A stretch of 64,000 nucleotides of DNA. Source: an uncultured Atopobiaceae bacterium. GTDB lineage: Bacteria > Actinomycetota > Coriobacteriia > Coriobacteriales > Atopobiaceae. Position numbers and translations under genes: made by a program. Location of the stretch: the NCBI GenBank assembly GCA_944320385.1, contig CALUHH010000009.1:1-64000 (forward strand), written 5' to 3'. Below are positions 1 to 64,000 of the stretch, piece after piece; the first letter of the stretch is position 1, and each line of letters starts with the position of its first letter. The notes below the pieces were generated by a model that was not told where the DNA came from, made no database searches, and saw only the letters and a list, made by a program, of their open reading frames with translations.

Positions 1-84
1 GGGAATTCGGCTATATGCGTGTCCGTCGCACGCATTTCTCGGAAATCAGGCACCGATTCACGCATTTCTCGAAAAACAGGCACC
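1..84. repeat. Head-to-head repeat array, copy 1 (ACGCAT...GGCACC units)
   Basis: Two 25-base units in direct orientation (30-54 and 60-84), each starting ACGCATTTCTCG and ending GGCACC. They are preceded by the inner end of an inverted unit (CTATATGCGTG, 11-21). The left unit is cut or degraded at the window edge. The same family recurs near 26.2, 38.8, 46.8 and 60.2 kb, always outside genes. No gene is supported in 1-206. Confidence 0.85.
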
Positions 85-206
85 AGGGGTTTTGTGAAGG
101 GCGGCGCGCCCGAGGCACGGGCCGCTCGGCGCCTGATTTCGGTCGGCCCCTTTGGCGCTGGCGGCGGCGGAGGAGTATCATCTGCGCATCGACGAGAGGG
201 GACGGC

Positions 207-854
207 ATGGCCGACGCGGCGCTCGAGGCGCGCAACCTCAGCTTTGGGTACGGGGACGTCCCGGTGTGGGAGGACGTGTCCTTCTCGGTTGCGGCCGGGC
301 AGGTGGCGTTTCTGACCGGCCCCAACGGCGCGGGCAAGTCCACGCTCTTTCGCTGCCTCGCGGGCTGGCTCGAGCCGTCCGCGGGCACGGTCTGCGTGGC
401 AGGCGAGCCCTTCACGGGGCACACGCGCCTCGCCCCCGGGACGCTCGCCTTCGTGCCGGACGTGCCGAGCTTCTACGACGACCTCACCGCCGCGGAGCAC
501 CTGGAGCTCGTGCTGGCCGCCAACCGCGCGGAGGATGCGCGCCCGCGGGCCGAGCGCCTGCTCGAGCGCTTTGGCCTCGCCGGCCAGGAGCGCCTGATGC
601 CCTCGGCGTACTCGCGCGGCATGCGCGAGAAGCTCGCGCTGGTGATCGCCCTGACGCTGCTCCCGCGCGTGCTGCTGCTCGACGAGCCGCACGGGCCGCT
701 CGACCGCGAGGCGTCGCTCGTGCTCTCCGAGGAGCTTGCCGCTGCGGCCCGCAGCGGTACGGCCGTGCTCCTGAGCTGCCACCACGACGTGCCGGGCCTC
801 GCGCCCGACGTCGCGCTCGAGCTGCGCGACGGCCGCCTGCGCCGGGAGTCCTAA
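207..854 (+). CDS. ABC transporter ATP-binding protein
   Basis: A 215-residue ATPase that should power the membrane protein encoded directly downstream. Visible motifs are Walker A GPNGAGKST (38-46), a degenerate signature YSRGMREKL, Walker B LLLDEP followed by HGPLD, and the switch histidine in SCHHD. The YSRGM-type signature is typical of ABC-2 export systems. The start is the ATG at 207, after GAGAGGGGAC. The frame stays open to position 15, but that part translates the repeat array and has no ribosome site. The next gene starts one base after the stop. The substrate cannot be read from the sequence. Confidence 0.88.
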   Translation: MADAALEARNLSFGYGDVPVWEDVSFSVAAGQVAFLTGPNGAGKSTLFRCLAGWLEPSAGTVCVAGEPFTGHTRLAPGTLAFVPDVPSFYDDLTAAEHLELVLAANRAEDARPRAERLLERFGLAGQERLMPSAYSRGMREKLALVIALTLLPRVLLLDEPHGPLDREASLVLSEELAAAARSGTAVLLSCHHDVPGLAPDVALELRDGRLRRES

Positions 855-855
855 G

Positions 856-2337
856 ATGGCCGGCAACCTTGGGCTTCTCGCCCGTCTGCGCCTGCGCCAC
901 CTGCGTGCGGACGCCCGCTTCCTGCTCTTTGCCGTCGGCACGGACATCGACGAGGACCGCGGCTTCCTCGAGCGCACCTACCAGCTCTACCTCGCGCTCA
1001 TCTTTGCCGCGGCACTCGCGCTCTCCTGGGCGCAGGTGATCGACCTCGTGGAGGGGCTGCGTGCGGCTCTGGGCCCGGCGGCCGCGGGCTGGCTCGCCTC
1101 GACGCTGCTCGTGCTGGTGCCCGCCGTCACCGTCCTCGCCTGGGGCGTCGGCGGCCTCCGGGAGACGCCGCTGCGCCTCGCCGCCCCCGACATCGCCTGG
1201 ATCGCACGCGCCGTGCGGCCGGAGGAGCTTCTCGTCGTGCAGCTCGCGGGCTCCGCGGCGACCACCCTCGCCGCCGGGGCGCTCGGAGGGACGGCCCTCG
1301 CCGCGCTCGGGGGCATGCCGCTTCCCACCGGTGCCGTCGCGACCGCGCTCGCGCTGCTCACGGCGCGGCTTTTCGTGCTCGACACGGTGCTGTCCCGCAG
1401 CGCGGCCGAGCCGCACCGCCGCCGGGCGCTCACGCTCGCCGCGGGTGCCGTCGTTGCGTGCACGGGCGCGGGGCTCGCCGCCGCGTCGGGCTTTCTCGCC
1501 GCGCTCGTGCCCAACGTGCTCACGCCGTACGCGCTCTGCGTCACGCTCCTGGCCGACCTGCTGCTGCTCGGAGGGGCTGTCAACGCGGCCGGGCGTGCGA
1601 ACATGGCCTTCGTCGTCGACGACAACGAGCTCTACGCCGCCCGCCGCTCGCTGCGCTTCCTCGCGCTCGTGGACGCCGGCGCCTACAAGGAAGCCTGTCG
1701 TCGCCGTCGCGCCCGTCTGTCCCGGCGGGCGAGAAGAACCTGGCGCTTCCGGCCCGGGCGCCTGGCGCCCGTCTCCCACGCGCTCGCGTCGCTCGCGCGG
1801 CGGCCGTCTTCGCTGGCCGGCCTGCTCGCCTGGGGCGCCCTCGTCGTGCCGGCGGGCGCGCTCGTGATGGCCGCGCGCCCGGGGCTCGGCGTGCTGGCCT
1901 CGTGGCTCTTCGCCGCCGTGCTCGCCCTGCGCGAGCCGCTCGAGCTCGGGCACGTCTTCCGGGAGGACTGCCGCAACCGCCTCGTGAGGTCGCTGTTGCC
2001 GTTTGGCCGCCTTGAGCTGCTGGCGCTCGACGCGCTGCCTGCGCTCGTCGTGACGCTCGTGGCGAGCGCGCTGGCTGGCGGGCTCGCGGCGGCTGCGGTG
2101 GGCGCGAATCCGGCGTTCGTGGTTCTTCTCTGCTGCGCTTTCGACGTCCTTCTCGCGCTGTCGTGCGGACTCGACGACCCCGCCGCGCCTGTGCGTCTGG
2201 GGTCCGTGCTGCTGACCAGCTTTTCATTTGGCGCCGTGGCGCTGGTTGCGGTGGGACTCGCGTCGCTTCTCGGCGCAGCCCCCGCGCTCGCGTGCGCCGC
2301 GCTGCTCGCGGTCCTTCTCGCCCGCGCGCTGCGGTAG
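856..2337 (+). CDS. Multi-spanning membrane protein, probable ABC-2 type permease partner
   Basis: A 493-residue, very hydrophobic protein with about a dozen Ala/Leu/Val-rich membrane stretches. A strongly basic cytoplasmic segment lies near residues 275-310 (RRRRARLSRRARR). It begins one base after the ATPase stop, so the two genes are almost certainly co-translated and form one exporter. I do not recognise a named family. Its stop codon lies in DNA whose opposite strand still encodes a MATE transporter fragment, so the original C-terminus may have been removed by the deletion that created that junction. Confidence 0.75.
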   Translation: MAGNLGLLARLRLRHLRADARFLLFAVGTDIDEDRGFLERTYQLYLALIFAAALALSWAQVIDLVEGLRAALGPAAAGWLASTLLVLVPAVTVLAWGVGGLRETPLRLAAPDIAWIARAVRPEELLVVQLAGSAATTLAAGALGGTALAALGGMPLPTGAVATALALLTARLFVLDTVLSRSAAEPHRRRALTLAAGAVVACTGAGLAAASGFLAALVPNVLTPYALCVTLLADLLLLGGAVNAAGRANMAFVVDDNELYAARRSLRFLALVDAGAYKEACRRRRARLSRRARRTWRFRPGRLAPVSHALASLARRPSSLAGLLAWGALVVPAGALVMAARPGLGVLASWLFAAVLALREPLELGHVFREDCRNRLVRSLLPFGRLELLALDALPALVVTLVASALAGGLAAAAVGANPAFVVLLCCAFDVLLALSCGLDDPAAPVRLGSVLLTSFSFGAVALVAVGLASLLGAAPALACAALLAVLLARALR

Positions 2338-2590
2338 TCCTCCGCGAGCTCTCCGGTGGCGCCCATGAGTGACATGATGGTCGGCGCCGTGGCGAAGAGC
2401 GCCGCCCCCAGCGCGATGCCGAGCCCCACGATGAGCAGGACGGAGCAGGTGAAGGCGTTGTTAGCCTGCCGGCGCTCTCCGCGCCCGAGCAGAAGCGAGA
2501 TCACGACCGACGACCCCACGCCGATGAGGTCCGACACGGCAAAGTTGATGACCACGAACGGCATGGCGAGGTTCGAGTCGCTTGAGCGCG
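2338..2590 (-). pseudogene. MATE-family efflux transporter remnant
   Basis: On the minus strand this stretch reads NLAMPFVVINFAVSDLIGVG, then SSVVISLLLGRGERRQANNA and a membrane segment ending GATGELAEDY. This is the highly conserved N-terminal part of MATE (NorM/DinF-like) multidrug antiporters. The coding sense ends abruptly at the 3' end of the preceding plus-strand gene, and the start is replaced by a MarR fragment in another frame. It is therefore an internal piece of about 80 residues, without start or C-terminal two thirds. Confidence 0.8.
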
Positions 2591-2781
2591 GAGTTGATAG
2601 TCTGCGGGGGATAGTGCCAGTCCGCACAGATGGCCGCCTGGTTGAGGTTGTCCCCGCCAAGGCGGATTACGAACAGGAGCCACAGCGCGGCGTCCGACAC
2701 GCCCGCGCGGCGCGCATAGGTGTGGTAGAGCTGCTCGAGCTCCTTGCTGGTGCGGTTGTAGGTGATGTGAATCGTGTCGCC
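2572..2781 (-). pseudogene. MarR-family regulator remnant
   Basis: The minus strand reads ITYNRTSKELEQLYHTYARR, then AGVSDAALWLLFVIRLGGDN and CADWHYPPQTINSALKRLE. That is the N-terminal helix and winged-helix recognition region of MarR regulators of the kind that precede MATE genes. A stop codon at 2782-2784 lies just upstream, and no start codon is left before the conserved part. The sense breaks off near 2575 and continues in a different frame as the MATE fragment. One deletion joining a marR 5' part to a MATE internal part explains both remnants. Confidence 0.75.
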
Positions 2782-2790
2782 CTACAACGA

Positions 2791-2868
2791 CCTCGATTTT
2801 CTAAGCACCGAAAACGACCCATCTACCTGTGACTATTTGCATCTCCGCAGGTAGGTGGCTGCTTAGAA
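2791..2868. promoter_or_regulatory. Long imperfect inverted repeat upstream of the Fe-S aldo/keto reductase
   Basis: ATTTTCTAAGCA is mirrored by TGCTTAGAAAAT, with an inner pair CATCTACCTG / CAGGTAGGTGG. The stretch is clearly more A+T-rich than its surroundings and lies about 95 bases before the next gene. It could be an operator, or the old control region of the decayed marR/MATE pair. Nothing else is seen between it and 2962. Confidence 0.55.
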
Positions 2869-2962
2869 AATGCCGCCTGTTGTATGTTGCGGCGTCAACC
2901 GGACTCGCGATGCGCGGTTATTATCCTGTATGAGATGAGGGGGCGATTTGCGAGGAGGGGCC

Positions 2963-4117
2963 ATGAACTACCGCAAGCTGGGCAACACGGGGCTCGAGGT
3001 GAGCGAGATCGGCTTTGGCGGCGAATGGATGGACCGCTCGCCCGAGGAGACGCTTGCGGTGGTGCGCGCCGCGGAGGAGGCGGGCATCAACATCCTCGAC
3101 TGCTGGATGAACGACGCCACGCGCCGCTCCAACCTGGGTGACGCGCTCCGGGAGCTCGACAGCCGCGAGCGCTGGGTCATCCAGGGGCACCTGGGGTCGG
3201 TCACGGTTGACGGGCAGTACACGCGCACGCACGACCTCGACCTGGTGAGGCCGGCCTTCGAGGATCTTCTCGAGCGCTTTCACACCGACTACGTCGACTT
3301 GGGCATGATTCACTACGTGGACAAGGTTGAGGAGTACGAGCGGATCGTTCTGGGCGACAGCCCCTTCATGCGCTACGTGCGCGAGCTGCGCGCGGCGGGC
3401 ACCATCCTCCATATCGGCCTCTCCACGCACAACACCGAGGTCGCGCGGCTCGTGGTGGAGAACCCCGAGATCGAGATGATGCTCTTCTCGGTGAACCCCG
3501 CCTTTGACATGATGCCCGCGACCGACAACCTCGACGACCTCTTTGGCGACTACGCGGGCGTGAGAGAGGGCGGCATCACCGCCGACCGCGCCGAGCTCTA
3601 CGCGCGCGCCGAGGAGACGGGCACGGGCATCACCGTCATGAAGGGCTACGCCGGCGGTCGCCTGCTCGACGCGGCGACCTCGCCCTTTGGCGTGGCGCTC
3701 ACGCCCGTGCAGTGCATCCACTACGCGCTCACGCGCCCGGCGGTAGCGAGCATCATGGTGGGCTTCTCCACGCCCGCGCACGTGGCCGAGGCCGTGGCCT
3801 ACGAGACCGCCTCGGCAGAGGAGCGCGACTACGCGAGCGTGCTCGCCGGGGCGCCGCGCCATGCCTACATGGGCCAGTGCACCTACTGCGGCCACTGCGC
3901 GCCGTGCCCCAAGGGCATCGACATCCCTGCGGTCAACAAGTTCTACGACCTCGCCGCCCTGCACGACAAGGTGTCGGACTCCGTGCGCGAGCACTACCGC
4001 GCGCTCGACGCGCATGCGGGGGACTGCATCGCCTGTCGCGCCTGCGAGGAACGCTGCCCCTTTGGCGTGAAGGTTGCCGACAAGATGGTCGCGGCGGCGG
4101 AGCTCTTTGGGTTCTAG
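2963..4117 (+). CDS. Aldo/keto reductase family oxidoreductase with C-terminal 4Fe-4S domains
   Basis: A 384-residue cytoplasmic protein. An AKR barrel (about 1-280) is followed by two cysteine motifs, CTYCGHCAPCPKG and CIACRACEERCPFG, which should bind [4Fe-4S] clusters. This is the architecture of COG1453-type oxidoreductases of anaerobes. In the barrel, the usual Asp-...-Tyr motif reads ILDCWMNDATRRS, and the usual Lys strand reads VIQGHLG. Asp and the later His (GMIHYVD) remain, but Tyr and Lys appear to be replaced. Start: ATG 2963 after GAGGAGGGG. The electron donor and substrate are unknown. Confidence 0.88.
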   Translation: MNYRKLGNTGLEVSEIGFGGEWMDRSPEETLAVVRAAEEAGINILDCWMNDATRRSNLGDALRELDSRERWVIQGHLGSVTVDGQYTRTHDLDLVRPAFEDLLERFHTDYVDLGMIHYVDKVEEYERIVLGDSPFMRYVRELRAAGTILHIGLSTHNTEVARLVVENPEIEMMLFSVNPAFDMMPATDNLDDLFGDYAGVREGGITADRAELYARAEETGTGITVMKGYAGGRLLDAATSPFGVALTPVQCIHYALTRPAVASIMVGFSTPAHVAEAVAYETASAEERDYASVLAGAPRHAYMGQCTYCGHCAPCPKGIDIPAVNKFYDLAALHDKVSDSVREHYRALDAHAGDCIACRACEERCPFGVKVADKMVAAAELFGF

Positions 4118-4150
4118 CGGGAGGCGCAACGAGTGCGCGCGGGGAGGGGC

Positions 4151-5014
4151 TCAGCGAGAGAGCCGTGGTAGCACGCGCTCGATGAGCTCAGAGCCCTTGC
4201 CCTGCCCGTCCGTGCGATACACAAGATAGAACGTCGCGCGGGCGCTGGCGTCGCTGAGCGGGACCGCGACGCGGGCAACGTTTTCGGTCTGATGCGATGT
4301 ATACGGCGTTGCCGCCTCGGTGCTAAACGCGAGAGCATCGCTCGTGGAGAGCAGAATCTCAAACATCGAGCGATCCTCCTGCCAGAGGAACGTGGCGTGC
4401 GGCAGCTCGCGCTCGACGACGTCGCGCCAGAAGCCGATGTTGGCGTATATGAGGAAGGTCTCGCCGTCGATGTCGCAAAAGCGCAGCGTCTGTCTGCTCG
4501 CGAGCGGGTGCGTGCGCGGCAGGAGCGCCGAGAGGCTCTCGGTCATGATGGGCTGCGAGATGAAGCCGGGAAGTGCGAGCGGTCGCAGCATGATGGCGGC
4601 GTCGAGCGTGCCCTCCATGAGGGCGCGTTCCAAATGCTGCGCGTCGAGCGACTCCGAGGCGACGATGGTGCCGGGCAAGGTCTCCACCACGAGCTGCGTG
4701 ACGCGCCAGAGCGGCGCGGGCGCGCAGGTGCCAACGCGCAGCGTGCGGCGGCGCTTCTCGAGCGAGGACAGCTCGTCGCGCATGCGGCGATAGGTGCGGA
4801 GCAGGTCGTCGGCGTAGTCCGCCGCGATGCGGCCTGCCTCGGTGAGTTCCGAGCTGTTCGCGGTGCGGCGCAACAGGTCGCAACCGAGCTCCTCCTCGAG
4901 CCGTCGTACGGAGCGGCTGAGCGCCGGCTGGGACATATGGAGCTCCGCAGCAGCGCGGGAGATGGATCCCGTTCGCGCGACGCAGGCTATGTGCTCGAGC
5001 TGCTCGATGGTCAT
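4151..5014 (-). CDS. LysR-family transcriptional regulator
   Basis: A 287-residue regulator. The N-terminal winged helix-turn-helix (SISRAAAELHMSQPALSRSVRRLEE, about 17-41, quoted in part) is canonical for LysR. The rest is the ligand-binding domain. Start: ATG at 5014 preceded by AGGAGG on the minus strand. It is divergently transcribed from an aldo/keto reductase starting at 5159, the usual arrangement in which a LysR protein controls its neighbour through the shared spacer. It also converges tightly with the Fe-S aldo/keto reductase. The inducer is unknown. Confidence 0.9.
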   Translation of the reverse strand: MTIEQLEHIACVARTGSISRAAAELHMSQPALSRSVRRLEEELGCDLLRRTANSSELTEAGRIAADYADDLLRTYRRMRDELSSLEKRRRTLRVGTCAPAPLWRVTQLVVETLPGTIVASESLDAQHLERALMEGTLDAAIMLRPLALPGFISQPIMTESLSALLPRTHPLASRQTLRFCDIDGETFLIYANIGFWRDVVERELPHATFLWQEDRSMFEILLSTSDALAFSTEAATPYTSHQTENVARVAVPLSDASARATFYLVYRTDGQGKGSELIERVLPRLSR

Positions 5015-5140
5015 GGGCGCCTCCTGAGGATTGCGCGGACTCTCCGGTACCAGTATGCCTGTTCTGCATGGCAAATGCCCGAATGCGTAGGGTGAGGCAA
5101 TCATTTTCTGCGACATGATGAGGACGGTGGGAGCAGCTAG

Positions 5141-6028
<888 letters not shown>

Positions 6029-6043
6029 CGACGCAGGCGGACA

Positions 6044-6092
6044 GGGGACGCTTTGCTGGGAGCATCGATGCTGCCGGCAGAGCGCCCCTTTC
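6044..6092. terminator. Bidirectional terminator between convergent genes
   Basis: A long imperfect stem runs from GGGGACGC to GCGCCCC with AGCATCGATGCT at its tip, followed by TTTCC. It lies between the aldo/keto reductase (ends 6028) and the nitroreductase on the other strand (ends 6115). Confidence 0.6.
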
Positions 6093-6114
6093 CGGAACGT
6101 GTGAATCGTTTGAG

Positions 6115-6636
6115 TTACACGCGCACCACGTAGCCGTCCTTGCGCGGGGCGGCGGCGGGCTCGGGGCCGTCGGCGTAGCCCAGCGCGATGGAGCCTACGC
6201 CGCGCAGCGTCTCGGGAAGGCCCCACTCCTTGAGGAGCGCCTTGCCCCCCTCGCTGTCGAAGATCTCGCGCTCGCGATGGATCCAGCAGCTGGAGAGGCC
6301 CACGGCGTGCGCCGCGAGCATGAGGTTCTCGAGCACGCAGGAGCCGTCCTCCACGAAGGTGCCGCGTCCGCCGTCGGCGAGCACCACCACGATGGCCGGC
6401 GCGCCGTAGTACGGGTCGGTTTCCTTGCCCATGACGGCGGCGTTGAGCGCGCGCAGGCGCTCGCGGGTCTCGGGGCTCGTCGCGGCCACGATCACCGGTG
6501 ACTGGTGCCCGCCGCCCGTGGGCGCGTAGGTGCCCGCCTCAAGCACGGTGTCGAGCAGCTCTTGGGGGACGGGGTCCGCCTTGTAGCTGCGCACGCTCCT
6601 GCGCGTCTTGATGAGGTCGATGAGATTGCTTGCCAT
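6115..6636 (-). CDS. Nitroreductase-family FMN oxidoreductase
   Basis: A 173-residue single-domain protein of the NfsA/FrxA-type nitroreductase fold. The N-terminal TRRSVRSYKADPVPQELLD motif is typical of the FMN/NAD(P)H site. Further matches are APTGGGHQSP, a central GAPAIVVVLAD strand and the C-terminal GSIALGYAD...KDGYVV region. It should reduce nitro groups or quinones with NAD(P)H in the cytoplasm. Start: ATG at 6636 with AAAGGG on the minus strand. Its own promoter and an early terminator lie upstream (6673-6786), so expression may be set by attenuation. Confidence 0.88.
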   Translation of the reverse strand: MASNLIDLIKTRRSVRSYKADPVPQELLDTVLEAGTYAPTGGGHQSPVIVAATSPETRERLRALNAAVMGKETDPYYGAPAIVVVLADGGRGTFVEDGSCVLENLMLAAHAVGLSSCWIHREREIFDSEGGKALLKEWGLPETLRGVGSIALGYADGPEPAAAPRKDGYVVRV

Positions 6637-6672
6637 ACGCTGCCCTTTCTCTCGCCGGAAACCGCGATATAG

Positions 6673-6707
6673 AAAAACCGCCCATCTGCCCGAGGACAGG
6701 TGAGCGG
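6673..6707 (-). terminator. Early terminator in the nitroreductase leader
   Basis: On the minus strand, CCGCTCACCTG pairs with CAGATGGGCGG (one mismatch, one wobble) and is followed at once by TTTTT. It sits between the predicted promoter (6758-6786) and the start codon at 6636. A transcript must read through it to reach the gene. Confidence 0.65.
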
Positions 6708-6757
6708 CGAAAAGATGATGGCGGCATCCGGAAAAATCCGCTGGGATTTTCGAGTCC

Positions 6758-6786
6758 CATTATGGGCACTCCCCACGCCGTGTCAA
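6758..6786 (-). promoter_or_regulatory. Sigma-70 type promoter of the nitroreductase gene
   Basis: The minus strand shows TTGACA (6786-6781), a 17-base spacer and ATAATG (6763-6758). The -35 box is perfect. The predicted start of transcription is about 115 bases before the start codon. Confidence 0.65.
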
Positions 6787-6813
6787 GCGTCGACAAGAAC
6801 TTCTCGCCCCTGC

Positions 6814-6842
6814 TTGACTTCCGCAACCAAGGCCCGTACAGT
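6814..6842 (+). promoter_or_regulatory. Sigma-70 type promoter of the EamA transporter leader
   Basis: TTGACT (6814-6819), a 17-base spacer and TACAGT (6837-6842). It is back to back with the nitroreductase promoter; the two -35 boxes are 27 bases apart. Confidence 0.55.
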
Positions 6843-6891
6843 CAATTCGTCTAAAATCGTGTGGACTTTTCTGGGCGCAAGCCACCTTTTT

Positions 6892-6925
6892 GCCGCACAA
6901 CGGAGCTCCGGTTGTGCGGCCTTTT
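6892..6925 (+). terminator. Early terminator upstream of the EamA transporter gene
   Basis: GCCGCACAAC / GTTGTGCGGC form a perfect 10-base stem followed by CTTTTCG. It lies about 45 bases after the predicted start of transcription and 100 bases before the ATG. It defines either a short RNA of about 75 bases or an attenuated leader. The leader sequence between promoter and hairpin matches no riboswitch class I can recognise. Confidence 0.65.
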
Positions 6926-7025
6926 CGTACACATCGACCATATGGCGGTGCGGACGGCCTTCCTCCGAGAGCTCGAGGCGTAACGAGCCGAAGCCCCGTG
7001 TTGCGGGGCGAGAGGAGGGGCAGGC

Positions 7026-7979
7026 ATGGAAAACGTGATCGATCGGCCGATGCCGTCTGCGGGGATGGCGCCCTCGGGACGCCGCCGGGCGGTGGCGGCG
7101 CTCCAGGTGTTCGCGGGCGGCGCCTGCTACGGGGCGATGGCGACCACCTACAAGCTCGCCTACGCGGCGGGCTTCACCTCCGCGCAGGTGGTGGCGAGCC
7201 AGGCGTGGTTCGGCTTCCTGTTCTTCGGGCTCGCGGTGCTTCTCGGCCGTCTGCGCGGTGGCCGCTGGCAGCGTCTTTCTGGCAAGCAGGCGCTCGAACT
7301 CATGGGGCTCGGCGCCCTCACCTGCACCACTTCCATCCTGTACTGCTACGCCATGAGCGTGCTGCCCGCACCGGTTGCCCTCACGCTGCTCTTCCAGTTC
7401 ACGTGGATGGGGCTCGTCTGGCAGACCATCGCGACGCGTCGGCCCCCGCGCCCCGTGGAGGTCGCCTCGGCGGCGGTCATCGTGCTTGGCACCGTGTTCG
7501 CGAGCGGCGTCTACAAGACGGGGCTTGCGGGCTACGACCCGGTGGCCCTCCTCTGCGCGCTCGCCGCCGCCGTGACCTGCTCGCTCTTCGTGACGCTCTC
7601 CGGCAAGGTGAAGGCTCCCTGCTCCAACGAGCAGCGCGGCCTCTTCGTGTGCCTGGGGGCGGGCGTCATGTCGCTTACCGCATGCCCGGACTACCTGGTG
7701 TCAGGCGTCGTCTTCCAGGGCATCCTGCCCTTTGCCGCGGTCGCGGGCTTCTTCGGCCTCATGTGCCCGGTGCTGCTCTTTGGCCTGGGGTCGCCGCACC
7801 TGCCCGCCGGTCTCTCCACCGTCATGGCCGCGGCGGAGCTCCCCGCAGGTCTTCTCATCGCCATGGTCGTGCTCGGTGAGCCGCTCGGCGTCGTCGAGTG
7901 GCTGGGCGTGGCGGTGATTCTCGCGGGCGTGTGCCTCGCACAGGCTCCGAGCCTTCTCTCACGGCATACAATGCGGTGA
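7026..7979 (+). CDS. EamA/DMT-family transporter
   Basis: A 317-residue integral membrane protein with about ten hydrophobic segments in two similar halves, as in the drug/metabolite transporter superfamily (EamA repeats). Examples are FAGGACYGAMATTYKLAYAA near the N-terminus and a second half with GLGSPHLPAGLSTVMAAAEL then LGEPLGVVEWLGVAVILAGV. The E-x-P motif late in each repeat is typical. Start: ATG 7026 after GAGGAGGGG. It is preceded by a leader with an early terminator. The substrate is unknown; amino acids or other metabolites are usual for the family. Confidence 0.88.
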   Translation: MENVIDRPMPSAGMAPSGRRRAVAALQVFAGGACYGAMATTYKLAYAAGFTSAQVVASQAWFGFLFFGLAVLLGRLRGGRWQRLSGKQALELMGLGALTCTTSILYCYAMSVLPAPVALTLLFQFTWMGLVWQTIATRRPPRPVEVASAAVIVLGTVFASGVYKTGLAGYDPVALLCALAAAVTCSLFVTLSGKVKAPCSNEQRGLFVCLGAGVMSLTACPDYLVSGVVFQGILPFAAVAGFFGLMCPVLLFGLGSPHLPAGLSTVMAAAELPAGLLIAMVVLGEPLGVVEWLGVAVILAGVCLAQAPSLLSRHTMR

Positions 7980-8060
7980 GGCCATGCCGGAGGGCCCCGA
8001 GCGCGATGCCGTGGGGTTCCGTCGGTGGCCCGATCTGCCGGGAGAGCTGCGGGCGCCCGC

Positions 8061-8564
8061 TTACGCGCAGACCGGCTCCGCGAGCACCGTCCCCTCAGGG
8101 AACGCGCGGCGGAAGACCCAGCGGGAGAGCGGGCCCGCAACCAGCAGGTTCCACGGCAGCGCGGCGACGAAGTTCCACGGGATGCTCGCGATCCACGTGG
8201 GCAGGATCATGGCCGGGTCGCCCACGTGCGTGAACGCCTCGAGCGCGCCGTAGAGCGACATGAAGAGCACCATGGGGAAGACCATCATCGTGCTGATGGC
8301 CAGCGTGATGGCAAGGCGGCCGCTCTTGCCCGGCGTCACCAGGAAGCGGAACGCATACCACTTGGCAAACCGGCTGGCGATAAGAACGTCCAGCAGCATC
8401 GCCACCACGTAGGCCGGCGGGAAGCCGAGCCATGCGTCGGCCAGCGTTCCGGAGCCGAAGCTCCAGCCATGCACGCGAGCGACGTTGTAGACGGACATCC
8501 AGAGCACCATGCAGAAGCACATGATGATCGTAAAGATGAGGCTCTCGCGTTTGTTGGTGGGCAT
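8061..8564 (-). CDS. DUF2798-family membrane protein
   Basis: A 167-residue protein with four predicted membrane segments. It opens MPTNKRESLIFTIIMCFCMV, the characteristic start of DUF2798 proteins, and contains the family's paired two-helix repeats (LIFTIIMCF... and LAITLAISTMMVFPMVLFMS). Start: ATG at 8564 with AAAGG upstream on the minus strand. The function of this family is not established. It converges with the EamA gene and is followed by nothing but an 81-base spacer. Confidence 0.85.
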   Translation of the reverse strand: MPTNKRESLIFTIIMCFCMVLWMSVYNVARVHGWSFGSGTLADAWLGFPPAYVVAMLLDVLIASRFAKWYAFRFLVTPGKSGRLAITLAISTMMVFPMVLFMSLYGALEAFTHVGDPAMILPTWIASIPWNFVAALPWNLLVAGPLSRWVFRRAFPEGTVLAEPVCA

Positions 8565-8673
8565 GGGGGCAGACCTTTCTCGACGGGACCCGCGGGGCGG
8601 GCGAATGCGAGGAGCTACCCTACCAACTTTCCACGTCGCGCGTAAGCGGTGATTTTGTGGCGGACGCCCCTGC

Positions 8674-8702
8674 GCGACAGATGCCCCGGAGGGTTCTGTC
8701 GC
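8674..8702. repeat. CCCCGGAGG-type hairpin, copy 1
   Basis: GCGACAGA / TCTGTCGC form a stem around a loop containing TGCCCCGGAGGGT. It lies 13 bases beyond the 3' end of tcdA (minus strand). The same loop is seen at 28.8 kb and at the stop codon of the PTS gene (34.28 kb). It may act as terminator. Confidence 0.65.
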
Positions 8703-8714
8703 ACGCGGCTTGCG

Positions 8715-9440
8715 TCACGCCCACCCCAGAAGGTCGCGAATCACGCGGCTGGCGAGCATCTGGCCCATGATGGGGGGCAGGTAGCTCATCGTGCCCAGGA
8801 GCGACCCCTCACGCATCCACTGCTCATCGGAGATGCGTTCCATGCGCACCGGCTCCTCGTCCGAGAACAGCACGCGCAGGCCGCGGATGCCTCGGCGGCG
8901 GCACTCCTTTCGCATGACGCGCGCGAGCGGGCAGTTGACGGTGTCCTCGATGCGCGCGAAACGCAGGCGGCAGGGGTCGAGCTTGTTGGCGCCGCCCATC
9001 GCGGAGAGCTCGGGGACGCCGCGCTCCTGGCACCACTGCGCGAGGCGCAGCTTCTGGGCCACGGTATCGATGGCGTCCACCACATAGTCGAGCGGACCCA
9101 GCCCATCCATCTGCTCGGGCAGTGCGTCCTTGTCGAGAAACGCGGTCACGGCCGTGACGTCCACAGCCGGGTTGATGTCGAGCGCCATGGCGCGCATGAC
9201 CTCGGCCTTGGGGCGGCCGATGGTGCTCGTGAACGCGAGCGCCTGGCGGTTGAGGTTGCTCGGCGCCACCACGTCGCGGTCCAGGAGCACGAGACGCCCT
9301 ACGCCGCCTCGGACCAGCGCCTCCGCGCAGGAGGATCCCACGCCGCCGAGCCCGATCACGGCCACGCGAGCCTCGCCCAGCCGCGCCAGCCCCTCGTCGC
9401 CGATGACGAGCCTCAGCCTGTCCGTCGCCGTCTCTGCCAC
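8715..9440 (-). CDS. tcdA: tRNA threonylcarbamoyladenosine dehydratase
   Basis: A 241-residue E1-like (ThiF/HesA family) enzyme expected to convert t6A37 of tRNAs to its cyclic form (ct6A), using ATP. Visible features are the nucleotide-binding IGLGGVGSSCAEALVRGGVG, the ATP-contact segment RDVVAPSNLNRQ, and the conserved YVVDAIDTVAQKLRL and MGGANKLDP. These point to TcdA rather than MoeB or ThiF. The start chosen is GTG 9440 after GGGAGG. The frame stays open upstream only because it runs through two inverted-repeat elements. The GTG lies 12 bases from the edge of one of them. Confidence 0.85.
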   Translation of the reverse strand: MAETATDRLRLVIGDEGLARLGEARVAVIGLGGVGSSCAEALVRGGVGRLVLLDRDVVAPSNLNRQALAFTSTIGRPKAEVMRAMALDINPAVDVTAVTAFLDKDALPEQMDGLGPLDYVVDAIDTVAQKLRLAQWCQERGVPELSAMGGANKLDPCRLRFARIEDTVNCPLARVMRKECRRRGIRGLRVLFSDEEPVRMERISDEQWMREGSLLGTMSYLPPIMGQMLASRVIRDLLGWA

Positions 9441-9451
9441 CCTGCCTCCCG

Positions 9452-9581
9452 CTGTCAATTGGGGACGTGATATTTCATGCAGATAGTTTGGGACAGGTTT
9501 GGCCGTGCCGCAAGGTACGTATCCTTGAGAGAAAACCTGTCCCAAACCGTCTGCATGAAATATCACGTCCCCAATTGACAG
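9452..9581. repeat. Long inverted repeat with GTCCCCAATTGACAG ends
   Basis: A 130-base element. The left arm (9452-9500) begins CTGTCAATTGGGGAC and continues GTGATATTTCATGCAG and TTTGGGACAGGTTT. The right arm (9534-9581) is its near-perfect reverse complement. The outer 15 bases are shared with the elements at 12.3 and 53.8 kb. It could fold into a hairpin of almost 50 base pairs. No coding content. Confidence 0.9.
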
Positions 9582-9595
9582 ACGGTCCGGGCCCC

Positions 9596-9740
9596 GTGAG
9601 GGTATGTACACCCGCCCAAGAGGGTATGTACATCTCTCGACCCGCCCGCTCTTCTCGACAGCGCTTTGACCTGCGGATTCGCTGCCCGCACTTGATGGCG
9701 GGGTGTACATACCCTCCGGGGCGGGTGTACATACCCTCAC
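9596..9740. repeat. TGTACA-type inverted repeat element, copy 1
   Basis: A 145-base element with perfect 22-base ends starting GTGAGGGTATGTACACCC (9596) and closing at 9740, plus a second nested pair carrying TGTACA. The core holds CCGCTCTTCTCGACAGC and CTTTGACCTGCGGATT. Related elements are at 23970, 29705 and 60961. Between it and iorA (9741-9853) I see nothing further beyond the ribosome site of iorA. Confidence 0.85.
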
Positions 9741-9853
9741 GGCTGGGATGGCGCCCAGGCCTGAACGCGCCCGGCTTGGTTACTGGTTTGCGACGGTTCC
9801 GCCGAGCAGCCCGCGTCTCTGGTAGAGTGCGGCCCAACGTGAGAGGGGGCCGC

Positions 9854-11749
9854 ATGCACAGAGAGTTCCTGATGGGCAACGAGGCCATGGCGGTCGGCGC
9901 GCTCGCCGCGGGCGTGAACGTGGTGGCCGGCTATCCCGGCACGCCGTCGACCGAGGTCCTCGAGACCGTGGCAAAGCGTCGCGGCGAGGGCGTCTACGTG
10001 GAGTGGTCGGTCAACGAGAAGGCCGCGCTCGAGGTCGCTGCCGGGGCCGCCTACGCCGGCGCCCGCGCGCTCGTCACGATGAAGCAGGTGGGCCTCAACG
10101 TCGCGTCCGACCCGCTCATGAGCCTCTCCTACATCGGCGTCAAGGGCGGCATGGTCGTGCTCGTGGCCGACGACCCCGGCCCCATCTCGTCCCAGACCGA
10201 GCAGGACACGCGCACCTTCGCCGCCTACGCCAAGCTGCCCGTCCTCGACCCGTCGAGCCCGTCCGAGGCCTACGCGATGATGGGGGAGGCCTTCGACCTC
10301 TCCGAGGAGCTGGGCTGTCCCGTGATCGTCCGTCCGACCACGCGCGTCGACCACGGCTACGAGGACGTCGAGGTGGCCGATCCGGACGAGTGGCGCGTCA
10401 ACGAGCCCGAGGGCTTCGTCCGCGACCCCTCCTGCTGGGTCATCTTCCCGGCGCTCTCCGTTCGTGCCCACGCGGCGATCGAGAAGCGCGACGCCCTTCT
10501 CGCCGCGCGCCTCTCCGGCTACGCGAGAAACACCGTCCGCCAGACCGCCGGCTCGGCAGCCCGGCCGCGCCTCGGCATCGCCACCCACGGCATCAGCGCC
10601 ACCTACGTGACGGAGAACCTGAGCGATAAGGACGACGTGCGCGTCCTGCGCATCGCGACCCCATACCCCTTCCCGGAGCCCCTCGCGGCCGAGTTCCTCG
10701 ACGGCCTCGACGAGGTCCTCTGCGTGGAGGAGCTCGACCCCGTGATCGAGCGCGCCCTCGTGGCAGCCTGCGGCCGCCGCGGCCTATCCGTCACGATCCG
10801 CGGCAAGCTTACCGGCGACATCCAGCCGTCGGGAGAGAATACCGTCGAAAGTGTCGGGGAAGTCCTTGACCGTTTCCTCGGTAGGGAGGCGGCTGACGAG
10901 AGCGAGGCGCCGGGCATTTCCCCGCGCGCAGTTCCGCAGCCGCGCAGCGGCGAGGACTGTTTGAGCACGGGGAATTGCCCGGCGCCACCAACGCTTCCTG
11001 TTCGTCCCCCCGTCCTCTGCGCCGGCTGCCCGCACCGCGCGAGCTTCTATGCCGTCAAGAGGGCCATGCGCGGCCGCAAGACGCTCTTCTGCGGCGACAT
11101 CGGCTGCTACACGCTCGGCAACGCCAAGCCGCTCGACATGGTTGACACGTGCCTGTGCATGGGCGCGGGCGTCAACATCGCGCAGGGCGTCACGCACGTG
11201 GAGACCGACACCGTCGCCTTTGCCTTCGTGGGCGACTCCACCTTCTTCGCATCCGGCATCACCGGCGTGGTGAACGCCATCTACAACCAGGCCAACATGA
11301 CGCTTGTCGTGCTCGACAACTCCACCACGGCCATGACGGGCCACCAGCCGCACCCGGGCACGGGTCGCACGATGATGGGCCAGGTCGTGGAGAAGGTCAG
11401 CATCGAGCGCGTCCTTCTCGCCATCGGTCTCACGGTGGTGGAGACCGTGGACCCGCTCGACCACGAGCGCGCCGTCGAGACCGTCCGCCGCGTCGCGGAC
11501 GAGCCGGGCGTCAAGGCGATCATCTTCCGCAGCCCGTGCGTGGTGCTCGCCCGGCCCGACGCAAGAAGCGTCGTGGATGCCGAGAAGTGCGTCGGCTGCC
11601 AGCGCTGCGTGCGGGAGCTGGGCTGCCCCGCCCTCGTGCCGGACGCGGCGACCGGCAAGGTCCGCATCGACGCCGCGCAGTGCACGGGCTGCACCCTCTG
11701 CGAGCAGATCTGTCCCACGAGCGCCATCTCGGGAGGTGAGCGCCTGTGA
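9854..11749 (+). CDS. iorA: Indolepyruvate ferredoxin oxidoreductase, alpha subunit
   Basis: A 631-residue, oxygen-sensitive enzyme subunit that oxidatively decarboxylates aryl pyruvates (from Trp, Phe, Tyr) to aryl-acetyl-CoA and reduces ferredoxin. An N-terminal pyrimidine-type domain has GYPGTPSTEVLE. The thiamine-diphosphate part follows with LFCGDIGCYTLG, GDSTFFASGITGVVNAIYNQ and DNSTTAMTGHQPHPG. The C-terminus carries two 4Fe-4S motifs (CVGCQRCVRELGCP, CTGCTLCEQICP). A Pro/Ser-rich linker near residues 340-380 is less conserved. Start: ATG 9854 after GAGAGGGGG. The stop overlaps iorB. Confidence 0.95.
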   Translation: MHREFLMGNEAMAVGALAAGVNVVAGYPGTPSTEVLETVAKRRGEGVYVEWSVNEKAALEVAAGAAYAGARALVTMKQVGLNVASDPLMSLSYIGVKGGMVVLVADDPGPISSQTEQDTRTFAAYAKLPVLDPSSPSEAYAMMGEAFDLSEELGCPVIVRPTTRVDHGYEDVEVADPDEWRVNEPEGFVRDPSCWVIFPALSVRAHAAIEKRDALLAARLSGYARNTVRQTAGSAARPRLGIATHGISATYVTENLSDKDDVRVLRIATPYPFPEPLAAEFLDGLDEVLCVEELDPVIERALVAACGRRGLSVTIRGKLTGDIQPSGENTVESVGEVLDRFLGREAADESEAPGISPRAVPQPRSGEDCLSTGNCPAPPTLPVRPPVLCAGCPHRASFYAVKRAMRGRKTLFCGDIGCYTLGNAKPLDMVDTCLCMGAGVNIAQGVTHVETDTVAFAFVGDSTFFASGITGVVNAIYNQANMTLVVLDNSTTAMTGHQPHPGTGRTMMGQVVEKVSIERVLLAIGLTVVETVDPLDHERAVETVRRVADEPGVKAIIFRSPCVVLARPDARSVVDAEKCVGCQRCVRELGCPALVPDAATGKVRIDAAQCTGCTLCEQICPTSAISGGERL

Positions 11750-12357
11750 GCGAGAACGCCATGAGCACCGACATCATCCTCGCGGGCGTGGGCGGCCAGG
11801 GCGCCGTCCTCGCGTCCAAGCTGCTCGCGCGCGCCGCGATGGGGCGCGGGCTTCCCGTCAAGACTGCCGAGACCATCGGCATGGCGCAGCGCGGCGGCTC
11901 GGTCTTCAGCCACGTGAGGCTGGGGGAGGACTCGTCCTCGCCGCTGATCGGCCGCGGTCGCGCCGACGCGATCGTCGCCTTCGAGCCGGCGGAGGCCGTG
12001 CGGCAGCTGTCGTTCCTGCGTCCGGGCGGGAGGGTCGTCACGAGCGACGCGCCCGTGGTGCCCGTCTCTGCGGCAACCGGCGGCCCGGCGTACGACCTGC
12101 CTGCGATCATGTCCTACCTGCACGAGCGCGTGGGCGAGAAGAACCTCGCGGTCGTGGACGCCGCTGCCGCCGAGGCGGAGCTCGGCACCGCGCGCGTACT
12201 CAATGTGGTCCTTCTCGGCGCCGCGGCACGCGCCGGCGCGCTCGGCCCCGTCACCCTTGACGACCTCGCTGCGGCCGTCCGCGCCACCGTGAGCCCCCGC
12301 TTCCTCGACCTCGACCTCCGCGCTCTGTCAATTGGGGACAGTCCCCAATTCACATAA
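11746..12357 (+). CDS. iorB: Indolepyruvate ferredoxin oxidoreductase, beta subunit
   Basis: A 203-residue subunit of the 2-oxoacid oxidoreductase gamma-domain type (GVGGQGAVLASKLLARAAM, TAETIGMAQRGGSVFSHVR). It should bind CoA and pair with IorA. The GTG start at 11746 overlaps the iorA stop as GTGA and has GGGAGGTG upstream; ATG 11761 is the alternative. The last residues (SIGDSPQFT) and the TAA stop are encoded by the inverted repeat that begins at 12323, so the natural C-terminus was replaced when that element arrived. Confidence 0.92.
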   Translation: MSENAMSTDIILAGVGGQGAVLASKLLARAAMGRGLPVKTAETIGMAQRGGSVFSHVRLGEDSSSPLIGRGRADAIVAFEPAEAVRQLSFLRPGGRVVTSDAPVVPVSAATGGPAYDLPAIMSYLHERVGEKNLAVVDAAAAEAELGTARVLNVVLLGAAARAGALGPVTLDDLAAAVRATVSPRFLDLDLRALSIGDSPQFT

Positions 12358-12397
12358 ATAATTTCTGCAAATTGGGGACTGTCCCCAATTGACAGAG
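12323..12397. repeat. GGGGACAGTCCCC-type inverted repeat inside the ior-paaK operon, copy 1
   Basis: Perfect 28-base arms (12323-12350 and 12370-12397). Each contains TGTCAATTGGGGAC joined to its own reverse half, around a 19-base A+T-rich loop. It supplies the iorB stop codon, and its right edge (GACAGAG) runs into the paaK ribosome site (GAGGAG). A near-identical element sits in the glutamate transporter operon at 53774-53844. Confidence 0.92.
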
Positions 12398-12406
12398 GAG
12401 ACAGAC

Positions 12407-13642
12407 ATGAAGATCAGCGCGTCCCAGCTCAAGCTCGTGAACGACCAGGTCCAGCGCCTCGTGGCGTCGGGCAACTACTTCGGGCGGCGCCTCCAGGAGG
12501 CCGGCGTCACCGAGGTCCTCACGGAGGAGGACTTCCTCGCGCTGCCCTTCTCGGAGAAGGAGGACCTGCGCAACTGCTACCCGCTCGGGATCTCTGCCGT
12601 GGACGAGCGCCAGATCGTGCGCATCCACTCGAGCTCCGGCACCACGGGAACGCCCGTGATCATCCCCTACACCGCGCGCGACGTCGACGACTGGGCCACG
12701 CAGTTTGCCCGCTGCTACGAGCTCGCGGGCATCACGTCCGAGGACCGCATCCAGATCACGCCCGGCTACGGCCTCTGGACCGCGGGCATCGGCTTCCAGG
12801 CCGGCGCGGAGAAGCTCGGCGCGATGGCCGTCCCGATGGGGCCCGGCAACACCGAGAAGCAGCTCCAGTTCATGTTGGACCTGCAGACCACGGTCATCGG
12901 CGCCACGTCGAGCTATGCCCTGCTCCTGGCCGAGGAGGTGGAGGCGCGCGGCATGCGCGACAGCATCGCGCTGCGCAAGGGCGTCATCGGCTCCGAGCGC
13001 TGGGGCAAGAAGATGCGCGACCGCGTGAAGGCGGGCCTCGGCATCCAGGTCTACGACATCTACGGCCTCACGGAGGTCTACGGTCCCGGCATCGGCATCT
13101 CCTGCGACGCCGAGGACGGCATGCACTACTGGGACGACTTCATCTACATCGAGATCGTCGACCCCGCCACGGGCGCCCCGCTGCCCGACGGCGAGTGGGG
13201 CGAGATCGTGATCACGACGCTGGTCAAGGAGGGCGCGCCGCTCATCCGCTTCCGCACGCACGACCTCAGCCGCATCATCCCCGGCGCCTGCCCCTGCGGC
13301 AGCGCCTACCCGCGCATCGACACGCTGCAGGGCCGCTCCGACGACATGGTCAAGATCAAGGGCGTCAACGTCTTCCCACGTCAGATTGAGGAGGTGCTGC
13401 AGGAGTTCACGCAGCTCTCGAGCGAGTACCAGATCCGCATCTCGCACCTCGAGGGCCGCGACACCATGCGCATCTACGTGGAGACGGACGGCACGCAGGA
13501 CTTCCTCGACCTCGCGGACGAGGTCGCGCACGAGGTCAAGCGCCGCATCGGCTTCACGCCGCTCGTGAAGGTGGTCGAGCTCGGCGTCCTGCCGCGCAGC
13601 GAGAAGAAGACCCGCCGCGTCTTCGACGAGCGCTACGAGTAG
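12407..13642 (+). CDS. paaK: Phenylacetate-CoA ligase family enzyme
   Basis: A 411-residue adenylate-forming ligase that joins aryl acetates to CoA or, in reverse, yields ATP from aryl-acetyl-CoA. Motifs are the P-loop SSGTTGTPVIIPYT, YDIYGLTEVYGPGIG, and the C-terminal hinge MVKIKGVNVFPRQIEEVL typical of PaaK. Together with IorAB it fits fermentation of aromatic amino acids to aryl acetates with energy conservation, as in archaeal and coriobacterial ior-paaK pairs. Start: ATG 12407, six bases after GAGGAG. The frame is clean and length is normal for the family. Confidence 0.93.
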   Translation: MKISASQLKLVNDQVQRLVASGNYFGRRLQEAGVTEVLTEEDFLALPFSEKEDLRNCYPLGISAVDERQIVRIHSSSGTTGTPVIIPYTARDVDDWATQFARCYELAGITSEDRIQITPGYGLWTAGIGFQAGAEKLGAMAVPMGPGNTEKQLQFMLDLQTTVIGATSSYALLLAEEVEARGMRDSIALRKGVIGSERWGKKMRDRVKAGLGIQVYDIYGLTEVYGPGIGISCDAEDGMHYWDDFIYIEIVDPATGAPLPDGEWGEIVITTLVKEGAPLIRFRTHDLSRIIPGACPCGSAYPRIDTLQGRSDDMVKIKGVNVFPRQIEEVLQEFTQLSSEYQIRISHLEGRDTMRIYVETDGTQDFLDLADEVAHEVKRRIGFTPLVKVVELGVLPRSEKKTRRVFDERYE

Positions 13643-13650
13643 GGGATGCG

Positions 13651-13789
13651 CGTCCTTCTCGCCCGCGCCTACCAGTAGGGCCGCACGTCCTTCTCGCTCG
13701 CGGCAACGAGCAGGGCCGAACGTTCTTATCGCTGCACTCACCATCAGGGCCGCACGTCCTTCTCGCCCGCACTCATGAGTGCGGGCATC
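13651..13789. repeat. 35-base tandem repeat carrying the CGTCCTTCTCG motif
   Basis: Four units start at 13651, 13686, 13721 and 13755, a period of 35, 35 and 34 bases. Each begins CGTCCTTCTCGC (third copy CGTTCTTATCGC) and ends near AGGGCCGCA. The motif is the same 10-mer that is spread through the whole window. It lies directly after paaK. The rest of the gap up to 13934 holds only the hairpin at 13872. Confidence 0.88.
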
Positions 13790-13871
13790 GAGTGCGGGCG
13801 GATTTGGGGCCAAGGGGCGTCCAGTGCGCGGGGCGACCCGGGATTTGCCATCAAGTGAGGGTTCGAAAGAA

Positions 13872-13900
13872 GGGGCCGGTCGCGAATAGCGGCCGGCCCC
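13872..13900. terminator. GC-rich hairpin between paaK and galT
   Basis: GGGGCCGG / CCGGCCCC around TCGCGAATAGCGG. It lies between the convergent ends of paaK and galT and could serve both. There is no clear T-run. Confidence 0.5.
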
Positions 13901-13934
13901 AGGCTGTGGTGGCGGTAAGGCGAGAAGGACGTGC

Positions 13935-15554
13935 CTACAGGCTCGCGACAAAGCGCATCTGCGCGGCGCGGCCGGCCTCGTCCCACTTGAAGACGCCAGC
14001 GTCCTCGAGCACGTGGCCGAAGACGGCGCCGACCTCGTCGCGCAGGACCTGCTCGGCTGTCTCCTCGGTGAGCTCGCCCGCGCGGCGCCCGTAGACGTCG
14101 GCCGCCCAGGCGGCGTGGCTCGCGCTCGCCGGGTCGACGTCCAGCGCGGCGCGCACGGCGGCGACGTCGGCGCCCGCGGAGACGCCCTCGAGCAGGTGCG
14201 CGCGCACTGCGGCGAGCTCGCCCACGAGGCGCGGCGGCAGGATCGCGAGGCCCATGACCTCGATGAGGCCGATGTTCTCCTTCTTGATGTGGTGGTACTC
14301 GGCGTGCGGGTGGAAGATGCCGAGCGGGTGCTCGTCGCTCGTGACGTTGCAGCGCAGCGCGAGGTACGCCTCGTAGCGCTCGCCGCCCACGGCGCCGTCC
14401 TCGTCCACGCGGCGCACGACGGGCGTCACGGTGTTGTGGCGCGTTCCGTCCTCGTCGAGGGCTATCACGCCCACGGACTCGTCGGTCCAGGCGCGCCACG
14501 CGTCGATGACGTGCACGGCGGCCGCCAGCAGGTCGTCTCGGCTCGCGGAGCGCAGGCGCAGCACGGAGAGCGGCCAGGTGAGCACCGCTCCCTCCACGCC
14601 GGGGAAGGCGTCCATCGTAAAGGTCTCGGCGACCTCGGCGCGCATCATCGGGAACTCATGCGCGCCGCCCTGGAAGTGGTCGTGCGAGAGGATCGAGCCG
14701 CCCACGATCGGCAGGTCGGCGTTGGACCCGATGAAGTAGTGCGGGAGCAGGTCGACGAAGTCGAGCAGGCAGCGCAGCGCCTTCTCGTCGATGTGCATCG
14801 GGCGATGGTGGGCGCTCATCGCGATGCTGTGCTCGTTGAAGTACGCGTAGGGGCTGTACTGCAGGCCCCAGCGCTCGCCGTCGAGCTCGATCGGGATGAT
14901 GCGCAGGTTCTGGCGCGCCGGGTGCTCGCCGCCGGCCATCGCCGCGCCGCGCCCGGGGTAGCCCTCGTTCTCGATGCAGAGCTGGCACGCCGGGTACTTC
15001 TCGCCCGTGGCCTTGGCCGCTCCCGCGGCCGCGATGTCGCGCGGGTCCTTCTCGGGCTTGGAGAGGTTGATCGTGATCTCGAGGTCGCCCCAGCGGGTGG
15101 GGGAGCTCCACTGGATGTTGCGCGCGATGGCGGCGCGGCGCACGTAGCCCGCGTCGCAGCAGATGCGGTAGAACCAGTCGGTCGCGGCCTTGGGGTCCTC
15201 CTCGACGAGCGCGTCAAAGATCGAGATGGTTTCGGACGGGCGCGGCATCAGGGTGCCCATGATGCGCATGGCCACGCGGTCGCGGCCGCCTGCCGTGTCC
15301 TCGACGCAGCCGTTGGCCACCGCGACCTCGGCGAGGTCCGCGAGCGTGGCCTCCAGGTCGAGCTCGGCCGGCTCGGCGTCGAGCTCGGGCTCCTCCGCGA
15401 GGACCCAGGACTGCTCCGGCCCGGGCCCGAGCGCCCCGATGGCCTCGAGCGTGGCGTTGTACGACCAGACGCGGTCCGTCCAGCCGATGAGGTCGCGCGT
15501 CGCCGCGTAGTCGACGAGCACCTGGACGTTGTCACGAACGTTCTCTACAGCCAT
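13935..15554 (-). CDS. galT: Galactose-1-phosphate uridylyltransferase, class II
   Basis: A 539-residue enzyme that exchanges UDP between UDP-glucose and galactose-1-phosphate (Leloir pathway). The length and the motif GGSILSHDHFQGGAHEFPM mark the class II GalT of Lactobacillales and other Firmicutes, not the short E. coli type; the HDH part is the nucleotidylated-histidine region. Also visible are FHPHAEYHHIKKENIGLIEV and SAHHRPM. The ATG at 15554 overlaps the galK stop (ATGGCTGTAG), so it is translationally coupled as the last gene of galM-galK-galT. Confidence 0.93.
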   Translation of the reverse strand: MAVENVRDNVQVLVDYAATRDLIGWTDRVWSYNATLEAIGALGPGPEQSWVLAEEPELDAEPAELDLEATLADLAEVAVANGCVEDTAGGRDRVAMRIMGTLMPRPSETISIFDALVEEDPKAATDWFYRICCDAGYVRRAAIARNIQWSSPTRWGDLEITINLSKPEKDPRDIAAAGAAKATGEKYPACQLCIENEGYPGRGAAMAGGEHPARQNLRIIPIELDGERWGLQYSPYAYFNEHSIAMSAHHRPMHIDEKALRCLLDFVDLLPHYFIGSNADLPIVGGSILSHDHFQGGAHEFPMMRAEVAETFTMDAFPGVEGAVLTWPLSVLRLRSASRDDLLAAAVHVIDAWRAWTDESVGVIALDEDGTRHNTVTPVVRRVDEDGAVGGERYEAYLALRCNVTSDEHPLGIFHPHAEYHHIKKENIGLIEVMGLAILPPRLVGELAAVRAHLLEGVSAGADVAAVRAALDVDPASASHAAWAADVYGRRAGELTEETAEQVLRDEVGAVFGHVLEDAGVFKWDEAGRAAQMRFVASL

Positions 15555-16753
15555 GCCGCATGCGCCCCCTTCTCCGCGATCTGGTAGTGGACGCAGGCGC
15601 CCTCGCCCAGCCAGGTGTTCATCTGGGCGGTGAAGTCCTCGACCATGTCGAGCGGCACGAAGCACTGGATGGAGCCGCCGAAGCCGCCGCCGTGGATGCG
15701 CGTGGCGCCGCGGCCGTCGAGGATGCGCTCGGCCAGGCCCAGCGCCAGCATCGCCGGCTGGAAGGATCCGCCGGTGGAGACGTTCTGGAGGAACATCGCG
15801 GAGCTCGCGCCGGACTCGCGGGTGAGCTCGAGGAAGCGGTCGATGTCGCCGGCCGTGAGGGCGTCCCAGCGCTTGTCGACGAGCTCGTTCTCGCGCCAGT
15901 AGTGGATCGCGCGCAGGATCGCGCGGTCTCCGAGCTTCTCGCGCAGCTCGGGCAGGCGACGGTCGAACTCGGCCGGGTCGACCTCGCAGAGGCGCTCGTG
16001 GCCGAACTCGCGGGCCACCTGCTGCATCTCCACGGGCACCGCGGCATAGTCGGCGGTGAAGGGCGCGTGGTCGCAGCCCACGTCCACGAGGCACAGGGCA
16101 TAGCCCGCGGCGTCGAAGTCGAGCTCGAGCTTGGCCGTGCGCGGCTCTGCGGCGTCCTCGAAGTCCATGAACGCGAGGCCGCCCAGGCAGACGGCCGCCT
16201 GGTCCATGAGGCCGCAGGGCTTGCCGAAGTAGCGGTTCTCGGCGAACTGGCCCATCTTGGCGAGCTCGACCGGGCTGACCTCGGGGCCCTCCCAGAGCGC
16301 CTCCATCACGCGGCCGAGCGCGGCCTCCACGGCCGCGGAGCTGGAGAGCCCGCCGCCGGAGGGGATGTCGCTCGTCATCGCGAGGTCAAAGCCCGCGGGG
16401 GTGCGCCCGGTCGCCGCCATGCACGCCGCCATGCCGCGGACGAGGCCGGCGGTCGTGACGTGCTCGTCCTCGCGCTCGTCGAGACTCTCCAGGGAGATCT
16501 CGAAGGTGGGGTAGCCCGCGCTCGCCACGCGCACGCGGTCGGTGCCGTTGGCCGCGGCGACGCCGTCGATGGCGACGTTCAGCGCGCCGGCGATGACGTG
16601 GCCGCCCTCATGGTCGGTGTGGTTGCCGGAGATCTCCGAGCGCGCGGGCGCGTGGACCGCGAGCAGACGCTCGTGCGCCACGTCGGCGAACTCCCGCTCA
16701 AAGAGCTCGCGGGCCACCTCGAGGGGCGTGCCCTTGTCCGTTCCTGCTGCCAT
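15545..16753 (-). CDS. galK: Galactokinase, divergent GNHTDH subgroup
   Basis: A 402-residue GHMP kinase phosphorylating galactose at C1. The sugar motif reads SEISGNHTDHEGG (39-51) in place of the textbook GEHTDYN, so Asn replaces the galactose-contacting Glu. The ATP loop SDIPSGGGLSSSAAVE and the C-terminal RIHGGGFGGSIQCF are intact. The GNHTDH form is common in Firmicute-type GalK annotations. Start: ATG at 16753 with AAAGGAG on the minus strand. It is middle gene of the gal operon. An 88-base spacer separates it from galM. Confidence 0.9.
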   Translation of the reverse strand: MAAGTDKGTPLEVARELFEREFADVAHERLLAVHAPARSEISGNHTDHEGGHVIAGALNVAIDGVAAANGTDRVRVASAGYPTFEISLESLDEREDEHVTTAGLVRGMAACMAATGRTPAGFDLAMTSDIPSGGGLSSSAAVEAALGRVMEALWEGPEVSPVELAKMGQFAENRYFGKPCGLMDQAAVCLGGLAFMDFEDAAEPRTAKLELDFDAAGYALCLVDVGCDHAPFTADYAAVPVEMQQVAREFGHERLCEVDPAEFDRRLPELREKLGDRAILRAIHYWRENELVDKRWDALTAGDIDRFLELTRESGASSAMFLQNVSTGGSFQPAMLALGLAERILDGRGATRIHGGGFGGSIQCFVPLDMVEDFTAQMNTWLGEGACVHYQIAEKGAHAAWL

Positions 16754-16841
16754 GCTGCTCCTTTCATCGAGCCCCCTGCGGGGCGCTTTCACGTGACGGT
16801 CCCGGCGGGGCGGCGCGCGTCCGCCGGGCGAGAAGGACGCG

Positions 16842-17918
16842 CTAGCCGACGGTCGAGAACCGGTACACGATCGTCTGCGCGTACGGCGTGCCCGGCCCCC
16901 AGACCGCCTGCGGCCACTCCGGGTGATGGATGTTGTCCGGGTAGAACTCCGGCTCGAAGGCAAGGCCGGCGCGCGGCGCGTAGCTCGCGCCGTCCTTGGC
17001 GCCCTCGTCGCCGAGCCAGTTGCCGGTGTAGAGGTGGGCGCCCGGCGTGGTCACGCTCACGTAGAGCGCGCGGCCGCTGACGGGCTCGACCACGTGGAGC
17101 GCGGGGCGCGGCGCTGCGCCCGGCTCCCAGCCGCGGATGCAGAGGCAGTGGTCGTAGCCGCGCCCGATCTTGATCTGCTCGTCGTCGGCGTCGACGGCGT
17201 CGCCGAGCGCGCGGGGCGAGCGAAAGTCGAACGGCGTCCCGGCGACGGGGCGCACCTCTCCGGCGGAGACGCAGTCGGGGCGCAGCGGCAGGAAGTCGTC
17301 CGCCTCCGCTACGACGACCTCGCCGAGGACCGTGCCCGCGTCATGCCCCGCGAGGTTCATGTAGGTGTGGTTGGTCATGCTCACGTAGGTGGGGGCGTCC
17401 GTCTCGCAGCCGTAGGTCACGGTGAGGACGTGGTCCGCCCCGTCGGCAGCAAGCGAGAAGGACGCGGAGAAGGCGCGGTCGCCCGGGAGGCCGAGGTCGC
17501 CGTCCGCGAGGTGACAGCTCATGCGGACCGTGGTCGCGGCGTCGTCTGCCACCGCGTCCCAGAGGCGCCGGTGCAGGCCGCGCTCGGCGTCGGTGTGGTT
17601 GTTGTTGGCGAGGTCGGGCCCGTCGTTGTGCGCCAGGTGATAGACGGTGCCCCCGAGGGGCACCTCGGCGCGGTCCGTGCGGTTTGCCACGGGCCCCACG
17701 GTGCCGCCGTAGAAGGCGGGGTTGGGGCCGAGGTAGCCCGCGAGGTCGTCAAAGCCCAGGACAACGTCGGCGAGCGAGCCAGCGCGGTCCGGCACGTCGA
17801 TGCCCAGGACCGTGGCGCCGTAGTCGCTCACGCGCACGCGCGCGACGCCGTCCGAGAGCTCGAAGACGTGCGCCTCCCTGTCGTCGGGCAGGGTTCCAAA
17901 CGAGGTGGTCGCGATCAC
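16842..17918 (-). CDS. galM: Aldose 1-epimerase (galactose mutarotase)
   Basis: A 358-residue enzyme interconverting alpha and beta galactose before GalK. Matches to the family are VSDYGATVLGIDVPDR, NRTDRAEVPLGGTVYHLAHN, the catalytic His region MTNHTYMNLAGH and the Glu region LAFEPEFYPDNIHHPEW. The start chosen is GTG 17918 preceded by GAGAGGAG; the frame is open to an ATG at 17948, which has no ribosome site. It is the first gene of galM-galK-galT, transcribed away from the LacI gene. Confidence 0.9.
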   Translation of the reverse strand: MIATTSFGTLPDDREAHVFELSDGVARVRVSDYGATVLGIDVPDRAGSLADVVLGFDDLAGYLGPNPAFYGGTVGPVANRTDRAEVPLGGTVYHLAHNDGPDLANNNHTDAERGLHRRLWDAVADDAATTVRMSCHLADGDLGLPGDRAFSASFSLAADGADHVLTVTYGCETDAPTYVSMTNHTYMNLAGHDAGTVLGEVVVAEADDFLPLRPDCVSAGEVRPVAGTPFDFRSPRALGDAVDADDEQIKIGRGYDHCLCIRGWEPGAAPRPALHVVEPVSGRALYVSVTTPGAHLYTGNWLGDEGAKDGASYAPRAGLAFEPEFYPDNIHHPEWPQAVWGPGTPYAQTIVYRFSTVG

Positions 17919-17969
17919 GATGCTCCTCTCGTCGCTTTTGGCGCGCATCCGCAGCGTGCCCTAGGCACA

Positions 17970-17985
17970 ATGTTAACGTACTCAT
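17970..17985. promoter_or_regulatory. Putative LacI-type operator
   Basis: ATGTTAACGTACTCAT is an imperfect palindrome of the size and style bound by LacI/GalR proteins. It lies between galM and the divergent lacI-type gene. Confidence 0.5.
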
Positions 17986-18005
17986 TTTGGGTGGAACCCA
18001 GAATG
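17983..18005. promoter_or_regulatory. Second inverted repeat in the gal/lacI spacer
   Basis: CATTTTGGGT / ACCCAGAATG (nine of ten bases paired). It lies just upstream of, and probably overlaps, the -35 region for the TAGAAT box at 18026-18031 that would serve the regulator gene. This suggests autoregulation. Confidence 0.5.
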
Positions 18006-18070
18006 TGGCCTTTCCGCCCATCGGTTAGAATTGGGCTGCAAACGGTCGGCGGAGCCGGGAGGGGAAGGCC

Positions 18071-19099
18071 ATGGGGGACGAGAAGGACGGTCGCGCCGCG
18101 GCGGGTGCCGTGTCCATGGCGCAGGTCGCGCAGGTGGCGGGCGTCTCGCAGCAGACGGTCTCCCGCGTGGCCAACGGTCTTCCCAACGTGAGCGAGCGCA
18201 CGCGAGAGCGCGTTCTTCTCGCCATGGAGGAGCTCGGCTTTCGCCCCAACTTCGCCGGCAGGTCGCTGCGCAGCGGTCGCTACAACTCGGTGGGGCTCGC
18301 CCTCTACAACGTCGAGCAGTTCGGCAACCTCGGCACGATCAAGGGGGTCCTCTCCGCCGCCGGCGACGTCGGCTGCGCGGTGACGACGGTCGAGATGGAC
18401 GACCGCGCGCCGCTCTCCCTGGCCGAGGCTACGCGCCGCATGGCGGGCCTTCCCATCGACGCGCTCGTCATCAGCATGAGCCTGCGCTCCGACGACTTCG
18501 AGGACTTCGTCCCGCAGCCCGGCCTCAGCACGGTCCTGCTCACCATGTACGAGCACCCGCGCTGCACGACCGTCGACTCCGATCAGTACGGCTGCTCCGC
18601 GGTGCTCATGGAGCACCTCGCCGGCCGCGGTCACCGCGAGATCCGCTTCGTGGGCGGGCCGGCCTACTCCGTCGACTCGTCCTTCCGTGAGGCGGGGTGG
18701 CGCGACGCCCTCTCCGCGCGCGGCATCGACGCCGCCGAGCCCCTGCGCGGCGACTGGACGGCGGACAGCGGCTACGAGGCGGGCGCCGCCCTCGCCCGCG
18801 ACGCCACCGCGACCGCCGTCTACGCCGCCAACGACCAGATGGCGCTCGGGGTCGTGGAGGCCCTGCGCGACGCCGGCCGGCGCGTTCCCGAGGACGTGAG
18901 CGTGGTGGGCGTCGACGACTCCCTGCGCGACACGGTGCCGCACGTGTGCCTCACCACGGTGCGCTTCGACCTCGTGGCGCGCGGCCGCGCCGCCGTCGAG
19001 CAGGCCCTTCTCGGCACGGCGCCGGGCTATCGCCCGCGCGCGATCCGCATCCCGCCCACGCTCGTGGAGCGTAGCTCGGTCGCCGACGCGCGCCGCTGA
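18071..19099 (+). CDS. LacI-family transcriptional regulator
   Basis: A 342-residue repressor. The helix-turn-helix and hinge (MAQVAQVAGVSQQTVSRVAN at 16-35, then RPNFAGRSLRSGR) are canonical, followed by a periplasmic-binding-protein-like sensor domain (VYAANDQMALGVVEALRDAG, SVVGVDDS). Start: ATG 18071 after GGGAGGGGAAGG; an internal ATG at 18116 would also leave the DNA-binding domain complete. Divergent from galMKT, it most likely senses galactose or a derivative and represses that operon. Confidence 0.92.
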   Translation: MGDEKDGRAAAGAVSMAQVAQVAGVSQQTVSRVANGLPNVSERTRERVLLAMEELGFRPNFAGRSLRSGRYNSVGLALYNVEQFGNLGTIKGVLSAAGDVGCAVTTVEMDDRAPLSLAEATRRMAGLPIDALVISMSLRSDDFEDFVPQPGLSTVLLTMYEHPRCTTVDSDQYGCSAVLMEHLAGRGHREIRFVGGPAYSVDSSFREAGWRDALSARGIDAAEPLRGDWTADSGYEAGAALARDATATAVYAANDQMALGVVEALRDAGRRVPEDVSVVGVDDSLRDTVPHVCLTTVRFDLVARGRAAVEQALLGTAPGYRPRAIRIPPTLVERSSVADARR

Positions 19100-19171
19100 C
19101 CCGTGCGCCGCGGGGCCGAGAAGTACGCGCTATAGTTATAGGTTCAGACAGCCCGCGTCGGAGGGACGGTT

Positions 19172-20845
19172 ATGGCGGAGTACAAGTCGGACATCGAGAT
19201 CGCCCAGGAAGCCAAGATGCTGCCCATCGCCGAGGTCGCCGCGCGCGCCGGCCTCACCGAGGACATGATCGAGCCGTACGGCCGCACCAAGGCCAAGGTC
19301 GACATCCACTCGCTCGCGGACGCGCCGCGCAAGGGCAAGCTCGTCCTCGTGACCGCCATCAACCCCACGCCCGCGGGCGAGGGCAAGACCACCACGTCGA
19401 TCGGCCTGGCCGACGCGATGAACCGCATGGGGCACCAGACCATGCTCGCCCTGCGCGAGCCCTCGCTCGGCCCGGTCTTTGGCATCAAGGGCGGCGCGGC
19501 GGGCGGCGGCTACGCCCAGGTCGTCCCCATGGAGGACATCAACCTTCACTTCACGGGCGACTTCCACGCCATCGGCGCGGCCAACAACCTCTGCGCCGCC
19601 ATGCTCGACAACCACATCAAGCAGGGCAACGCCCTGGGCATCGACCCGCGCCGCGTCGTCTGGAAGCGTTGCGTGGACATGAACGACCGCCAGCTGCGCA
19701 ACGTCGTCGACGGCCTGGGCGGCGTCGCGGACGGCATGCCGCGCCAGGACGGCTTCGACATCACCGTTGCCTCCGAGGTCATGGCCGTGTTCTGCCTCGC
19801 CACCGACCTCATGGACCTGAAGGCCCGCCTGGCCCGCATGGTCATCGCCTACACCTACGATCGCAAGCCGGTCACCGTCTCCGACATCCACGCCGAGGGC
19901 GCCATGACCGCCCTGCTCAAGGACGCCATCAAGCCCAACCTCGTGCAGACGCTCGAGGGCAACCCCGCCTTCGTGCACGGCGGCCCGTTCGCCAACATTG
20001 CCCACGGCTGCAACTCCGTGGAGGCCACCACGACCGCACTCAAGCTTGCCGACTACGTGGTCACCGAGGCCGGCTTCGGCGCGGACCTGGGTGCCGAGAA
20101 GTTCCTGGACATCAAGTGCCGCTACGCCGGCATCCAGCCGAGCGCCGTCGTGCTCGTGGCGACCGTGCGCGCCCTCAAGTACAACGGCGGCGTCGCCAAG
20201 GCGGACCTGGGGGCCGAGAACCTCGAGGCGCTCGAGGCAGGCCTGCCCAACCTTCTGCAGCACGTCTCCAACATCCGCGAGGTGTGGGGCCTGCCCGTGG
20301 TGGTGGCCATCAACGCCTTCCCGACTGACACCGCCGCCGAGCTTGCGCTCGTCGAGCGCAAGTGCAACGAGCTCGGCGTCAACGTCGCCCTCTCCGAGGT
20401 CTGGGCCAAGGGCGGCGAGGGCGGCCAGGCGCTCGCCGAGGAGGTCGTGCGCCTGTGCGAGGAGCCGAACGACTTCCGCTTTGCCTACGACGTCGAGGAC
20501 ACGATCGCCAACAAGCTGAACGCGATTGCCACCAAGGTCTACCACGCCGACGGCGTCGACTTCACGAGCGCCGCGGCCAAGCAGCTGAAGCAGCTCGAGG
20601 AGCAGGGCTTCGGCGGCCTGCCCATCTGCGTGGCAAAGACCCAGTACTCCTTCACCGACGACCAGACCAAGCTCGGCGCCCCGCGCGACTTCCGCATCAC
20701 GGTGCGCAACCTCAAGGTCTCCGCGGGCGCGGGCTTCATCGTGGCGCTCACCGGCGACATCATGACGATGCCGGGCCTGCCCAAGGTGCCGGCGGCCGAG
20801 AAGATCGACGTCACGCCCGACGGCAAGATCGTCGGCCTCTTCTAA
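19172..20845 (+). CDS. fhs: Formate-tetrahydrofolate ligase
   Basis: A 557-residue enzyme that makes 10-formyl-THF from formate, THF and ATP. The P-loop TPAGEGKTT (66-74), [20 protein letters not shown] and [14 protein letters not shown] are diagnostic and full length. It heads a run of five one-carbon genes (fhs-fchA-folD-focA-folE) on one strand. Start: ATG 19172 after GAGGG. A 72-base spacer separates it from the LacI gene, so it probably has its own promoter. Confidence 0.96.
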
Positions 20846-20918
20846 CTTGACAATCTCGTCAGGTTACTTTGTCAACCAGTCAGCCGGCCCGACGGAGCGC
20901 CGTCTTTAAGGAGTGACC

Positions 20919-21551
20919 GTGGAAGAGCGATTCATGGAGCTCAGCTGCGAGGAGTTCGCGGAGCGGCTCGCCGCGCGCACGAGCGTCCCGGGCGGCGGCG
21001 GTGCCTGCTCGCTCGCGGGCGCGCTCGCCGCGGCGCTCTGCTCGATGGTGGGCTCGTTCACCATCGGCAAGGAGCGCTTCGCCGACGTCGAGGACGAGGT
21101 CTCCGAGCTCATGGACGAGGCCGAGGACGTTCGCTTCCGCCTGCTCGAGCTCATCGAGGAGGACGCCGCGGGCTTCTCGCCGCTGATCGAGGCCTACGCG
21201 CTCCCGCGCACCGACCCGTCCCGTGCCGAGGCCATCGAGGACGCCACCGAGGGCGCGTGCATGGCACCGCTCGCGATGATGGGGGAGTGCTGCCGCGCCA
21301 TCACGCTGCTCGAGCGCATGCGCGAGATCGGCACGCCCGCGCTGGTCTCCGACGTCGCCACCGGGGCGCTTCTGGCCGGCGCGGCGCTCGAGGGCGCGGG
21401 CGTCAACGTCTGCGTCAACACGACCTCCCTCAGGGACCGCCGCCAGGCCGCTCGCATCGAGGCCACCTGCGACGAGCTCCTGGACGAGTACGCGCCGCGC
21501 GCCCGCGCCCTCGCGGACGACATCGTCGACGGCATCCGCGGGAGGGCGTGA
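20919..21551 (+). CDS. fchA: Formimidotetrahydrofolate cyclodeaminase / methenyl-THF cyclohydrolase family protein
   Basis: About 210 residues, with the all-helical FTCD C-terminal fold. The opening FAERLAARTSVPGGGGACSL and MVGSFTIGKERF are typical of FchA. The family releases ammonia from 5-formimino-THF to give methenyl-THF, or acts as methenyl-THF cyclohydrolase. Start: GTG 20919 five bases after AAGGAG; the frame is open from GTG 20913. Its place between fhs and folD supports a role in folate one-carbon flow. Confidence 0.88.
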   Translation: MEERFMELSCEEFAERLAARTSVPGGGGACSLAGALAAALCSMVGSFTIGKERFADVEDEVSELMDEAEDVRFRLLELIEEDAAGFSPLIEAYALPRTDPSRAEAIEDATEGACMAPLAMMGECCRAITLLERMREIGTPALVSDVATGALLAGAALEGAGVNVCVNTTSLRDRRQAARIEATCDELLDEYAPRARALADDIVDGIRGRA

Positions 21552-21552
21552 G

Positions 21553-22407
21553 GTGACGGAGCTTCTGCGCGGCGCCCCCGTCGCCGCCGCAATATCGGAG
21601 GAGGTCGCCGCCCGCGCCGCCTCCCTCGCGGGGCGCGGTGTCGTGCCGACGCTCGCCATCCTGCGCGTGGGCCAGCGCCCGGACGACCTCTCCTACGAGC
21701 GTGCCGCCGCCAGGCGGTGCGAGAAGGTCGGCGTCGGCGTGCGCCGGCTCGCCCTTCCGGAGGACGCGGGCACTGAGGTCCTTCTCGACGCGGTGTGCCT
21801 CGTCAATAAGGACCCGTCGATCCACGGGTGCCTCATCATGCGGCCCCTGCCCGCGCACGTGGACGAGGCGGCCGTCTGCGCCGCGCTCGACCCCGCCAAG
21901 GACGTCGACGGCGTCACCGCCGGCTCGCTCTACGGCGTCTTCGCCGCGCGCCCGGTCGGGTTCCCGCCGTGCACCGCCCAGGCGGTCCTCGCGCTCCTCG
22001 ACCACTATGGCATCAGGCTCTCCGGCGCCCGCGCGGCCGTCGTGGGGCGCTCGCTCGTCATCGGCCGCCCCGTCGCCATGATGCTGCTCGCGCGCGACGC
22101 CACCGTCACGCTCTGCCACACGCGCACGGCCGACCTCGCGGCCGAGCTTCGTGACGCCGACGTCGTCGTGGTCGCCGCGGGCCACGCGGGGACGGTCGGC
22201 GCCGATGCGCTGCGCCCCGGCCAGGTGGTCGTGGACGTGGGCATCAACTGGGACGAGCGGAGCCAGTCGCTCGTGGGCGACGTCGACGCTGCCGCAGCGG
22301 ACGGCGTCGTCCGCGCCATCACGCCCGTGCCGGGAGGCGTCGGGTCCGTCACAACCGCCATTCTCGCCCGCCACGTCGTCGAGGCGGCGGAGAGGAGCTG
22401 CTCATGA
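21553..22407 (+). CDS. folD: Bifunctional methylene-THF dehydrogenase / methenyl-THF cyclohydrolase
   Basis: A 284-residue enzyme interconverting methylene-, methenyl- and formyl-THF with NAD(P). Visible motifs are [19 protein letters not shown], the [16 protein letters not shown] loop, [23 protein letters not shown] and [16 protein letters not shown]. In the catalytic segment the usual Y-x-x-x-K reads YERAAARR, so the lysine position deserves a check. GTG start at 21553, one base after the fchA stop. The stop overlaps focA (ATGA). Confidence 0.92.
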
Positions 22408-23234
22408 AGGTAACCGAGAAGCCGTCATCTTCCTACAGCGGGGCGATGACCCCCGCGTCGATGGAGCTCAAGAACGAGCGCGTCGCCGAGACCAAGGCCA
22501 AGACCGACGTCGTGAGCGCGCTTGTGCTCTCCGTCATGGCGGGCGCCTTCATCTCGATGGGTGCCACGTTCATGCTCGTGGTCAAGTCGGACGCCGCGCT
22601 GCCCTTCGCGGCGACGCAGCTCCTGGGCGGCTTCGCCTTCACGCTGGGGCTCTTTCTCATCCTCGCCGCCGGCGCGGAGCTCTTCACGGGCAACTGCCTC
22701 ATGGTCATGGGTCCGCTTGCCGGGCGCTTCTCGTGGAAGCGCCTGCTGGCCAGCTGGGCGCTCGTGCTGCTCGGCAACCTCGTGGGCAGCGTGCTCGCGG
22801 CCGGGCTCGTGCTCGCGGCCGGCGTCGCCTCCGCCAACGGCGGGGCGGTCGGGGAGGCCGCGATCACGGTCGCCGAGGGCAAGGTGGCGCTGGACTGGGG
22901 CGTGGCCTTCGCGCGCGCCATCCTCTGCAACATGCTCGTGTGCCTCGCCGTCTGGGTGGGCCACGCCGCGACGTCGGTCACCGACAAGTTCTTCTCGGCC
23001 CTGCTGCCCGTCATGGCGTTCATGGCGGCCGGCTTCGAGCACTGCGTCGCCAACATGTTCTTCCTGCCCTACGCGCTCATGCTCCAGGCGACGGGCGCCT
23101 GCGCGGGGTCGGTCGACCTTGCGGGCGTGGTGAGCAACCTGACGGCCGCCACCCTGGGCAACCTCGTGGGCGGCGTCGTGCTCGTGGGCATGACCTACTG
23201 GTTCGTCTACGGCCGCGGAAGAGGGCGCGCATGA
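22404..23234 (+). CDS. focA: Formate/nitrite transporter family channel
   Basis: A 276-residue FNT-family inner membrane protein with six hydrophobic segments and the family signatures [20 protein letters not shown](TGN) and [10 protein letters not shown]. Surrounded by fhs, fchA and folD, it most probably moves formate, either exporting it or supplying Fhs. The ATG overlaps the folD stop, and the folE ATG overlaps its stop, so the three are translationally coupled. It could also carry nitrite, but no nitrite enzyme is nearby. Confidence 0.92.
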
Positions 23235-23821
23235 GCGAGAAGAACGGGCAGGGCTTCCGCCCGATCGACAAGCCGCGCGTGGAGGCGGCGGTGAGGGAGC
23301 TGCTCCTTGCCATCGGCGAGGACCCGGACCGCGAGGGTCTTCTCGGCACGCCCGACCGCGTCGCGCGCGCCTGCGAGGAGATTCTCGGCGGCATGCAGGA
23401 GGACCCCGGCGCCCACCTGCGCAAGCAGTTCCACGAGCCCGGCAACCAGGAGATGGTCATCGTCAAGGACATCCCGTTCTCGTCGCTGTGCGAGCACCAC
23501 ATCCTGCCGTTCACCGGCCGCGCCCACGTCTGCTACATCCCGCGCGACGGTCGCATCACCGGCCTCTCCAAGATCGCGCGCTGCGTCTCGGGCTATGCGC
23601 GGCGCCTCCAGGTCCAGGAGCGCCTGACGGGGCAGGTGGCCGACGCGATGGTGCGCGAGCTCGACCCGCTGGGCGTCCTCGTGGTGATGGAGGCCGAGCA
23701 CGCCTGCATGACCATGCGAGGGGTCCGCGCCGCCGGCGCGCTCACGACCACCTCCGCCGTCCGCGGCTGCCTGCGCGACCTCAAGACCCGCCAGGAGGCC
23801 CTCCGCCTGCTGGGGCTGTAG
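23231..23821 (+). CDS. folE: GTP cyclohydrolase I
   Basis: A 196-residue enzyme converting GTP to dihydroneopterin triphosphate, the first step of folate synthesis. Zinc and active-site residues are visible: [20 protein letters not shown] (Cys, His, His) and [13 protein letters not shown]. The ATG at 23231 overlaps the focA stop (ATGA). The codons just after the start include one copy of the CGAGAAGAAC motif. Confidence 0.95.
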
Positions 23822-23832
23822 CCTGCGGGGCG

Positions 23833-23930
23833 GCGCCGGACGGGAAGGGTCCGGCGCTCAGACAGCTTGCCGCAGAGAGCGCGGCAAGAACTCGCGGCGG
23901 ACGTTCCCCGCTCGGGGAGCACGCCGCGAG
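23833..23930. other. Three consecutive GC-rich hairpins after folE
   Basis: GCGCCGGAC / GTCCGGCGC (23833-23857), CTTGCCGC / GCGGCAAG (23866-23888) and CTCGCGGCG / CGCCGCGAG with an inner CCCC/GGGG (23891-23930). They may terminate the fhs-folE operon or fold into a structured RNA. Two copies of GTCCTTCTCG follow at about 23937 and 23960. Confidence 0.6.
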
Positions 23931-23969
23931 CCTCTCGTCCTTCTCGCCAGCCGCCCCACGTCCTTCTCG

Positions 23970-24129
23970 CGTTGTGTACACTATGAGCCGTTGTGCACAC
24001 TCATTCGCGGTGTGTACATAGCCAAAGTTTGACGAGAAGTACGACGAAGCCTCTGCCTGCGGGTTTACGACTTCGGGATGAACTTCAAACTTTTATCTGT
24101 GTACACAACGCAGCCGAGTGTACACAACG
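23970..24129. repeat. TGTACA-type inverted repeat element, copy 2
   Basis: Ends are CGTTGTGTACACT (23970) and AGTGTACACAACG (to 24129), a perfect 13-base inverted repeat. Further GTGTACA motifs are nested inside. The core has GACGAGAAGTACGACGAAGC and CTGCGGGTTTA. The remaining 107 bases before folC show no further structure beyond a weak ribosome site. Confidence 0.8.
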
Positions 24130-24236
24130 CCGAGAGGAACCTGCCGCCCGAGTGCTGCGGGTCGTACGCCAGATTGCTCGCAGCAGGGGCCGGGGCATGC
24201 CCAGGCCCAGTCCAGAGGAGCTACGAGGGAGACCAC

Positions 24237-25610
24237 ATGTACCAGCTGCCGTTTGAGGTGCCGGAGATTTCCTACGACGAGGCGCTCGCCATCGTGCGCG
24301 GGGCGCTCCGGTTTGGCATCGAGCCGCTGCTCGAGACCGTGGAGGACATGCTCGCCGAGCTCGGCGACCCGGACCTCGCCTTCGAGTGCGTGCAGATCGC
24401 CGGGACCAACGGCAAGACCTCGACCTCGCGCTACACGGCGGCGATTCTGGCCGGCGAGGGGCTGCGCACGGCGCTCTACACCTCGCCCGAGCTCGTGAGC
24501 TACACCGAGCGCATGGAGGTCGCGGGCGCTCCGGTCTCCGAGGAGGCCTTCGCGCACGGCGTCTCCGCCGCGCACGTGGCGGGGGAGCGCGTGAACGCCC
24601 GCCGCGCCGCGCAGGCCCTGCGCCCCTACGACATCACCGAGTTCGACACCCTCACCGTGGCGGCCCTGGTCGTCTTTGCCGAGGCGGGCGTCGACGTGGC
24701 GGTCCTCGAGTGCGGCATGGGCGGCCGCTGGGACGCCACCTCCGCGGCCAAGTCCATCCGCACGGTCGCGGTGACCGGCATCGGCCTCGACCACATGCGG
24801 ATCCTCGGCGACACGCTCGAGGCGATCGCCGGCGAGAAGGCGGCGATCATCAAGCCCGGGCGCGCCTGCGTGCTCGGCACGGGGACCGCCGAGCCCGCGT
24901 CGGTCGAGAAGGTCTTCCTCGAGCAGGCGCGTGCGGCCGGCGTGACCCCCGTCCTCGTGCGTCCCGATGCCGCGGGCGAGAAGGACGCGGGGCTGCCCCG
25001 TGCCACCTTCCGCGTGACCAAGCGGCCGCACCGCCTCGGGGGCCCGCTCGAGCTCGACGTGGCCACGCCGCGCGCGACCTACCCCGAGCTCGCTGCGCTC
25101 AAGCCCTCCTACCAGGCCCAGAACATCGCCTGCGCGGTGACGCTCGCGGAGGCCCACCTCGGCCGCGCGCTCGACGCCGACGCCCTGTTCACCTCGATCG
25201 TCCAGTGCCCGACGCCCGGGCGCTTCCAGCTGCTGCGCCCCGAGCCGCCGCTGCTCATCGACGCCTGCCACAACCCGCAGTCGGTCGAGACCTTCCTCGC
25301 CGCTCTCGAGGACGTGCTGCCCCAGGACGAGCCGCGCCCGCTGCTTCTCGCCGCGGTGCTGGCCGACAAGGACGTGCGCGGGATCGTCGCCCTTCTCGCC
25401 CGCGCGTTCCCCCGCGTGGCCGTCACGCAGACGTCGAGCCCGCGCGCGCTGCCGGCAACGGAGCTCGCCGCGCTCTTTGCCGAGGCCGGCTCCGAGGTCG
25501 TGGGAACGCATCCAACGGTTGAGGGCGCTGCCTCGGCGCTATGTGGGGAATCGTGTGTGGCCTGTGGGTCTATCACGCTCGCCGGCGAGCTTGCGGCCCT
25601 TTTCCGGTAG
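24237..25610 (+). CDS. folC: Folylpolyglutamate synthase / dihydrofolate synthase
   Basis: A 457-residue Mur-ligase-type enzyme adding glutamate to dihydropteroate or folates. The P-loop AGTNGKTSTSR (55-65), ECGMGGRWDATS, the omega region TGIGLDHMRILGDT with AGEKAAIIKPG, and DACHNPQS are all present. Start: ATG 24237 with GGGAGA upstream. It belongs with the folate genes just upstream but is separated by 415 bases of hairpins and a repeat element, so it is likely transcribed on its own. Confidence 0.93.
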   Translation: MYQLPFEVPEISYDEALAIVRGALRFGIEPLLETVEDMLAELGDPDLAFECVQIAGTNGKTSTSRYTAAILAGEGLRTALYTSPELVSYTERMEVAGAPVSEEAFAHGVSAAHVAGERVNARRAAQALRPYDITEFDTLTVAALVVFAEAGVDVAVLECGMGGRWDATSAAKSIRTVAVTGIGLDHMRILGDTLEAIAGEKAAIIKPGRACVLGTGTAEPASVEKVFLEQARAAGVTPVLVRPDAAGEKDAGLPRATFRVTKRPHRLGGPLELDVATPRATYPELAALKPSYQAQNIACAVTLAEAHLGRALDADALFTSIVQCPTPGRFQLLRPEPPLLIDACHNPQSVETFLAALEDVLPQDEPRPLLLAAVLADKDVRGIVALLARAFPRVAVTQTSSPRALPATELAALFAEAGSEVVGTHPTVEGAASALCGESCVACGSITLAGELAALFR

Positions 25611-25680
25611 CTTTTGGTACAATTCCGCTGTCTGTGGCGTCGCATGAGGCGCCGACCCGGTGTTCAAAGGAGTCTCTGAC

Positions 25681-26115
25681 ATGGCGCAAGAACTGTTCGA
25701 CCAGCTCATCACCCCCGAGGTCCGCATGGTCCTCTACCTCATGGTCGTGTGCGTCGTCATGCTCTACATCCTCTCCATCGTCTACGTCATCCGCGATGCC
25801 CAGCGCCGCGGCGCGGAGCCCTGGTGGATGTGGGCCATCATCTCCGTCATCCCCGTCGTGGGCCTGCTCGCCTACGTCATCCTGCGTCCCAGCTCCTACC
25901 TCATCGACCGCGAGGAGCAGGACCTCGACATCGCCCTGCGCGAGCACCAGCTCAGCCACTACGGCATCTGCCCCAAGTGCGGCGCCCCCATCGACCGCGA
26001 CTTCGTGGTCTGCCCGATCTGCAACACGCAGGTCCGCAACGTCTGCCCCACCTGCCACCGCCCGCTCAACGCGGACTGGAAGGTGTGCCCCTACTGCCGC
26101 ACCCGCATCCAGTAG
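25681..26115 (+). CDS. Membrane protein with PLDc_N-like segment and double zinc ribbon
   Basis: A 144-residue protein. The N-terminal half has two membrane segments around RDAQRRGAEPWWMWAIISVI, resembling phospholipase-D nuclease N-terminal (PLDc_N) domains. The C-terminal half has four CxxC pairs (CPKC, CPIC, CPTC, CPYC) forming a double zinc ribbon. It is probably anchored with the zinc ribbons in the cytoplasm; its function is unknown. Start: ATG 25681 after AAAGGAG. A TACAAT box lies at 25618-25623, just beyond the folC stop. Confidence 0.8.
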   Translation: MAQELFDQLITPEVRMVLYLMVVCVVMLYILSIVYVIRDAQRRGAEPWWMWAIISVIPVVGLLAYVILRPSSYLIDREEQDLDIALREHQLSHYGICPKCGAPIDRDFVVCPICNTQVRNVCPTCHRPLNADWKVCPYCRTRIQ

Positions 26116-26143
26116 CGGCCGCACGTTCTTCTCGGCTCTCTTG

Positions 26144-26166
26144 GCCCCGCTCCGGCGGGGCTTTTT
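26144..26166 (+). terminator. Intrinsic terminator of the zinc-ribbon gene
   Basis: GCCCCGC / GCGGGGC around TCCG, followed by TTTTT. It is flanked by oppositely oriented copies of the abundant motif (GTTCTTCTCG about 26125; CGAGAAGGAC at 26172). Confidence 0.85.
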
Positions 26167-26213
26167 CATGTCGAGAAGGACGGGCGGGGTGCGGGCGTTG
26201 TCTCCTTTCCGCA

Positions 26214-26370
26214 GGTGCCGGATTTCCGTCATATGCGTGTGCTCCGTACGCATATGAGCCATATTTGGCACCCAGACGCGCATATGACCGGATTCCGGCA
26301 CCAAAACACACATATGCCGCAAATCAGGCACCAGGTCCAACGGACACACATATGCCGCAAATCAGGCACC
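26214..26370. repeat. Head-to-head repeat array, copy 2
   Basis: One inverted unit (GGTGCC...ATGCGTG, from 26214), then four direct units beginning ACGCATATG, GCGCATATG or ACACATATG and ending GGCACC. The last two direct units share an identical stretch ATGCCGCAAATCAGGCACC. It lies between the terminator at 26144 and the thrS leader. 26371-26484 shows no clear gene or structure. Confidence 0.88.
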
Positions 26371-26484
26371 AGGCCTGATGTCGGCCCCGCGCCGTGCGCG
26401 TAGTTTGCGAATCTGCGTCCGCGCGCATGAAGCGCGCCCACTTGTGGTAAACCTATGGCAGGCAAAGACGAAAGGCGTGTCTCG

Positions 26485-26529
26485 ATGCAGCGCATCATCG
26501 CACAGATCGCTCGAACGCAGACTATCTAG
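26485..26529 (+). CDS. Candidate leader peptide of thrS
   Basis: A 14-codon reading frame, MQRIIAQIARTQTI, with AAAGG ten bases upstream. It is rich in Ile and ends Thr-Gln-Thr-Ile. It is followed at once by a strong hairpin (GGCGTCTGTCC / GGACAGGCGCC, 26529-26572) and, before thrS, by a GC-rich stretch with CCCCGCGGGG and a T-run (to about 26620). The layout resembles attenuation by ribosome stalling at Thr/Ile codons. Only two Thr codons are present, so this is a hypothesis. Confidence 0.4.
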   Translation: MQRIIAQIARTQTI

Positions 26530-26620
26530 GCGTCTGTCCCTTCTCAGGGCCGGCAGGCCCCGGACAGGCGCCACATACCGCTCGACGTCGTCCCCGCGGG
26601 GCGGCGTGCGGGCGTTTTTC
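26529..26620 (+). promoter_or_regulatory. Structured leader with T-run upstream of thrS
   Basis: GGCGTCTGTCC pairs with GGACAGGCGCC, enclosing GGGCC/GGCCC. It is followed by CCCCGCGGGG and GGGCGTTTTTC. I find no T-box sequence (AGGGTGGNACC), so a tRNA-sensing T-box is unlikely. Confidence 0.5.
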
Positions 26621-26667
26621 ATGTTTGCGAGAGCGGGCCGCGGCCCCCAGCCAGAAAGGTGTTTCCC

Positions 26668-28431
26668 ATGAAGGTTCTCTACAACGACGGTCACGTGGAC
26701 GAGTGCCCGGCCGACGAGCTCACCCACGTCGTGCGCCACAGCGCCGCCCACATCATGGCGCAGGCCATCAAGCGCCTCTACCCCGAGGCCGACTTCGCCT
26801 ACGGCCCCGCCACCGACAACGGCTTCTACTACGACATCGACCTGCCCGAGGGCCAGAAGATCTCCGAGGAGGACTTCCCCGCTATCGAGGCCGAGATGAA
26901 GAAGATCGTGAAGGAGAACCTCAAGTTCACCGTCTTCGAGCTTCCGCGGGCCGAGGCCGTCGCCCTCATGGAGGAGCGCGGCGAGAAGTACAAGGTCGAG
27001 CACATCGGCGACCTGCCCGAGGACGCGCGCATCACCTTCTACCAGCAGGGCGAGTACGTCGACATGTGCGTGGGCCCGCACCTCACCTACACCAAGGCGC
27101 TCAAGGCCTTCAAGCTCACGGGCGTCTCAGGTGCCTACTGGAAGGGCGACAAGAACAACAAGATGCTCATCCGCGTGAACGGCACCGCCTTCGCCACCAA
27201 GGAGGAGCTCGACGAGCACCTGCGCCTGCTCGAGGAGGCCAAGAAGCGCGACCACCGCAGGATCGGCCGCGAGATGGACATTTTCATGATGCGCGACGAG
27301 GCCCCGGGCTTCCCGTTCTTCCTGCCCAACGGCATGATCCTCAAGAACGAGCTGCTCAGCTACTGGCGCGAGATTCACCGCGCGGCGGGCTACGTCGAGA
27401 TCTCTACGCCCATGATCATGAACAAGGAGCTCTGGAAGACCTCCGGCCACTGGGATCACTACAAGGACAACATGTACTCCACGATCATCGACGACGAGGA
27501 GTACTGCATCAAGCCGATGAACTGCCCCGGTGGCGTGCTCGTCTATGCCGCCAAGCCGCACAGCTACCGCGAGCTGCCCATCCGCGCCGGCGAGATCGGC
27601 CTCGTGCACCGTCACGAGATGCGCGGTGCCCTGCATGGCCTGTTCCGCGTCCGCTGCTTCAACCAGGACGACGCGCACCTCTTCGTGCGCCCGGACCAGC
27701 TCACCGAGGAGATCGTGGGCGTCGTGAACCTGATCGACTCCGTGTATGAGAAGTTCGGCTTCACCTACCACCTCGAGCTCTCCACCCGCCCCGAGGACTC
27801 CATGGGATCGGACGAGGACTGGGAGCGCGCCGAGTCCGCGCTGCGCCTCGCCCTGGAGAAGCTGGGCAAGGAGTACGTGGTCAACGAGGGCGACGGCGCC
27901 TTCTACGGCCCCAAGATCGACTTCCACCTGGAGGACTCGCTCGGGCGCACCTGGCAGTGCGGCACCGTGCAGCTGGACTTCCAGATGCCGATCAACTTTG
28001 ACCTGGAGTACACCGACGCCGACGGCTCCAAGAAGCGCCCGATCATGCTGCACCGCGTGTGCTTTGGCTCCATCGAGCGCTTCATCGGCATCCTGATCGA
28101 GCACTTTGCCGGCAAGTTCCCGACGTGGCTCGCCCCGTGCCAGGTGAAGGTCCTGCCCGTCTCCGAGAAGAGCCGCGACTACGCGCGCGGCGTGACCGAG
28201 AAGCTCGAGGCTGCCGGCATCCGCGCCGTCCTCGACGAGCGCGACGAGAAGATCGGCTACAAGATCCGCGAGGCCCGCAACATCGACCGCCCGCCCTACA
28301 TGCTCATCCTCGGCGAGCAGGAGGTCGAGGCCGGCACCATCTCCGTGCGCGACCGCTCCAACGAGACCGTCTCCCGCAGCCTCGACGAGTTCATCGCCGA
28401 CGTCCGCGCCGAGATCGCCGAGCGCCGCTAG
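26668..28431 (+). CDS. thrS: Threonine-tRNA ligase lacking the TGS domain
   Basis: A 587-residue enzyme charging tRNA-Thr. It begins directly with the editing domain (HSAAH at 24-28, later DMCVGPHL). The usual N-terminal TGS domain of about 60 residues is absent. The class II core shows MNCPGG, RHEMRGALHGLFRVRCFNQD and the C-terminal anticodon domain ends ISVRDRSNETVSRSLDEFI. The start is ATG 26668 after AGAAAGG; the GTG at 26659 would add only three residues, so truncation is real. TGS-less ThrS is known in several anaerobes. Confidence 0.93.
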   Translation: MKVLYNDGHVDECPADELTHVVRHSAAHIMAQAIKRLYPEADFAYGPATDNGFYYDIDLPEGQKISEEDFPAIEAEMKKIVKENLKFTVFELPRAEAVALMEERGEKYKVEHIGDLPEDARITFYQQGEYVDMCVGPHLTYTKALKAFKLTGVSGAYWKGDKNNKMLIRVNGTAFATKEELDEHLRLLEEAKKRDHRRIGREMDIFMMRDEAPGFPFFLPNGMILKNELLSYWREIHRAAGYVEISTPMIMNKELWKTSGHWDHYKDNMYSTIIDDEEYCIKPMNCPGGVLVYAAKPHSYRELPIRAGEIGLVHRHEMRGALHGLFRVRCFNQDDAHLFVRPDQLTEEIVGVVNLIDSVYEKFGFTYHLELSTRPEDSMGSDEDWERAESALRLALEKLGKEYVVNEGDGAFYGPKIDFHLEDSLGRTWQCGTVQLDFQMPINFDLEYTDADGSKKRPIMLHRVCFGSIERFIGILIEHFAGKFPTWLAPCQVKVLPVSEKSRDYARGVTEKLEAAGIRAVLDERDEKIGYKIREARNIDRPPYMLILGEQEVEAGTISVRDRSNETVSRSLDEFIADVRAEIAERR

Positions 28432-28443
28432 GCGCACTCAGCG

Positions 28444-28758
28444 GTGGGCGAGAAGGACCTCGACATAGACGCACTCTCGGCGCTCTCGTCCCAGCTGGGG
28501 CGGGAGCGCTGGCGCGTTCTCTCGGATGCGGCGCAGGTGGTGGCCACCTACCTCGTCTGCCACCCGCGCGTGGAGGCGGTTCGCTATCCCGGGCTGAAGT
28601 CGGACCCTGACTTCACGCGGGCCGCGAACACGCTGGTTGGCGGCTTTGGCCCCTACGTTCGATACTGCGTGGCAGGGGAGTGGCGCCTCTGGGAGGCCGA
28701 CGCGCGCGACGTGCGCGAGCAGGTCATGGAGCTCGAGGTTCTTCTCGGCCGGTCGTGA
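28444..28758 (+). CDS. Hypothetical protein, 104 residues
   Basis: Starts at GTG 28444, 12 bases after the thrS stop, without a clear ribosome site. It could be read by coupled translation. The protein is acidic and partly helical (RWRVLSDAAQVVATYLVCHP, RAANTLVGGFGPYVRYCVAG, WEADARDVREQVMELEVLL). No domain recognised. Codon choice resembles the neighbours. It contains two copies of the abundant motif, one near each end (28449 on the minus sense; 28738). Confidence 0.6.
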   Translation: MGEKDLDIDALSALSSQLGRERWRVLSDAAQVVATYLVCHPRVEAVRYPGLKSDPDFTRAANTLVGGFGPYVRYCVAGEWRLWEADARDVREQVMELEVLLGRS

Positions 28759-28760
28759 GA

Positions 28761-28852
28761 TGCGAGCGGGACAGGGGGCGAGTGGGACAGAAACCTCCGG
28801 GGTATCTGTCCCACTCGCCCCGGAGGTTTCTGCCCCGCCTGTCCCGCTCGCA
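28761..28852. repeat. CCCCGGAGG-type inverted repeat, copy 2 (double)
   Basis: Outer arms TGCGAGCGGGACAGG (28761) and CCTGTCCCGCTCGCA (to 28852). Inside them GCGAGTGGGACAGA pairs with TCTGTCCCACTCGC, and two copies of the CCTCCGGGG/CCCCGGAGG loop are present. It looks like one element inserted into or duplicated within another. It fills the gap between the 104-residue gene and the DeoR gene (convergent). Confidence 0.85.
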
Positions 28853-28859
28853 CCGGAGG

Positions 28860-29624
28860 TCAGAGGACCTCGACCTCGGCCTCCTCGCAGTACTTCTTGA
28901 AGTGCTCGGTGAGGTTGCCGTCGGAGACGACGCAGTCGACGTCGGCGAGGTCGCAGATCTTGAAGGTGCTCTTCTGCCCGAGCTTGGAGGAGTCCATGAG
29001 CACCACGGTCTTCTCGGCATGGGCGATGAGTGCGCGCTTGAGCGCGGCCTCGTCGTCGGAGCCGCAGGCAAAGCCCGTGGTGGACTGGAACGACGTCACG
29101 CCCAGGAACAGCAAGTCGAAGGAGAGCTCGCTCACCTGCTCGATGGTCTTGGAGCCGTTCAGGCTCATGCTGTAGCGGTTGAGGCCGCCCCCCACCATGA
29201 TGGTGCGCACGCGCTCGAGGCGGGCAAGCTCGGCCGCGCAGGTGAGGCTGTTGGTGAAGGCCAGCGCGCGGACGTCCTCCATCTCGCGGGCGAGCGCCGT
29301 GGTAGTGGACCCTGAGTCAAAGAAGATCGTGCTGTCCGGGCGGATGAGCTCCCTGGCCTTGCGTGCGATGATGGCCTTGGCCTCGACATTTCTGGTGTTG
29401 CGGTTGAGCAGCAGGTCGTCGGTGCCCACGACGTACTCCACCGAGCGGGCGCCGCCGTGGGTGCGCACGATGCGGCGCGCCTCGTCGAGGGCCTTGAGGT
29501 CGGTGCGCAGCGTCATCTCGGAGACGCCGGAGAACGCCTTCTTGATCTGGCCGAACGTCACGCTTCCCTCGGCGGTGACAAACTGCGCGATGCCGTCTCG
29601 GCGCTCCTGCATGCTGGTTGACAT
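28860..29624 (-). CDS. DeoR-family sugar-responsive regulator
   Basis: A 254-residue protein with an N-terminal DeoR winged helix (about 5-55: MQERRDGIAQFVTAEGSVTF, then SEMTLRTDLKALDEARRIVR). The sugar-phosphate-binding domain follows (FFDSGSTTTALAREM, GGGLNRYSMSLNG, DDEAALKRALIAHA and SSKLG). Start: ATG at 29624 after GGGAGGAG. It precedes a dehydrogenase, kinase and PTS locus and is the probable repressor acting on the GAAACAAAAGT sites at 32168-32340. Confidence 0.9.
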   Translation of the reverse strand: MSTSMQERRDGIAQFVTAEGSVTFGQIKKAFSGVSEMTLRTDLKALDEARRIVRTHGGARSVEYVVGTDDLLLNRNTRNVEAKAIIARKARELIRPDSTIFFDSGSTTTALAREMEDVRALAFTNSLTCAAELARLERVRTIMVGGGLNRYSMSLNGSKTIEQVSELSFDLLFLGVTSFQSTTGFACGSDDEAALKRALIAHAEKTVVLMDSSKLGQKSTFKICDLADVDCVVSDGNLTEHFKKYCEEAEVEVL

Positions 29625-29704
29625 GTCGCTCCTCCCGACCGTGCGATACTCCTCATCATACCCAATCGGGTCGGCGCCGAGGGGCCCTCGCCTCGCTCTG
29701 CCCA

Positions 29705-29825
29705 AACTTCTGTACTTTATGACCCTCACATCAGGGACGAGAAGAACCGTCGAGCCTCTGAGCTGCGGAAATGAAGCGGCGGCCAGGACACACCCTGGTC
29801 GCCGCTTGATTAATGTACAGAAGTT
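29705..29825. repeat. TGTACA-type inverted repeat element, copy 3
   Basis: Ends AACTTCTGTAC (29705-29715) and GTACAGAAGTT (29815-29825) are perfectly inverted. The core has GACGAGAAGAACCGTCGAGC and CTGAGCTGCGGAAAT, matching the core of copies 1, 2 and 4. It contains the terminator at 29774. Confidence 0.75.
29774..29812 (-). terminator. Hairpin downstream of the dehydrogenase gene
   Basis: AAGCGGCGGCCAGG pairs with CCTGGTCGCCGCTT (one G-T wobble), loop ACACAC. Read on the minus strand it follows the dehydrogenase gene (ends 29877); on either strand the flanks are A+T-rich. Confidence 0.6.
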
Positions 29826-29876
29826 CGGCGGTCGTCCCGCACGGGCAAGTCGTACTGCACGGGCAAGCCCTGAGCC

Positions 29877-31142
29877 TTACGCCTCGGTCCAGTGCTCGAG
29901 CAGGTAGCGCTCTGCGGCGGGGCACCAGAGGCCGCGGTTGGCCTCGACGATGTCGGCGAGCCCGGCGAAGCGCTCGTCCTCGTCCGCCTTGGCGCGCAGG
30001 TCCTCGAGGGCGGTGAGCGGCATGCTCACGTGGGTGTAGATGAGCTTCTTGCCGCCGGGGATCTTCGGCAGGTTGAGCGTGGTCTCCGCCGCGGCGTCAA
30101 GTCCGCCCACGTGAGTGACCATGACGGAGGGGTCCACGCGGTTGGCGGCGGTGAGCTCAAGGGACTCGACCATGTCGTCGGTGTTGCCGCCCGTGGTGCC
30201 CATCACGTGGTGGCTGCCGTAGTGCACCTCGTAGAAGTTCATCTCGGCAGAGAAGTTCTTGTCGGTGGGGCCGGCGAAGAAGTTGAGGCAGCCGTCGCGG
30301 CCGAGAATCGCGTCGGAGAGCGTCACCACCGGTGCCACGGGCGCGTAGCAGAGCACGTCGTCGAAGCCGGTGCCGCCGGAGACCTCGCGCAGCGCCGCAA
30401 CCTGGTCGTCGTAGGCGCCGTTGTTGATGAAGACGAGGTCGATGCCCGTCTCGGCTTTGACCTCCTCGGGCGGGAAGAGCTCCGCGGCGCGGTCGAGGCG
30501 GTCCTGGTTGATGTCGGCCACGCACACGAGCGCGGGGCGACGGTCGCAGTGCAGGGCGTAGGTGAGGGCTCCCAGGCCCATCGGGCCCGCGCCGGCAACG
30601 ATGGCGAGCTTGCCGCCCTCGCGGATGCCCATCTCGTGCGTGTAGACGCCCATCTGCGTGTGATAGGCGGCGTGGAACGCGCCGATCGAGCAGCTCATGG
30701 GCTCGGCAAGCGACGCCTGGTAGTACGCCTCGCCGGTGTACTCGAGCAGGCAGTCGCACTCCATGACCTCGGCCGGCAGGATGCAGTAGGTGGCGTCGCC
30801 GCCGCAGAACTCGTAGGAGTAGCCCGGGCTCCACATGGTGCCCTTGTAGTTGAGGGCGGGCTGAATCGTGAACTTCATGCCCGGCTTGAAGCGGTCGGCC
30901 CACTTGGCGCCCACCTCGACGATGTCGCCGGCAAACTCGTGGCCCATGATCGCGGGGTGCTCGGCCACGTCCTCGTGGACGCGCTTGTGGTCGACGCCCA
31001 GGGTGGCGCACTTGTAGGTGGACATGCAGATGGAGTCGGAGACGACCTTCACCAGCACCTCGTCGTCCTTGATAGCGGGAAGCTCGAACTCGTCCAGACG
31101 CAGGTCGTTTGCCGCGTGAAGTCGGACTGCCTTGGCCTTCAT
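29877..31142 (-). CDS. Medium-chain zinc-type dehydrogenase, L-sorbose-1-phosphate reductase-like
   Basis: A 421-residue MDR-family enzyme. The N-terminal GroES-like part has VVSDSICMSTYK and HPAIMGHEFAGDIVEVG. The Rossmann part has AIVAGAGPMGLGALTYALHC and VCVADINQDRLDRAAELFP. The length and these motifs resemble SorE-type L-sorbose-1-phosphate reductases and other polyol-phosphate dehydrogenases. Start: ATG at 31142 with AAAGGA upstream. In an operon with the PfkB kinase (51-base gap) and divergent from a mannitol-type PTS gene, it probably oxidises an incoming hexitol phosphate. Confidence 0.82.
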   Translation of the reverse strand: MKAKAVRLHAANDLRLDEFELPAIKDDEVLVKVVSDSICMSTYKCATLGVDHKRVHEDVAEHPAIMGHEFAGDIVEVGAKWADRFKPGMKFTIQPALNYKGTMWSPGYSYEFCGGDATYCILPAEVMECDCLLEYTGEAYYQASLAEPMSCSIGAFHAAYHTQMGVYTHEMGIREGGKLAIVAGAGPMGLGALTYALHCDRRPALVCVADINQDRLDRAAELFPPEEVKAETGIDLVFINNGAYDDQVAALREVSGGTGFDDVLCYAPVAPVVTLSDAILGRDGCLNFFAGPTDKNFSAEMNFYEVHYGSHHVMGTTGGNTDDMVESLELTAANRVDPSVMVTHVGGLDAAAETTLNLPKIPGGKKLIYTHVSMPLTALEDLRAKADEDERFAGLADIVEANRGLWCPAAERYLLEHWTEA

Positions 31143-31193
31143 GGTGGTTCCTTTCTGATTGGTTGTACTTGCGTACGGCTTGCCTGTCAGGTG

Positions 31194-32123
31194 CTAGAGC
31201 TCCTCGAGCGTGACCTTGCCCAGGAGCGAGTCCACCAGGTCGCGCTCGGCGGCCTGCGTGCCGGACTGCATGACGTTGGCGGCTCCGGTCGCCATGGCGA
31301 GACGTGCCGTCTCGTCGAGGGACATGCCGCGCTCCTCGGCGTAGGCGAGGGCGGCCACCACGGAGTCGCCGGCGCCGACCGTCGAGCCCACGCGGACCTT
31401 GGGCGAGCGGGCGAGAAGAACGCGGTCCTTCTCGGCCATCACGGCGCCCTTTCCGCCCATGGAGATGACGACGCGGGCGATGCCGCGGTCGACGAGCGTG
31501 CGCGCCACGACGGCGATCTCGCGCTCGTCCTCGAGGGCCTTGCCGCAGAGGCGGGAGAGCTCGGCGTCGTTGGGCTTCACGAGGTGGGGGAGGGCGTCGA
31601 GGCCGCGCGTGAGCGCGTCGCCGTCGGCGTCGAGGAAGACCTTCGCGCCGGCCTTGGCGCAGGCGCGGGCCCAGGCGCCGTAGGTGCCCACCGGCGCGCC
31701 CTTGGGGAGGCTCCCGGAGAGCACGACGATGTCGCCGTGCGCGAGCTCCTGCACGAGCGCGGAGAGCATCGCGTCGAGCTGAGCTACGGTTGCCTCGGGA
31801 CCGGGCTCGTTGATGTCTGTGTGCGTGTCCAGCTCGTCGTCGACGACCTTGAGGTTCGTGCGCGTCTCTCCGCTTGCCTCGAACGCCCAGACGTCGATGC
31901 CGGTCTCGTCGAGCATCCCGGCGATCTTTGCGCCGACCGAGCCGCCGAGAAGGGCGACGGCACGGCTCCTCCCGCCGAGCCGGTCGATCACCTTGGAAAC
32001 GTTGATGCCCTTGCCACCCGGGTCCTCGCGCAGCCCGGTGATGCGATTCACCTCGTCCACCGTGAAGCGGGGGACCTGCGCCGTCTTGTCGAGCGCCGGG
32101 TTCAGCGTGACGGTGTAGATCAT
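31194..32123 (-). CDS. PfkB-family hexose-phosphate kinase (1-phosphofructokinase/tagatose-6-phosphate kinase type)
   Basis: A 309-residue ribokinase-fold kinase. MIYTVTLNPALDKT at the start, GGKGINVSKVIDRLGG and the catalytic GSTVGAGDSVVAAL are diagnostic of FruK/LacC-type enzymes. It should phosphorylate the ketose phosphate made by the adjacent dehydrogenase to a bisphosphate for aldol cleavage. Which of fructose-1-P or tagatose-6-P is used cannot be told. Start: ATG at 32123 after GGAGAGGAG. Its promoter (32187-32214) carries a putative DeoR site. Confidence 0.88.
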   Translation of the reverse strand: MIYTVTLNPALDKTAQVPRFTVDEVNRITGLREDPGGKGINVSKVIDRLGGRSRAVALLGGSVGAKIAGMLDETGIDVWAFEASGETRTNLKVVDDELDTHTDINEPGPEATVAQLDAMLSALVQELAHGDIVVLSGSLPKGAPVGTYGAWARACAKAGAKVFLDADGDALTRGLDALPHLVKPNDAELSRLCGKALEDEREIAVVARTLVDRGIARVVISMGGKGAVMAEKDRVLLARSPKVRVGSTVGAGDSVVAALAYAEERGMSLDETARLAMATGAANVMQSGTQAAERDLVDSLLGKVTLEEL

Positions 32124-32167
32124 GGCGACTCTCCTCTCCTGTATGTCGAATCGAAAATGCAACTGTC

Positions 32168-32178
32168 GAAACAAAAGT
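32168..32178. promoter_or_regulatory. Putative DeoR-type operator 1 (GAAACAAAAGT)
   Basis: GAAACAAAAGT within GTCGAAACAAAAGTCG. It lies about nine bases downstream of the -10 box of the kinase promoter, where a bound repressor would block transcription. Identical copies are at 32302 and 32330. Confidence 0.6.
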
Positions 32179-32186
32179 CGATTGTC

Positions 32187-32214
32187 ATCATAACAACAAC
32201 CATAAGGCTGTCAA
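32187..32214 (-). promoter_or_regulatory. Sigma-70 type promoter of the kinase-dehydrogenase operon
   Basis: The minus strand shows TTGACA (32214-32209), a 16-base spacer and TATGAT (32192-32187). Confidence 0.65.
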
Positions 32215-32301
32215 TCCAAAAGTCAAAACTGCCGAAATGAAACCGTTTAGCGGCGAATACCTACCGCTTATCGTCAAATTGCCTATCGCAACGCCATTAT
32301 T

Positions 32302-32340
32302 GAAACAAAAGTATAGAATCACAGTCGTTGAAACAAAAGT
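32302..32340. promoter_or_regulatory. Putative DeoR-type operators 2 and 3
   Basis: Two exact copies of GAAACAAAAGT (32302-32312 and 32330-32340), 28 bases apart in the same direction, upstream of the PTS gene. A TAGAAT box (32314-32319) lies between them. The whole spacer 32124-32407 is markedly A+T-rich. Confidence 0.6.
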
Positions 32341-32407
32341 CACGGGCACTGCCCAACCTGTTCAACGCGTCGACCCGTTGCGACGGGTCTCAAGGAAGGA
32401 GGGACCG

Positions 32408-34279
32408 ATGTCGATCCGAGATGGTCTCTCTAAGTTCGGTAAGTTCCTCAGCGGCATGGTCATGCCCAACATCGGCGCCTTCATCGCCTGGGGCTTTCTG
32501 ACCGCCCTGTTCATCCCGACGGGCTGGCTTCCCAACGAGCAGTTCGCGAGTATCGCCACGCCCATGCTCGGCTATCTGATTCCGGTGCTCATCGCCGCCC
32601 AGGGCGGCTACCTCACCGGCGGCGACCGCGGCCGCATCGCGGGCGCCATCGCCGTCATTGGCTGCATCGCCGGCGCTCCCGATACCACGATGCTCATGGG
32701 TGCCATGGTCATGGGCCCGTTCGCCGGCTGGGTCATCAAGATGTTCGACCGCTTCATGGAGGGCCGCACCCCCGCGGGCTTTGAGATGCTCGTCGACAAC
32801 TTCTCCGTCGGCATCATCGGCATGGTGCTCTCCATGCTCGGCTACATCGCCATCGGCCCGATCATGACCACCATCCTCGCCGTGCTCATGGGCGGCGTGC
32901 AGATCCTCATGCAGTACGGCCTCATGCCGCTGCTCGCCATCTTCATCGAGCCCGCCAAGGTGCTCTTCCTCAACAACGCCATCAACCACGGCATCTTCAC
33001 GCCCATCGGCATCGCGCAGGCCGAGGCCACCGGGCGCTCCATCATGTACATGCTCGAGGCCAACCCCGGCCCGGGCCTCGGCGTTCTTCTCGCGTACTGC
33101 TTCTTCTGCAAGGACGCCAAGACCCGCCAGTCCGCCCCGGGCGCGGTGATCATCCACTTCTTCGGCGGCATCCACGAGATCTACTTCCCGTACGTGCTCA
33201 TGAACCCCAAGGTCATCATCGCGCCGATCGTGGGCAACATGTGCGCCATCGCGTGGTACAGCTTCACCGGCGCCGGCCTCACCTCCGCCGCCTCCCCGGG
33301 CTCGATCATCGCGTTCCTCTCGATGACGCCCTCCGACCTCATGCTCGTCAACCTCGCCGGCGTGGCGATCGCCGCGGGCGTCTCGTTTGCCATCGCCGTG
33401 CCGCTCGTGCGCTCCATGGCCGTGGCCGACCTCGACCAGGCGAGCCAGCAGATGCGCGAGATGAAGGGCACCGCCGAGGCCGCCGTCATCTCCGACACCC
33501 AGGGCGGCAAGATCGTCTTTGCCTGCGACGCCGGCATGGGCTCCTCGGCCATGGGCGCCACCCGCTTCCGCAACCGCGTCAAGGCGGAGCGTCCCGACCT
33601 CACCGTCGAGCACTCGAGCGTCGACACCGTTCCCGGCGACGCGAGCATCGTCGTGTGCCAGCGCGTCCTGTCCGAGCGCGCCCGCAAGAGCGCCCCGCAG
33701 GCCCAGATAGTGACGATCGACAACTTCCTCGACGACCCCGCGCTCGACGCGCTCTACAAGGCGCTCACGCAGATCTCCCACGCCTCCGAGCTCATGGAGA
33801 CCACGCCCGCGCCGGCGCCTGCCCAGCAGGCCGAGAAGGACGACCGCCCCAGCCTCGCCATCACCGCCGCCGACGTCCAGCTCGGCCTTGCCCCCGTCGA
33901 TCGCGAAAGCTGCATCCGCGACTCCGGCGCGCTGCTCGTCGAGCGCGGCTGCGTGGAGCAGCCCTACGTGGACGCGATGGTCGAGCGCGACCGCCTCACG
34001 AGCGTCTACATCGGCATGGGCATCGCCATCCCGCACGGGACCAACGAGGCCAAGGACGCCGTCCAGAGGACCGGCGTGGTGCTGCAGCAGTATCCCGCGG
34101 GCGTCCCCTGGGGCGACGAGAAGGCGCAGCTCGTCTTCGGCATCGCCGGGAAGGGGGAGGAGCACCTCGAGGTCCTCGCCAACATCTGCCGCATCCTTGA
34201 GGACGAGGCGGTGCTCGAGAAGATGAAGACCACCGACGACGTGGACTGGGTCGTGAGCGTCCTCTCCGGCCGCGCGTGA
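32408..34279 (+). CDS. mtlA: PTS mannitol-type EIICBA permease
   Basis: A 623-residue three-domain hexitol permease. EIIC (about 1-345) has the MtlA signatures FGKFLSGMVMPNIGAFIAWG, FEMLVDNFSVGIIGM, LFLNNAINHGIF and FFGGIHEIYFPYVLMNP. EIIB has FACDAGMGSSAMGA with phospho-acceptor Cys373. EIIA has IAIPHGTNEAKDAV with His543. It imports and phosphorylates mannitol or a related hexitol. Start: ATG 32408 after AAGGAGGG. The partner dehydrogenase is not the MtlD type, so the true sugar may differ. Its TGA stop is the first base triplet of a CCCCGGAGG-type hairpin. Confidence 0.9.
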   Translation: MSIRDGLSKFGKFLSGMVMPNIGAFIAWGFLTALFIPTGWLPNEQFASIATPMLGYLIPVLIAAQGGYLTGGDRGRIAGAIAVIGCIAGAPDTTMLMGAMVMGPFAGWVIKMFDRFMEGRTPAGFEMLVDNFSVGIIGMVLSMLGYIAIGPIMTTILAVLMGGVQILMQYGLMPLLAIFIEPAKVLFLNNAINHGIFTPIGIAQAEATGRSIMYMLEANPGPGLGVLLAYCFFCKDAKTRQSAPGAVIIHFFGGIHEIYFPYVLMNPKVIIAPIVGNMCAIAWYSFTGAGLTSAASPGSIIAFLSMTPSDLMLVNLAGVAIAAGVSFAIAVPLVRSMAVADLDQASQQMREMKGTAEAAVISDTQGGKIVFACDAGMGSSAMGATRFRNRVKAERPDLTVEHSSVDTVPGDASIVVCQRVLSERARKSAPQAQIVTIDNFLDDPALDALYKALTQISHASELMETTPAPAPAQQAEKDDRPSLAITAADVQLGLAPVDRESCIRDSGALLVERGCVEQPYVDAMVERDRLTSVYIGMGIAIPHGTNEAKDAVQRTGVVLQQYPAGVPWGDEKAQLVFGIAGKGEEHLEVLANICRILEDEAVLEKMKTTDDVDWVVSVLSGRA

Positions 34280-34305
34280 CAGATACCCCGGAGGTGTTTG
34301 TCCCA
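34277..34305. repeat. CCCCGGAGG-type hairpin, copy 3, overlapping the mtlA stop codon
   Basis: TGACAGATACCCCGGAGGTG and TTTGTCCCA follow without a gap. TGACA pairs with TGTC(CC). Its first three bases are the stop codon of the PTS gene. Confidence 0.65.
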
Positions 34306-34322
34306 CCCGCCCGCCAGGCTCG

Positions 34323-34352
34323 TTGGGCCGAGCGTCCAAGTGATGCTATACT
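34323..34352 (+). promoter_or_regulatory. Sigma-70 type promoter of adhE
   Basis: TTGGGC (34323-34328), an 18-base spacer and TATACT (34347-34352). A leader of about 100 bases with a GC-rich hairpin region follows before the ATG. No Rex-type site (TTGTGA...TCACAA) was seen. Confidence 0.55.
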
Positions 34353-34457
34353 CCAAGAGATTTATCTGTGTTGCCGTACCAAACGCGCTTTACCCTGTCC
34401 TTTGTACGACCGCGGCGCCGATGCGTCGACGCACGGTCCGAGAAATAGGAGGAACGC

Positions 34458-37079
34458 ATGGCAGACATCGTCAGGACCCCGATCGACAGCGTCGAGGCGC
34501 TGCAGGAGCGCATCAAGGAGATGCGCGTCGCGCAGGCCGAGTTCGCGACGTTCACCCAGGAGCAGGTCGACAAGATCTTCTATGAGGCCGCCATGGCCGC
34601 CAACAAGGCGCGCATCCCGCTGGCCAAGATGGCCGTCGAGGAGACCGGCTACGGCGTCATGGAGGACAAGGTCATCAAGAACCACTATGCCTCCGAGTAC
34701 ATCTACAACAAGTACAAGGACATGAAGACGTGCGACGTCATCTCCGACGACCCCGCCTTCGGCTACAAGCAGATCGCCGAGCCGCTCGGCATCGTCGCGG
34801 CCGTCATCCCGACGACCAACCCCACCTCCACGGCTATCTTCAAGACGCTCATCAGCCTGAAGACCCGCAACGCCATCCTCATCTCCCCGCACCCGCGCGC
34901 CGGCAAGTGCACCGCCGAGGCCGCCCGCATCGTGCGCGAGGCTGCCGAGGCCGCCGGCGCCCCCAAGGGCATCATCGACTGGGTCGACGTGCCGTCCCTC
35001 GACATGACCTCCGAGCTCATGCGCTCCGCCGACATCATCCTCGCCACCGGCGGCCCGGGCATGGTCAACGCCGCGTACTCCTCCGGCAAGCCGGCCCTGG
35101 GCGTCGGCCCGGGCAACAACCCGGCCATCATCGACGACACCGCCGACATCGAGCTCTCCGTCAACTCGATCATCCACTCCAAGACCTTCGACTACGGCAT
35201 GATCTGCGCCACCGAGCAGAACGTCATCGTCCTCGACAAGGTCTACAACAAGGTCAAGGCCGAGTTCCAGAAGCGCGGCTGCTACTTCCTCCAGGGCGAC
35301 GAGATCGCCAAGGTCGGCAACACCGTCATCGTCAACGGCGGCGTCAACGCCAAGATGGTCGGCCAGCCCGCGCCCAAGATCGCCGAGGCCGCCGGCGTGT
35401 CCGTCCCCGCCAGCACCAAGGTGCTCATCGGCGAGGTCGAGTCCGTCGAGCCCACCGAGCCCTGGGCCCACGAGAAGCTGACCACCATCCTCGGCATGTA
35501 TCGCGCCAAGAACTGGGAGGACGCCCTCTCCAAGGCCGAGCGCCTCATCGCCGACGGCGGCTACGGCCACACGAGCTCGCTGTTCATCGACACGCGCGAG
35601 ACCGAGAAGATGGCCGAGCACGCCAAGCGCATGAAGACGTGCCGCATCCTCATCAACACCCCGGCCGCCCAGGGCGGCATCGGCGACATCTACAACTTCA
35701 AGATGCCGCCGTCGCTGACGCTCGGCTGCGGCTCCTGGGGCGGCAACTCCGTCTCGGGCAACGTCGGCCCCCAGCACCTGCTCAACATCAAGTCCGTCGC
35801 AGAGAGGCGTGAGAACATGCTGTGGTTCCGTGTTCCCGAGAAGGTCTTCTTCAAGAAGGGCTGCATGCCCGTGGCCCTGCGCGAGCTCTCCGAGGTCTAC
35901 GGCAAGAAGCGCGCCTTCATCGTCACCGACTCCTTCCTCTACAAGAGCGGCTTCACCAAGAAGATCGAGGCGTCCCTCGACGAGCAGGGCATCGTCTACT
36001 CCAGCTTCTGGTCCATCTCGCCCGACCCCAAGCTCCAGGACTGCGAGCGCGGCCTCGAGCAGGTCAAGGCCTTCGAGCCCGACTGCATCATCGCCATCGG
36101 CGGCGGCTCCGCGATGGACGCCGGCAAGATCATGTGGATGATGTACGAGCACCCCGAGGCCAAGTTCGAGGACATGGCCATGGACTTCATGGACATCCGC
36201 AAGCGCGTCTACACGTTCCCGCAGATGGGCGAGAAGGCCTTCTTCGTGGCCATCCCCACCTCCTCCGGCACGGGCTCCGAGGTCACGCCCTTCTCGATCA
36301 TCACCGACGCCAACACCGGCACCAAGTGGCCGATCGCCGACTACCAGCTCCTGCCCAACATGGCCATCGTCGACACCGACAACATGATGACCCAGCCCAA
36401 GGGCCTGACCGCCGCCTCCGGCGTCGACGTCCTCACGCACGCCCTCGAGGCCTACGTCTCCATCATGGCGTCCGACTACACCGACGGCCTCGCCCTGCGC
36501 GCCATGAAGCTCGTCCTGACCTACCTCGAGCGCGCCTATGACGACGGTACCGACGTCGAGGCCCGCGACCACATGGCCAACGCGTCCTGCCTCGCCGGCA
36601 TGGCCTTCGCCAACGCCTTCCTCGGCGTCAACCACTCGATGGCCCACAAGCTCGGCGCCTATCACCACATCGCTCACGGCCTGGCCAACGCGGTCATCCT
36701 GACCCGCGTCATGCGCTACAACGCCGCCGAGCGCCCGGTGAAGATGGGCACCTTCCCGCAGTACGACCACCCCAAGACCCTGGCGCGCTACGCCGAGGCC
36801 GGTCGCTTCTGCGGCATCAAGGGCCGCACCGACCAGGAGGTCTTCGAGAACTTCATCGCCCGCATCGAGGAGCTCAAGGCTCACGTGGGCGTGCCCGAGA
36901 CCATCGCCGGCTTCGGCGTGACCGAGGAGGACTTCCTCGCCACGCTCGACGAGATGTCCGAGAACGCGTTCAACGACCAGTGCACCGGCGCCAACCCGCG
37001 CTACCCGCTCATCTCCGAGATCAAGGAGCTCTACCTCGACGCCTTCTACGGCCGCGAGCCCAGCTCCTACGAGGACTAG
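34458..37079 (+). CDS. adhE: Bifunctional acetaldehyde-CoA/alcohol dehydrogenase
   Basis: A full-length 873-residue fusion that reduces acetyl-CoA to ethanol through acetaldehyde. The N-terminal aldehyde dehydrogenase has the catalytic Cys in YGMICATEQNVIV and VGPGNNPAIIDD. The C-terminal iron-type alcohol dehydrogenase has GGGSAMDAGKIMW, SGTGSEVTPF and metal-ligand histidines in HSMAHKLGAYHHIAHG. It should form spirosomes and recycle NADH during fermentation. Start: ATG 34458 after TAGGAGG. With Pta and AckA in the same window, this gives mixed ethanol/acetate fermentation. Confidence 0.96.
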   Translation: MADIVRTPIDSVEALQERIKEMRVAQAEFATFTQEQVDKIFYEAAMAANKARIPLAKMAVEETGYGVMEDKVIKNHYASEYIYNKYKDMKTCDVISDDPAFGYKQIAEPLGIVAAVIPTTNPTSTAIFKTLISLKTRNAILISPHPRAGKCTAEAARIVREAAEAAGAPKGIIDWVDVPSLDMTSELMRSADIILATGGPGMVNAAYSSGKPALGVGPGNNPAIIDDTADIELSVNSIIHSKTFDYGMICATEQNVIVLDKVYNKVKAEFQKRGCYFLQGDEIAKVGNTVIVNGGVNAKMVGQPAPKIAEAAGVSVPASTKVLIGEVESVEPTEPWAHEKLTTILGMYRAKNWEDALSKAERLIADGGYGHTSSLFIDTRETEKMAEHAKRMKTCRILINTPAAQGGIGDIYNFKMPPSLTLGCGSWGGNSVSGNVGPQHLLNIKSVAERRENMLWFRVPEKVFFKKGCMPVALRELSEVYGKKRAFIVTDSFLYKSGFTKKIEASLDEQGIVYSSFWSISPDPKLQDCERGLEQVKAFEPDCIIAIGGGSAMDAGKIMWMMYEHPEAKFEDMAMDFMDIRKRVYTFPQMGEKAFFVAIPTSSGTGSEVTPFSIITDANTGTKWPIADYQLLPNMAIVDTDNMMTQPKGLTAASGVDVLTHALEAYVSIMASDYTDGLALRAMKLVLTYLERAYDDGTDVEARDHMANASCLAGMAFANAFLGVNHSMAHKLGAYHHIAHGLANAVILTRVMRYNAAERPVKMGTFPQYDHPKTLARYAEAGRFCGIKGRTDQEVFENFIARIEELKAHVGVPETIAGFGVTEEDFLATLDEMSENAFNDQCTGANPRYPLISEIKELYLDAFYGREPSSYED

Positions 37080-37118
37080 TCCCAGCCGGTTCTTCTCGTT
37101 GCCCAGAAGGAGGCAGCA

Positions 37119-37892
37119 ATGGAACTTTCTGACAGCAAGCAGGTCATCGTCGAGCGCCACAACAAGGCCGTCTACGTCGATGGCGACCGCATCGTCAAGG
37201 TGTTCAAGGCCGAGAAGCCGGCCTCTGACATCTTCAACGAGGCCCTGAACCTCGCCCGCGTCGTCGAGGCCGGCGTGCGCGTCCCCAAGATCCTCGAGGT
37301 CTCCCAGGTCGCCGACGGCTCCTGGGCCCTGGCCACCGAGTACGTCCCGGGCGTCACCATGCGCTCCCTCATGGACGCCGCCGAGGGCACGCCCGAGTAC
37401 GACAAGCTGCTCGAGCAGTTCGTGGACTTCCAGCTGGAGATCCAGAACACCCCCGCGTCCGACCTCATGAAGGACCAGAAGACCAAGATCGCCGGCATGG
37501 TGGGCAAGGTCAAGGAGCTCGACCCGTCCGTGCGCTACGACCTCCAGATGCGCGCCGACCGCATGGCCCCTGGCCGTGCCATCTGCCACTGCGACTACAA
37601 CCCCTCCAACGTCATCGTGGCCGAGGACGGCACGCTCTACGCCTGTGACTGGACCCACGTCACCCGCGGCCTGCCCGAGGCCGACGCGGCGATGACCTAC
37701 ATCCTCTTCAAGATGTATCACCCGGGTCACGCCGAGGCCTATCTTGACGTCTTCTCCAAGAAGGCCGACATCGCCAAGCAGAAGGTGCACTACTGGGTGC
37801 CCGTCATGGCCGCCGCCGAGCTCTCCCGCGGCCGCAAGGACGCTGAGGAGTTCCTCCGCAGCCAGGTCGACGCCGCGCTCGACATCGACTAG
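37119..37892 (+). CDS. Aminoglycoside phosphotransferase (APH)-fold kinase
   Basis: A 257-residue protein of the APH/choline kinase fold. The catalytic loop reads CHCDYNPSNVIV (His-x-Asp...Asn) and the metal Asp lies in LYACDWTHVTRG. The N-terminal lobe has VYVDGDRIVKVFKAE with the ATP lysine. It lies 39 bases after adhE with AGAAGGAGG and is probably co-transcribed. The likely substrate is a small sugar or amino alcohol, not an antibiotic; this is inferred from context only. The shared transcript with adhE is unexplained. Confidence 0.82.
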   Translation: MELSDSKQVIVERHNKAVYVDGDRIVKVFKAEKPASDIFNEALNLARVVEAGVRVPKILEVSQVADGSWALATEYVPGVTMRSLMDAAEGTPEYDKLLEQFVDFQLEIQNTPASDLMKDQKTKIAGMVGKVKELDPSVRYDLQMRADRMAPGRAICHCDYNPSNVIVAEDGTLYACDWTHVTRGLPEADAAMTYILFKMYHPGHAEAYLDVFSKKADIAKQKVHYWVPVMAAAELSRGRKDAEEFLRSQVDAALDID

Positions 37893-37912
37893 TCGAATCC
37901 CGCAGCGCCTCT

Positions 37913-37944
37913 GGGCCCGTCAGCTTTGGCTGGCGGGCCCTTTT
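37913..37944 (+). terminator. Intrinsic terminator of adhE-APH
   Basis: GGGCCCGTCAGC pairs with GCTGGCGGGCCC (one wobble), followed by TTTT. Confidence 0.85.
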
Positions 37945-38031
37945 CATGTGGTGGAGACATGCGGCCGGAGGTTGCGCGGGTCTTGTCATCGGCTAAGCTG
38001 GTAGACGAGAAATACGACAGGGGAGAAGAAC

Positions 38032-38721
38032 ATGCGCGACAAGCGTCCTTTGGTCATCGGCCTTGTGGCCGCCATCGTCATCGGCGCCCTGTGCGGGGCG
38101 TTCGCCCTCGGCGTCTTCCGCTCCGACGCCGAGCGCGCCACCGACGCCGTGACCGAGCTCATGGAGAGCTATGTCGTGCCCGTGGCCGACGAGGACGGCG
38201 AGGAGCCCGAGGACGCGGCCTGGCCCGCGGCCGACTACGGCGACGCGGCGACCATGGAGGTTCTCCAGAAGTTCGGTGTGAACGCCGACGAGTGGCACCG
38301 TCACTGCTTTGGGCACTTCTCGTACCAGGTGGGGGAGGCTTCCGTGGCCGATGGCTCAGGTACCGTGAGCGTGACCGTCACCAACACGAGCCTCGCCGCC
38401 GCGCTCGAGGCGGCCGGTGCGGACTTCTCGTCCTTCTCGTCCACCCAGGAGGCGGAGGACACCTACGCGCAGGGCGGCAAGGCGGGCCTGTTCTCCAACC
38501 TCGTCCAGCGCGTCTACGACCACCTCGACGCCAACGAGTCCCCGGTCACCACCACGATCGACGTCCCCTGTGCAAAGGGGGAGGACGGCGGCTGGGAGCC
38601 GCAGGTCAGCGGAAACGAGTCGTTCTTCTCGGCCCTGTACGGCGGCTCTAACGTGATCGCGGGCCTCGCTCCGGCGCCCGCCGAGGGCGATGCCGCCGCG
38701 GAGGCTGAGCCCGCGGCCTAG
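38032..38721 (+). CDS. Membrane-anchored extracellular protein, unknown function
   Basis: A 229-residue protein. A basic start (MRDKRP) and one hydrophobic segment (about 7-28, LVIGLVAAIVIGALCGAFAL) act as signal anchor; there is no standard lipobox or sortase motif. The remainder is an acidic domain with DAVTELMESY and regular Ser/Thr-rich strands (GTVSVTVTNTSLAAALEAAG), ending in an Ala/Pro/Glu-rich tail. It resembles small actinobacterial surface lipoproteins in composition, but no family was recognised. Start: ATG 38032 after GGGGAGAAG. Confidence 0.7.
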   Translation: MRDKRPLVIGLVAAIVIGALCGAFALGVFRSDAERATDAVTELMESYVVPVADEDGEEPEDAAWPAADYGDAATMEVLQKFGVNADEWHRHCFGHFSYQVGEASVADGSGTVSVTVTNTSLAAALEAAGADFSSFSSTQEAEDTYAQGGKAGLFSNLVQRVYDHLDANESPVTTTIDVPCAKGEDGGWEPQVSGNESFFSALYGGSNVIAGLAPAPAEGDAAAEAEPAA

Positions 38722-38751
38722 GAGCGCTCCGTCCACGCTCGTCTTTGCGCT

Positions 38752-38871
38752 GGTGCGGGATTTCCGAGAAATGCGTGCCGCGGTGCCGGTTTTTCGAGAA
38801 ATGCGTGCGATTGGTGCCAAATTACCGAGAAATGCGTGTCCCTCGCACGCATATGCCCGGATTCTGGCACC
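38752..38871. repeat. Head-to-head repeat array, copy 3
   Basis: Three units in inverted sense (GGTGC...GAGAAATGCGTG) then one direct unit (ACGCATATGCCC...GGCACC). The switch point is ATGCGTGTCCCTCGCACGCAT. It lies between the exported protein and folA, which converge. Confidence 0.88.
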
Positions 38872-38899
38872 TGGGAAAACGCGACCCGTCGAGGCTTCC

Positions 38900-39463
38900 C
38901 TATGTGCGCCTGGAGCGCGCGGTGCGGTGCGAGAGCAGCGAGCCGATGAAGGGCTTGCGGGGCGCCTCGTCGCGCGTGACGTGACGGTACGTGACGTACT
39001 CGAAGCTCACGCCGTCCTCGGTGACCCCTCCGGGCTCGGTCGACTCGACGGACCAGGCGTCGTCCTCATCAAGATTGGGAAACCACGCGTCAGCCGTGAC
39101 CTCGCAGGCGTTCTTTGTCACGTACGCCCGCTCGCAGCGGGGCAGCAGCGCCTCGTAGACCGACGCGCCGCCGATGAGCCAGACGCGGTCGGGGTCGTCG
39201 TCTTTCGCAAGCGCGAGCGCCGCCTCGGGGGAGCGCGCCACTTCCACGCCCTCGGGCTCGTAGTCGGGACGTGCGGAGACCACGATGTTGCGGCGGCCCT
39301 TGAGCGGACCGCCGGGGAAGCTCTCGAGGGTCAGACGCCCCATGATCACGGTGCCGCCCATCGTGAGGTCGACGAAGCGGCGCATGTCGGCGCGGTTGCG
39401 CACGAGCAGCTGTCCGTCAAAGCCGATGCCCCAGTCCTGCGTGACGGAAACGATCGCGTTCAT
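38900..39463 (-). CDS. folA: Dihydrofolate reductase
   Basis: A 187-residue enzyme regenerating THF. Matches are MNAIVSVTQDWGIGFDGQLL (folate and NADPH site), VIMGRLTLESFPGGPLKGRRNIVVS and VWLIGGASVYEALLP. The acidic active-site residue appears as Asp in NRADMRRF. Start: ATG at 39463, eight bases after the thyA stop, with AGGAGG inside the overlap region. ThyA converts methylene-THF to DHF, which FolA recycles; the pair is a standard operon. Confidence 0.93.
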   Translation of the reverse strand: MNAIVSVTQDWGIGFDGQLLVRNRADMRRFVDLTMGGTVIMGRLTLESFPGGPLKGRRNIVVSARPDYEPEGVEVARSPEAALALAKDDDPDRVWLIGGASVYEALLPRCERAYVTKNACEVTADAWFPNLDEDDAWSVESTEPGGVTEDGVSFEYVTYRHVTRDEAPRKPFIGSLLSHRTARSRRT

Positions 39464-39471
39464 GGCACCTC

Positions 39472-40320
39472 CTAGACGGCGATGGGGATGTTCTTCACCT
39501 GCGGACCGTGCTCGTAGCCCTCGACGATGAGGTCGTCGGTCGTGAAGTCGTAGAAGTTCGTGACCTCGGGGTTCAGGCGCACGACGGGCGCGGGGTGCGT
39601 GGGGCGCGCGATGAGCTCGCGGACGATGTCGACGTGGCGGTCGTAGATGTGCGCGTCGGCGATCATGTGCACGAGCTCGCCCGCGTTCATGCCCGAGACC
39701 TGCGCCACCATCATGAGCAGGATGGCGTACTGGCAGACGTTCCAGTTGTTGGCCGCGAGCACGTCCTGGCTGCGCTGGACGAGCACCATGTTGAGGGTGG
39801 GCCGGTCCTCGCCGGGCTCCTGCGTCACGTTGTAGATGGCGTTGAAGGCGCAGGGGTAGAGGTTCATCTCGCTGAGGTCGGCAAAGGTGTAGAGGTTGGT
39901 CATGATGCGACGGGAGTAGGGGTTCTCCCGCAGGTCCTTGAGGACGCGGTCCATCTGGTCGAAGTCGCCGTCGGGGTAGTGACTCTTGACGCCCACCTGG
40001 TAGCCGTACGCCTTGCCGATCGAACCCGTCTCGTCTGCCCACTCGTCCCAGATGTGGGAGTTGAGGTCGTGGATGTTGTTGGACTTGCGCTGGTAGATCC
40101 AGAGGACCTCGTCCATCGCGGACTTGAGCGCGGTGCGGCGCAGGGTGAGCGCCGGGAACTCCTCGCGCAGGTCGTAGCGGTTGCAGACGCCAAAGCGCTT
40201 GATGGTGTAGGCAGGCGTGCCGTCCTCCCAGCGGGGGCGCACGCGCTGCCCCTCCGTGGTGGTCCCGTGCTCGATGATGTCCGAGCACATCGCGATGAAG
40301 ATGTCGTCCGCCTTGCTCAT
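39472..40320 (-). CDS. thyA: Thymidylate synthase (ThyA type)
   Basis: A 282-residue enzyme methylating dUMP with methylene-THF. The nucleophile lies in LYPCAFNAIYNV, followed by VLVQRSQDVLAANNWNVCQY (dUMP contacts) and AHIYDRHVDIVRELIAR. The N-terminal half has the usual Arg loop. The C-terminal end KNIPIAV is typical. Start: ATG at 40320 with GGGAGGG-like purines upstream on the minus strand. Upstream gene of the thyA-folA pair; the folate block at 19-25 kb supplies its cofactor. Confidence 0.93.
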   Translation of the reverse strand: MSKADDIFIAMCSDIIEHGTTTEGQRVRPRWEDGTPAYTIKRFGVCNRYDLREEFPALTLRRTALKSAMDEVLWIYQRKSNNIHDLNSHIWDEWADETGSIGKAYGYQVGVKSHYPDGDFDQMDRVLKDLRENPYSRRIMTNLYTFADLSEMNLYPCAFNAIYNVTQEPGEDRPTLNMVLVQRSQDVLAANNWNVCQYAILLMMVAQVSGMNAGELVHMIADAHIYDRHVDIVRELIARPTHPAPVVRLNPEVTNFYDFTTDDLIVEGYEHGPQVKNIPIAV

Positions 40321-40338
40321 GCGCTTCCCTCCCGTGCG

Positions 40339-40713
40339 CTATCGCTGCGCGCGCCAGCTGCTGAAGTAGTGCGTGTCGTGACCGTAGGAGCCGAGGTCGT
40401 CAAGGACGTCGAGCCAGTCGTCGTAGTGGTTGTCACCAAGATCGTCGACCCAGTCGATGTAGTAGTCATCGTCGAGGTAGTGATGGTAGCCGCCGCCCCA
40501 GCCGTAGGACCCGGAGTTGCGCCACGCCACGTCGGTGAGCGCGGAGGCGCAGCTCGAGAGGCCGGAGACCAGCACGAGCAGCAGGACGGCAACGAGCGCG
40601 AAGACGATGTACGCGCCGTTGCCGGAGTTGGCGTTGTCCGGGCTCGTCGTGGCACTCGCGCTCTCGATGACGGGCTCGACGTTCTTCTCGGCCCCGTCCC
40701 TCACGTCGTCCAT
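40339..40713 (-). CDS. Small membrane protein with Tyr/Asp-rich tail
   Basis: A 124-residue protein with one membrane segment (about 34-52, AYIVFALVAVLLLVLVSGLS). The C-terminal tail is Gly/Tyr/Asp-rich (GWGGGYHHYLDDDYYIDWVD, then DDLGDNHYDDWLDVLDDLGS). The cysteine after the segment (LSSCAS) could be a lipobox-like site. Start: ATG at 40713 with AAAGGAG. No family recognised. It lies 18 bases upstream of thyA but seems unrelated to folate metabolism. Confidence 0.65.
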   Translation of the reverse strand: MDDVRDGAEKNVEPVIESASATTSPDNANSGNGAYIVFALVAVLLLVLVSGLSSCASALTDVAWRNSGSYGWGGGYHHYLDDDYYIDWVDDLGDNHYDDWLDVLDDLGSYGHDTHYFSSWRAQR

Positions 40714-40757
40714 GATGCTCCTTTCGACCTCTTCCCATCATACCCGAGCGGGCTGCG

Positions 40758-41177
40758 TCACAGCATCTGGTCGCTGAAGGTCTCGTCCCAGAAGTAGGTG
40801 AGACGCGCCATGAGCTCCTTGTCGGCGGGCAGCCACTCGACGTCGAGCGCCTCCTCCCGGGCAAGCCAGCGCAGCTCTAAGTGAACGCCCTCGCGACAGG
40901 CCGGCTCCGCCCCCGCGGGGAGCGTGCAGACGTAGCAGTCCATCGTGAGGTGGAAGTCGGGGTAGTCGTGCTCGACGGTGTCGTAGAGCCAGGCGGGGCC
41001 CAGCTCGCACCCCAGCTCTTCGGAGATCTCGCGCCTCAGGGCGATAAGGGACCCCTCTCCGGTCTCGACCTTGCCGCCGGGGAGCTCCCAGAGCCCCTCC
41101 TGGGGTCCCGACGCCCTTCTCGCCGCGAGGATCTTTCCATCGCGGTGGATGATTGCCGCGCTGACATGGGTGCTCAT
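40758..41177 (-). CDS. MutT-like Nudix hydrolase
   Basis: A 139-residue hydrolase with the Nudix box GGKVETGEGSLIALRREISEELG (G-x5-E-x7-REUXEE, quoted in part) at about 34-56. The opening VSAAIIHRDGKILAARRASG and WELPGG are typical of 8-oxo-dGTP pyrophosphatases of the MutT/CTP-hydrolase group, so sanitising oxidised nucleotides is the likely job. The ATG at 41177 overlaps the stop of the upstream thioesterase gene (ATGA), so the two are coupled. Confidence 0.88.
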   Translation of the reverse strand: MSTHVSAAIIHRDGKILAARRASGPQEGLWELPGGKVETGEGSLIALRREISEELGCELGPAWLYDTVEHDYPDFHLTMDCYVCTLPAGAEPACREGVHLELRWLAREEALDVEWLPADKELMARLTYFWDETFSDQML

Positions 41178-41905
41178 GCGTCTTCCTTTCGCTTCTGGAT
41201 CCTTACGAGGGCGTGCGTCGCCCCGGCGCCGTCGGTGAGGTCGACGTCCCAGCCGTCCGCGCAGGGGTGCGCGACGGGGGCGATGACGTCACCGAGAAAC
41301 GCCATGGTGCGGTACTGGACCTGGAGCGTGAGCGGCGGCTCGGGGGCCGCCTGTTCGAGCGACTCCAGCGCCTCGAGGGCGAAAGCGACGTAGCGCGCGT
41401 TGTTGACGTGGTGGTTGGTGTCGAGGTCGCGGTGGGCAACCGCGATCTGGGGGCAGGGCGTCCCCTCGCCCGCGGGGACGAGGCGCCGCGTGAGCGGGCC
41501 CATAGCGAGCGGGGGCACGTCGGAGAGGTAGACGATCTGGTCGTCGGGCACGCGCGTGGCGCGCCCGCGCTCGGTGTCGTAGACGAACCACTGGGTGTTT
41601 GCGCGCACGATCGCCTCTCCGGCGACCGCCATCTGGAAGTTCCTGAGCGCATGGGCGCGCGTCATCTCGTAGCACCAGGTGGAGACCGTCACGTCCTCGC
41701 CAAAGCGGGGCAGGCGATCGACCTCGACGCGCCAGTTGGCGAGCACCCAGGCGAGCCCGCGGCCCGTGAGCCCGTCGATGCCCAGGCCCATGCCCGCCGA
41801 CTGGAAGGTCGAGCAGTCCTGCAGGTAGTTCATCAGCGAGAAGAGCGAGAGGCGCCCGTCCTCGTCACACTCGCTGTATCGTATGCGTCCGTCAAATGAG
41901 TACAT
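41174..41905 (-). CDS. Acyl-ACP thioesterase
   Basis: A 243-residue enzyme with two hot-dog domains, releasing fatty acids from acyl carrier protein. The first domain has YSECDEDGRLSLFSLMNYLQ and GLAWVLANWRVEVDRLPRFGE. The second holds the catalytic Asp/Asn-His motif RDLDTNHHVNNARYVAFALE (exactly the FatA-like pattern). Start: ATG at 41905; a purine-rich stretch precedes it. Translationally coupled to the Nudix gene. In anaerobes these enzymes tune acyl chain release for lipids. Confidence 0.88.
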   Translation of the reverse strand: MYSFDGRIRYSECDEDGRLSLFSLMNYLQDCSTFQSAGMGLGIDGLTGRGLAWVLANWRVEVDRLPRFGEDVTVSTWCYEMTRAHALRNFQMAVAGEAIVRANTQWFVYDTERGRATRVPDDQIVYLSDVPPLAMGPLTRRLVPAGEGTPCPQIAVAHRDLDTNHHVNNARYVAFALEALESLEQAAPEPPLTLQVQYRTMAFLGDVIAPVAHPCADGWDVDLTDGAGATHALVRIQKRKEDA

Positions 41906-42025
41906 CGCTCGCAGCTCCTCGTGTTGTCTTACCCAACCTTAGCAGTTGTACCCGGTGTAGAATCGGTTGACACGTTCGTGAGGCCAGTTTGTCGGCTCCC
42001 GTCTGGGGCGGGGAAGGGGTGCGCC

Positions 42026-43087
42026 ATGGATACGGTGCGGTTTGCGACCATCGGTACGAGCGGCATTTGCGAGCAGTTCTGCCTTGCGCTCGCCGATGCG
42101 CCGGGCGCGGAGCTCGTCGCGTCCTACTCGCGCGACCTCGCACGCGCCCGGGAGTTTGGCGGACGCTTCGGCGCGCGTCTGTTCTTCGACGACCTCACCG
42201 AGCTCGCCTCCTGCGGCGAGGTCGACGCGGTCTACGTCGCGAGCCCCAACGGCGCCCACGCGGCCCAGGCGCTCGCCATGATCGCCGGCGGCAAGCACGT
42301 CCTGGTGGAGAAGGCCTTCGCCGCCAACGAGCGCGAGGCGCGCGCCGTCTTCGAGGCGGCGCGCGCGGCGGGCGTCGTCGCGCTGGAGGCCGTGCGCAGC
42401 CTGCACGTCCCGAGCTTCGCCCAGATCGAGAAGATCGTGGCGGAGGACCTCGGCCCGGTCCGCAAGGCGACGATGCGCTTCTCCAAGGTCACCTCGCGCA
42501 TGGGGCGCCTGCTCGCCGGTGAGCGCCTCAACATCTTTGACCCTCAGCTCGCGGGCGGCGCCCTCATGGACATCGGCGTCTACTGCGTGGAGCCCGCCGT
42601 GGCGCTCTTCGGGCGTCCCGCGGAGGTGCGCGCCCTCTCCGTCACGACGGCGGTGCCCGGCAGCGCCGACGACGACCCCTGCGCCACCATCGACCTCGCC
42701 GGCGAGGCCCTACTCGGCTACGGCGACAAGGTCGTGAGCCTCTCCTACGGCAAGACGAGCGACGACGTCTTAGGCTCGCAGGTCGAGGGCGAGCGCGGCA
42801 CCCTGGTCTGGGACGCCATCTCGTGCCCGGTCAACCTGCGCCTCCACGAGCCCGAGGGCGGCGGCCAGGTCTTCAGGATGGGGGAGTCGCAGCTGCGACC
42901 CATCGCGTCGAGCGTTCCCGAGAAGGACATGGTCTGCGAGATCGAGGACTTTGCCGCGGCGGTGCGCGGCGAGGCCGAGGCGCTGGCGCGCAGGGCCCGC
43001 TTTGAGCGCGTGACCCTCGACGCCCTCTACGTGATGGACCAGATTCGCGCTCAGGCGGGCGTGCGCTTCCCCGCGGACCTCTCGTGA
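42026..43087 (+). CDS. Gfo/Idh/MocA-family oxidoreductase
   Basis: A 353-residue NAD(P)-dependent dehydrogenase. The Rossmann start is VRFATIGTSGICEQF. VDAVYVASPNGAHAAQALAM and HVLVEKAFAANEREAR (the usual EKP is EKA here) and GGALMDIGVYCVEPAVALFG are family hallmarks. The substrate, probably a sugar or cyclitol, is unknown. Start: ATG 42026 after GGGAAGGGG. The stop overlaps the GTG of azlC (GTGA), an odd partner. A TAGAAT box lies near 41956. Confidence 0.85.
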   Translation: MDTVRFATIGTSGICEQFCLALADAPGAELVASYSRDLARAREFGGRFGARLFFDDLTELASCGEVDAVYVASPNGAHAAQALAMIAGGKHVLVEKAFAANEREARAVFEAARAAGVVALEAVRSLHVPSFAQIEKIVAEDLGPVRKATMRFSKVTSRMGRLLAGERLNIFDPQLAGGALMDIGVYCVEPAVALFGRPAEVRALSVTTAVPGSADDDPCATIDLAGEALLGYGDKVVSLSYGKTSDDVLGSQVEGERGTLVWDAISCPVNLRLHEPEGGGQVFRMGESQLRPIASSVPEKDMVCEIEDFAAAVRGEAEALARRARFERVTLDALYVMDQIRAQAGVRFPADLS

Positions 43088-43791
43088 GGGCGCCCTCCGC
43101 AGACGACCTGAGGGAGGGCGTGACGGCGGCGCTGCCGGTGATGATGGGCTACGTGGCCATCGGCGTCCCGTGCGGCGTGATGGCGGCCGAGGTGGGCCTC
43201 TCGCCGGCCGTCGCCTTCCTGCTCTCCGCCACCTTCTACTCCGGGGCGGGGCAGTTCATGATGGCCTCGCTCGCGCTCGCCGGGACCCCCGTGCTCTCCA
43301 TGGTGGCGAGCGTCGCGCTCGTGAGCACGCGCCAGCTGCTCTATTCGGCGGCCCTGTCGCCCTACGTGTCCGACGCGCCGCGCCCGCTCGCCGCGCTCTT
43401 CGCCGCGACGGTGACCGACGAGAGCTTCGGCGTCAACATGGACCGATTCGCGGGGGACGGCGCGTGGTCGACGGAGCGCGCCACGGTCGTCAACGCGGCG
43501 AGCATGCTCTCCTGGGCGGCGGCCAACGCGCTCGGGGCCCTCGTGGGCCCGGCGCTCGCCATCCCCACGGCCATCATGTCCTTTGCGATGACGGCCATCT
43601 TCATCTGCCTGCTCGCCGGCCAGCGGTGGACGCGCGTGACGGCCGTCGTCGCGGCGACCTCGGCCGCGGCGGTCGTGGCGCTCAAGCTCCTGGGCTCCGG
43701 GTCGCTTTCCGTGCTGCTCGGGGCCGTCGCGGGCGTGCTCGCCGGCCTCGTGGCGGGCGCCGTCGGGCGCGAGGGGGGCGACGCGCGGTGA
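43084..43791 (+). CDS. azlC: AzlC-family branched-chain amino acid exporter subunit
   Basis: A 235-residue membrane protein with about six to eight hydrophobic segments. GYVAIGVPCGVMAAEVGLSP, SATFYSGAGQFMMASL and SMVASVALVSTRQLLYSAAL are AzlC landmarks. It forms an exporter for branched-chain amino acids and analogues together with AzlD. GTG start at 43084 overlaps the upstream stop; GAGGG purines are the only ribosome site. The azlD GTG overlaps its own stop in the same way. Confidence 0.92.
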   Translation: MRAPSADDLREGVTAALPVMMGYVAIGVPCGVMAAEVGLSPAVAFLLSATFYSGAGQFMMASLALAGTPVLSMVASVALVSTRQLLYSAALSPYVSDAPRPLAALFAATVTDESFGVNMDRFAGDGAWSTERATVVNAASMLSWAAANALGALVGPALAIPTAIMSFAMTAIFICLLAGQRWTRVTAVVAATSAAAVVALKLLGSGSLSVLLGAVAGVLAGLVAGAVGREGGDAR

Positions 43792-44099
43792 GCTCGACCG
43801 ACTTCCTCGTGTTCTATGTCTGCGTGCTCGCGGTCATTCTCGCCTGCCGCTGCGTGCCGCTCCTGGCCCTCGGCGGCCGTGCGCTCTCGCCGCGCGTGAG
43901 CGAGGCCCTCGGCCTCATCCCGCCCGCGGCCTTCGCGGCGCTCGTGGCCAACGACCTCTTTGACCCGGCGACCGCACCCAACGTGCCGGCGCTTCTCGCC
44001 GCGGGCGTCGTCGTGCTAGTGGCGAGAAGGACGGGCTCGCTCATCTGGTGCGCGCTCGTGGGCATGGGGGCCTTCGCGCTTCTCGAGCTTGCGCTCTGA
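43788..44099 (+). CDS. azlD: AzlD-family branched-chain amino acid exporter subunit
   Basis: A 103-residue protein with three to four membrane segments. VCVLAVILACRCVPLLALGG, EALGLIPPAAFAALVANDLF and WCALVGMGAFALLEL match AzlD. It starts at GTG 43788 inside the azlC stop (GTGA). The C-terminal region carries one CGAGAAGGAC motif (about 44023). Confidence 0.9.
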   Translation: MSSTDFLVFYVCVLAVILACRCVPLLALGGRALSPRVSEALGLIPPAAFAALVANDLFDPATAPNVPALLAAGVVVLVARRTGSLIWCALVGMGAFALLELAL

Positions 44100-44119
44100 G
44101 CGGCCTTTCGGGGGCGGGC

Positions 44120-44447
44120 GCGCTTAAATATTGCGCCTCATCCGGCTGTTCGGGGTTTCCGTGCTTAAAGATTGGTCTCGTCCGGGATTGCGGCCGCCTC
44201 ATGCTTAGGGATCGCGCCTTATCCGGACCAGCGGGCCCTTTCTGCTTAAAGATTATGTCCCATCCGAGAAGGACGGGCCTTCGTGCTTAAGGATTGCGCC
44301 TCATCCGAAGGCGTCGCCCGGGTTGGGACGCCTGGCCTCGCGGATGAGGCGGCTTTTTCAAGCATCGCACGTTCTTCTCGCCGGATGCGCTGGAGTTCTT
44401 AAGCGCAGGAGCACCGTCTTGTCGGACGCGCCGCGATCCTTAAGCAC
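44120..44447. repeat. 41-base-period array of GTGCTTAAAGATT repeats with inverted second half
   Basis: Five direct units start at 44120, 44161, 44201, 44242 and 44283 (period 40-41). Each is about 26 bases, from RTGCTTAAAGATT to CATCCGG, with 15-17 base variable spacers. After a central hairpin (AGGCGTC / GACGCCT, about 44308-44333) come three inverted units ending at 44365, 44406 and 44447 (period 41). Two spacers carry CGAGAAGGAC or GTTCTTCTCG. It lies in the gap between the convergent azlD and lipid kinase genes. No cas gene is present and spacers are too short for CRISPR. Confidence 0.92.
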
Positions 44448-44452
44448 GCCCG

Positions 44453-44555
44453 CATTCAAAAGGGGACAGGTACAAAACCCCAGATAATACCTGTCAAAAG
44501 TCACGCACTTTTGACAGGTATTATCTGGGGTTTTGTACCTGTCCCCTTTTGAATG
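44453..44555. repeat. Perfect 48-base inverted repeat
   Basis: Left arm 44453-44500 begins CATTCAAAAGGGGACAGG. The right arm 44508-44555 is its exact reverse complement, and the loop is TCACGCA. Inner parts repeat ACCTGTC twice per arm. It ends three bases before the stop codon of the lipid kinase gene and right after the 41-base array. Confidence 0.93.
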
Positions 44556-44558
44556 CCC

Positions 44559-45530
44559 TTACTTGGGGTACGCGATGACGCCGGAGTCGCCAAAGCGCGG
44601 CGGGGCGTCGTCGGCGGGGCAATATGGGCTCAGCGCGTCGACGACGACGCGCACGGCACCGGGCAGGACGCGGGCCGAGTACGACGTCACGGCGTCCGCG
44701 ACGACCTCGCCGTCAATCTCGAGCGGCACTGGGCCGGACGACTCAACGGTGATCTGGCGTCCCGAGAAGCTCTCGAGGTGCGGCCGACCGATCGCCTTTC
44801 CCGTGGGGTCCACCAGGCCAAAGGCGAGCGGCTTCAGGAGCTGGACCGCTCCCTCGGTCTCGGCGACGATCACGTCGAGTACCCCGTCGTCCATGCGGCA
44901 GCCGGGCACGAGCTCGATCTCGCCCTGGATCATCGCGTTGTTGGCAACGAGGCAGGTGATGCCGTCGCGCTCGTACACCTTGCCGTCGACGGTGATCGTG
45001 AAGTGCTCCACCTTGGGCTTGGGGTTGGCGAGGGCGGCGGCGAAGTAGGCCGCCTGCCCCATGACGGCCTTGTTGGGAAGGGCGGCCTGCATGATCTGGG
45101 CGTCGAAGCCCGTCCCGGACATGATGGCAAAGCCGCGCACGAGCTCCTCGCCGTTCTCGCCGCTCCAGGAGAGCTCGCCGAGGTCGATCTGCGCCGTCTT
45201 GCCGATGCGACAGGCGCGCGCCAGGGCGGCGGGCTCGAGCGCGTTGCCGATGTTGGCGCACAGGAGGTTGGCCGTGCCGGAGGGGAAGACGCACACCGGG
45301 GTCGTGCGCCCGCGCATGGCATGGAGCAGCGTAGAGACCGTGCCGTCGCCGCCCGACACCACGATGGTGTCGAACCCGTCGATGTGGGCGCAGACCTCCT
45401 CCGAGGTGAAGTCATCCGCCAGCATCCTCAGCACGCACTCGTCGCCCGGGTGCACGAGCGCCCTCATGAACTGGAAGATGGCGTCCGAGCCAAAGCCGGA
45501 CTTTGGGTTGTGGATGACGAGCGTGCGCAC
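44559..45530 (-). CDS. Diacylglycerol kinase-family lipid kinase
   Basis: A 323-residue cytoplasmic kinase of the DagK/YegS group. The start is LVIHNPKSGFGS, followed by the nucleotide motif VVSGGDGTVSTLLHAM, then FPSGTANLLCANIG and the C-terminal GLVDPTGKAIGRPHLESFSG and PLEIDGEVV. It should phosphorylate diacylglycerol or a related lipid. Start: ATG at 45530. Its stop lies three bases from a perfect inverted repeat, which may serve as terminator. Divergent from rnd. Confidence 0.9.
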   Translation of the reverse strand: MRTLVIHNPKSGFGSDAIFQFMRALVHPGDECVLRMLADDFTSEEVCAHIDGFDTIVVSGGDGTVSTLLHAMRGRTTPVCVFPSGTANLLCANIGNALEPAALARACRIGKTAQIDLGELSWSGENGEELVRGFAIMSGTGFDAQIMQAALPNKAVMGQAAYFAAALANPKPKVEHFTITVDGKVYERDGITCLVANNAMIQGEIELVPGCRMDDGVLDVIVAETEGAVQLLKPLAFGLVDPTGKAIGRPHLESFSGRQITVESSGPVPLEIDGEVVADAVTSYSARVLPGAVRVVVDALSPYCPADDAPPRFGDSGVIAYPK

Positions 45531-45639
45531 GGCGTGCCTCCCGCGAGACTCGAGGCCGGATTATGTCATGATGGTATGTCGGTCGCTCAGACCAACGTGA
45601 CACAGTGTACCCAAACCTCGCATGAGAGGACCGTGCGCC

Positions 45640-46770
45640 TTGTACCTTTCAACACAAGACCAGCTCGCCGACTTCTGCCGTCAGATCGAGGGCGAGAAGG
45701 TCGTGGCGGTGGACACCGAGTTTCTGCGCGAGAAGACCTACTTCCCCAAGCTCTGCCTCGTGCAGGTCGCCGCGGGCGAGCTCGCGGCCGCGATCGACCC
45801 GATTCTCATCGAGGACCTCTCGCCGCTCGCCCGCATCTTCGAGGACGAGTCGGTCACCAAGGTCTTTCACGCCTGCGGTCAGGATCTCGAGGTTCTTCTC
45901 GACGGGATGGGCTGCGTCTGCGCCCCGGTCTTTGACACGCAGCTCGCGGCGGCCTTCCTCGGCATGCGCCAGCAGGTGAGCTACGGCTCGCTCGTGGAGT
46001 CGTACTGCGGTGTGCGCCTGCCCAAGGCGGAGTCCCTCACGGACTGGTCACGCCGCCCGCTCGACCCCGAGCAGCTCGCCTACGCCGAGGACGACGTCCG
46101 CTACCTCCCCGGCATCTACGACCGCATGGTCACGGAGCTTACGCGCCAGGACCGCCTCTCCTGGGTGAGGCCCGAGATGGACGCCCTGAGCGACCCCGCC
46201 CGCATCAAGCGAGACCCGAGCGAGGCGTTTTTGCGCCTGAGGCGCTCGGGGTCGCTCACGCGCCGCCAGCTTGCCGTCGCGCGCGAGGTCTGCGCCTGGC
46301 GCGAGGGCGTGGCGGCGGAGCGCGACATCCCGCGCAAGTGGGTGGCCTCGGATGAGGTCGTGGTCGAGGTCTGCAAGCGCACGCCCGGCTCGCTCGACCG
46401 TCTTCGGCGCATCCGCGGCACGGAGCAGATCTCCGAGCGCGACGGGAGGAGCCTGCTTGCCGCCGTGGCGCGCGGCACGGCCTGCCCGGCCGAGGAGTGC
46501 CCCAAGGTGACCAAGCACCTGCGACCCTCTCCCGAGACCGAGGGTGTCATCGACCTCATGTACGCCGTCCTTCGCCTGGTGTCCGAGAAGAGCGGCGTGG
46601 CCACGCAGCTCATCGCCACGCGCGACGACCTGCTCGACTTCCTCCAGGACCGCCAGAGCTCGCCGCTCGCTCGCGACTGGCGCTGGGAGCTCGCCGGGCG
46701 CACGCTCGACCGGCTGCTCTCGGGCGAGGTCGGGCTCACCGTCAAGGGCGGGCGGATCGAGCTGCTGTAG
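45640..46770 (+). CDS. rnd: Ribonuclease D
   Basis: A 376-residue 3'-5' exoribonuclease for tRNA and other RNA ends. DEDDy motifs are visible: AVDTEFLREKTYFPKLCLVQ (Exo I), FHACGQDLEVLL (Exo II) and YAEDDVRYLPGIYD (Exo III with Tyr). Two HRDC domains follow (LTRRQLAVAREVCAWREGVA... and the C-terminal region). I chose the TTG at 45640 because GAGAGGA lies about ten bases upstream. An in-frame ATG at 45622 has no ribosome site. The resulting length equals that of classical RNase D. Confidence 0.9.
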   Translation: MYLSTQDQLADFCRQIEGEKVVAVDTEFLREKTYFPKLCLVQVAAGELAAAIDPILIEDLSPLARIFEDESVTKVFHACGQDLEVLLDGMGCVCAPVFDTQLAAAFLGMRQQVSYGSLVESYCGVRLPKAESLTDWSRRPLDPEQLAYAEDDVRYLPGIYDRMVTELTRQDRLSWVRPEMDALSDPARIKRDPSEAFLRLRRSGSLTRRQLAVAREVCAWREGVAAERDIPRKWVASDEVVVEVCKRTPGSLDRLRRIRGTEQISERDGRSLLAAVARGTACPAEECPKVTKHLRPSPETEGVIDLMYAVLRLVSEKSGVATQLIATRDDLLDFLQDRQSSPLARDWRWELAGRTLDRLLSGEVGLTVKGGRIELL

Positions 46771-46785
46771 GGCGGGGCTGGCGCC

Positions 46786-46956
46786 CTGGTGCTGACGCCC
46801 GGCGCCTGGCCCTGGTGCCGACACCCGACGCCCGGCCCTGGTGCCGGATTTCCGCTATATGCGTGCCGATCACGCGCATATAGCGGAAATCTGGCACCAT
46901 TGGCACGCATTTCTCGCTAATTTGGCACCAAACACGCATTTGACCTGATTTTGGCA
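46786..46956. repeat. CCCTGGTGCC tandem units followed by head-to-head repeat array, copy 4
   Basis: About two and a half units of 26 bases beginning CCCTGGTGC run from 46786 into the array proper (46840-46956). The array has one inverted unit (GGTGCCGGATTTCCGC...GCGTG), its perfect mirror (CACGCATATAGCGG...GGCACC), and two direct units (ACGCATTTCTCG..., ACGCATTTGACC...). Inverted and mirror units form a near-perfect 57-base palindrome. The rest of the gap to 47068 holds one CGAGAAGGAC copy and a TAGAAT box near 47034. Confidence 0.88.
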
Positions 46957-47068
46957 CCAGCAACGCCGCACCCCCGCCGCCCGTCGGGCGAGAAGGACGA
47001 GGCGCCGACGCAATTAATGTCCGGCCCTGTGGGTAGAATGTGTCTCAACCTCTTGGATTGGAGACCAG

Positions 47069-47773
47069 ATGCCTCTGTACTACGGGTTTGGCTACGGCAT
47101 GGACATGGAGTACCTCCTGATAGCGCTCGTCGCGCTTGTGATCGGCGGCGCGGCGCAGGCCTACATCAGGAGCACGTACGCCAAGTGGGCGCGGGTCCCG
47201 GCCAACGTTCCCGGCACCGGAGCCGACGTCGCGCGCCGCATGCTCGTCGAGGGCGGCGCCGAGGGCGTGGGGATCACGCGCGTGGCGGGGTCGCTGACCG
47301 ATCACTACGACCCGCGCGACAACCGCCTGCACCTCTCCGACGACAACTATCACGGGGCTTCGGTCGCCTCCGTGGCCGTTGCCTGCCACGAGGCGGGTCA
47401 CGCGATCCAGGCGGCCCGCGGCTTTGGCCTGTATCGCCTGCGCTCCGCGCTCGTGCCTGCCGTCAACATCGCGCAGCAGGGCTGGGTTCTCGTGCTCCTC
47501 GCCGGCATCCTGCTCAACGTCGCGGGTCTCGTGCGGCTGGCGATCGTGCTCTTTGCCGTGGCGGTCGTCTTCCAGCTCGTGACGCTTCCCGTCGAGATCG
47601 ACGCCTCGCGCCGCGCCGTGGCCTACCTCTCTGCCAACGGGTCCGGCATGGACGAGAAGGGCGCGCGCTCCGTGCTCACCGCCGCCGCGCTCACCTATGT
47701 GGCGGCTGCCCTCACCTCGATCATGCAGCTCCTGTACCTGCTCAGCCGCTACGGCGGCAGGGGGGAGGAGTGA
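47069..47773 (+). CDS. Neutral zinc metallopeptidase (Zn_peptidase_2 type membrane protein)
   Basis: A 234-residue membrane metalloprotease. The first membrane segment (MEYLLIALVALVIGGAAQAY) is followed by the zinc motif ACHEAGHAIQ (His-Glu-x-x-His), then two to three more membrane segments and the conserved LPVEIDASRRAVAYL. This matches the YugP-like zinc peptidase family of unknown substrate. Start: ATG 47069 after TTGGAG. The stop overlaps the xseA ATG by one base, so it is probably co-transcribed with xseAB. Confidence 0.88.
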   Translation: MPLYYGFGYGMDMEYLLIALVALVIGGAAQAYIRSTYAKWARVPANVPGTGADVARRMLVEGGAEGVGITRVAGSLTDHYDPRDNRLHLSDDNYHGASVASVAVACHEAGHAIQAARGFGLYRLRSALVPAVNIAQQGWVLVLLAGILLNVAGLVRLAIVLFAVAVVFQLVTLPVEIDASRRAVAYLSANGSGMDEKGARSVLTAAALTYVAAALTSIMQLLYLLSRYGGRGEE

Positions 47774-49125
47774 TGTCCGAGCGCCCGGGCGCGCAGGCGC
47801 CGCTCTCCGTCACCGACGCCGTCGCGCTTGCCAAGGGCGCCGTCTCCGCCTGGCCCACGCTCGTCGTGAACGGCGAGGTCTCCGGCTTCCGCGGGCCCAA
47901 CGCGCGCTCCGGGCACTGCTACTTCGAGGTCAAGGACGACGGAGCCTCGATGAGCGTCATCGTGTGGCGCGGCACCGCCGCCAAGATGGGCTTTCAGCTG
48001 CGCGACGGCCTCGAGGTGCAGCTGACCGGCAAGTTTGACGTCTACAAGGCGTCCGGCAAGCTCTCCTTCGTCGCCAGCAGGGTCGAGGTCGCCGGCGAGG
48101 GTCTCCTGCGCCAGCAGGTCGCCGAGCTCGCGCGGCGCCTCGAGGCCGAGGGCCTTATGGACCCCGCGCGCAAGCGCCACGTCCCCGCGTTCTGCTCGCG
48201 CGTCTGCGTCGTGACCTCGCTCTCCGGTAGCGTCATCGAGGACGTCAAGCGCACGCTCGCGCGCCGCAACCCGCTTGTGGAGATCGACGTCGTGGGGTGC
48301 TCGGTGCAGGGCGCGGACGCCCCGGCCACGATCATGCGCGCGCTCGGTACCGCCGCCGCGGCCCGTCCCGACGCCATCCTGCTCGTGCGCGGCGGCGGCT
48401 CGTTCGAGGACCTCATGTGCTTCAACGACGAGGCCCTCGCGCGCGCCATCGCCGCCTGCCCGGTTCCCGTGGTCACGGGCATCGGCCACGAGCCGGACAC
48501 CACGATCGCCGACATGGTGGCCGACCGGCGTGCCTCCACCCCCACGGCCGCGGCCGAGTCCGTCGCGCCCGCCATCGACGAGGTCGAGCGCCAGATGCTC
48601 CAGCGCCAGGTCCGCCTGGGGAGGGCCATGTCCGCCGCGCTCGCCGTGCGCTCTCAGCGCCTCGACGCGCTCAGCCGCCTCATGACGGGCAACGCGACCG
48701 CAGACCTCGCGCGCCGACGGGTCGCCGTCGAGGCCCTTGGGTCGCGGCGCTGCCTGCAGGACCCGCTCGCGCCGCTCGAGGCCCGTCGCGCGGACCTGCT
48801 CCAGACCGAGGAGCGCCTCCACGACGCCATCCCGCGCTCCCTCGAGCGCCGCCGCGCCGACGTCCGCGCCACCGCCGCGCGCCTCGCCGACGTGGCGCCC
48901 CGCCTGCTCAGGCCCGCCGAGTCCACGCTCGCCCGCCTGGCGGCCTCGCTCGAGGCGCTCTCGCCGCTCTCGGTGCTGTCGCGCGGCTACGCCATCGCGC
49001 GCGACGCCGCGGGGCACGTCGTGAAGGACGCCTCCCAGCTTGTCGCAGGTGACGGGGTGCGCGTTCTTCTCGGCACGGGATCTTTTGACGCGTCGGTCAC
49101 CGCGACGCACACGACCAGCGACTAG
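47773..49125 (+). CDS. xseA: Exodeoxyribonuclease VII large subunit
   Basis: A 450-residue subunit of the single-strand nuclease Exo VII. An N-terminal OB fold has LVVNGEVSGFRGPNARSGHC and YFEVKDDGASMSVIVWRG. The nuclease domain has LLVRGGGSFEDLMCFNDEAL and TGIGHEPDTTIADMVADRRA. Long coiled coil follows (about 270-400). The C-terminal LSVLSRGYAI is standard. ATG 47773 shares one base with the upstream stop and has GGGGGAGGAG. xseB follows after 29 bases. Confidence 0.94.
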   Translation: MSERPGAQAPLSVTDAVALAKGAVSAWPTLVVNGEVSGFRGPNARSGHCYFEVKDDGASMSVIVWRGTAAKMGFQLRDGLEVQLTGKFDVYKASGKLSFVASRVEVAGEGLLRQQVAELARRLEAEGLMDPARKRHVPAFCSRVCVVTSLSGSVIEDVKRTLARRNPLVEIDVVGCSVQGADAPATIMRALGTAAAARPDAILLVRGGGSFEDLMCFNDEALARAIAACPVPVVTGIGHEPDTTIADMVADRRASTPTAAAESVAPAIDEVERQMLQRQVRLGRAMSAALAVRSQRLDALSRLMTGNATADLARRRVAVEALGSRRCLQDPLAPLEARRADLLQTEERLHDAIPRSLERRRADVRATAARLADVAPRLLRPAESTLARLAASLEALSPLSVLSRGYAIARDAAGHVVKDASQLVAGDGVRVLLGTGSFDASVTATHTTSD

Positions 49126-49154
49126 ACGGGCCGCGCGCCCGGAAGGAGGACACC

Positions 49155-49427
49155 ATGGCACAGGAGACCACAAAGGCCATCGATCAGATGACGTTCAAGG
49201 AGGCCTCGATCGAGCTCGAGCAGATCGTGCGCCAGCTCGAGTCCGGGGACCTCGAGCTCGAGGACTCGCTCGCGCTCTACGCGCGCGGCGTCGAGCTGCT
49301 CAAGAGCCTGCGGGAGCGGCTCGCGGGCGCCGAGCAGAAGGTGCGCGTCCTTCTCGACGCCACGGACGAGAACGCCGCGACCACCGACACCTCCTCGGCG
49401 CCGAGCACGGCGTATATTAACGAGTAG
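49155..49427 (+). CDS. xseB: Exodeoxyribonuclease VII small subunit
   Basis: A 90-residue partner of XseA with the family core FKEASIELEQIVRQLESGDL and LEDSLALYARGVELLKSLRE, a helical hairpin. The C-terminal Thr/Ser-rich tail is unconserved. Start: ATG 49155 with GGAAGGAGG. One GTCCTTCTCG copy lies in the coding sequence near 49347. Confidence 0.93.
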   Translation: MAQETTKAIDQMTFKEASIELEQIVRQLESGDLELEDSLALYARGVELLKSLRERLAGAEQKVRVLLDATDENAATTDTSSAPSTAYINE

Positions 49428-49446
49428 CCAACAGAAAGGGGCGCGC

Positions 49447-49791
49447 ATGTCCGACTGCATCTTCTGCAAGATCGCCAACGGCGAGATTCCGAGCGAGTTT
49501 CTCTATGAGGACGAGAACGTCGTCGCCTTCAAGGACCTCAACCCGCAGGCGCCCGTCCACGTGCTCGTGGTGCCCAAGGCCCACCATGACAACTTCGTCG
49601 ACGACGTCCCCGCACAGACGCTGCTCTCCATGGAACGCGCCGTCAAGGCGGTGGCCGAGAAGTGCGGCGTCGCCGAGTCGGGCTTCCGCTGCATCATGAA
49701 CACGGGCGCGGCCGCCGGGCAGACGGTCATGCACCTCCACATGCACGTCCTGGGCGGCGCGAGCCTCGGCGAGGGCCTGCTGCCCGCTTAA
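49447..49791 (+). CDS. HIT-family nucleotide-binding protein
   Basis: A 114-residue HINT-type protein. CIFCKIANGEIPSEFLYEDE opens it, FKDLNPQAPVHVLVVPKAHH follows, and the histidine triad reads HLHMHVLGG near the C-terminus. The family hydrolyses AMP-linked amines; the physiological substrate is unknown. Start: ATG 49447 with AGAAAGGGG. It lies 19 bases after xseB. Confidence 0.92.
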   Translation: MSDCIFCKIANGEIPSEFLYEDENVVAFKDLNPQAPVHVLVVPKAHHDNFVDDVPAQTLLSMERAVKAVAEKCGVAESGFRCIMNTGAAAGQTVMHLHMHVLGGASLGEGLLPA

Positions 49792-49889
49792 CGATTTGTT
49801 CTCCGGCACAGTCCCGCGCGGCGCCCGAGGGCGTATCATGGGACACGTCATGGGAACGTGTGTGGGGGAGTCCCCGCGAGAGGAGAGTC

Positions 49890-51059
49890 ATGAACGTCCT
49901 TGTCATCAACGCCGGCAGCTCGTCGCTCAAGTATCAGCTTCTTGACGTCGACACGCGCGAGGTCTACGCGAAGGGCAACTGCGAGCGCATCGGCATCGAG
50001 GGCTCCTTCGTCGGTCACGAGGAGATGGGCGGCGAGAAGCAGAAGCTCGAGGTCGCGCTTCCCGACCACAAGACGGCCATCAAGTACGTCTTTGACATCC
50101 TCAAGACCGTTGACAAGCCCATCGGCGGCATCGGCCATCGCGTGGTCCAGGGCGGCTGGTACTTCCCCGAGTCCGCCGTCGTCACCGACGAGACGCTCGC
50201 CCAGGTCCGCGAGGTCGCCCCGCTCGCGCCGCTGCACAACTACGCCGAGGCCGACGTCATCGAGATCTGCCGCGACATGTTCCCCGAGCTCGGCAACGTC
50301 ATCGTCCCGGACACCGCGTTCCACTACCACATGCCCGAGCACGCCTGGCGCTACGCCATCCCGCGCGACGTCGTGGACAAGTACCACGTCCGCAAGTACG
50401 GCGCCCACGGCACGAGCCACCGCTTCATCTGGCGCACCGTCCACGAGATGATGGGCGACAAGACCCACAAGCTCGTGAGCTGCCACCTCGGCTCCGGCGC
50501 CTCCCTCTGCGCCATCCAGGACGGCAAGTGCATGGACACCACGATGGGTCTCACCCCGCTCGACGGCCTGATCATGGGCACCCGCTGCGGCACGCTCGAC
50601 CCCGCCACGGTCTTCTATCTGAGCCGCGAGGCCCACATGAGCGTCGACGAGATCGACACGATGATGAACAAGAAGTCCGGCTTGCTCGCGGTCTCCGAGG
50701 TCTCCTCCGACTCGCGTGACATCGAGGCCGGCGCCGCCAACGGCGACGAGAAGTGCCAGATGGCCCTCGACATGTTCAACTATCGCGTCTCCCAGCTCTT
50801 CGCCGAGATGGCTGCCTCCATGCAAGGCGTCGACACGATGGCCTTCACCGCCGGCATCGGCGAGAACGCGCCGGAGATCCGCGCCGCGATCTGCGAGCTG
50901 CTCGGCTGGATGGGCGTTAAGATCGACGACGAGAAGAACGCGATCCGCTCCGACGAGCCGCGCGTGATCTCCACGCCCGACTCCGCGATCACCGTCATGG
51001 TGGTCCCGACCAACGAGGAGTACATGATCGCCCTCGACGTCGAGGAGCTTCTCGGCTAG
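49890..51059 (+). CDS. ackA: Acetate kinase
   Basis: A 389-residue ASKHA-fold kinase making ATP and acetate from acetyl phosphate. Visible are MNVLVINAGSSSLKYQLLDV, GGIGHRVVQGG, VPDTAFHYHMPEHAWRYAIP, YGAHGTSHRF, SCHLGSGASLCAIQDGKCMD and FTAGIGENAPEIR. Start: ATG 49890 after GAGAGGAG. The partner pta is not adjacent but lies at 61-62 kb on the other strand, unlike the common ackA-pta pairing. Confidence 0.95.
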   Translation: MNVLVINAGSSSLKYQLLDVDTREVYAKGNCERIGIEGSFVGHEEMGGEKQKLEVALPDHKTAIKYVFDILKTVDKPIGGIGHRVVQGGWYFPESAVVTDETLAQVREVAPLAPLHNYAEADVIEICRDMFPELGNVIVPDTAFHYHMPEHAWRYAIPRDVVDKYHVRKYGAHGTSHRFIWRTVHEMMGDKTHKLVSCHLGSGASLCAIQDGKCMDTTMGLTPLDGLIMGTRCGTLDPATVFYLSREAHMSVDEIDTMMNKKSGLLAVSEVSSDSRDIEAGAANGDEKCQMALDMFNYRVSQLFAEMAASMQGVDTMAFTAGIGENAPEIRAAICELLGWMGVKIDDEKNAIRSDEPRVISTPDSAITVMVVPTNEEYMIALDVEELLG

Positions 51060-51081
51060 TCGCCCTTCCGCGACCCGTTTG

Positions 51082-51120
51082 CGGGCCCGGGCCCTCCGCG
51101 TGGGGGTCCGGGCCCGTTCT
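51082..51120 (+). terminator. Terminator of ackA
   Basis: CGGGCCCGG pairs with CCGGGCCCG (inner CCC/GGG pair possible), followed by TTCTTG. Confidence 0.75.
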
Positions 51121-51148
51121 TGTGTCGGCGGATTAGCGTCTCTTTGTC

Positions 51149-51216
51149 CCGAGCATGCCATAGGGGACGGTTTTGGACGTCTGCCAGGGGGATTCTGTCC
51201 CCTATGGCATGCTCGG
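51149..51216. repeat. Inverted repeat with CCATAGGGGAC arms
   Basis: The 20-base arms CCGAGCATGCCATAGGGGAC and its complement are perfect; the loop of about 28 bases contains TTTTGGACGTCTGCCAGGGG. It lies between ackA and the HipA-like gene. The remaining part of the gap holds the palindrome at 51259; nothing else was seen. Confidence 0.88.
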
Positions 51217-51258
51217 TCCCGCGGGGCCGCCCGCCCTTCTCGGCAAGCCGTCCGGCGC

Positions 51259-51282
51259 GGACCCAAATCCGGGTTTGGGTCC
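51259..51282. repeat. GGACCCAAATCCGG palindrome, left of the HipA-like gene
   Basis: GGACCCAAA pairs with TTTGGGTCC around TCCGGG. A sister copy with similar flanks in the opposite orientation lies at 52676-52697, so the two bracket the HipA-like gene. Confidence 0.7.
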
Positions 51283-51363
51283 ACACCGAGGCGTCGCGTG
51301 CGCACCGGATGCCAGCACTGGACGCGGTGGGCGAGAAGTGAGGGCGACGTCCCGGACGTCAGC

Positions 51364-52584
51364 CTACCGGCGCATCGCCCGGACCTCCGCCACGTTCTTC
51401 TCGATCGCCGCGCAGACGCCCTCGAGCCTGCCGGGGATGCCTGCGATGGCGGGACTCATCTCCAGCACCCCCACGGCCTCGTCGGCAAAGCCGTCCAGCG
51501 CGTCCGCGTTGAGCCAGGCGAGCCCGCCCGCATAGCGTTCGAGCTGCTCGCCGATTGCGCGCAGGAAGGGCATGGGGTGCGCCATGCGATAGGGTGAGAA
51601 GTCGTTGGCCAGGGGGCGGTCGCACCAGAGCGCCTCGCCGGTGTCGAAGATCGGCGTCACGCGCAGCCACGCCCTCGACTCAGCGTCGACGAGGATGCCG
51701 AAGTTGCCCCAGTGGCGGTCGAAGTTCGCCATGACGTGGTCGACCACGAGCATGCGCTCCAGCGCGGCGCGCGCGTCGGCGATGCCGTGGCGCTCGCATG
51801 CGCCCACGAGCGCCTCGAAGCGTGACTGGTCGTTGGGGACCGGCATCGAGAGGATGACGTCTGCCGCGGGGACGAACTCGGTCCACGCGTCGACCATGCA
51901 CGGGCAGGAGGAGAGCAGGCGCGGGTAACCGTTCTCCACGAGCTCGTAGGGCACGTAGTCCTTCTCGCCCATGATGCGGGCGCAGAGCAGAGTGGCGATG
52001 CGCTCGTTGAGGGGTTCCTGGAACAGGTTCTCCGGCTTGCCGGACTTCACGAGCACGCGCGCGGGGCCGCGCGCTTCCCAGCGCTTGGGCAGGTTGCCGT
52101 TGAGCGCGGAGTCGGGCGAGCTGGCGATGACGATACCGTCGCGCCCCGCCGCCTCGAGCGCCTCCGAGCCGGAGTCGGGGTCATGGGGCGCGAGTGCCGC
52201 CCCCAGTGCCGGCGAGAAGGGACGCTCGAAGTAGTTGACGTCCGACCAGGCAAGGTCGGCGTCCGGCGGTCGGAGCCAGTACTGGTCGGAGAGCGAGAGG
52301 CCGAGCCCTGCCGCGAGGAGCTCCTCGGGGGTCTCGAGGCCCAGGCGCTGCAGCACGGGTGCGAGCCCGGGGCGCGTTGCGGGGACGGCGCGGTTGGCGA
52401 GCCAGGCGCGCAGGCGCGGTGCGGCGAAGCGCCCGCTCTGGTCCAGGCAGCCAAGAGGGAGGTAGGCGGGGTCGTGCACGACAGGCCTGCCTACCACGCG
52501 CCGCGCGACCGGGTCATAGGAGAAGGTCGCCGCCTCGTGGTCGCGGCACATTAGGGTGCGGGTGATGGTGGTCTCTCGCGGCAT
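51364..52584 (-). CDS. HipA-like C-terminal domain kinase, orphan
   Basis: A 406-residue protein. The C-terminal half has the HipA kinase motifs VDHVMANFDRHWGNFGILVD (catalytic Asp and Asn) and TPIFDTGEALWCD. Before it, LSDQYWLRPPDADLAWSDVN and VLVKSGKPENLFQEPLNERI fit HipA-like phage and toxin kinases. No HipB-like antitoxin or second gene is adjacent, so a toxin role is not supported by context. Start: ATG at 52584 after AAAGGGG. Palindromes at 51259 and 52676 bracket it. Confidence 0.85.
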   Translation of the reverse strand: MPRETTITRTLMCRDHEAATFSYDPVARRVVGRPVVHDPAYLPLGCLDQSGRFAAPRLRAWLANRAVPATRPGLAPVLQRLGLETPEELLAAGLGLSLSDQYWLRPPDADLAWSDVNYFERPFSPALGAALAPHDPDSGSEALEAAGRDGIVIASSPDSALNGNLPKRWEARGPARVLVKSGKPENLFQEPLNERIATLLCARIMGEKDYVPYELVENGYPRLLSSCPCMVDAWTEFVPAADVILSMPVPNDQSRFEALVGACERHGIADARAALERMLVVDHVMANFDRHWGNFGILVDAESRAWLRVTPIFDTGEALWCDRPLANDFSPYRMAHPMPFLRAIGEQLERYAGGLAWLNADALDGFADEAVGVLEMSPAIAGIPGRLEGVCAAIEKNVAEVRAMRR

Positions 52585-52675
52585 CTCGTCCCCTTTGGCC
52601 GAGGTCCTTCTCGTCAAGTATACGGCGCCGGGGGCGGCGTTGCTGGGCGTCGCTTGCGACGCGCCTTCCACGTGC

Positions 52676-52697
52676 GACCCAAATCCGGATTTGTGTC
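52676..52697. repeat. GACCCAAATCCGG palindrome, right of the HipA-like gene
   Basis: GACCCAAATCCGGATTTGTG with TC is a slightly decayed copy of the palindrome at 51259. Its flanks (GCGACGC... and ...CCGCGGCG) match those of the other copy in inverted orientation. Confidence 0.65.
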
Positions 52698-52763
52698 CGC
52701 GGCGTCTGATGCGCGCTTCGTTAACGTTCCGGCACCAGGCGGTTTAAATCCTACCGGCGTGGG

Positions 52764-52769
52764 TACAAT
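52764..52769 (+). promoter_or_regulatory. -10 box of the glutamate transporter operon
   Basis: TACAAT preceded by TGGG (TGGGTACAAT). It lies 41 bases before the start codon; no good -35 was found. Confidence 0.4.
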
Positions 52770-52809
52770 TTGGGGATGTGAACGGACCCAAAGGGAAAGG
52801 ATCCCCACC

Positions 52810-53772
52810 ATGGCCCTCAACGACCTCATGATCAGCCGCCGCCGCACCCTCGGGCTCGGTGCCGCCACGCTCTCCGCCCTCGCCCTCGCCGCATGCGACT
52901 CCGAGGCACCCGCCCCGGACGCCACCTCCGACACGCCCGAGGAGGCCCAGCTCGACGTCACCGCCTACGACGACCTCATCGCAACGGGCGCCGTTGCCTC
53001 CGACGACGAGGTCGCCGCCTCTGAGTGGGCCTCCAAGGTCAAGGAGGCCGGCACGCTGCGCGTCGGCGGCGTGCAGACCTCGCTGCTCTTCAGCCTCCTC
53101 AACGAGAAGGACGGCAAGACCCGCGGCTTTGACGCCGGCCTCTTCCAGCTCCTCGCGCGCTACGTCCTCGGTGACGAGAACGCCGTCGAGACCACGCAGG
53201 TGACCTCCAACACGCGCGAGTCCGTCCTCCAGAACGACCAGGTGGACGCCGTCTTTGCAACGTACTCCATCACCGACGCCCGCAAGGAGGTCATCTCCTT
53301 CGCCGGCCCGTACTACACCACGCAGCAGTCCATCCTCGTGATGGCGGACAACGAGGACATCAACGGCCTCGACGACCTTGCCGGCCGTAATGTCGCCGCG
53401 CAGTCCGGCTCCACCGGCCCGAGCATCCTCGAGGAGTACGCGCCCGACGCCACCGTCCAGGAGTTCGCGACCGACGAGGAGGCGAGAAGCGCGCTCGAGC
53501 AGGGGCGCGTCGACGCCTACGTCATCGACACCGCCATGCAGATGGGCAACATGACCCGCAACCCGGGCCGCTACCGCCTCGCCGGCGAGGAGTTCGGCCC
53601 GGTCGACCCGTATGGCATCGGCCTCCCGCTCGACTCCGACGGCGTCGAGTTCGTGAACGGCTGGCTTCAGCGCATCGAGGACGAGGGCCTCTGGGCGAGC
53701 CTCTGGAAGGTCTGCATCGGCGACCGCGCGGGCATCGAGCAGGCCCCCGAGCCGCCCGCCATCGACGCGTAG
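52810..53772 (+). CDS. Glutamate-type ABC transporter substrate-binding lipoprotein
   Basis: A 320-residue lipoprotein. The signal peptide has SRRRTLGLGA, which could also fit the Tat route, and the lipobox LALAAC with Cys29. The mature part is an amino-acid-binding domain (SBP_bac_3): TLRVGGVQTSLLFSLLNEKD, FATYSITDARKEVISFAGPY and VAAQSGSTGPSILEEYAPDA. The pattern resembles GluB. Start: ATG 52810 after AAAGGAT. Its three partners follow; an inverted repeat separates it from the first permease. Confidence 0.9.
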   Translation: MALNDLMISRRRTLGLGAATLSALALAACDSEAPAPDATSDTPEEAQLDVTAYDDLIATGAVASDDEVAASEWASKVKEAGTLRVGGVQTSLLFSLLNEKDGKTRGFDAGLFQLLARYVLGDENAVETTQVTSNTRESVLQNDQVDAVFATYSITDARKEVISFAGPYYTTQQSILVMADNEDINGLDDLAGRNVAAQSGSTGPSILEEYAPDATVQEFATDEEARSALEQGRVDAYVIDTAMQMGNMTRNPGRYRLAGEEFGPVDPYGIGLPLDSDGVEFVNGWLQRIEDEGLWASLWKVCIGDRAGIEQAPEPPAIDA

Positions 53773-53773
53773 T

Positions 53774-53844
53774 CTGTCAATTGGGGACAGTCCCCAATTG
53801 ACAGAAAAGTTTTATGTGAATTGGGGACTGTCCCCAATTGACAG
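53774..53844. repeat. GGGGACAGTCCCC-type inverted repeat inside the glutamate transporter operon, copy 2
   Basis: CTGTCAATTGGGGAC joined to TCCCCAATTGACAG (53774-53804, itself a palindrome), loop AAAAGTTTTATGTG, then the mirror (53819-53844). It begins one base after the lipoprotein stop, and its last bases (ACAG) run into the permease ribosome site AGGAGG. It is the sister of 12323-12397. Confidence 0.92.
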
Positions 53845-53853
53845 GAGGTGGGG

Positions 53854-54513
53854 ATGGGGCTTTCCGAGCTGCTCTCAACGTACGGCGAGAAGTACCTGCA
53901 GGGCCTTCTCGCCACCTGGTCCATGACGGCGGTCAGCTTCGTCTTCGTGATGATGCTCGCGGTCCTGGTCACGGTCGCGCGCGTCTCGCCGTACAGGCCG
54001 CTGCGCGTCGTCGGCGACCTCTACGTGCAGGTCTTTCGCAACATCCCCGGCGTGGCGCTGCTCATCATCATCGCCTACGCCCTGCCCGAGCTGCGCATCG
54101 TCCTCGACTGGCGCACCTGCGTCATCGTGACGACGATCCTTCTGGGCTCGGCCTTCGGGTCCGAGAACTTCATGAGCGGCATCAACACCATCGGCGTCGG
54201 CCAGATCGAGGCCGCCCGCTCGCTCGGGCTTACGTTCACGCAGATCATCCGTAGGGTCGTGATTCCACAGGCGCTGCGCACCACGGTGCTGCCCATGACC
54301 AACCTGCTCATCGCCGTCATGCTCACCACGGCACTCGGGTCCCAGGTGCCCCTCAGCCCGCAGGAGCTCACGGGCGTCGTCTCCTACGTCAACACGCGCG
54401 CCACGGGCGGCATCCTGGCGTTTCTGGTCTCGGCCCTGTGCTACGTGGGCACCGCCTTCGTTATCTCGCTCGTGGGCAACCGCATAGACCGGAAGGTGAG
54501 GATCCTACGATGA
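53854..54513 (+). CDS. Glutamate-type ABC transporter permease 1
   Basis: A 219-residue inner membrane permease with about five hydrophobic segments and the HisM-type EAA loop (GQIEAARSLGLTFTQIIRRV). FRNIPGVALLIIIAYALPEL and MTNLLIAVMLTTALGSQVPL also fit polar amino acid permeases (GluC-like). Start: ATG 53854, five bases after AGGAGG; that ribosome site overlaps the end of the inverted repeat. The stop overlaps the next ATG (ATGA). Confidence 0.9.
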   Translation: MGLSELLSTYGEKYLQGLLATWSMTAVSFVFVMMLAVLVTVARVSPYRPLRVVGDLYVQVFRNIPGVALLIIIAYALPELRIVLDWRTCVIVTTILLGSAFGSENFMSGINTIGVGQIEAARSLGLTFTQIIRRVVIPQALRTTVLPMTNLLIAVMLTTALGSQVPLSPQELTGVVSYVNTRATGGILAFLVSALCYVGTAFVISLVGNRIDRKVRILR

Positions 54514-55337
54514 GCGCCGCACGTACCCTCTCCATGCGTGACGCCCTCTATGAGGCGCCCGGCCCGCGCACGCGCCGGCGCGTGCGCATCGGCACGGCGG
54601 TCTCGGCCGTCGTGGTCCTTCTCGCCATCGCCGCGGTGGTCCGTCAGTTCTGGGTCACAGGACAGCTGGCGCCGCGCTACTGGTCGCTCTTCCTGCAGTG
54701 GACGACCTGGCGCTTCCTCGGCCAGGGCCTGCTCGGCACCGTCGCGGTGGCGCTCACCGCCGGCGCCATCGCGCTCGTCCTCGGGCTCGTGCTGATGCTC
54801 GGCCGCACGAGCGGCGTGCGCCCCCTCGCCGCGCTCTGCCGCGTGGTCACGGACTTCTTCCGCGGCGTCCCGAGCCTCCTGCTCATCTACTTTTTCTTCT
54901 TCGTTCCGGCGCAGTTGGGCCTCAAGCTGCCGTCCTTCTGGATGCTCACGCTGCCGGTGGCGCTCGCCGCGTCGGGGGTGCTCGCCGAGGTCTTCCGCGC
55001 CGGCGTGAACGCCGTGCCGCGCGGGCAGGTCGAGGCGGCACTCTCCATCGGCCTCTCCAGGGGCAAGACGATGCGCAAGATCGTGCTGCCCCAGGCGGTG
55101 CGCTACGTCATCCCGTCGCTCATCGCCCAGCTCGTCGTCGTGGTCAAGGACACCACAGTGGCCTATGTGGTGAGCTACCCCGACCTCATGCAGAACGCGC
55201 GCGTCCTCATCACGAGCTACGACGCGCTCGTCTCGCTGTACCTTGTCATCGCCGTCATCTACATCCTCATCAACTACGCGATCAACAAGGCGTCGGTTGC
55301 CGTGGCCAACCGCACCGGCGTCAAGATCGTCCGCTAG
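54510..55337 (+). CDS. Glutamate-type ABC transporter permease 2
   Basis: A 275-residue permease (GluD-like) with a basic N-terminus (RTRRRVRIG), about six membrane segments, [20 protein letters not shown] and the EAA loop [20 protein letters not shown]. It ends NRTGVKIVR. The ATG overlaps the stop of permease 1, so the two are made in equal amounts. One GTCCTTCTCG copy lies in its first membrane segment (VVLLA). Confidence 0.9.
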
Positions 55338-55350
55338 GGAACGGAGCACC

Positions 55351-56115
55351 ATGAGCCAAGAGCAAGCGGCCGAGAAGAACGTGCCCGTCATCGAGCTGCG
55401 CCACGTCGACAAGCACTACGGGGACCTGCACGTCCTGCGCGACGTCAGCCTCTCTGTGGCGCGCGGTGAGGTCGTCGTGATCATCGGCCCCTCGGGGTCC
55501 GGCAAGTCGACGCTGTGCCGCACGATCAACCGCCTCGAGACCATCGACTCCGGCGAGATCCTCATCGAGGGGGAGCCGCTGCCGCAGGAGGGGCGGGAGC
55601 TCGCGAGGATGCGCTCCGAGCTCGGCATGGTGTTCCAGCAGTTCAACCTCTTCGCGCACATGAGCATCCTCGACAACGTGACGCTCGGCCCGCGCGAGGT
55701 CCTGGGCCAGCCCAAGGAGGAGGCCGAGAAGTACGCGCTCGAGCTTCTCGCACGCGTGGGCGTGGCTGAGCAGGCGCACAAGGTCCCGGCCCAGCTCTCC
55801 GGCGGCCAGCAGCAGCGCGCCGCGATCGCGCGCTCGCTCGCCATGCGGCCCAAGGCCATGCTCTTCGACGAGCCCACGAGCGCCCTCGACCCCGAGATGA
55901 TCAACGAGGTGCTCGACGTCATGGTCGAGCTCGTACGCGGCGGCATGACCATGATCGTTGTCACGCACGAGATGGGATTTGCCCGTCGCGTCGCCGACCG
56001 CGTGGTCTTCATGGCCGACGGGCAGATCGTCGAGGAGGGCGCTCCCGACGACTTCTTCGACCACCCGCGGAGCCAGCGCGCCCGCGACTTCCTCGACTCC
56101 ATCAAGGGGCACTAG
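55351..56115 (+). CDS. Glutamate-type ABC transporter ATP-binding protein
   Basis: A 254-residue ATPase of the polar amino acid type (GluA/GlnQ). Walker A is [10 protein letters not shown]-loop [12 protein letters not shown], signature [15 protein letters not shown], Walker [15 protein letters not shown], switch His in [15 protein letters not shown]. Start: ATG 55351 with ACGGAG, 13 bases after permease 2. It completes the transporter; the hydrolase gene starts two bases after its stop. Confidence 0.94.
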
Positions 56116-56117
56116 CC

Positions 56118-56858
56118 ATGCCGAGAAGACCGCTCATCCTCATCGCGCCCCGCTGGGTGCCCGCTACCATGCGCGGGACCGAGCGCATAGCGTCGCTCGA
56201 GGCCATCGCCGACTGCTTCGTGGACGCGATCCTCGCCGCCGGCGGGCTGCCGCTCCAGATGGCGCTCACGACCGACGAGGACGTCATCGACTCCTACGTG
56301 GCGCTCGCGGACGGCGTAGCAATCCCCGGCGGGCCCGACGTCAGCCCGCGCCGGTGGGGGAGCGACGAGCCCTATGACCCCGAGCTCCTCTGCGAGGAGC
56401 GCGACGCCTTCGAGTTCCCGCTCGTGAGGCGCGCCCTCGAGGCCGACCTCCCGATCCTCACCACCTGTCGCGGGACCCAGCTTCTCAACGTCGCCTTGGG
56501 CGGAACGCTGTGCATGGACGTCCCGAGCCTCGGGGCGGTCGACGGCATGGCCCAGTGGCACCACGCCGGCATCCTCAACGGCCCGGCGCACCCGGTCAAG
56601 GTCGAGGAGGGGTCCCGCTTGAGCCGCGCCATGGGCGGCGTCACCGAGGCCCAGGTCAACTCGGCCCATCACTGCTGCGTCGACGTCCTCGGCGAGGGCG
56701 TGCGCCTGGTGGCCCGTGCGACCGACGGCGTCCCCGAGGGCATCGAGGTCCCGGGCAGGCGCTTCTGCGTGGGCGTGCAGTGGCACCCCGAGTACACCTG
56801 GCGCACCATCGAGTCCGACTTCAGCCTCTGGCGCAGCTTCGTGGACGCGTGTCGCTAG
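56118..56858 (+). CDS. Gamma-glutamyl hydrolase-like peptidase (C26, PuuD type)
   Basis: A 246-residue class I glutamine-amidotransferase-fold hydrolase. The nucleophile is in ILTTCRGTQLLNVALGG, and the His/Glu pair in GVQWHPEY. GGPDVSPRRWG and IPGG are typical of gamma-glutamyl-GABA hydrolases. It starts two bases after the ATPase stop, so the operon probably imports a gamma-glutamyl compound or glutamate/glutamine and this enzyme releases glutamate. Start: ATG 56118. Confidence 0.88.
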   Translation: MPRRPLILIAPRWVPATMRGTERIASLEAIADCFVDAILAAGGLPLQMALTTDEDVIDSYVALADGVAIPGGPDVSPRRWGSDEPYDPELLCEERDAFEFPLVRRALEADLPILTTCRGTQLLNVALGGTLCMDVPSLGAVDGMAQWHHAGILNGPAHPVKVEEGSRLSRAMGGVTEAQVNSAHHCCVDVLGEGVRLVARATDGVPEGIEVPGRRFCVGVQWHPEYTWRTIESDFSLWRSFVDACR

Positions 56859-56903
56859 GCTCGATACACAAAAGACGATTTGAGTACGCGGCCGAGAAGA
56901 ACG

Positions 56904-57392
56904 TCAGCGCACGAAGTGGTAGGCGATGCGGGGCGTCCCGTCCTCAACGTAGATCGTGCCGCGGCGGACGAAGCCGCGCTTCTCGAGCGTGCGCTGCATG
57001 GGGAGGTTGTCGGCGTGGGTGTCGGCGCGGACATTGTCGTGCTCCGCGCAGAGCCACGCGAGCATGCGTGTGCCGGCGCCGCGACCGCTCTCGGCGACCG
57101 CGAGGTGGTGCATGACCCAGTAGGGGTCGTCGTTCAGCCAGGAGTCACCCTCGATCACGGCGTAGGTGGGGTCCGGTCCGGGAAGGACGCTCATGACGGC
57201 GATGGGGCCTGCGCCCTCGTCGAGCACCCAGAGGGCGTCGGCCTCGAGGTCCTTCTCGGCGTCTCTCAGGTCGGGGTAGTCGCCGGGCCACTGCGTGGGG
57301 TTGCCGTGCGCGCGCATGAAGGAGCGCGCGGCAGCGTAGACGGCGCAGACGGTCTCGAGGTCGCGCGCGGTCGCGCGCCGGATCTGGCCCAT
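56904..57392 (-). CDS. GNAT-family N-acetyltransferase
   Basis: A 162-residue GNAT enzyme. IRRATARDLETVCAVYAAAR opens the fold, WVMHHLAVAESGRGAGTRML carries the acetyl-CoA loop (R-x-x-G-x-G/A) and NLPMQRTLEKRGFVRRGTIY is the last conserved block. The acceptor is unknown. The ATG at 57392 lies two bases after the upstream epimerase stop. A CGAGAAGAAC copy sits just after its 3' end (56893). Confidence 0.88.
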   Translation of the reverse strand: MGQIRRATARDLETVCAVYAAARSFMRAHGNPTQWPGDYPDLRDAEKDLEADALWVLDEGAGPIAVMSVLPGPDPTYAVIEGDSWLNDDPYWVMHHLAVAESGRGAGTRMLAWLCAEHDNVRADTHADNLPMQRTLEKRGFVRRGTIYVEDGTPRIAYHFVR

Positions 57393-57394
57393 GA

Positions 57395-58279
57395 CTAGAA
57401 GGGCCTTATCGAGAAGGTGCGCTCGAAGGAGGCGCCCGGCTCCAGCGTCACGGTGCCGCGCTTCTCCTCGAAGACGTCGGACTCGTCGTAGGCCGTCGCG
57501 CAGCCGATCCACGGCTCGATGGCCAGGAACGGGGCGTCCTCGCTCGCCGTCCAGACGCCGAGGAAGTCGAAGCCGTCGAAGCCGACCTCGACGCCGTGGC
57601 CGGACGGACCCTCCATGCGCACGCTGCGGCCCGGGACCTCGAGCATCACGATCGTGAGGAGCTCGGCGATCTTCTCGTGCGAGAGCCTCATGCGGTCCGC
57701 GTCGCAGAAGAGCTCGGTCATGTGGGAGAAGTCGTGCATGCCGGCCTCGTCGATGCGCGGCACGCGTGCCGTCCACGCCTCGGGGAAGACGAGCTCGTAG
57801 TCCGAGAAGGACGCGCCCTCCTCTCCCGGGACGGGGACGTTGAAGGCGGGGTGGCCGCCAAAGGTGAAGGGCATGGCCACGCCTCCGGTGTTGGTGACCT
57901 TGAAGGTCTGTGCGAGGCGCCCGTCGACGATGGTGTAGGTCATGTTGAGGCGGAAGTCGTACGGGTAGGCGGCGCGGGTCTGCTCGCTGGAGTCGAGCTC
58001 GTAGGTCACGCTACTGGGCGTCTGCTCCACGATGGCGTGGTCGTAGTCGCGCGCGAGGCCGTGGCGCCCGAGCGTCACGGGGCCCTGCTCGCTCACGGCG
58101 CGGCCGTCGCGCAGGACGCCGACGATGGGGAAGAGGATCGGCGCGCGGCGCGGCCAGTACTTCTCGTCCCCCTGCCAGAGGTACTCGCCCTCGTCGAGGC
58201 GCAGGCTCATGAGCTCCGCGCCGTCCGAGGTGATGGTGGCGGAGACGGTGCCGTCCGAGATGGTTGTGAGCGTTGCCAT
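57395..58279 (-). CDS. Aldose 1-epimerase family protein, LacX-like
   Basis: A 294-residue galactose-mutarotase-fold protein. SATITSDGAELMSLRLDEGE, EYLWQGDEKYWPRRAPILFP and TFGGHPAFNVPVPGEEG fit the LacX-type branch (DUF/COG2017), different from galM at 16.8 kb. It could act on sugar anomers or sugar phosphates; no sugar operon adjoins it. Start: ATG at 58279 with GAGGAGGAAG upstream on the minus strand. It is coupled to the GNAT gene. Confidence 0.88.
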   Translation of the reverse strand: MATLTTISDGTVSATITSDGAELMSLRLDEGEYLWQGDEKYWPRRAPILFPIVGVLRDGRAVSEQGPVTLGRHGLARDYDHAIVEQTPSSVTYELDSSEQTRAAYPYDFRLNMTYTIVDGRLAQTFKVTNTGGVAMPFTFGGHPAFNVPVPGEEGASFSDYELVFPEAWTARVPRIDEAGMHDFSHMTELFCDADRMRLSHEKIAELLTIVMLEVPGRSVRMEGPSGHGVEVGFDGFDFLGVWTASEDAPFLAIEPWIGCATAYDESDVFEEKRGTVTLEPGASFERTFSIRPF

Positions 58280-58485
58280 TTCTTCCTCCTCTGTTGTCCC
58301 TAGCTCTCAAAACTCTATACGCGCCGCGTGTGTTTGTTGCGCTTGTCTTGCTGAATGGGGCATATGGTGCGGCAAACGGGCAGGTTGTGTCATAATGTGC
58401 CGTTGACCGACGCCCGAGCGGCGTCCAGACCAGCATATCAGTGCGTCAAGTTGTCGGCGGTGAGCCGCCCGCTAAGGAGGAACGC

Positions 58486-60087
58486 ATGATCATCGAGGAA
58501 CTGCTGCGCTACGGAATCGCCCACACCGAGGAGAAGACGGTCATCGACGCGTCCCCGGCCGTCCTCATCGAGACCGCCGTCGAGCGCGGCGAGGGCGAGC
58601 TCACGAGCACGGGCTCTCTCTCCGTCATCACCGGCCAGTACACCGGCCGCTCCCCGCAGGACCGCTTCATCGTCGACACGCCCGACGTCCACGACAAGAT
58701 CGCCTGGGGCAAGGTCAACGTGCCCTTCTCCGAGGAGAACTACCAGAAGATCAAGGCCGAGGTCATCGGCCACCTCTCCGAGCGTCGCCTGTTCGTCGTG
58801 CACGGCCTGGCCGGCGCCGACCGCCGCTACTCCCGCAAGATCTGCGCCATCTGCGAGCTCGCGAGCCAGGCGCTCTTCGTCCACCAGATGCTCGTCCGCC
58901 CGACCGAGCAGGAGCTGCGCGACTTCGGCGATGCCGACTTCGTCGTGATGGCCGCCCCCACCCTCAAGCTCGACCCCGAGGTCTACGGCACCCACTCCGA
59001 GGCCGCCGTCCTCATCAACTTCCAGGAGCGCATCATCCTCGTGGTGGGCACCCAGTACTCCGGCGAGATCAAGAAGTCGATCTTCTCGGTCATGAACTAC
59101 CTGCTCCCCGTTGAGGACCACGTGCTCACCATGCACTGCTCCTGCAACATGAACCCGCGCTCCCACGGCACCACGGTCTTCTTTGGCCTCTCCGGCACCG
59201 GCAAGACGACCCTCTCCGCCGCGGAGGATCGCCTGCTCATCGGCGACGACGAGCACGGCTGGGCCGAGGACAAGGTCTTCAACATCGAGGGCGGCTGCTA
59301 CGCCAAGACCATCGACATCACGCCCGAGACCGAGCCGCAGATCTGGAACGCCATCCGCTTTGGCTCCATGTGCGAGAACGTCGTCATCGACGAGGACACC
59401 CGCACCGCCGACTACTTTGACACCTCGCTCACCGAGAACGGCCGCGTGGCCTACCCGGTCGACTTTGTTCCGGGCGCCGTCAAGAAGGGCCGTGCCAAGC
59501 GCACCCCGGACGTCGTGATCTTCCTCACGGCCGACGCCTTCGGCGTGCTGCCCCCGATCGCCAAGCTCGACCGCAACGCCGCCATGTACCACTTCATGAC
59601 CGGCTTCACCTCCAAGGTCGCCGGCACCGAGCGCGGCATCAAGGAGCCGCAGCCCACGTTCTCCTCGCTCTTTGGCGAGCCGTTCATGCCGCTCGACCCC
59701 AACGTGTACGCCCAGATGCTCGGCGAGAAGATCGACAAGGGCGGCGTGCGCGTCTACCTCATCAACACCGGCTGGACCGGCGGCCCCTACGGCACCGGCA
59801 AGCGCATGAAGCTCGCCTACACCCGCAAGATGGTCGAGGCCGCCCAGTCCGGCATCATCGACGACTCCGAGTTCGTCCACGACGAGCGCTTCAACCTCGA
59901 CGTGCCGACCTCCTGCCCGGGCGTGCCCTCCGAGCTGCTCAACGCCCGCAACACCTGGGCCGACCGCGCGGCCTACGACGAGATGGCCGAGAAGCTCGCC
60001 AAGATGTTCGTCGACAACGCCGAGAAGCGCCTGCAGACCATGGCACCCGAGGTTCGCGCCGCCGGCCCCAAGCCGATCATGGGCTAG
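58486..60087 (+). CDS. pckA: Phosphoenolpyruvate carboxykinase (ATP)
   Basis: A 533-residue enzyme interconverting PEP + CO2 + ADP and oxaloacetate + ATP. GRSPQDRFIVD, the P-loop GLSGTGKTTLSA, DDEHGWAEDKVFNIEGGCYA and the Arg/Lys active-site segment VAYPVDFVPGAVKKGRAKRT are present. In fermenting anaerobes it usually fixes CO2 toward succinate. Start: ATG 58486 after AAGGAGG. Upstream frame to 58441 is non-coding by ribosome-site evidence. Confidence 0.96.
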   Translation: MIIEELLRYGIAHTEEKTVIDASPAVLIETAVERGEGELTSTGSLSVITGQYTGRSPQDRFIVDTPDVHDKIAWGKVNVPFSEENYQKIKAEVIGHLSERRLFVVHGLAGADRRYSRKICAICELASQALFVHQMLVRPTEQELRDFGDADFVVMAAPTLKLDPEVYGTHSEAAVLINFQERIILVVGTQYSGEIKKSIFSVMNYLLPVEDHVLTMHCSCNMNPRSHGTTVFFGLSGTGKTTLSAAEDRLLIGDDEHGWAEDKVFNIEGGCYAKTIDITPETEPQIWNAIRFGSMCENVVIDEDTRTADYFDTSLTENGRVAYPVDFVPGAVKKGRAKRTPDVVIFLTADAFGVLPPIAKLDRNAAMYHFMTGFTSKVAGTERGIKEPQPTFSSLFGEPFMPLDPNVYAQMLGEKIDKGGVRVYLINTGWTGGPYGTGKRMKLAYTRKMVEAAQSGIIDDSEFVHDERFNLDVPTSCPGVPSELLNARNTWADRAAYDEMAEKLAKMFVDNAEKRLQTMAPEVRAAGPKPIMG

Positions 60088-60114
60088 GAGCTCGCCGCAT
60101 ATAGATCCGCGCAG

Positions 60115-60146
60115 CGGGGTCGAGGTTCTTCTCGGCCCCGTTTTTT
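60115..60146 (+). terminator. Terminator of pckA built around the GTTCTTCTCG motif
   Basis: CGGGGTCGAG pairs with CTCGGCCCCG (one wobble); the loop is GTTCTT; then TTTTTT. The CTCG of the abundant 10-mer forms part of the stem. Confidence 0.9.
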
Positions 60147-60165
60147 GTGGCGGTGGGTTTGGCCC

Positions 60166-60285
60166 GGTGCCGGATTTCCGCAGTTTGCGTGTCGCGGACA
60201 CGCATATGACCGGATTCTCGTTCCAATTACACGCATATGACCGGATTTTGGCACCATTTCACGCATATTGCGGGATTCAGGCACC
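60166..60285. repeat. Head-to-head repeat array, copy 5
   Basis: One inverted unit (GGTGCCGGATTTCCGCAG...GCGTG), then three direct units beginning ACGCATATGACCGG (twice) or ACGCATATTGCGGG. The first direct unit ends GTTCC instead of GGCACC. It lies between the pckA terminator and the small Cys-rich reading frame. Confidence 0.87.
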
Positions 60286-60294
60286 AGAGAAAAC

Positions 60295-60498
60295 ATGACG
60301 TGCTCGACGCTGTGCACGCTCGACCGCCGTCTGCAACAGCTCTGCCTTAAGAACGGCGTCAACTGCGTCTGCGGTCTGGATGTTGACGACGAGCGCTGGA
60401 CCGTCCGCGTCGAGGCCGAGGTGGGGCCAGCGGGAATGGGCGGCATCACGCGCGAGGAGCTCGAGCGCGCGGTTTGCCGCGATGCGAACGGGGTATAA
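60295..60498 (+). CDS. Small Cys-rich hypothetical protein
   Basis: A 67-residue frame from ATG 60295, with six cysteines mostly in the first half (MTCSTLCTLDRRLQQLCLKN, GVNCVCGLD). A short amphipathic tail follows (REELERAVC). Codon choice fits the genome. The only ribosome site is AGAGAAA, and the start lies ten bases after a repeat array, so translation is uncertain. No family recognised. Confidence 0.4.
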   Translation: MTCSTLCTLDRRLQQLCLKNGVNCVCGLDVDDERWTVRVEAEVGPAGMGGITREELERAVCRDANGV

Positions 60499-60545
60499 GC
60501 GCCGATAAGGACATGGTTCTTAGACGGTCAAGGCGGGTGGTTGTG

Positions 60546-60941
60546 ATGCGGCTGTCTCTTGGTCAGGTCTTGAGGCTCGCGGGCGTCGCGGTGTTCACGT
60601 GCGTCTTCTGGTGCTGCGCCCTGCTGGACGGGGAGGGCGCCGCCTATCCCTTCTTGATTGCGTGCGACCTTGCGATCATCTCGATTCTCTTCATCGACCT
60701 GCTTCTCTCGCGGCGCGGTGACGACGGGCTACGCCTTGCGGGTGCTGCGCGCACTGCCTGCGTTGCCCTTGAGATCGTCTGTGGAGTCCTCACGCTGATA
60801 GTCATCATCGCCGACGTGCACGTGGGGGTCTACGACCTGTCAACCTGGATGCTCACCGTGCTGATATGCCTGCCAGGCGACCTGGTGTACCCGTCCCGCG
60901 ACGCACCAAGCTACGACCCGCCGCTCCCGCCGCAGCGTTGA
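60546..60941 (+). CDS. Small membrane protein, unknown function
   Basis: A 131-residue protein with four hydrophobic segments (LAGVAVFTCVFWCCALL; FLIACDLAIISILFIDLLL; CVALEIVCGVLTLIVIIADV; LSTWMLTVLICLP) and a proline-rich tail. No family recognised. The ATG at 60546 is chosen because it opens directly on the first helix with GGCGGGTGG upstream. ATG 60513 in the same frame is the alternative and would add a basic leader. Confidence 0.5.
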   Translation: MRLSLGQVLRLAGVAVFTCVFWCCALLDGEGAAYPFLIACDLAIISILFIDLLLSRRGDDGLRLAGAARTACVALEIVCGVLTLIVIIADVHVGVYDLSTWMLTVLICLPGDLVYPSRDAPSYDPPLPPQR

Positions 60942-60960
60942 CATGCCCGGCGGTTACGTC

Positions 60961-61054
60961 GGGTGTGTACACCTCACGAACCGCCCGTTCTTCTCGCCAA
61001 CAGCTTTGAGCTGCGGGTTTTCTGGCCGCACTCGATGGGGGAGTGTACACACCC
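60961..61054. repeat. TGTACA-type inverted repeat element, copy 4
   Basis: GGGTGTGTACAC (60961-60972) is mirrored by GTGTACACACCC (61043-61054). The core holds CCCGTTCTTCTCGCCAACAG and CTTTGAGCTGCGGGTTT, the best match to copy 1. Confidence 0.82.
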
Positions 61055-61072
61055 TCAAAATGGAATCAAATT

Positions 61073-61102
61073 GGGCCCCGGCGCCATGCGACGCCGGGGC
61101 CC
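61073..61102 (-). terminator. Terminator of pta
   Basis: GGGCCCCGGCG pairs with CGCCGGGGCCC, loop CCATGCGA. Read on the minus strand it follows pta and runs into AATTTGATTCC. Confidence 0.75.
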
Positions 61103-61125
61103 GCTTGCGGCAGGGGCTGCCCCCG

Positions 61126-62121
61126 CTACTCGTGCATCTCGGCCATCTGGGCCTGGACGGCGGTGATGGCGACGACGCCCACGATGTCGTCTGCGGAGCA
61201 GCCGCGGGACAGGTCGTTCACCGGCTTGGCGATGCCCTGGAGGATCGGGCCGTAGGCCTCGGCGCGGCCGAAGCGCTGGACGAGCTTGTAGCCGATGTTG
61301 CCGGTCTCGAGGTTGGGGAACACGAGCACGTTGGCGTGGCCCGCGACCTTGCTCTCGGGGGCCTTGAGGGCCGCGACCTCGGGCACGATGGCGGCGTCGA
61401 GCTGCAGGTCGCCGTCGATGGCGAGCTCGGGCGCCTTCTCCTTGGCAAACGCGGTGGCCTCCTGGACCTTCTTGGCGGTGTCGCCGCCGGCGGAGCCCAT
61501 CGTGGAGTAGGAGAGCATGGCCACGCGCGGCTCGACGTCGTCCATGAAGGTGGCGAAGGAGTTGGCGGAGGCGATGGCGATCTCGGAGAGCTCGTCGGAG
61601 GTCGGGTCGATGTTGAGGCCGCAGTCGGCGAAGACGAGCGTGCCGTCGGCGCCGAACTCGGGGGTCTTGGTGCACATGACCATGAAGGCCGAGACGAGCT
61701 TGGTGCCCGGGGCGGTCTTCAGGATCTGCAGCGCCGGGCGCAGGGTGTTGGCGGTGGAGTGGCAGGCGCCCGAGACCAGGCCGTCGGCGTCGCCCATCTT
61801 GACCATCATGGTGCCGTAGTAGGTGGCGTCCATCATCTGGGCGCGGGCCTGCTCGATGGTCACGCCCTTCTTGGCGCGCAGCTCGGCGAACTTCTGGGCG
61901 TAGGCCTCGTGCTTGGGAGCGGTGGGGGAGGTCGGGTCGATGACGGTCACGCCCTCGACGTCAATCTTGGCCGGGTCGCCCAGGATGACGAGGTTGGCGA
62001 GGTCCTCGGCCACGATGGCGCGCGCGGCCTCGATGGTGCGCGGGTCCTCGCCCTCGGGCAGGACGATCGTCTTCTTGTAGGCCTTGGCGGCCGCCTTCAT
62101 GCGTGCGAGAAAGTCACTCAT
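61126..62121 (-). CDS. pta: Phosphate acetyltransferase
   Basis: A 331-residue single-domain Pta making acetyl phosphate from acetyl-CoA. KTIVLPEGEDPRTIEAARAI, DADGLVSGACHSTANTLRPA, AMLSYSTMGSAGG and NVLVFPNLETGNIGYKLVQR are hallmarks. The long N-terminal regulatory domain of the E. coli enzyme is absent, as in Firmicutes. Start: ATG at 62121 with AAAGGGA. It works with ackA at 50 kb and adhE at 34.5 kb. Confidence 0.95.
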   Translation of the reverse strand: MSDFLARMKAAAKAYKKTIVLPEGEDPRTIEAARAIVAEDLANLVILGDPAKIDVEGVTVIDPTSPTAPKHEAYAQKFAELRAKKGVTIEQARAQMMDATYYGTMMVKMGDADGLVSGACHSTANTLRPALQILKTAPGTKLVSAFMVMCTKTPEFGADGTLVFADCGLNIDPTSDELSEIAIASANSFATFMDDVEPRVAMLSYSTMGSAGGDTAKKVQEATAFAKEKAPELAIDGDLQLDAAIVPEVAALKAPESKVAGHANVLVFPNLETGNIGYKLVQRFGRAEAYGPILQGIAKPVNDLSRGCSADDIVGVVAITAVQAQMAEMHE

Positions 62122-62322
62122 GGTATCCCTTTCGACTCTTCACAAAAAGCCCTTGATGGCGCGCGCTCGTCCCGCTAAGTGTGCTTATCGGCGGTGTGGG
62201 TGACGGGCACGGAACCATTATACGGTCGAGGTGTTAGAATCTAACGACGATTGGGCGAGCGAGAGGTTCTTCTCGCCCCGCCGCCCCGGCGGCACGCACG
62301 CAAGGTCTTCGAGAGGACAGGT

Positions 62323-63525
62323 ATGAACATCGAGAACGGTCTGCCCGCGGGCTTCAACCCCGACTGCTATGACGCCATCGTCGTTGGAGCGGGCTACGCC
62401 GGCGTCGTGTGCGCGCGCCGCCTCGCCGAGTCGTGCGGCTTCAAGGTCGCCATCCTCGAGCGTCGCGACCACATCGCCGGAAACGCCTACGACTACGTCG
62501 ACGACGCGGGCGTTCTCGTGCACAAGTACGGCCCGCACATCTACCACACGACCAACGAGCGCGTGAACCAGTTCCTCTCCCGCTTCACCGAGTGGACCGG
62601 CTACCAGCACAAGGTGCTCGCCAACATCCACGGCACGCTGATGCCGGTTCCCTTTAACCACCGCTCCCTCAAGCTCGCCTTTGGCGAGGAGAAGGGCGAG
62701 AAGCTCTATCAGAAGCTCGTCGCGACCTTCGGCGAGAACAAGAAGGTCCCCATCATGGAGCTTCGCGAGAAGAACGACCCGGAGCTCGTCGAGGTCGCCG
62801 ACTACGTCTTTGAGAACGTCTTCCTGCACTACACGATGAAGCAGTGGGGCCAGACGCCCGACCAGATCGACCCCTCGATCACCGGGCGCGTTCCCGTCTT
62901 CGTGGGCGACGACGACCGCTACTTCCCGGGCGCCCCGTTCCAGGGCATGCCGGCCGAGGGCTACACCGCGCTCTTCGAGCGCATGCTCGAGCACGACCTG
63001 ATCTCCGTCTTCCTGGGCGTCGACGCGCGCGACCTCATCAAGGTCTCCGACATGAGCGTCTCGGTCTGCGGCAGGCCCTACGGCGGCGAGGTCATCTACA
63101 CCGGCCCGCTCGACGAGCTCTTTGGCCTCGACCTCGGCGCGCTGCCGTACCGCACGCTCGACATGGTCTTCGAGACGCTCGACGTCGACCAGTTCCAGCC
63201 CGTGGGCACCGTCAACTACACCACGAGCGAGGACTTCACGCGCATCACCGAGTTCAAGAACATGACCGGCCAGGTCGTCCCCGGCAAGACCACGATCATG
63301 AAGGAGTACTCCAAGGCGTACACGCCCGGCAGCGGGGAGACCCCGTACTACGCCATCCTCGAGGACGAGAACCTCGACCTCTACCGCCGCTACCGCGAGC
63401 GCGTCGACGGCGTCGTGAACTTCCACTGCGTGGGACGCCTCGCCGAGTACCGCTACTACGACATGGACGGCGTCGTCGCCTCGGCGCTCGACCTCTCCGA
63501 CGAGATCGTCTCGCAGCACAACTAA
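62323..63525 (+). CDS. glf: UDP-galactopyranose mutase
   Basis: A 400-residue flavoenzyme making UDP-galactofuranose for cell-surface glycans. The FAD motif YDAIVVGAGYAGVVCARRLA is followed by ERRDHIAGNAYDYVDD, HKYGPHIYHTTNERVNQFLS and VNYTTSEDFTRITEFK (substrate site). The C-terminal GRLAEYRYYDMDG is conserved. Start: ATG 62323 after GAGGACAGG; the frame is open to 62251 but lacks a ribosome site there. TAGAAT at 62235 is a possible -10. It is followed by a glycosyltransferase, suggesting a surface polysaccharide locus that continues to the right. Confidence 0.95.
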   Translation: MNIENGLPAGFNPDCYDAIVVGAGYAGVVCARRLAESCGFKVAILERRDHIAGNAYDYVDDAGVLVHKYGPHIYHTTNERVNQFLSRFTEWTGYQHKVLANIHGTLMPVPFNHRSLKLAFGEEKGEKLYQKLVATFGENKKVPIMELREKNDPELVEVADYVFENVFLHYTMKQWGQTPDQIDPSITGRVPVFVGDDDRYFPGAPFQGMPAEGYTALFERMLEHDLISVFLGVDARDLIKVSDMSVSVCGRPYGGEVIYTGPLDELFGLDLGALPYRTLDMVFETLDVDQFQPVGTVNYTTSEDFTRITEFKNMTGQVVPGKTTIMKEYSKAYTPGSGETPYYAILEDENLDLYRRYRERVDGVVNFHCVGRLAEYRYYDMDGVVASALDLSDEIVSQHN

Positions 63526-63539
63526 CGATTGCGCCTTGG

Positions 63540-63565
63540 GCGGGCCCCGGCAGCACGGGGCCCGC
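63540..63565 (+). terminator. Hairpin between glf and the glycosyltransferase
   Basis: GCGGGCCCCG pairs with CGGGGCCCGC, loop GCAGCA, then TTCGTG. The T-run is weak; it may only reduce readthrough. Confidence 0.6.
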
Positions 63566-63591
63566 TTCGTGCGCGGCCACAGAAGGAAACG

Positions 63592-64000
63592 ATGAGCATG
63601 ACCGCCAAGACCACCGCTCCCGCCAAGACCATCACCTTTGGCATCCCCTGCTACAACTCCTCCGCCTACATGGACCACTGCATCGAGTCCATCCTCGAGG
63701 GCACGGGGTACGCCGAGGACGTCGAGATCGTCATCGTGGACGACGGCTCGACCAAGGACGACACGCCCGCCAAGGCCGACGCGTGGCAGGAGCGCTACCC
63801 CCAGATCATCAAGGCCGTCCACCAGGAGAACGGCGGGCACGGCGCCGCGGTCATGAAGGCCGTTGCCAACGCCAGCGGCGTCTACTTCAAAAACGTCGAC
63901 TCCGACGACTGGGTGGACGCCGACGCGGTCCGCGCCCTTCTCGAGAAGCTGCGCTACTTCATCGGCCTGGGCGAGCACGTCGACCTCGTCATCACCAACT
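63592..64000 (+). CDS. Family 2 glycosyltransferase, 5' part only
   Basis: The first 136 residues are visible; the gene runs off the window. The GT-A start ITFGIPCYNSSAYMDHCIES is followed by VEIVIVDDGSTKDDTPAKAD and the DxD-like FKNVDSDDWVDADAVRALLE, all standard for GT2 enzymes. Start: ATG 63592 with AGAAGGAAA. With glf upstream it probably transfers a sugar to a surface polymer. No stop or frame break is seen up to 64000. Confidence 0.9.
   Translation, partial: MSMTAKTTAPAKTITFGIPCYNSSAYMDHCIESILEGTGYAEDVEIVIVDDGSTKDDTPAKADAWQERYPQIIKAVHQENGGHGAAVMKAVANASGVYFKNVDSDDWVDADAVRALLEKLRYFIGLGEHVDLVITN

Follow-up and report, generated by a model that had tools for sequence, protein, structure and literature searches.

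A shared RNA motif, candidate for an orphan riboswitch, in the divergent leaders of nitroreductase and EamA transporter genes of an uncultured Atopobiaceae bacterium

The two divergent leaders between a nitroreductase gene and an EamA transporter gene of an uncultured Atopobiaceae bacterium carry the same RNA motif. Based on an analysis of the window, i.e., the whole stretch of 64,000 nucleotides of DNA under study, we propose, with a probability of about two in three, that both transcripts open with a candidate for an orphan ON-riboswitch, which would act by transcription attenuation and respond to a small molecule that is toxic and can be reduced and exported. If this reading is right, the leaders belong to a new orphan riboswitch class whose small and coherent set of target genes makes the hunt for the ligand tractable. 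It would also mean that an uncharacterised short nitroreductase shares a substrate or substrate class with one MATE and one EamA subfamily, that a chemical stress is encountered by gut bacteria from several phyla, and that two non-homologous exporters have been swapped under one RNA element.

Layout of the divergent locus

The 390 bp between the nitroreductase and EamA genes contain two back-to-back promoters and one intrinsic terminator per leader (Table 1). A pattern scan for sigma-70 promoters in 6400-7200 returned exactly one per strand, compared with a mean of 0.2 in shuffled sequences, and the EamA transcript is predicted to start at ~6848-6849. The preliminary description, made from the sequence alone, had pictured divergent genes, each with a clear promoter and each with an intrinsic terminator ahead of the ribosome site. 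This picture was confirmed, including its coordinates, and both terminators sit 5' of the start codons of their genes. A further hairpin from the scan (6759-6742, minus strand) overlaps the promoter and the predicted start, and was rejected as a leader terminator in favor of the one at 6708-6677.

Table 1. Features of the divergent nitroreductase-EamA locus, in window coordinates.
Feature	Position	Strand	Details
Nitroreductase-family gene	6115..6636, ATG 6636	-	173 aa; PF00881, E 1.7e-21
Nitroreductase-leader intrinsic terminator	6677..6708	-	GCCGCTCACCTGTCCTCGGGCAGATGGGCGGT 6708-6677 then TTTTCT; about -20 kcal/mol
Motif copy 2, nitroreductase leader	6698..6754	-	A-run 6750-6747
Copy 2, P1	AGCGG 6742-6738 with CCGCU 6707-6703	-	
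Copy 2, P2	GAUG 6728-6725 with CAUC 6720-6717	-	
Copy 2, U-rich strands		-	AUUUUUCC and AUCUUUUCG
Nitroreductase promoter	6759..6786	-	TTGACA 6786-6781 / 16 nt / CATAAT 6764-6759; 11/12 consensus matches
EamA promoter	6814..6842	+	TTGACT 6814-6819 / 17 nt / TACAGT 6837-6842
Motif copy 1, EamA leader	6848..6902	+	A-run 6853-6856
Copy 1, P1	GTGTGG 6859-6864 with CCGCAC 6893-6898	+	
Copy 1, P2	GGC 6874-6876 with GCC 6881-6883	+	
Copy 1, U-rich strands		+	ACUUUUCU and CCUUUUUG
EamA-leader intrinsic terminator	6892..6927 including T tract	+	GCCGCACAACGGAGCTCCGGTTGTGCGGC 6892-6920 then CTTTTCG; -19.8 kcal/mol
EamA/DMT-family transporter gene	7026..7979, ATG 7026	+	317 aa; PF00892, E 2.4e-10

The stretch from the terminator to the EamA ribosome site (6942-7020) contains a 13-codon ORF (MAVRTAFLRELEA) as well as another strong hairpin (GCCCCGTGTTGCGGGGC); a hairpin resembling GCCCCGTGTTGCGGGGC is also seen in close relatives. 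Near the gene pair, at 9467-13642, inspection of translations by eye revealed an indolepyruvate ferredoxin oxidoreductase pair and a phenylacetate-CoA ligase, and these genes probably serve aromatic amino acid fermentation.

Structure and conservation of the leader motif

The motif consists, in order, of a 5'-terminal A-run, a helix P1 with a GYGG:CCRC core, a large U-rich internal loop and a helix P2. Covariance model R1, built from the EamA leaders of relatives only, detected, on the opposite strand, the window's nitroreductase leader with 37.0 bits (E 4e-8 over the loci, 3.2e-7 over the genome) and matched nitroreductase leaders in more than 20 other genomes. Since a model that contains EamA leaders only matches the nitroreductase leader, both leaders carry the same RNA motif. 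The genome itself holds exactly two copies, the pair in the window, and the nitroreductase copy scores 60.9 bits with model R3.

The two copies are identical at 32 of 55 aligned positions, and their differences at paired sites are compensated, UA being replaced by CG inside P1 and GC by AU inside P2. As they stand back to back within ~210 bp, their likeness might stem from an inverted duplication, so that the signal need not still be common to both. We consider this distinctly improbable, since the paired differences are compensated despite such low identity, and since either copy is conserved in its own right and is present singly at other loci (EamA leader, L021-L028; nitroreductase leader, L019, L020 and L030). 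In addition, nitroreductase-MATE and MATE leaders occur independently in Bacillota.

The P1 pairing GYGUGG / CCRCRC is evident from divergent copies, in which the outer pair is GC, CG or AU, the next pair CG, UG, UA or AU, and the pair further in UA, UG or CG. In P2, GGC/GCC turns into GAC/GUC or GAU/AUC. When the EamA leaders were aligned with MAFFT without fitting to the structure (alignment A1), 97.4% of cells paired, compared with 24-55% for slid partners. Three pairs change on both sides, and the covariation score was 0.218 versus 0.146 in shuffles and was reached by none of 500 shuffles; such scores are inflated by related rows, and the slid controls are nevertheless far lower. With the nitroreductase leaders added, five pairs change on both sides and again 0 of 500 shuffles reached the score; with Bacillota added, the score was 0.286 versus 0.165 (0 of 500), alignments A2 and A3 being fitted to the model structure and biased towards it.

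The invariant positions are concentrated in the internal loop (AYUUUUCY / YCUUUUYG) and the A-run, neither of which gave a covariation signal. The A-run is at least 4 nt long in 57 of 61 distinct rows, and in 58 of 70 motif loci its start falls 7-12 nt past the -10 box, i.e., near the predicted 5' end of the RNA. When possible pairs between the A-run and the first U-run were inspected by eye, the flanking bases showed no consistent covariation. Two EamA leaders (L073:2243-2364 and L075:2213-2334) have an insertion of ~70 nt between the hairpin halves, in or beside the P2 loop, with the flanking core intact.

The conservation of the leaders in relatives, a check named in the preliminary description, was borne out, and the covariance search was positive. 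A DNA search of 100 relatives located the region in 24 genomes and the EamA leader also elsewhere alone. This leader is made up of a near-invariant block, GTCTAAAATCGYGTGGACTTTTCTGGGCG...CACCTTTTTGCCRCRC, followed by a terminator of variable sequence and constant pairing. Wherever enough sequence follows a copy, the gene behind it is the EamA orthologue, while the nitroreductase adjoins in a subset only; the EamA leader stays put while the gene neighborhood changes. Among the EamA orthologues from 397 genomes of the order, the block is kept to ~53% EamA protein identity and is gone below ~50%, with the exception of a weaker copy at 48% (L101). The motif was found in 56 of 398 sampled genomes of the window's class, and a phylum-wide sample of Actinomycetota gave matches from Coriobacteriales only, plus one unconvincing match (G596/L168). 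Weak R1 matches at other Coriobacteriales genes (L151-L157) have no terminator in register and were attributed to chance, as were L168, L175, L189, L212, L218, L228, L242 and L249.

A terminator at the same position, whose 5' strand includes the P1 3' strand, is present in 91 of 98 distinct leaders (median -22.5 kcal/mol), and its loops are mutually unrelated (59 different loops in the 91 leaders). Could these be plain intrinsic terminators in a conserved but uninteresting leader, with constitutive low readthrough? One such terminator does occur by chance in 5-27% of shuffles of comparable sequence. This explanation is nonetheless hardly credible given the conserved sequence and the covarying alternative helix, which recur across phyla with the terminator in the same register; the covariation and the specific gene association described below contradict it.

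Distribution across lineages and comparison with known RNA families

To characterize the motif outside Coriobacteriales, a pattern scan of 84,980 species was followed by scoring with model R2, trained on Coriobacteriales alone. At least 36 leaders outside the order scored 37-56 bits, and they came from Lachnospiraceae, other Clostridia, Bifidobacterium pullorum and single MAGs labelled Treponema and Gastranaerophilales, the last two labels being possibly wrong. The motif is present in 30 of 299 sampled genomes of the family of Lacrimispora and in 3 of 341 of its class. As a negative control, model R3 was applied to 30 Coriobacteriales SMR-transporter loci, where nothing scored above 11.3 bits.

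The genes behind the leaders outside Coriobacteriales encode an orthologue of the nitroreductase, a MATE_A pump or a MATE_B pump, and once a YitT-family protein; a frequent operon is leader-nitroreductase-MATE_B-MATE_A. The nitroreductase of the window is 67% identical over its full length to the motif-associated one of Lacrimispora saccharolytica (L232). Thus, a structured RNA is kept in the 5' leaders of functionally related, non-homologous genes, a feature by which riboswitches are recognized. Based on the MATE pumps behind the leaders in other lineages, the EamA protein of the window looks like their Coriobacteriales counterpart. In Gemmiger formicilis (L203), a 44-codon remnant of the nitroreductase gene lies between the leader and the MATE_B gene.

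One B. pullorum isolate carries both arrangements, i.e., leader-EamA of the Coriobacteriales type with an EamA protein 81% identical (L335, G753:C36), and leader-nitroreductase-MATE_B (L342/L211, G753:C38), which suggests that leader plus gene have been transferred horizontally. The preliminary description had further suggested a common signal for the two genes, read by an RNA sensor. This idea gains support from the match of the EamA-only model to the nitroreductase leader and from the covarying helices, as well as from the presence of the same RNA before the same nitroreductase and before MATE pumps in other phyla. As this RNA stands ahead of genes for detoxification and drug efflux in many gut bacteria, it probably serves to sense a toxic small molecule.

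The window had no matches in Rfam 15 at gathering scores, and its leaders gave chance matches only at E up to 10, in agreement with the initial impression that they are not a known riboswitch. Ten loci from Bacillota and Bifidobacterium returned just unrelated T-box and 6S RNA, and for the L235 leader nothing was above threshold at E up to 10. In the open literature no motif is described at MATE, nitroreductase and EamA genes, an earlier description elsewhere being possible; within the same scope, no triplex- or ENE-like bacterial leader of this kind is described. The lack of an Rfam match, of a guanidine-IV/Gd4v pseudoknot and of a description in the open literature together make the motif an orphan riboswitch candidate.

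Closest to the motif in regulatory logic and target genes are guanidine-IV riboswitches (GGAM-1, mepA) and Gd4v, which resemble it in their short leader, their MATE and detoxification genes, their occurrence in Bacillota and Actinomycetota, their intrinsic terminator and their ON logic. In both, a pseudoknot connects two hairpins, and the loop of the terminator hairpin has conserved nucleotides (PMC7736828, PMC9788692); Gd4v is an orphan variant with no known ligand that is enriched in the gut (PMC7736828, PMC9788692, PMC11611296). The antitermination ON logic, the MATE link, the two phyla and the gut enrichment of Gd4v (PMC7736828, PMC9788692) could make the leaders a divergent member of this group. 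We regard such membership as very improbable. The conserved loop-loop pseudoknot of guanidine-IV and Gd4v includes the terminator hairpin, whereas in the leaders described here the conserved core is a U-rich internal loop, and the hairpin that carries it cannot coexist with the terminator. The loop of the terminator is unconstrained, and its variety in the 91 terminators leaves no conserved loop feature. The associated genes differ as well, being nitroreductase, EamA and MATE, and the main text on Gd4v is without nitroreductase or EamA. Neither the guanidine-IV association with SMR genes (sugE/emrE) nor the Gd4v association with PRK07324 transaminase was seen at the 30 Coriobacteriales SMR loci and among the downstream genes. 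This separation is based on the published descriptions and the SMR loci of Coriobacteriales. The SMR loci of two relatives contain a guanidine-III riboswitch, RF01763 (L358:1791-1851 and L359:1424-1483).

Other known systems show partial likeness. In the trpB motif (RF04312), the right shoulder of a hairpin contains an antiterminator, and a terminator comes next (PMC11109978). This motif shares hairpin, antiterminator and terminator with the leaders, but its genes differ, and RF04312 scored one member of the motif at 18.1 bits (E 2.7), which is chance level when compared with its gathering score of 59 bits. Features of T-box or leader-peptide attenuators were not found: the window is without a T-box match, and its two motif copies contain no start codon with a Shine-Dalgarno sequence. 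Furthermore, conservation of the motif follows paired positions, and the predicted 5' end is where the A-run is located. The azaaromatic (yjdF) riboswitch is an RNA that responds to a wide range of toxic aromatic compounds; its likeness to the leaders is an analogy only, and no Rfam riboswitch family matches the motif.

Proposed regulation

In computed minimum-energy folds of the nascent RNA, the leaders of the window form the P1/P2 hairpin (-13.4 and -9.9 kcal/mol), while the finished leader folds in both cases into the terminator at about -20 kcal/mol. The 3' strand of P1 doubles as the terminator's 5' strand, which makes P1 an antiterminator, and the two helices are mutually exclusive in 91 of 98 distinct leaders, as in the expression platform of a riboswitch. 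Because P1/P2 folds first and the terminator wins in the full leader, the default state would be OFF, and stabilization of P1/P2 would turn the switch ON.

In this scheme, the P1/P2 hairpin would form first on the emerging RNA. Without stabilization, the 3' half of the terminator would capture the 3' strand of P1, and transcription would end before the gene. A small molecule on the P1/P2 hairpin would let P1 persist, so that the polymerase enters the gene. Both the ON direction and direct binding of a ligand by the motif RNA are what we infer. The ligand site is probably the invariant internal loop of U-rich strands, in which the 5' A-run would dock, i.e., the A-run together with the U-runs. 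The opposed U-runs and the A-run could form major-groove U.A-U triples, as in ENE-type U-rich loops with an A-run and in the triplexes of SAM-II and guanidine-III, to which they bear a resemblance only. The signal would most likely be a small toxic molecule, or an intracellular marker of such a molecule, which the nitroreductase would modify and EamA (in Coriobacteriales) or MATE (in Bacillota) would export; as the preliminary description had suggested by way of example, the compound may be toxic and redox-active. In its fullest form, a proposal that we see as evenly poised, the leaders would constitute an undescribed riboswitch class of gut Actinomycetota and Bacillota, in which the 5' A-run docks into the opposed U-runs of an aptamer hairpin and a toxic, probably aromatic or redox-active gut compound turns ON the nitroreductase and the exporter of the lineage, EamA or MATE.

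In computed folds of the terminated state, the A-run instead pairs downstream in 28 of 56 leaders, and in the nitroreductase leader it pairs with the first U-run. Downstream pairing in the terminated state would make the A-run an anti-antiterminator.

Protein-mediated attenuation, as in antitermination of the LicT/SacY type, yields an identical anatomy of antiterminator and terminator, and the U-rich internal loop and the 5' A-run are plausible protein sites. An RNA-binding antiterminator protein, or else a general stress factor, might bind the hairpin, and the protein would then sense the compound. We consider this rather unlikely, as the RNA seems to move with its gene between phyla (both leader types occurring in B. 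pullorum), no shared regulator gene is among the genes behind the leaders (nitroreductase, MATE, EamA and one YitT), and the invariant core exceeds the needs of the paired helices. A trans-acting RNA could be an alternative binder of the same hairpin.

Direct sensing by the leader RNA remains our preferred reading, and the attenuation part of it applies to the leaders with a terminator. All seven leaders without one are EamA leaders of the Eggerthellaceae type that keep the P1/P2 hairpin (L076, L078, L081, L082, L083, L084 and L086, from Eggerthellaceae-like genomes and one from the window's family). With the hairpin retained and the terminator missing, part of the family must act differently; these leaders likely use another expression platform, perhaps translational control.
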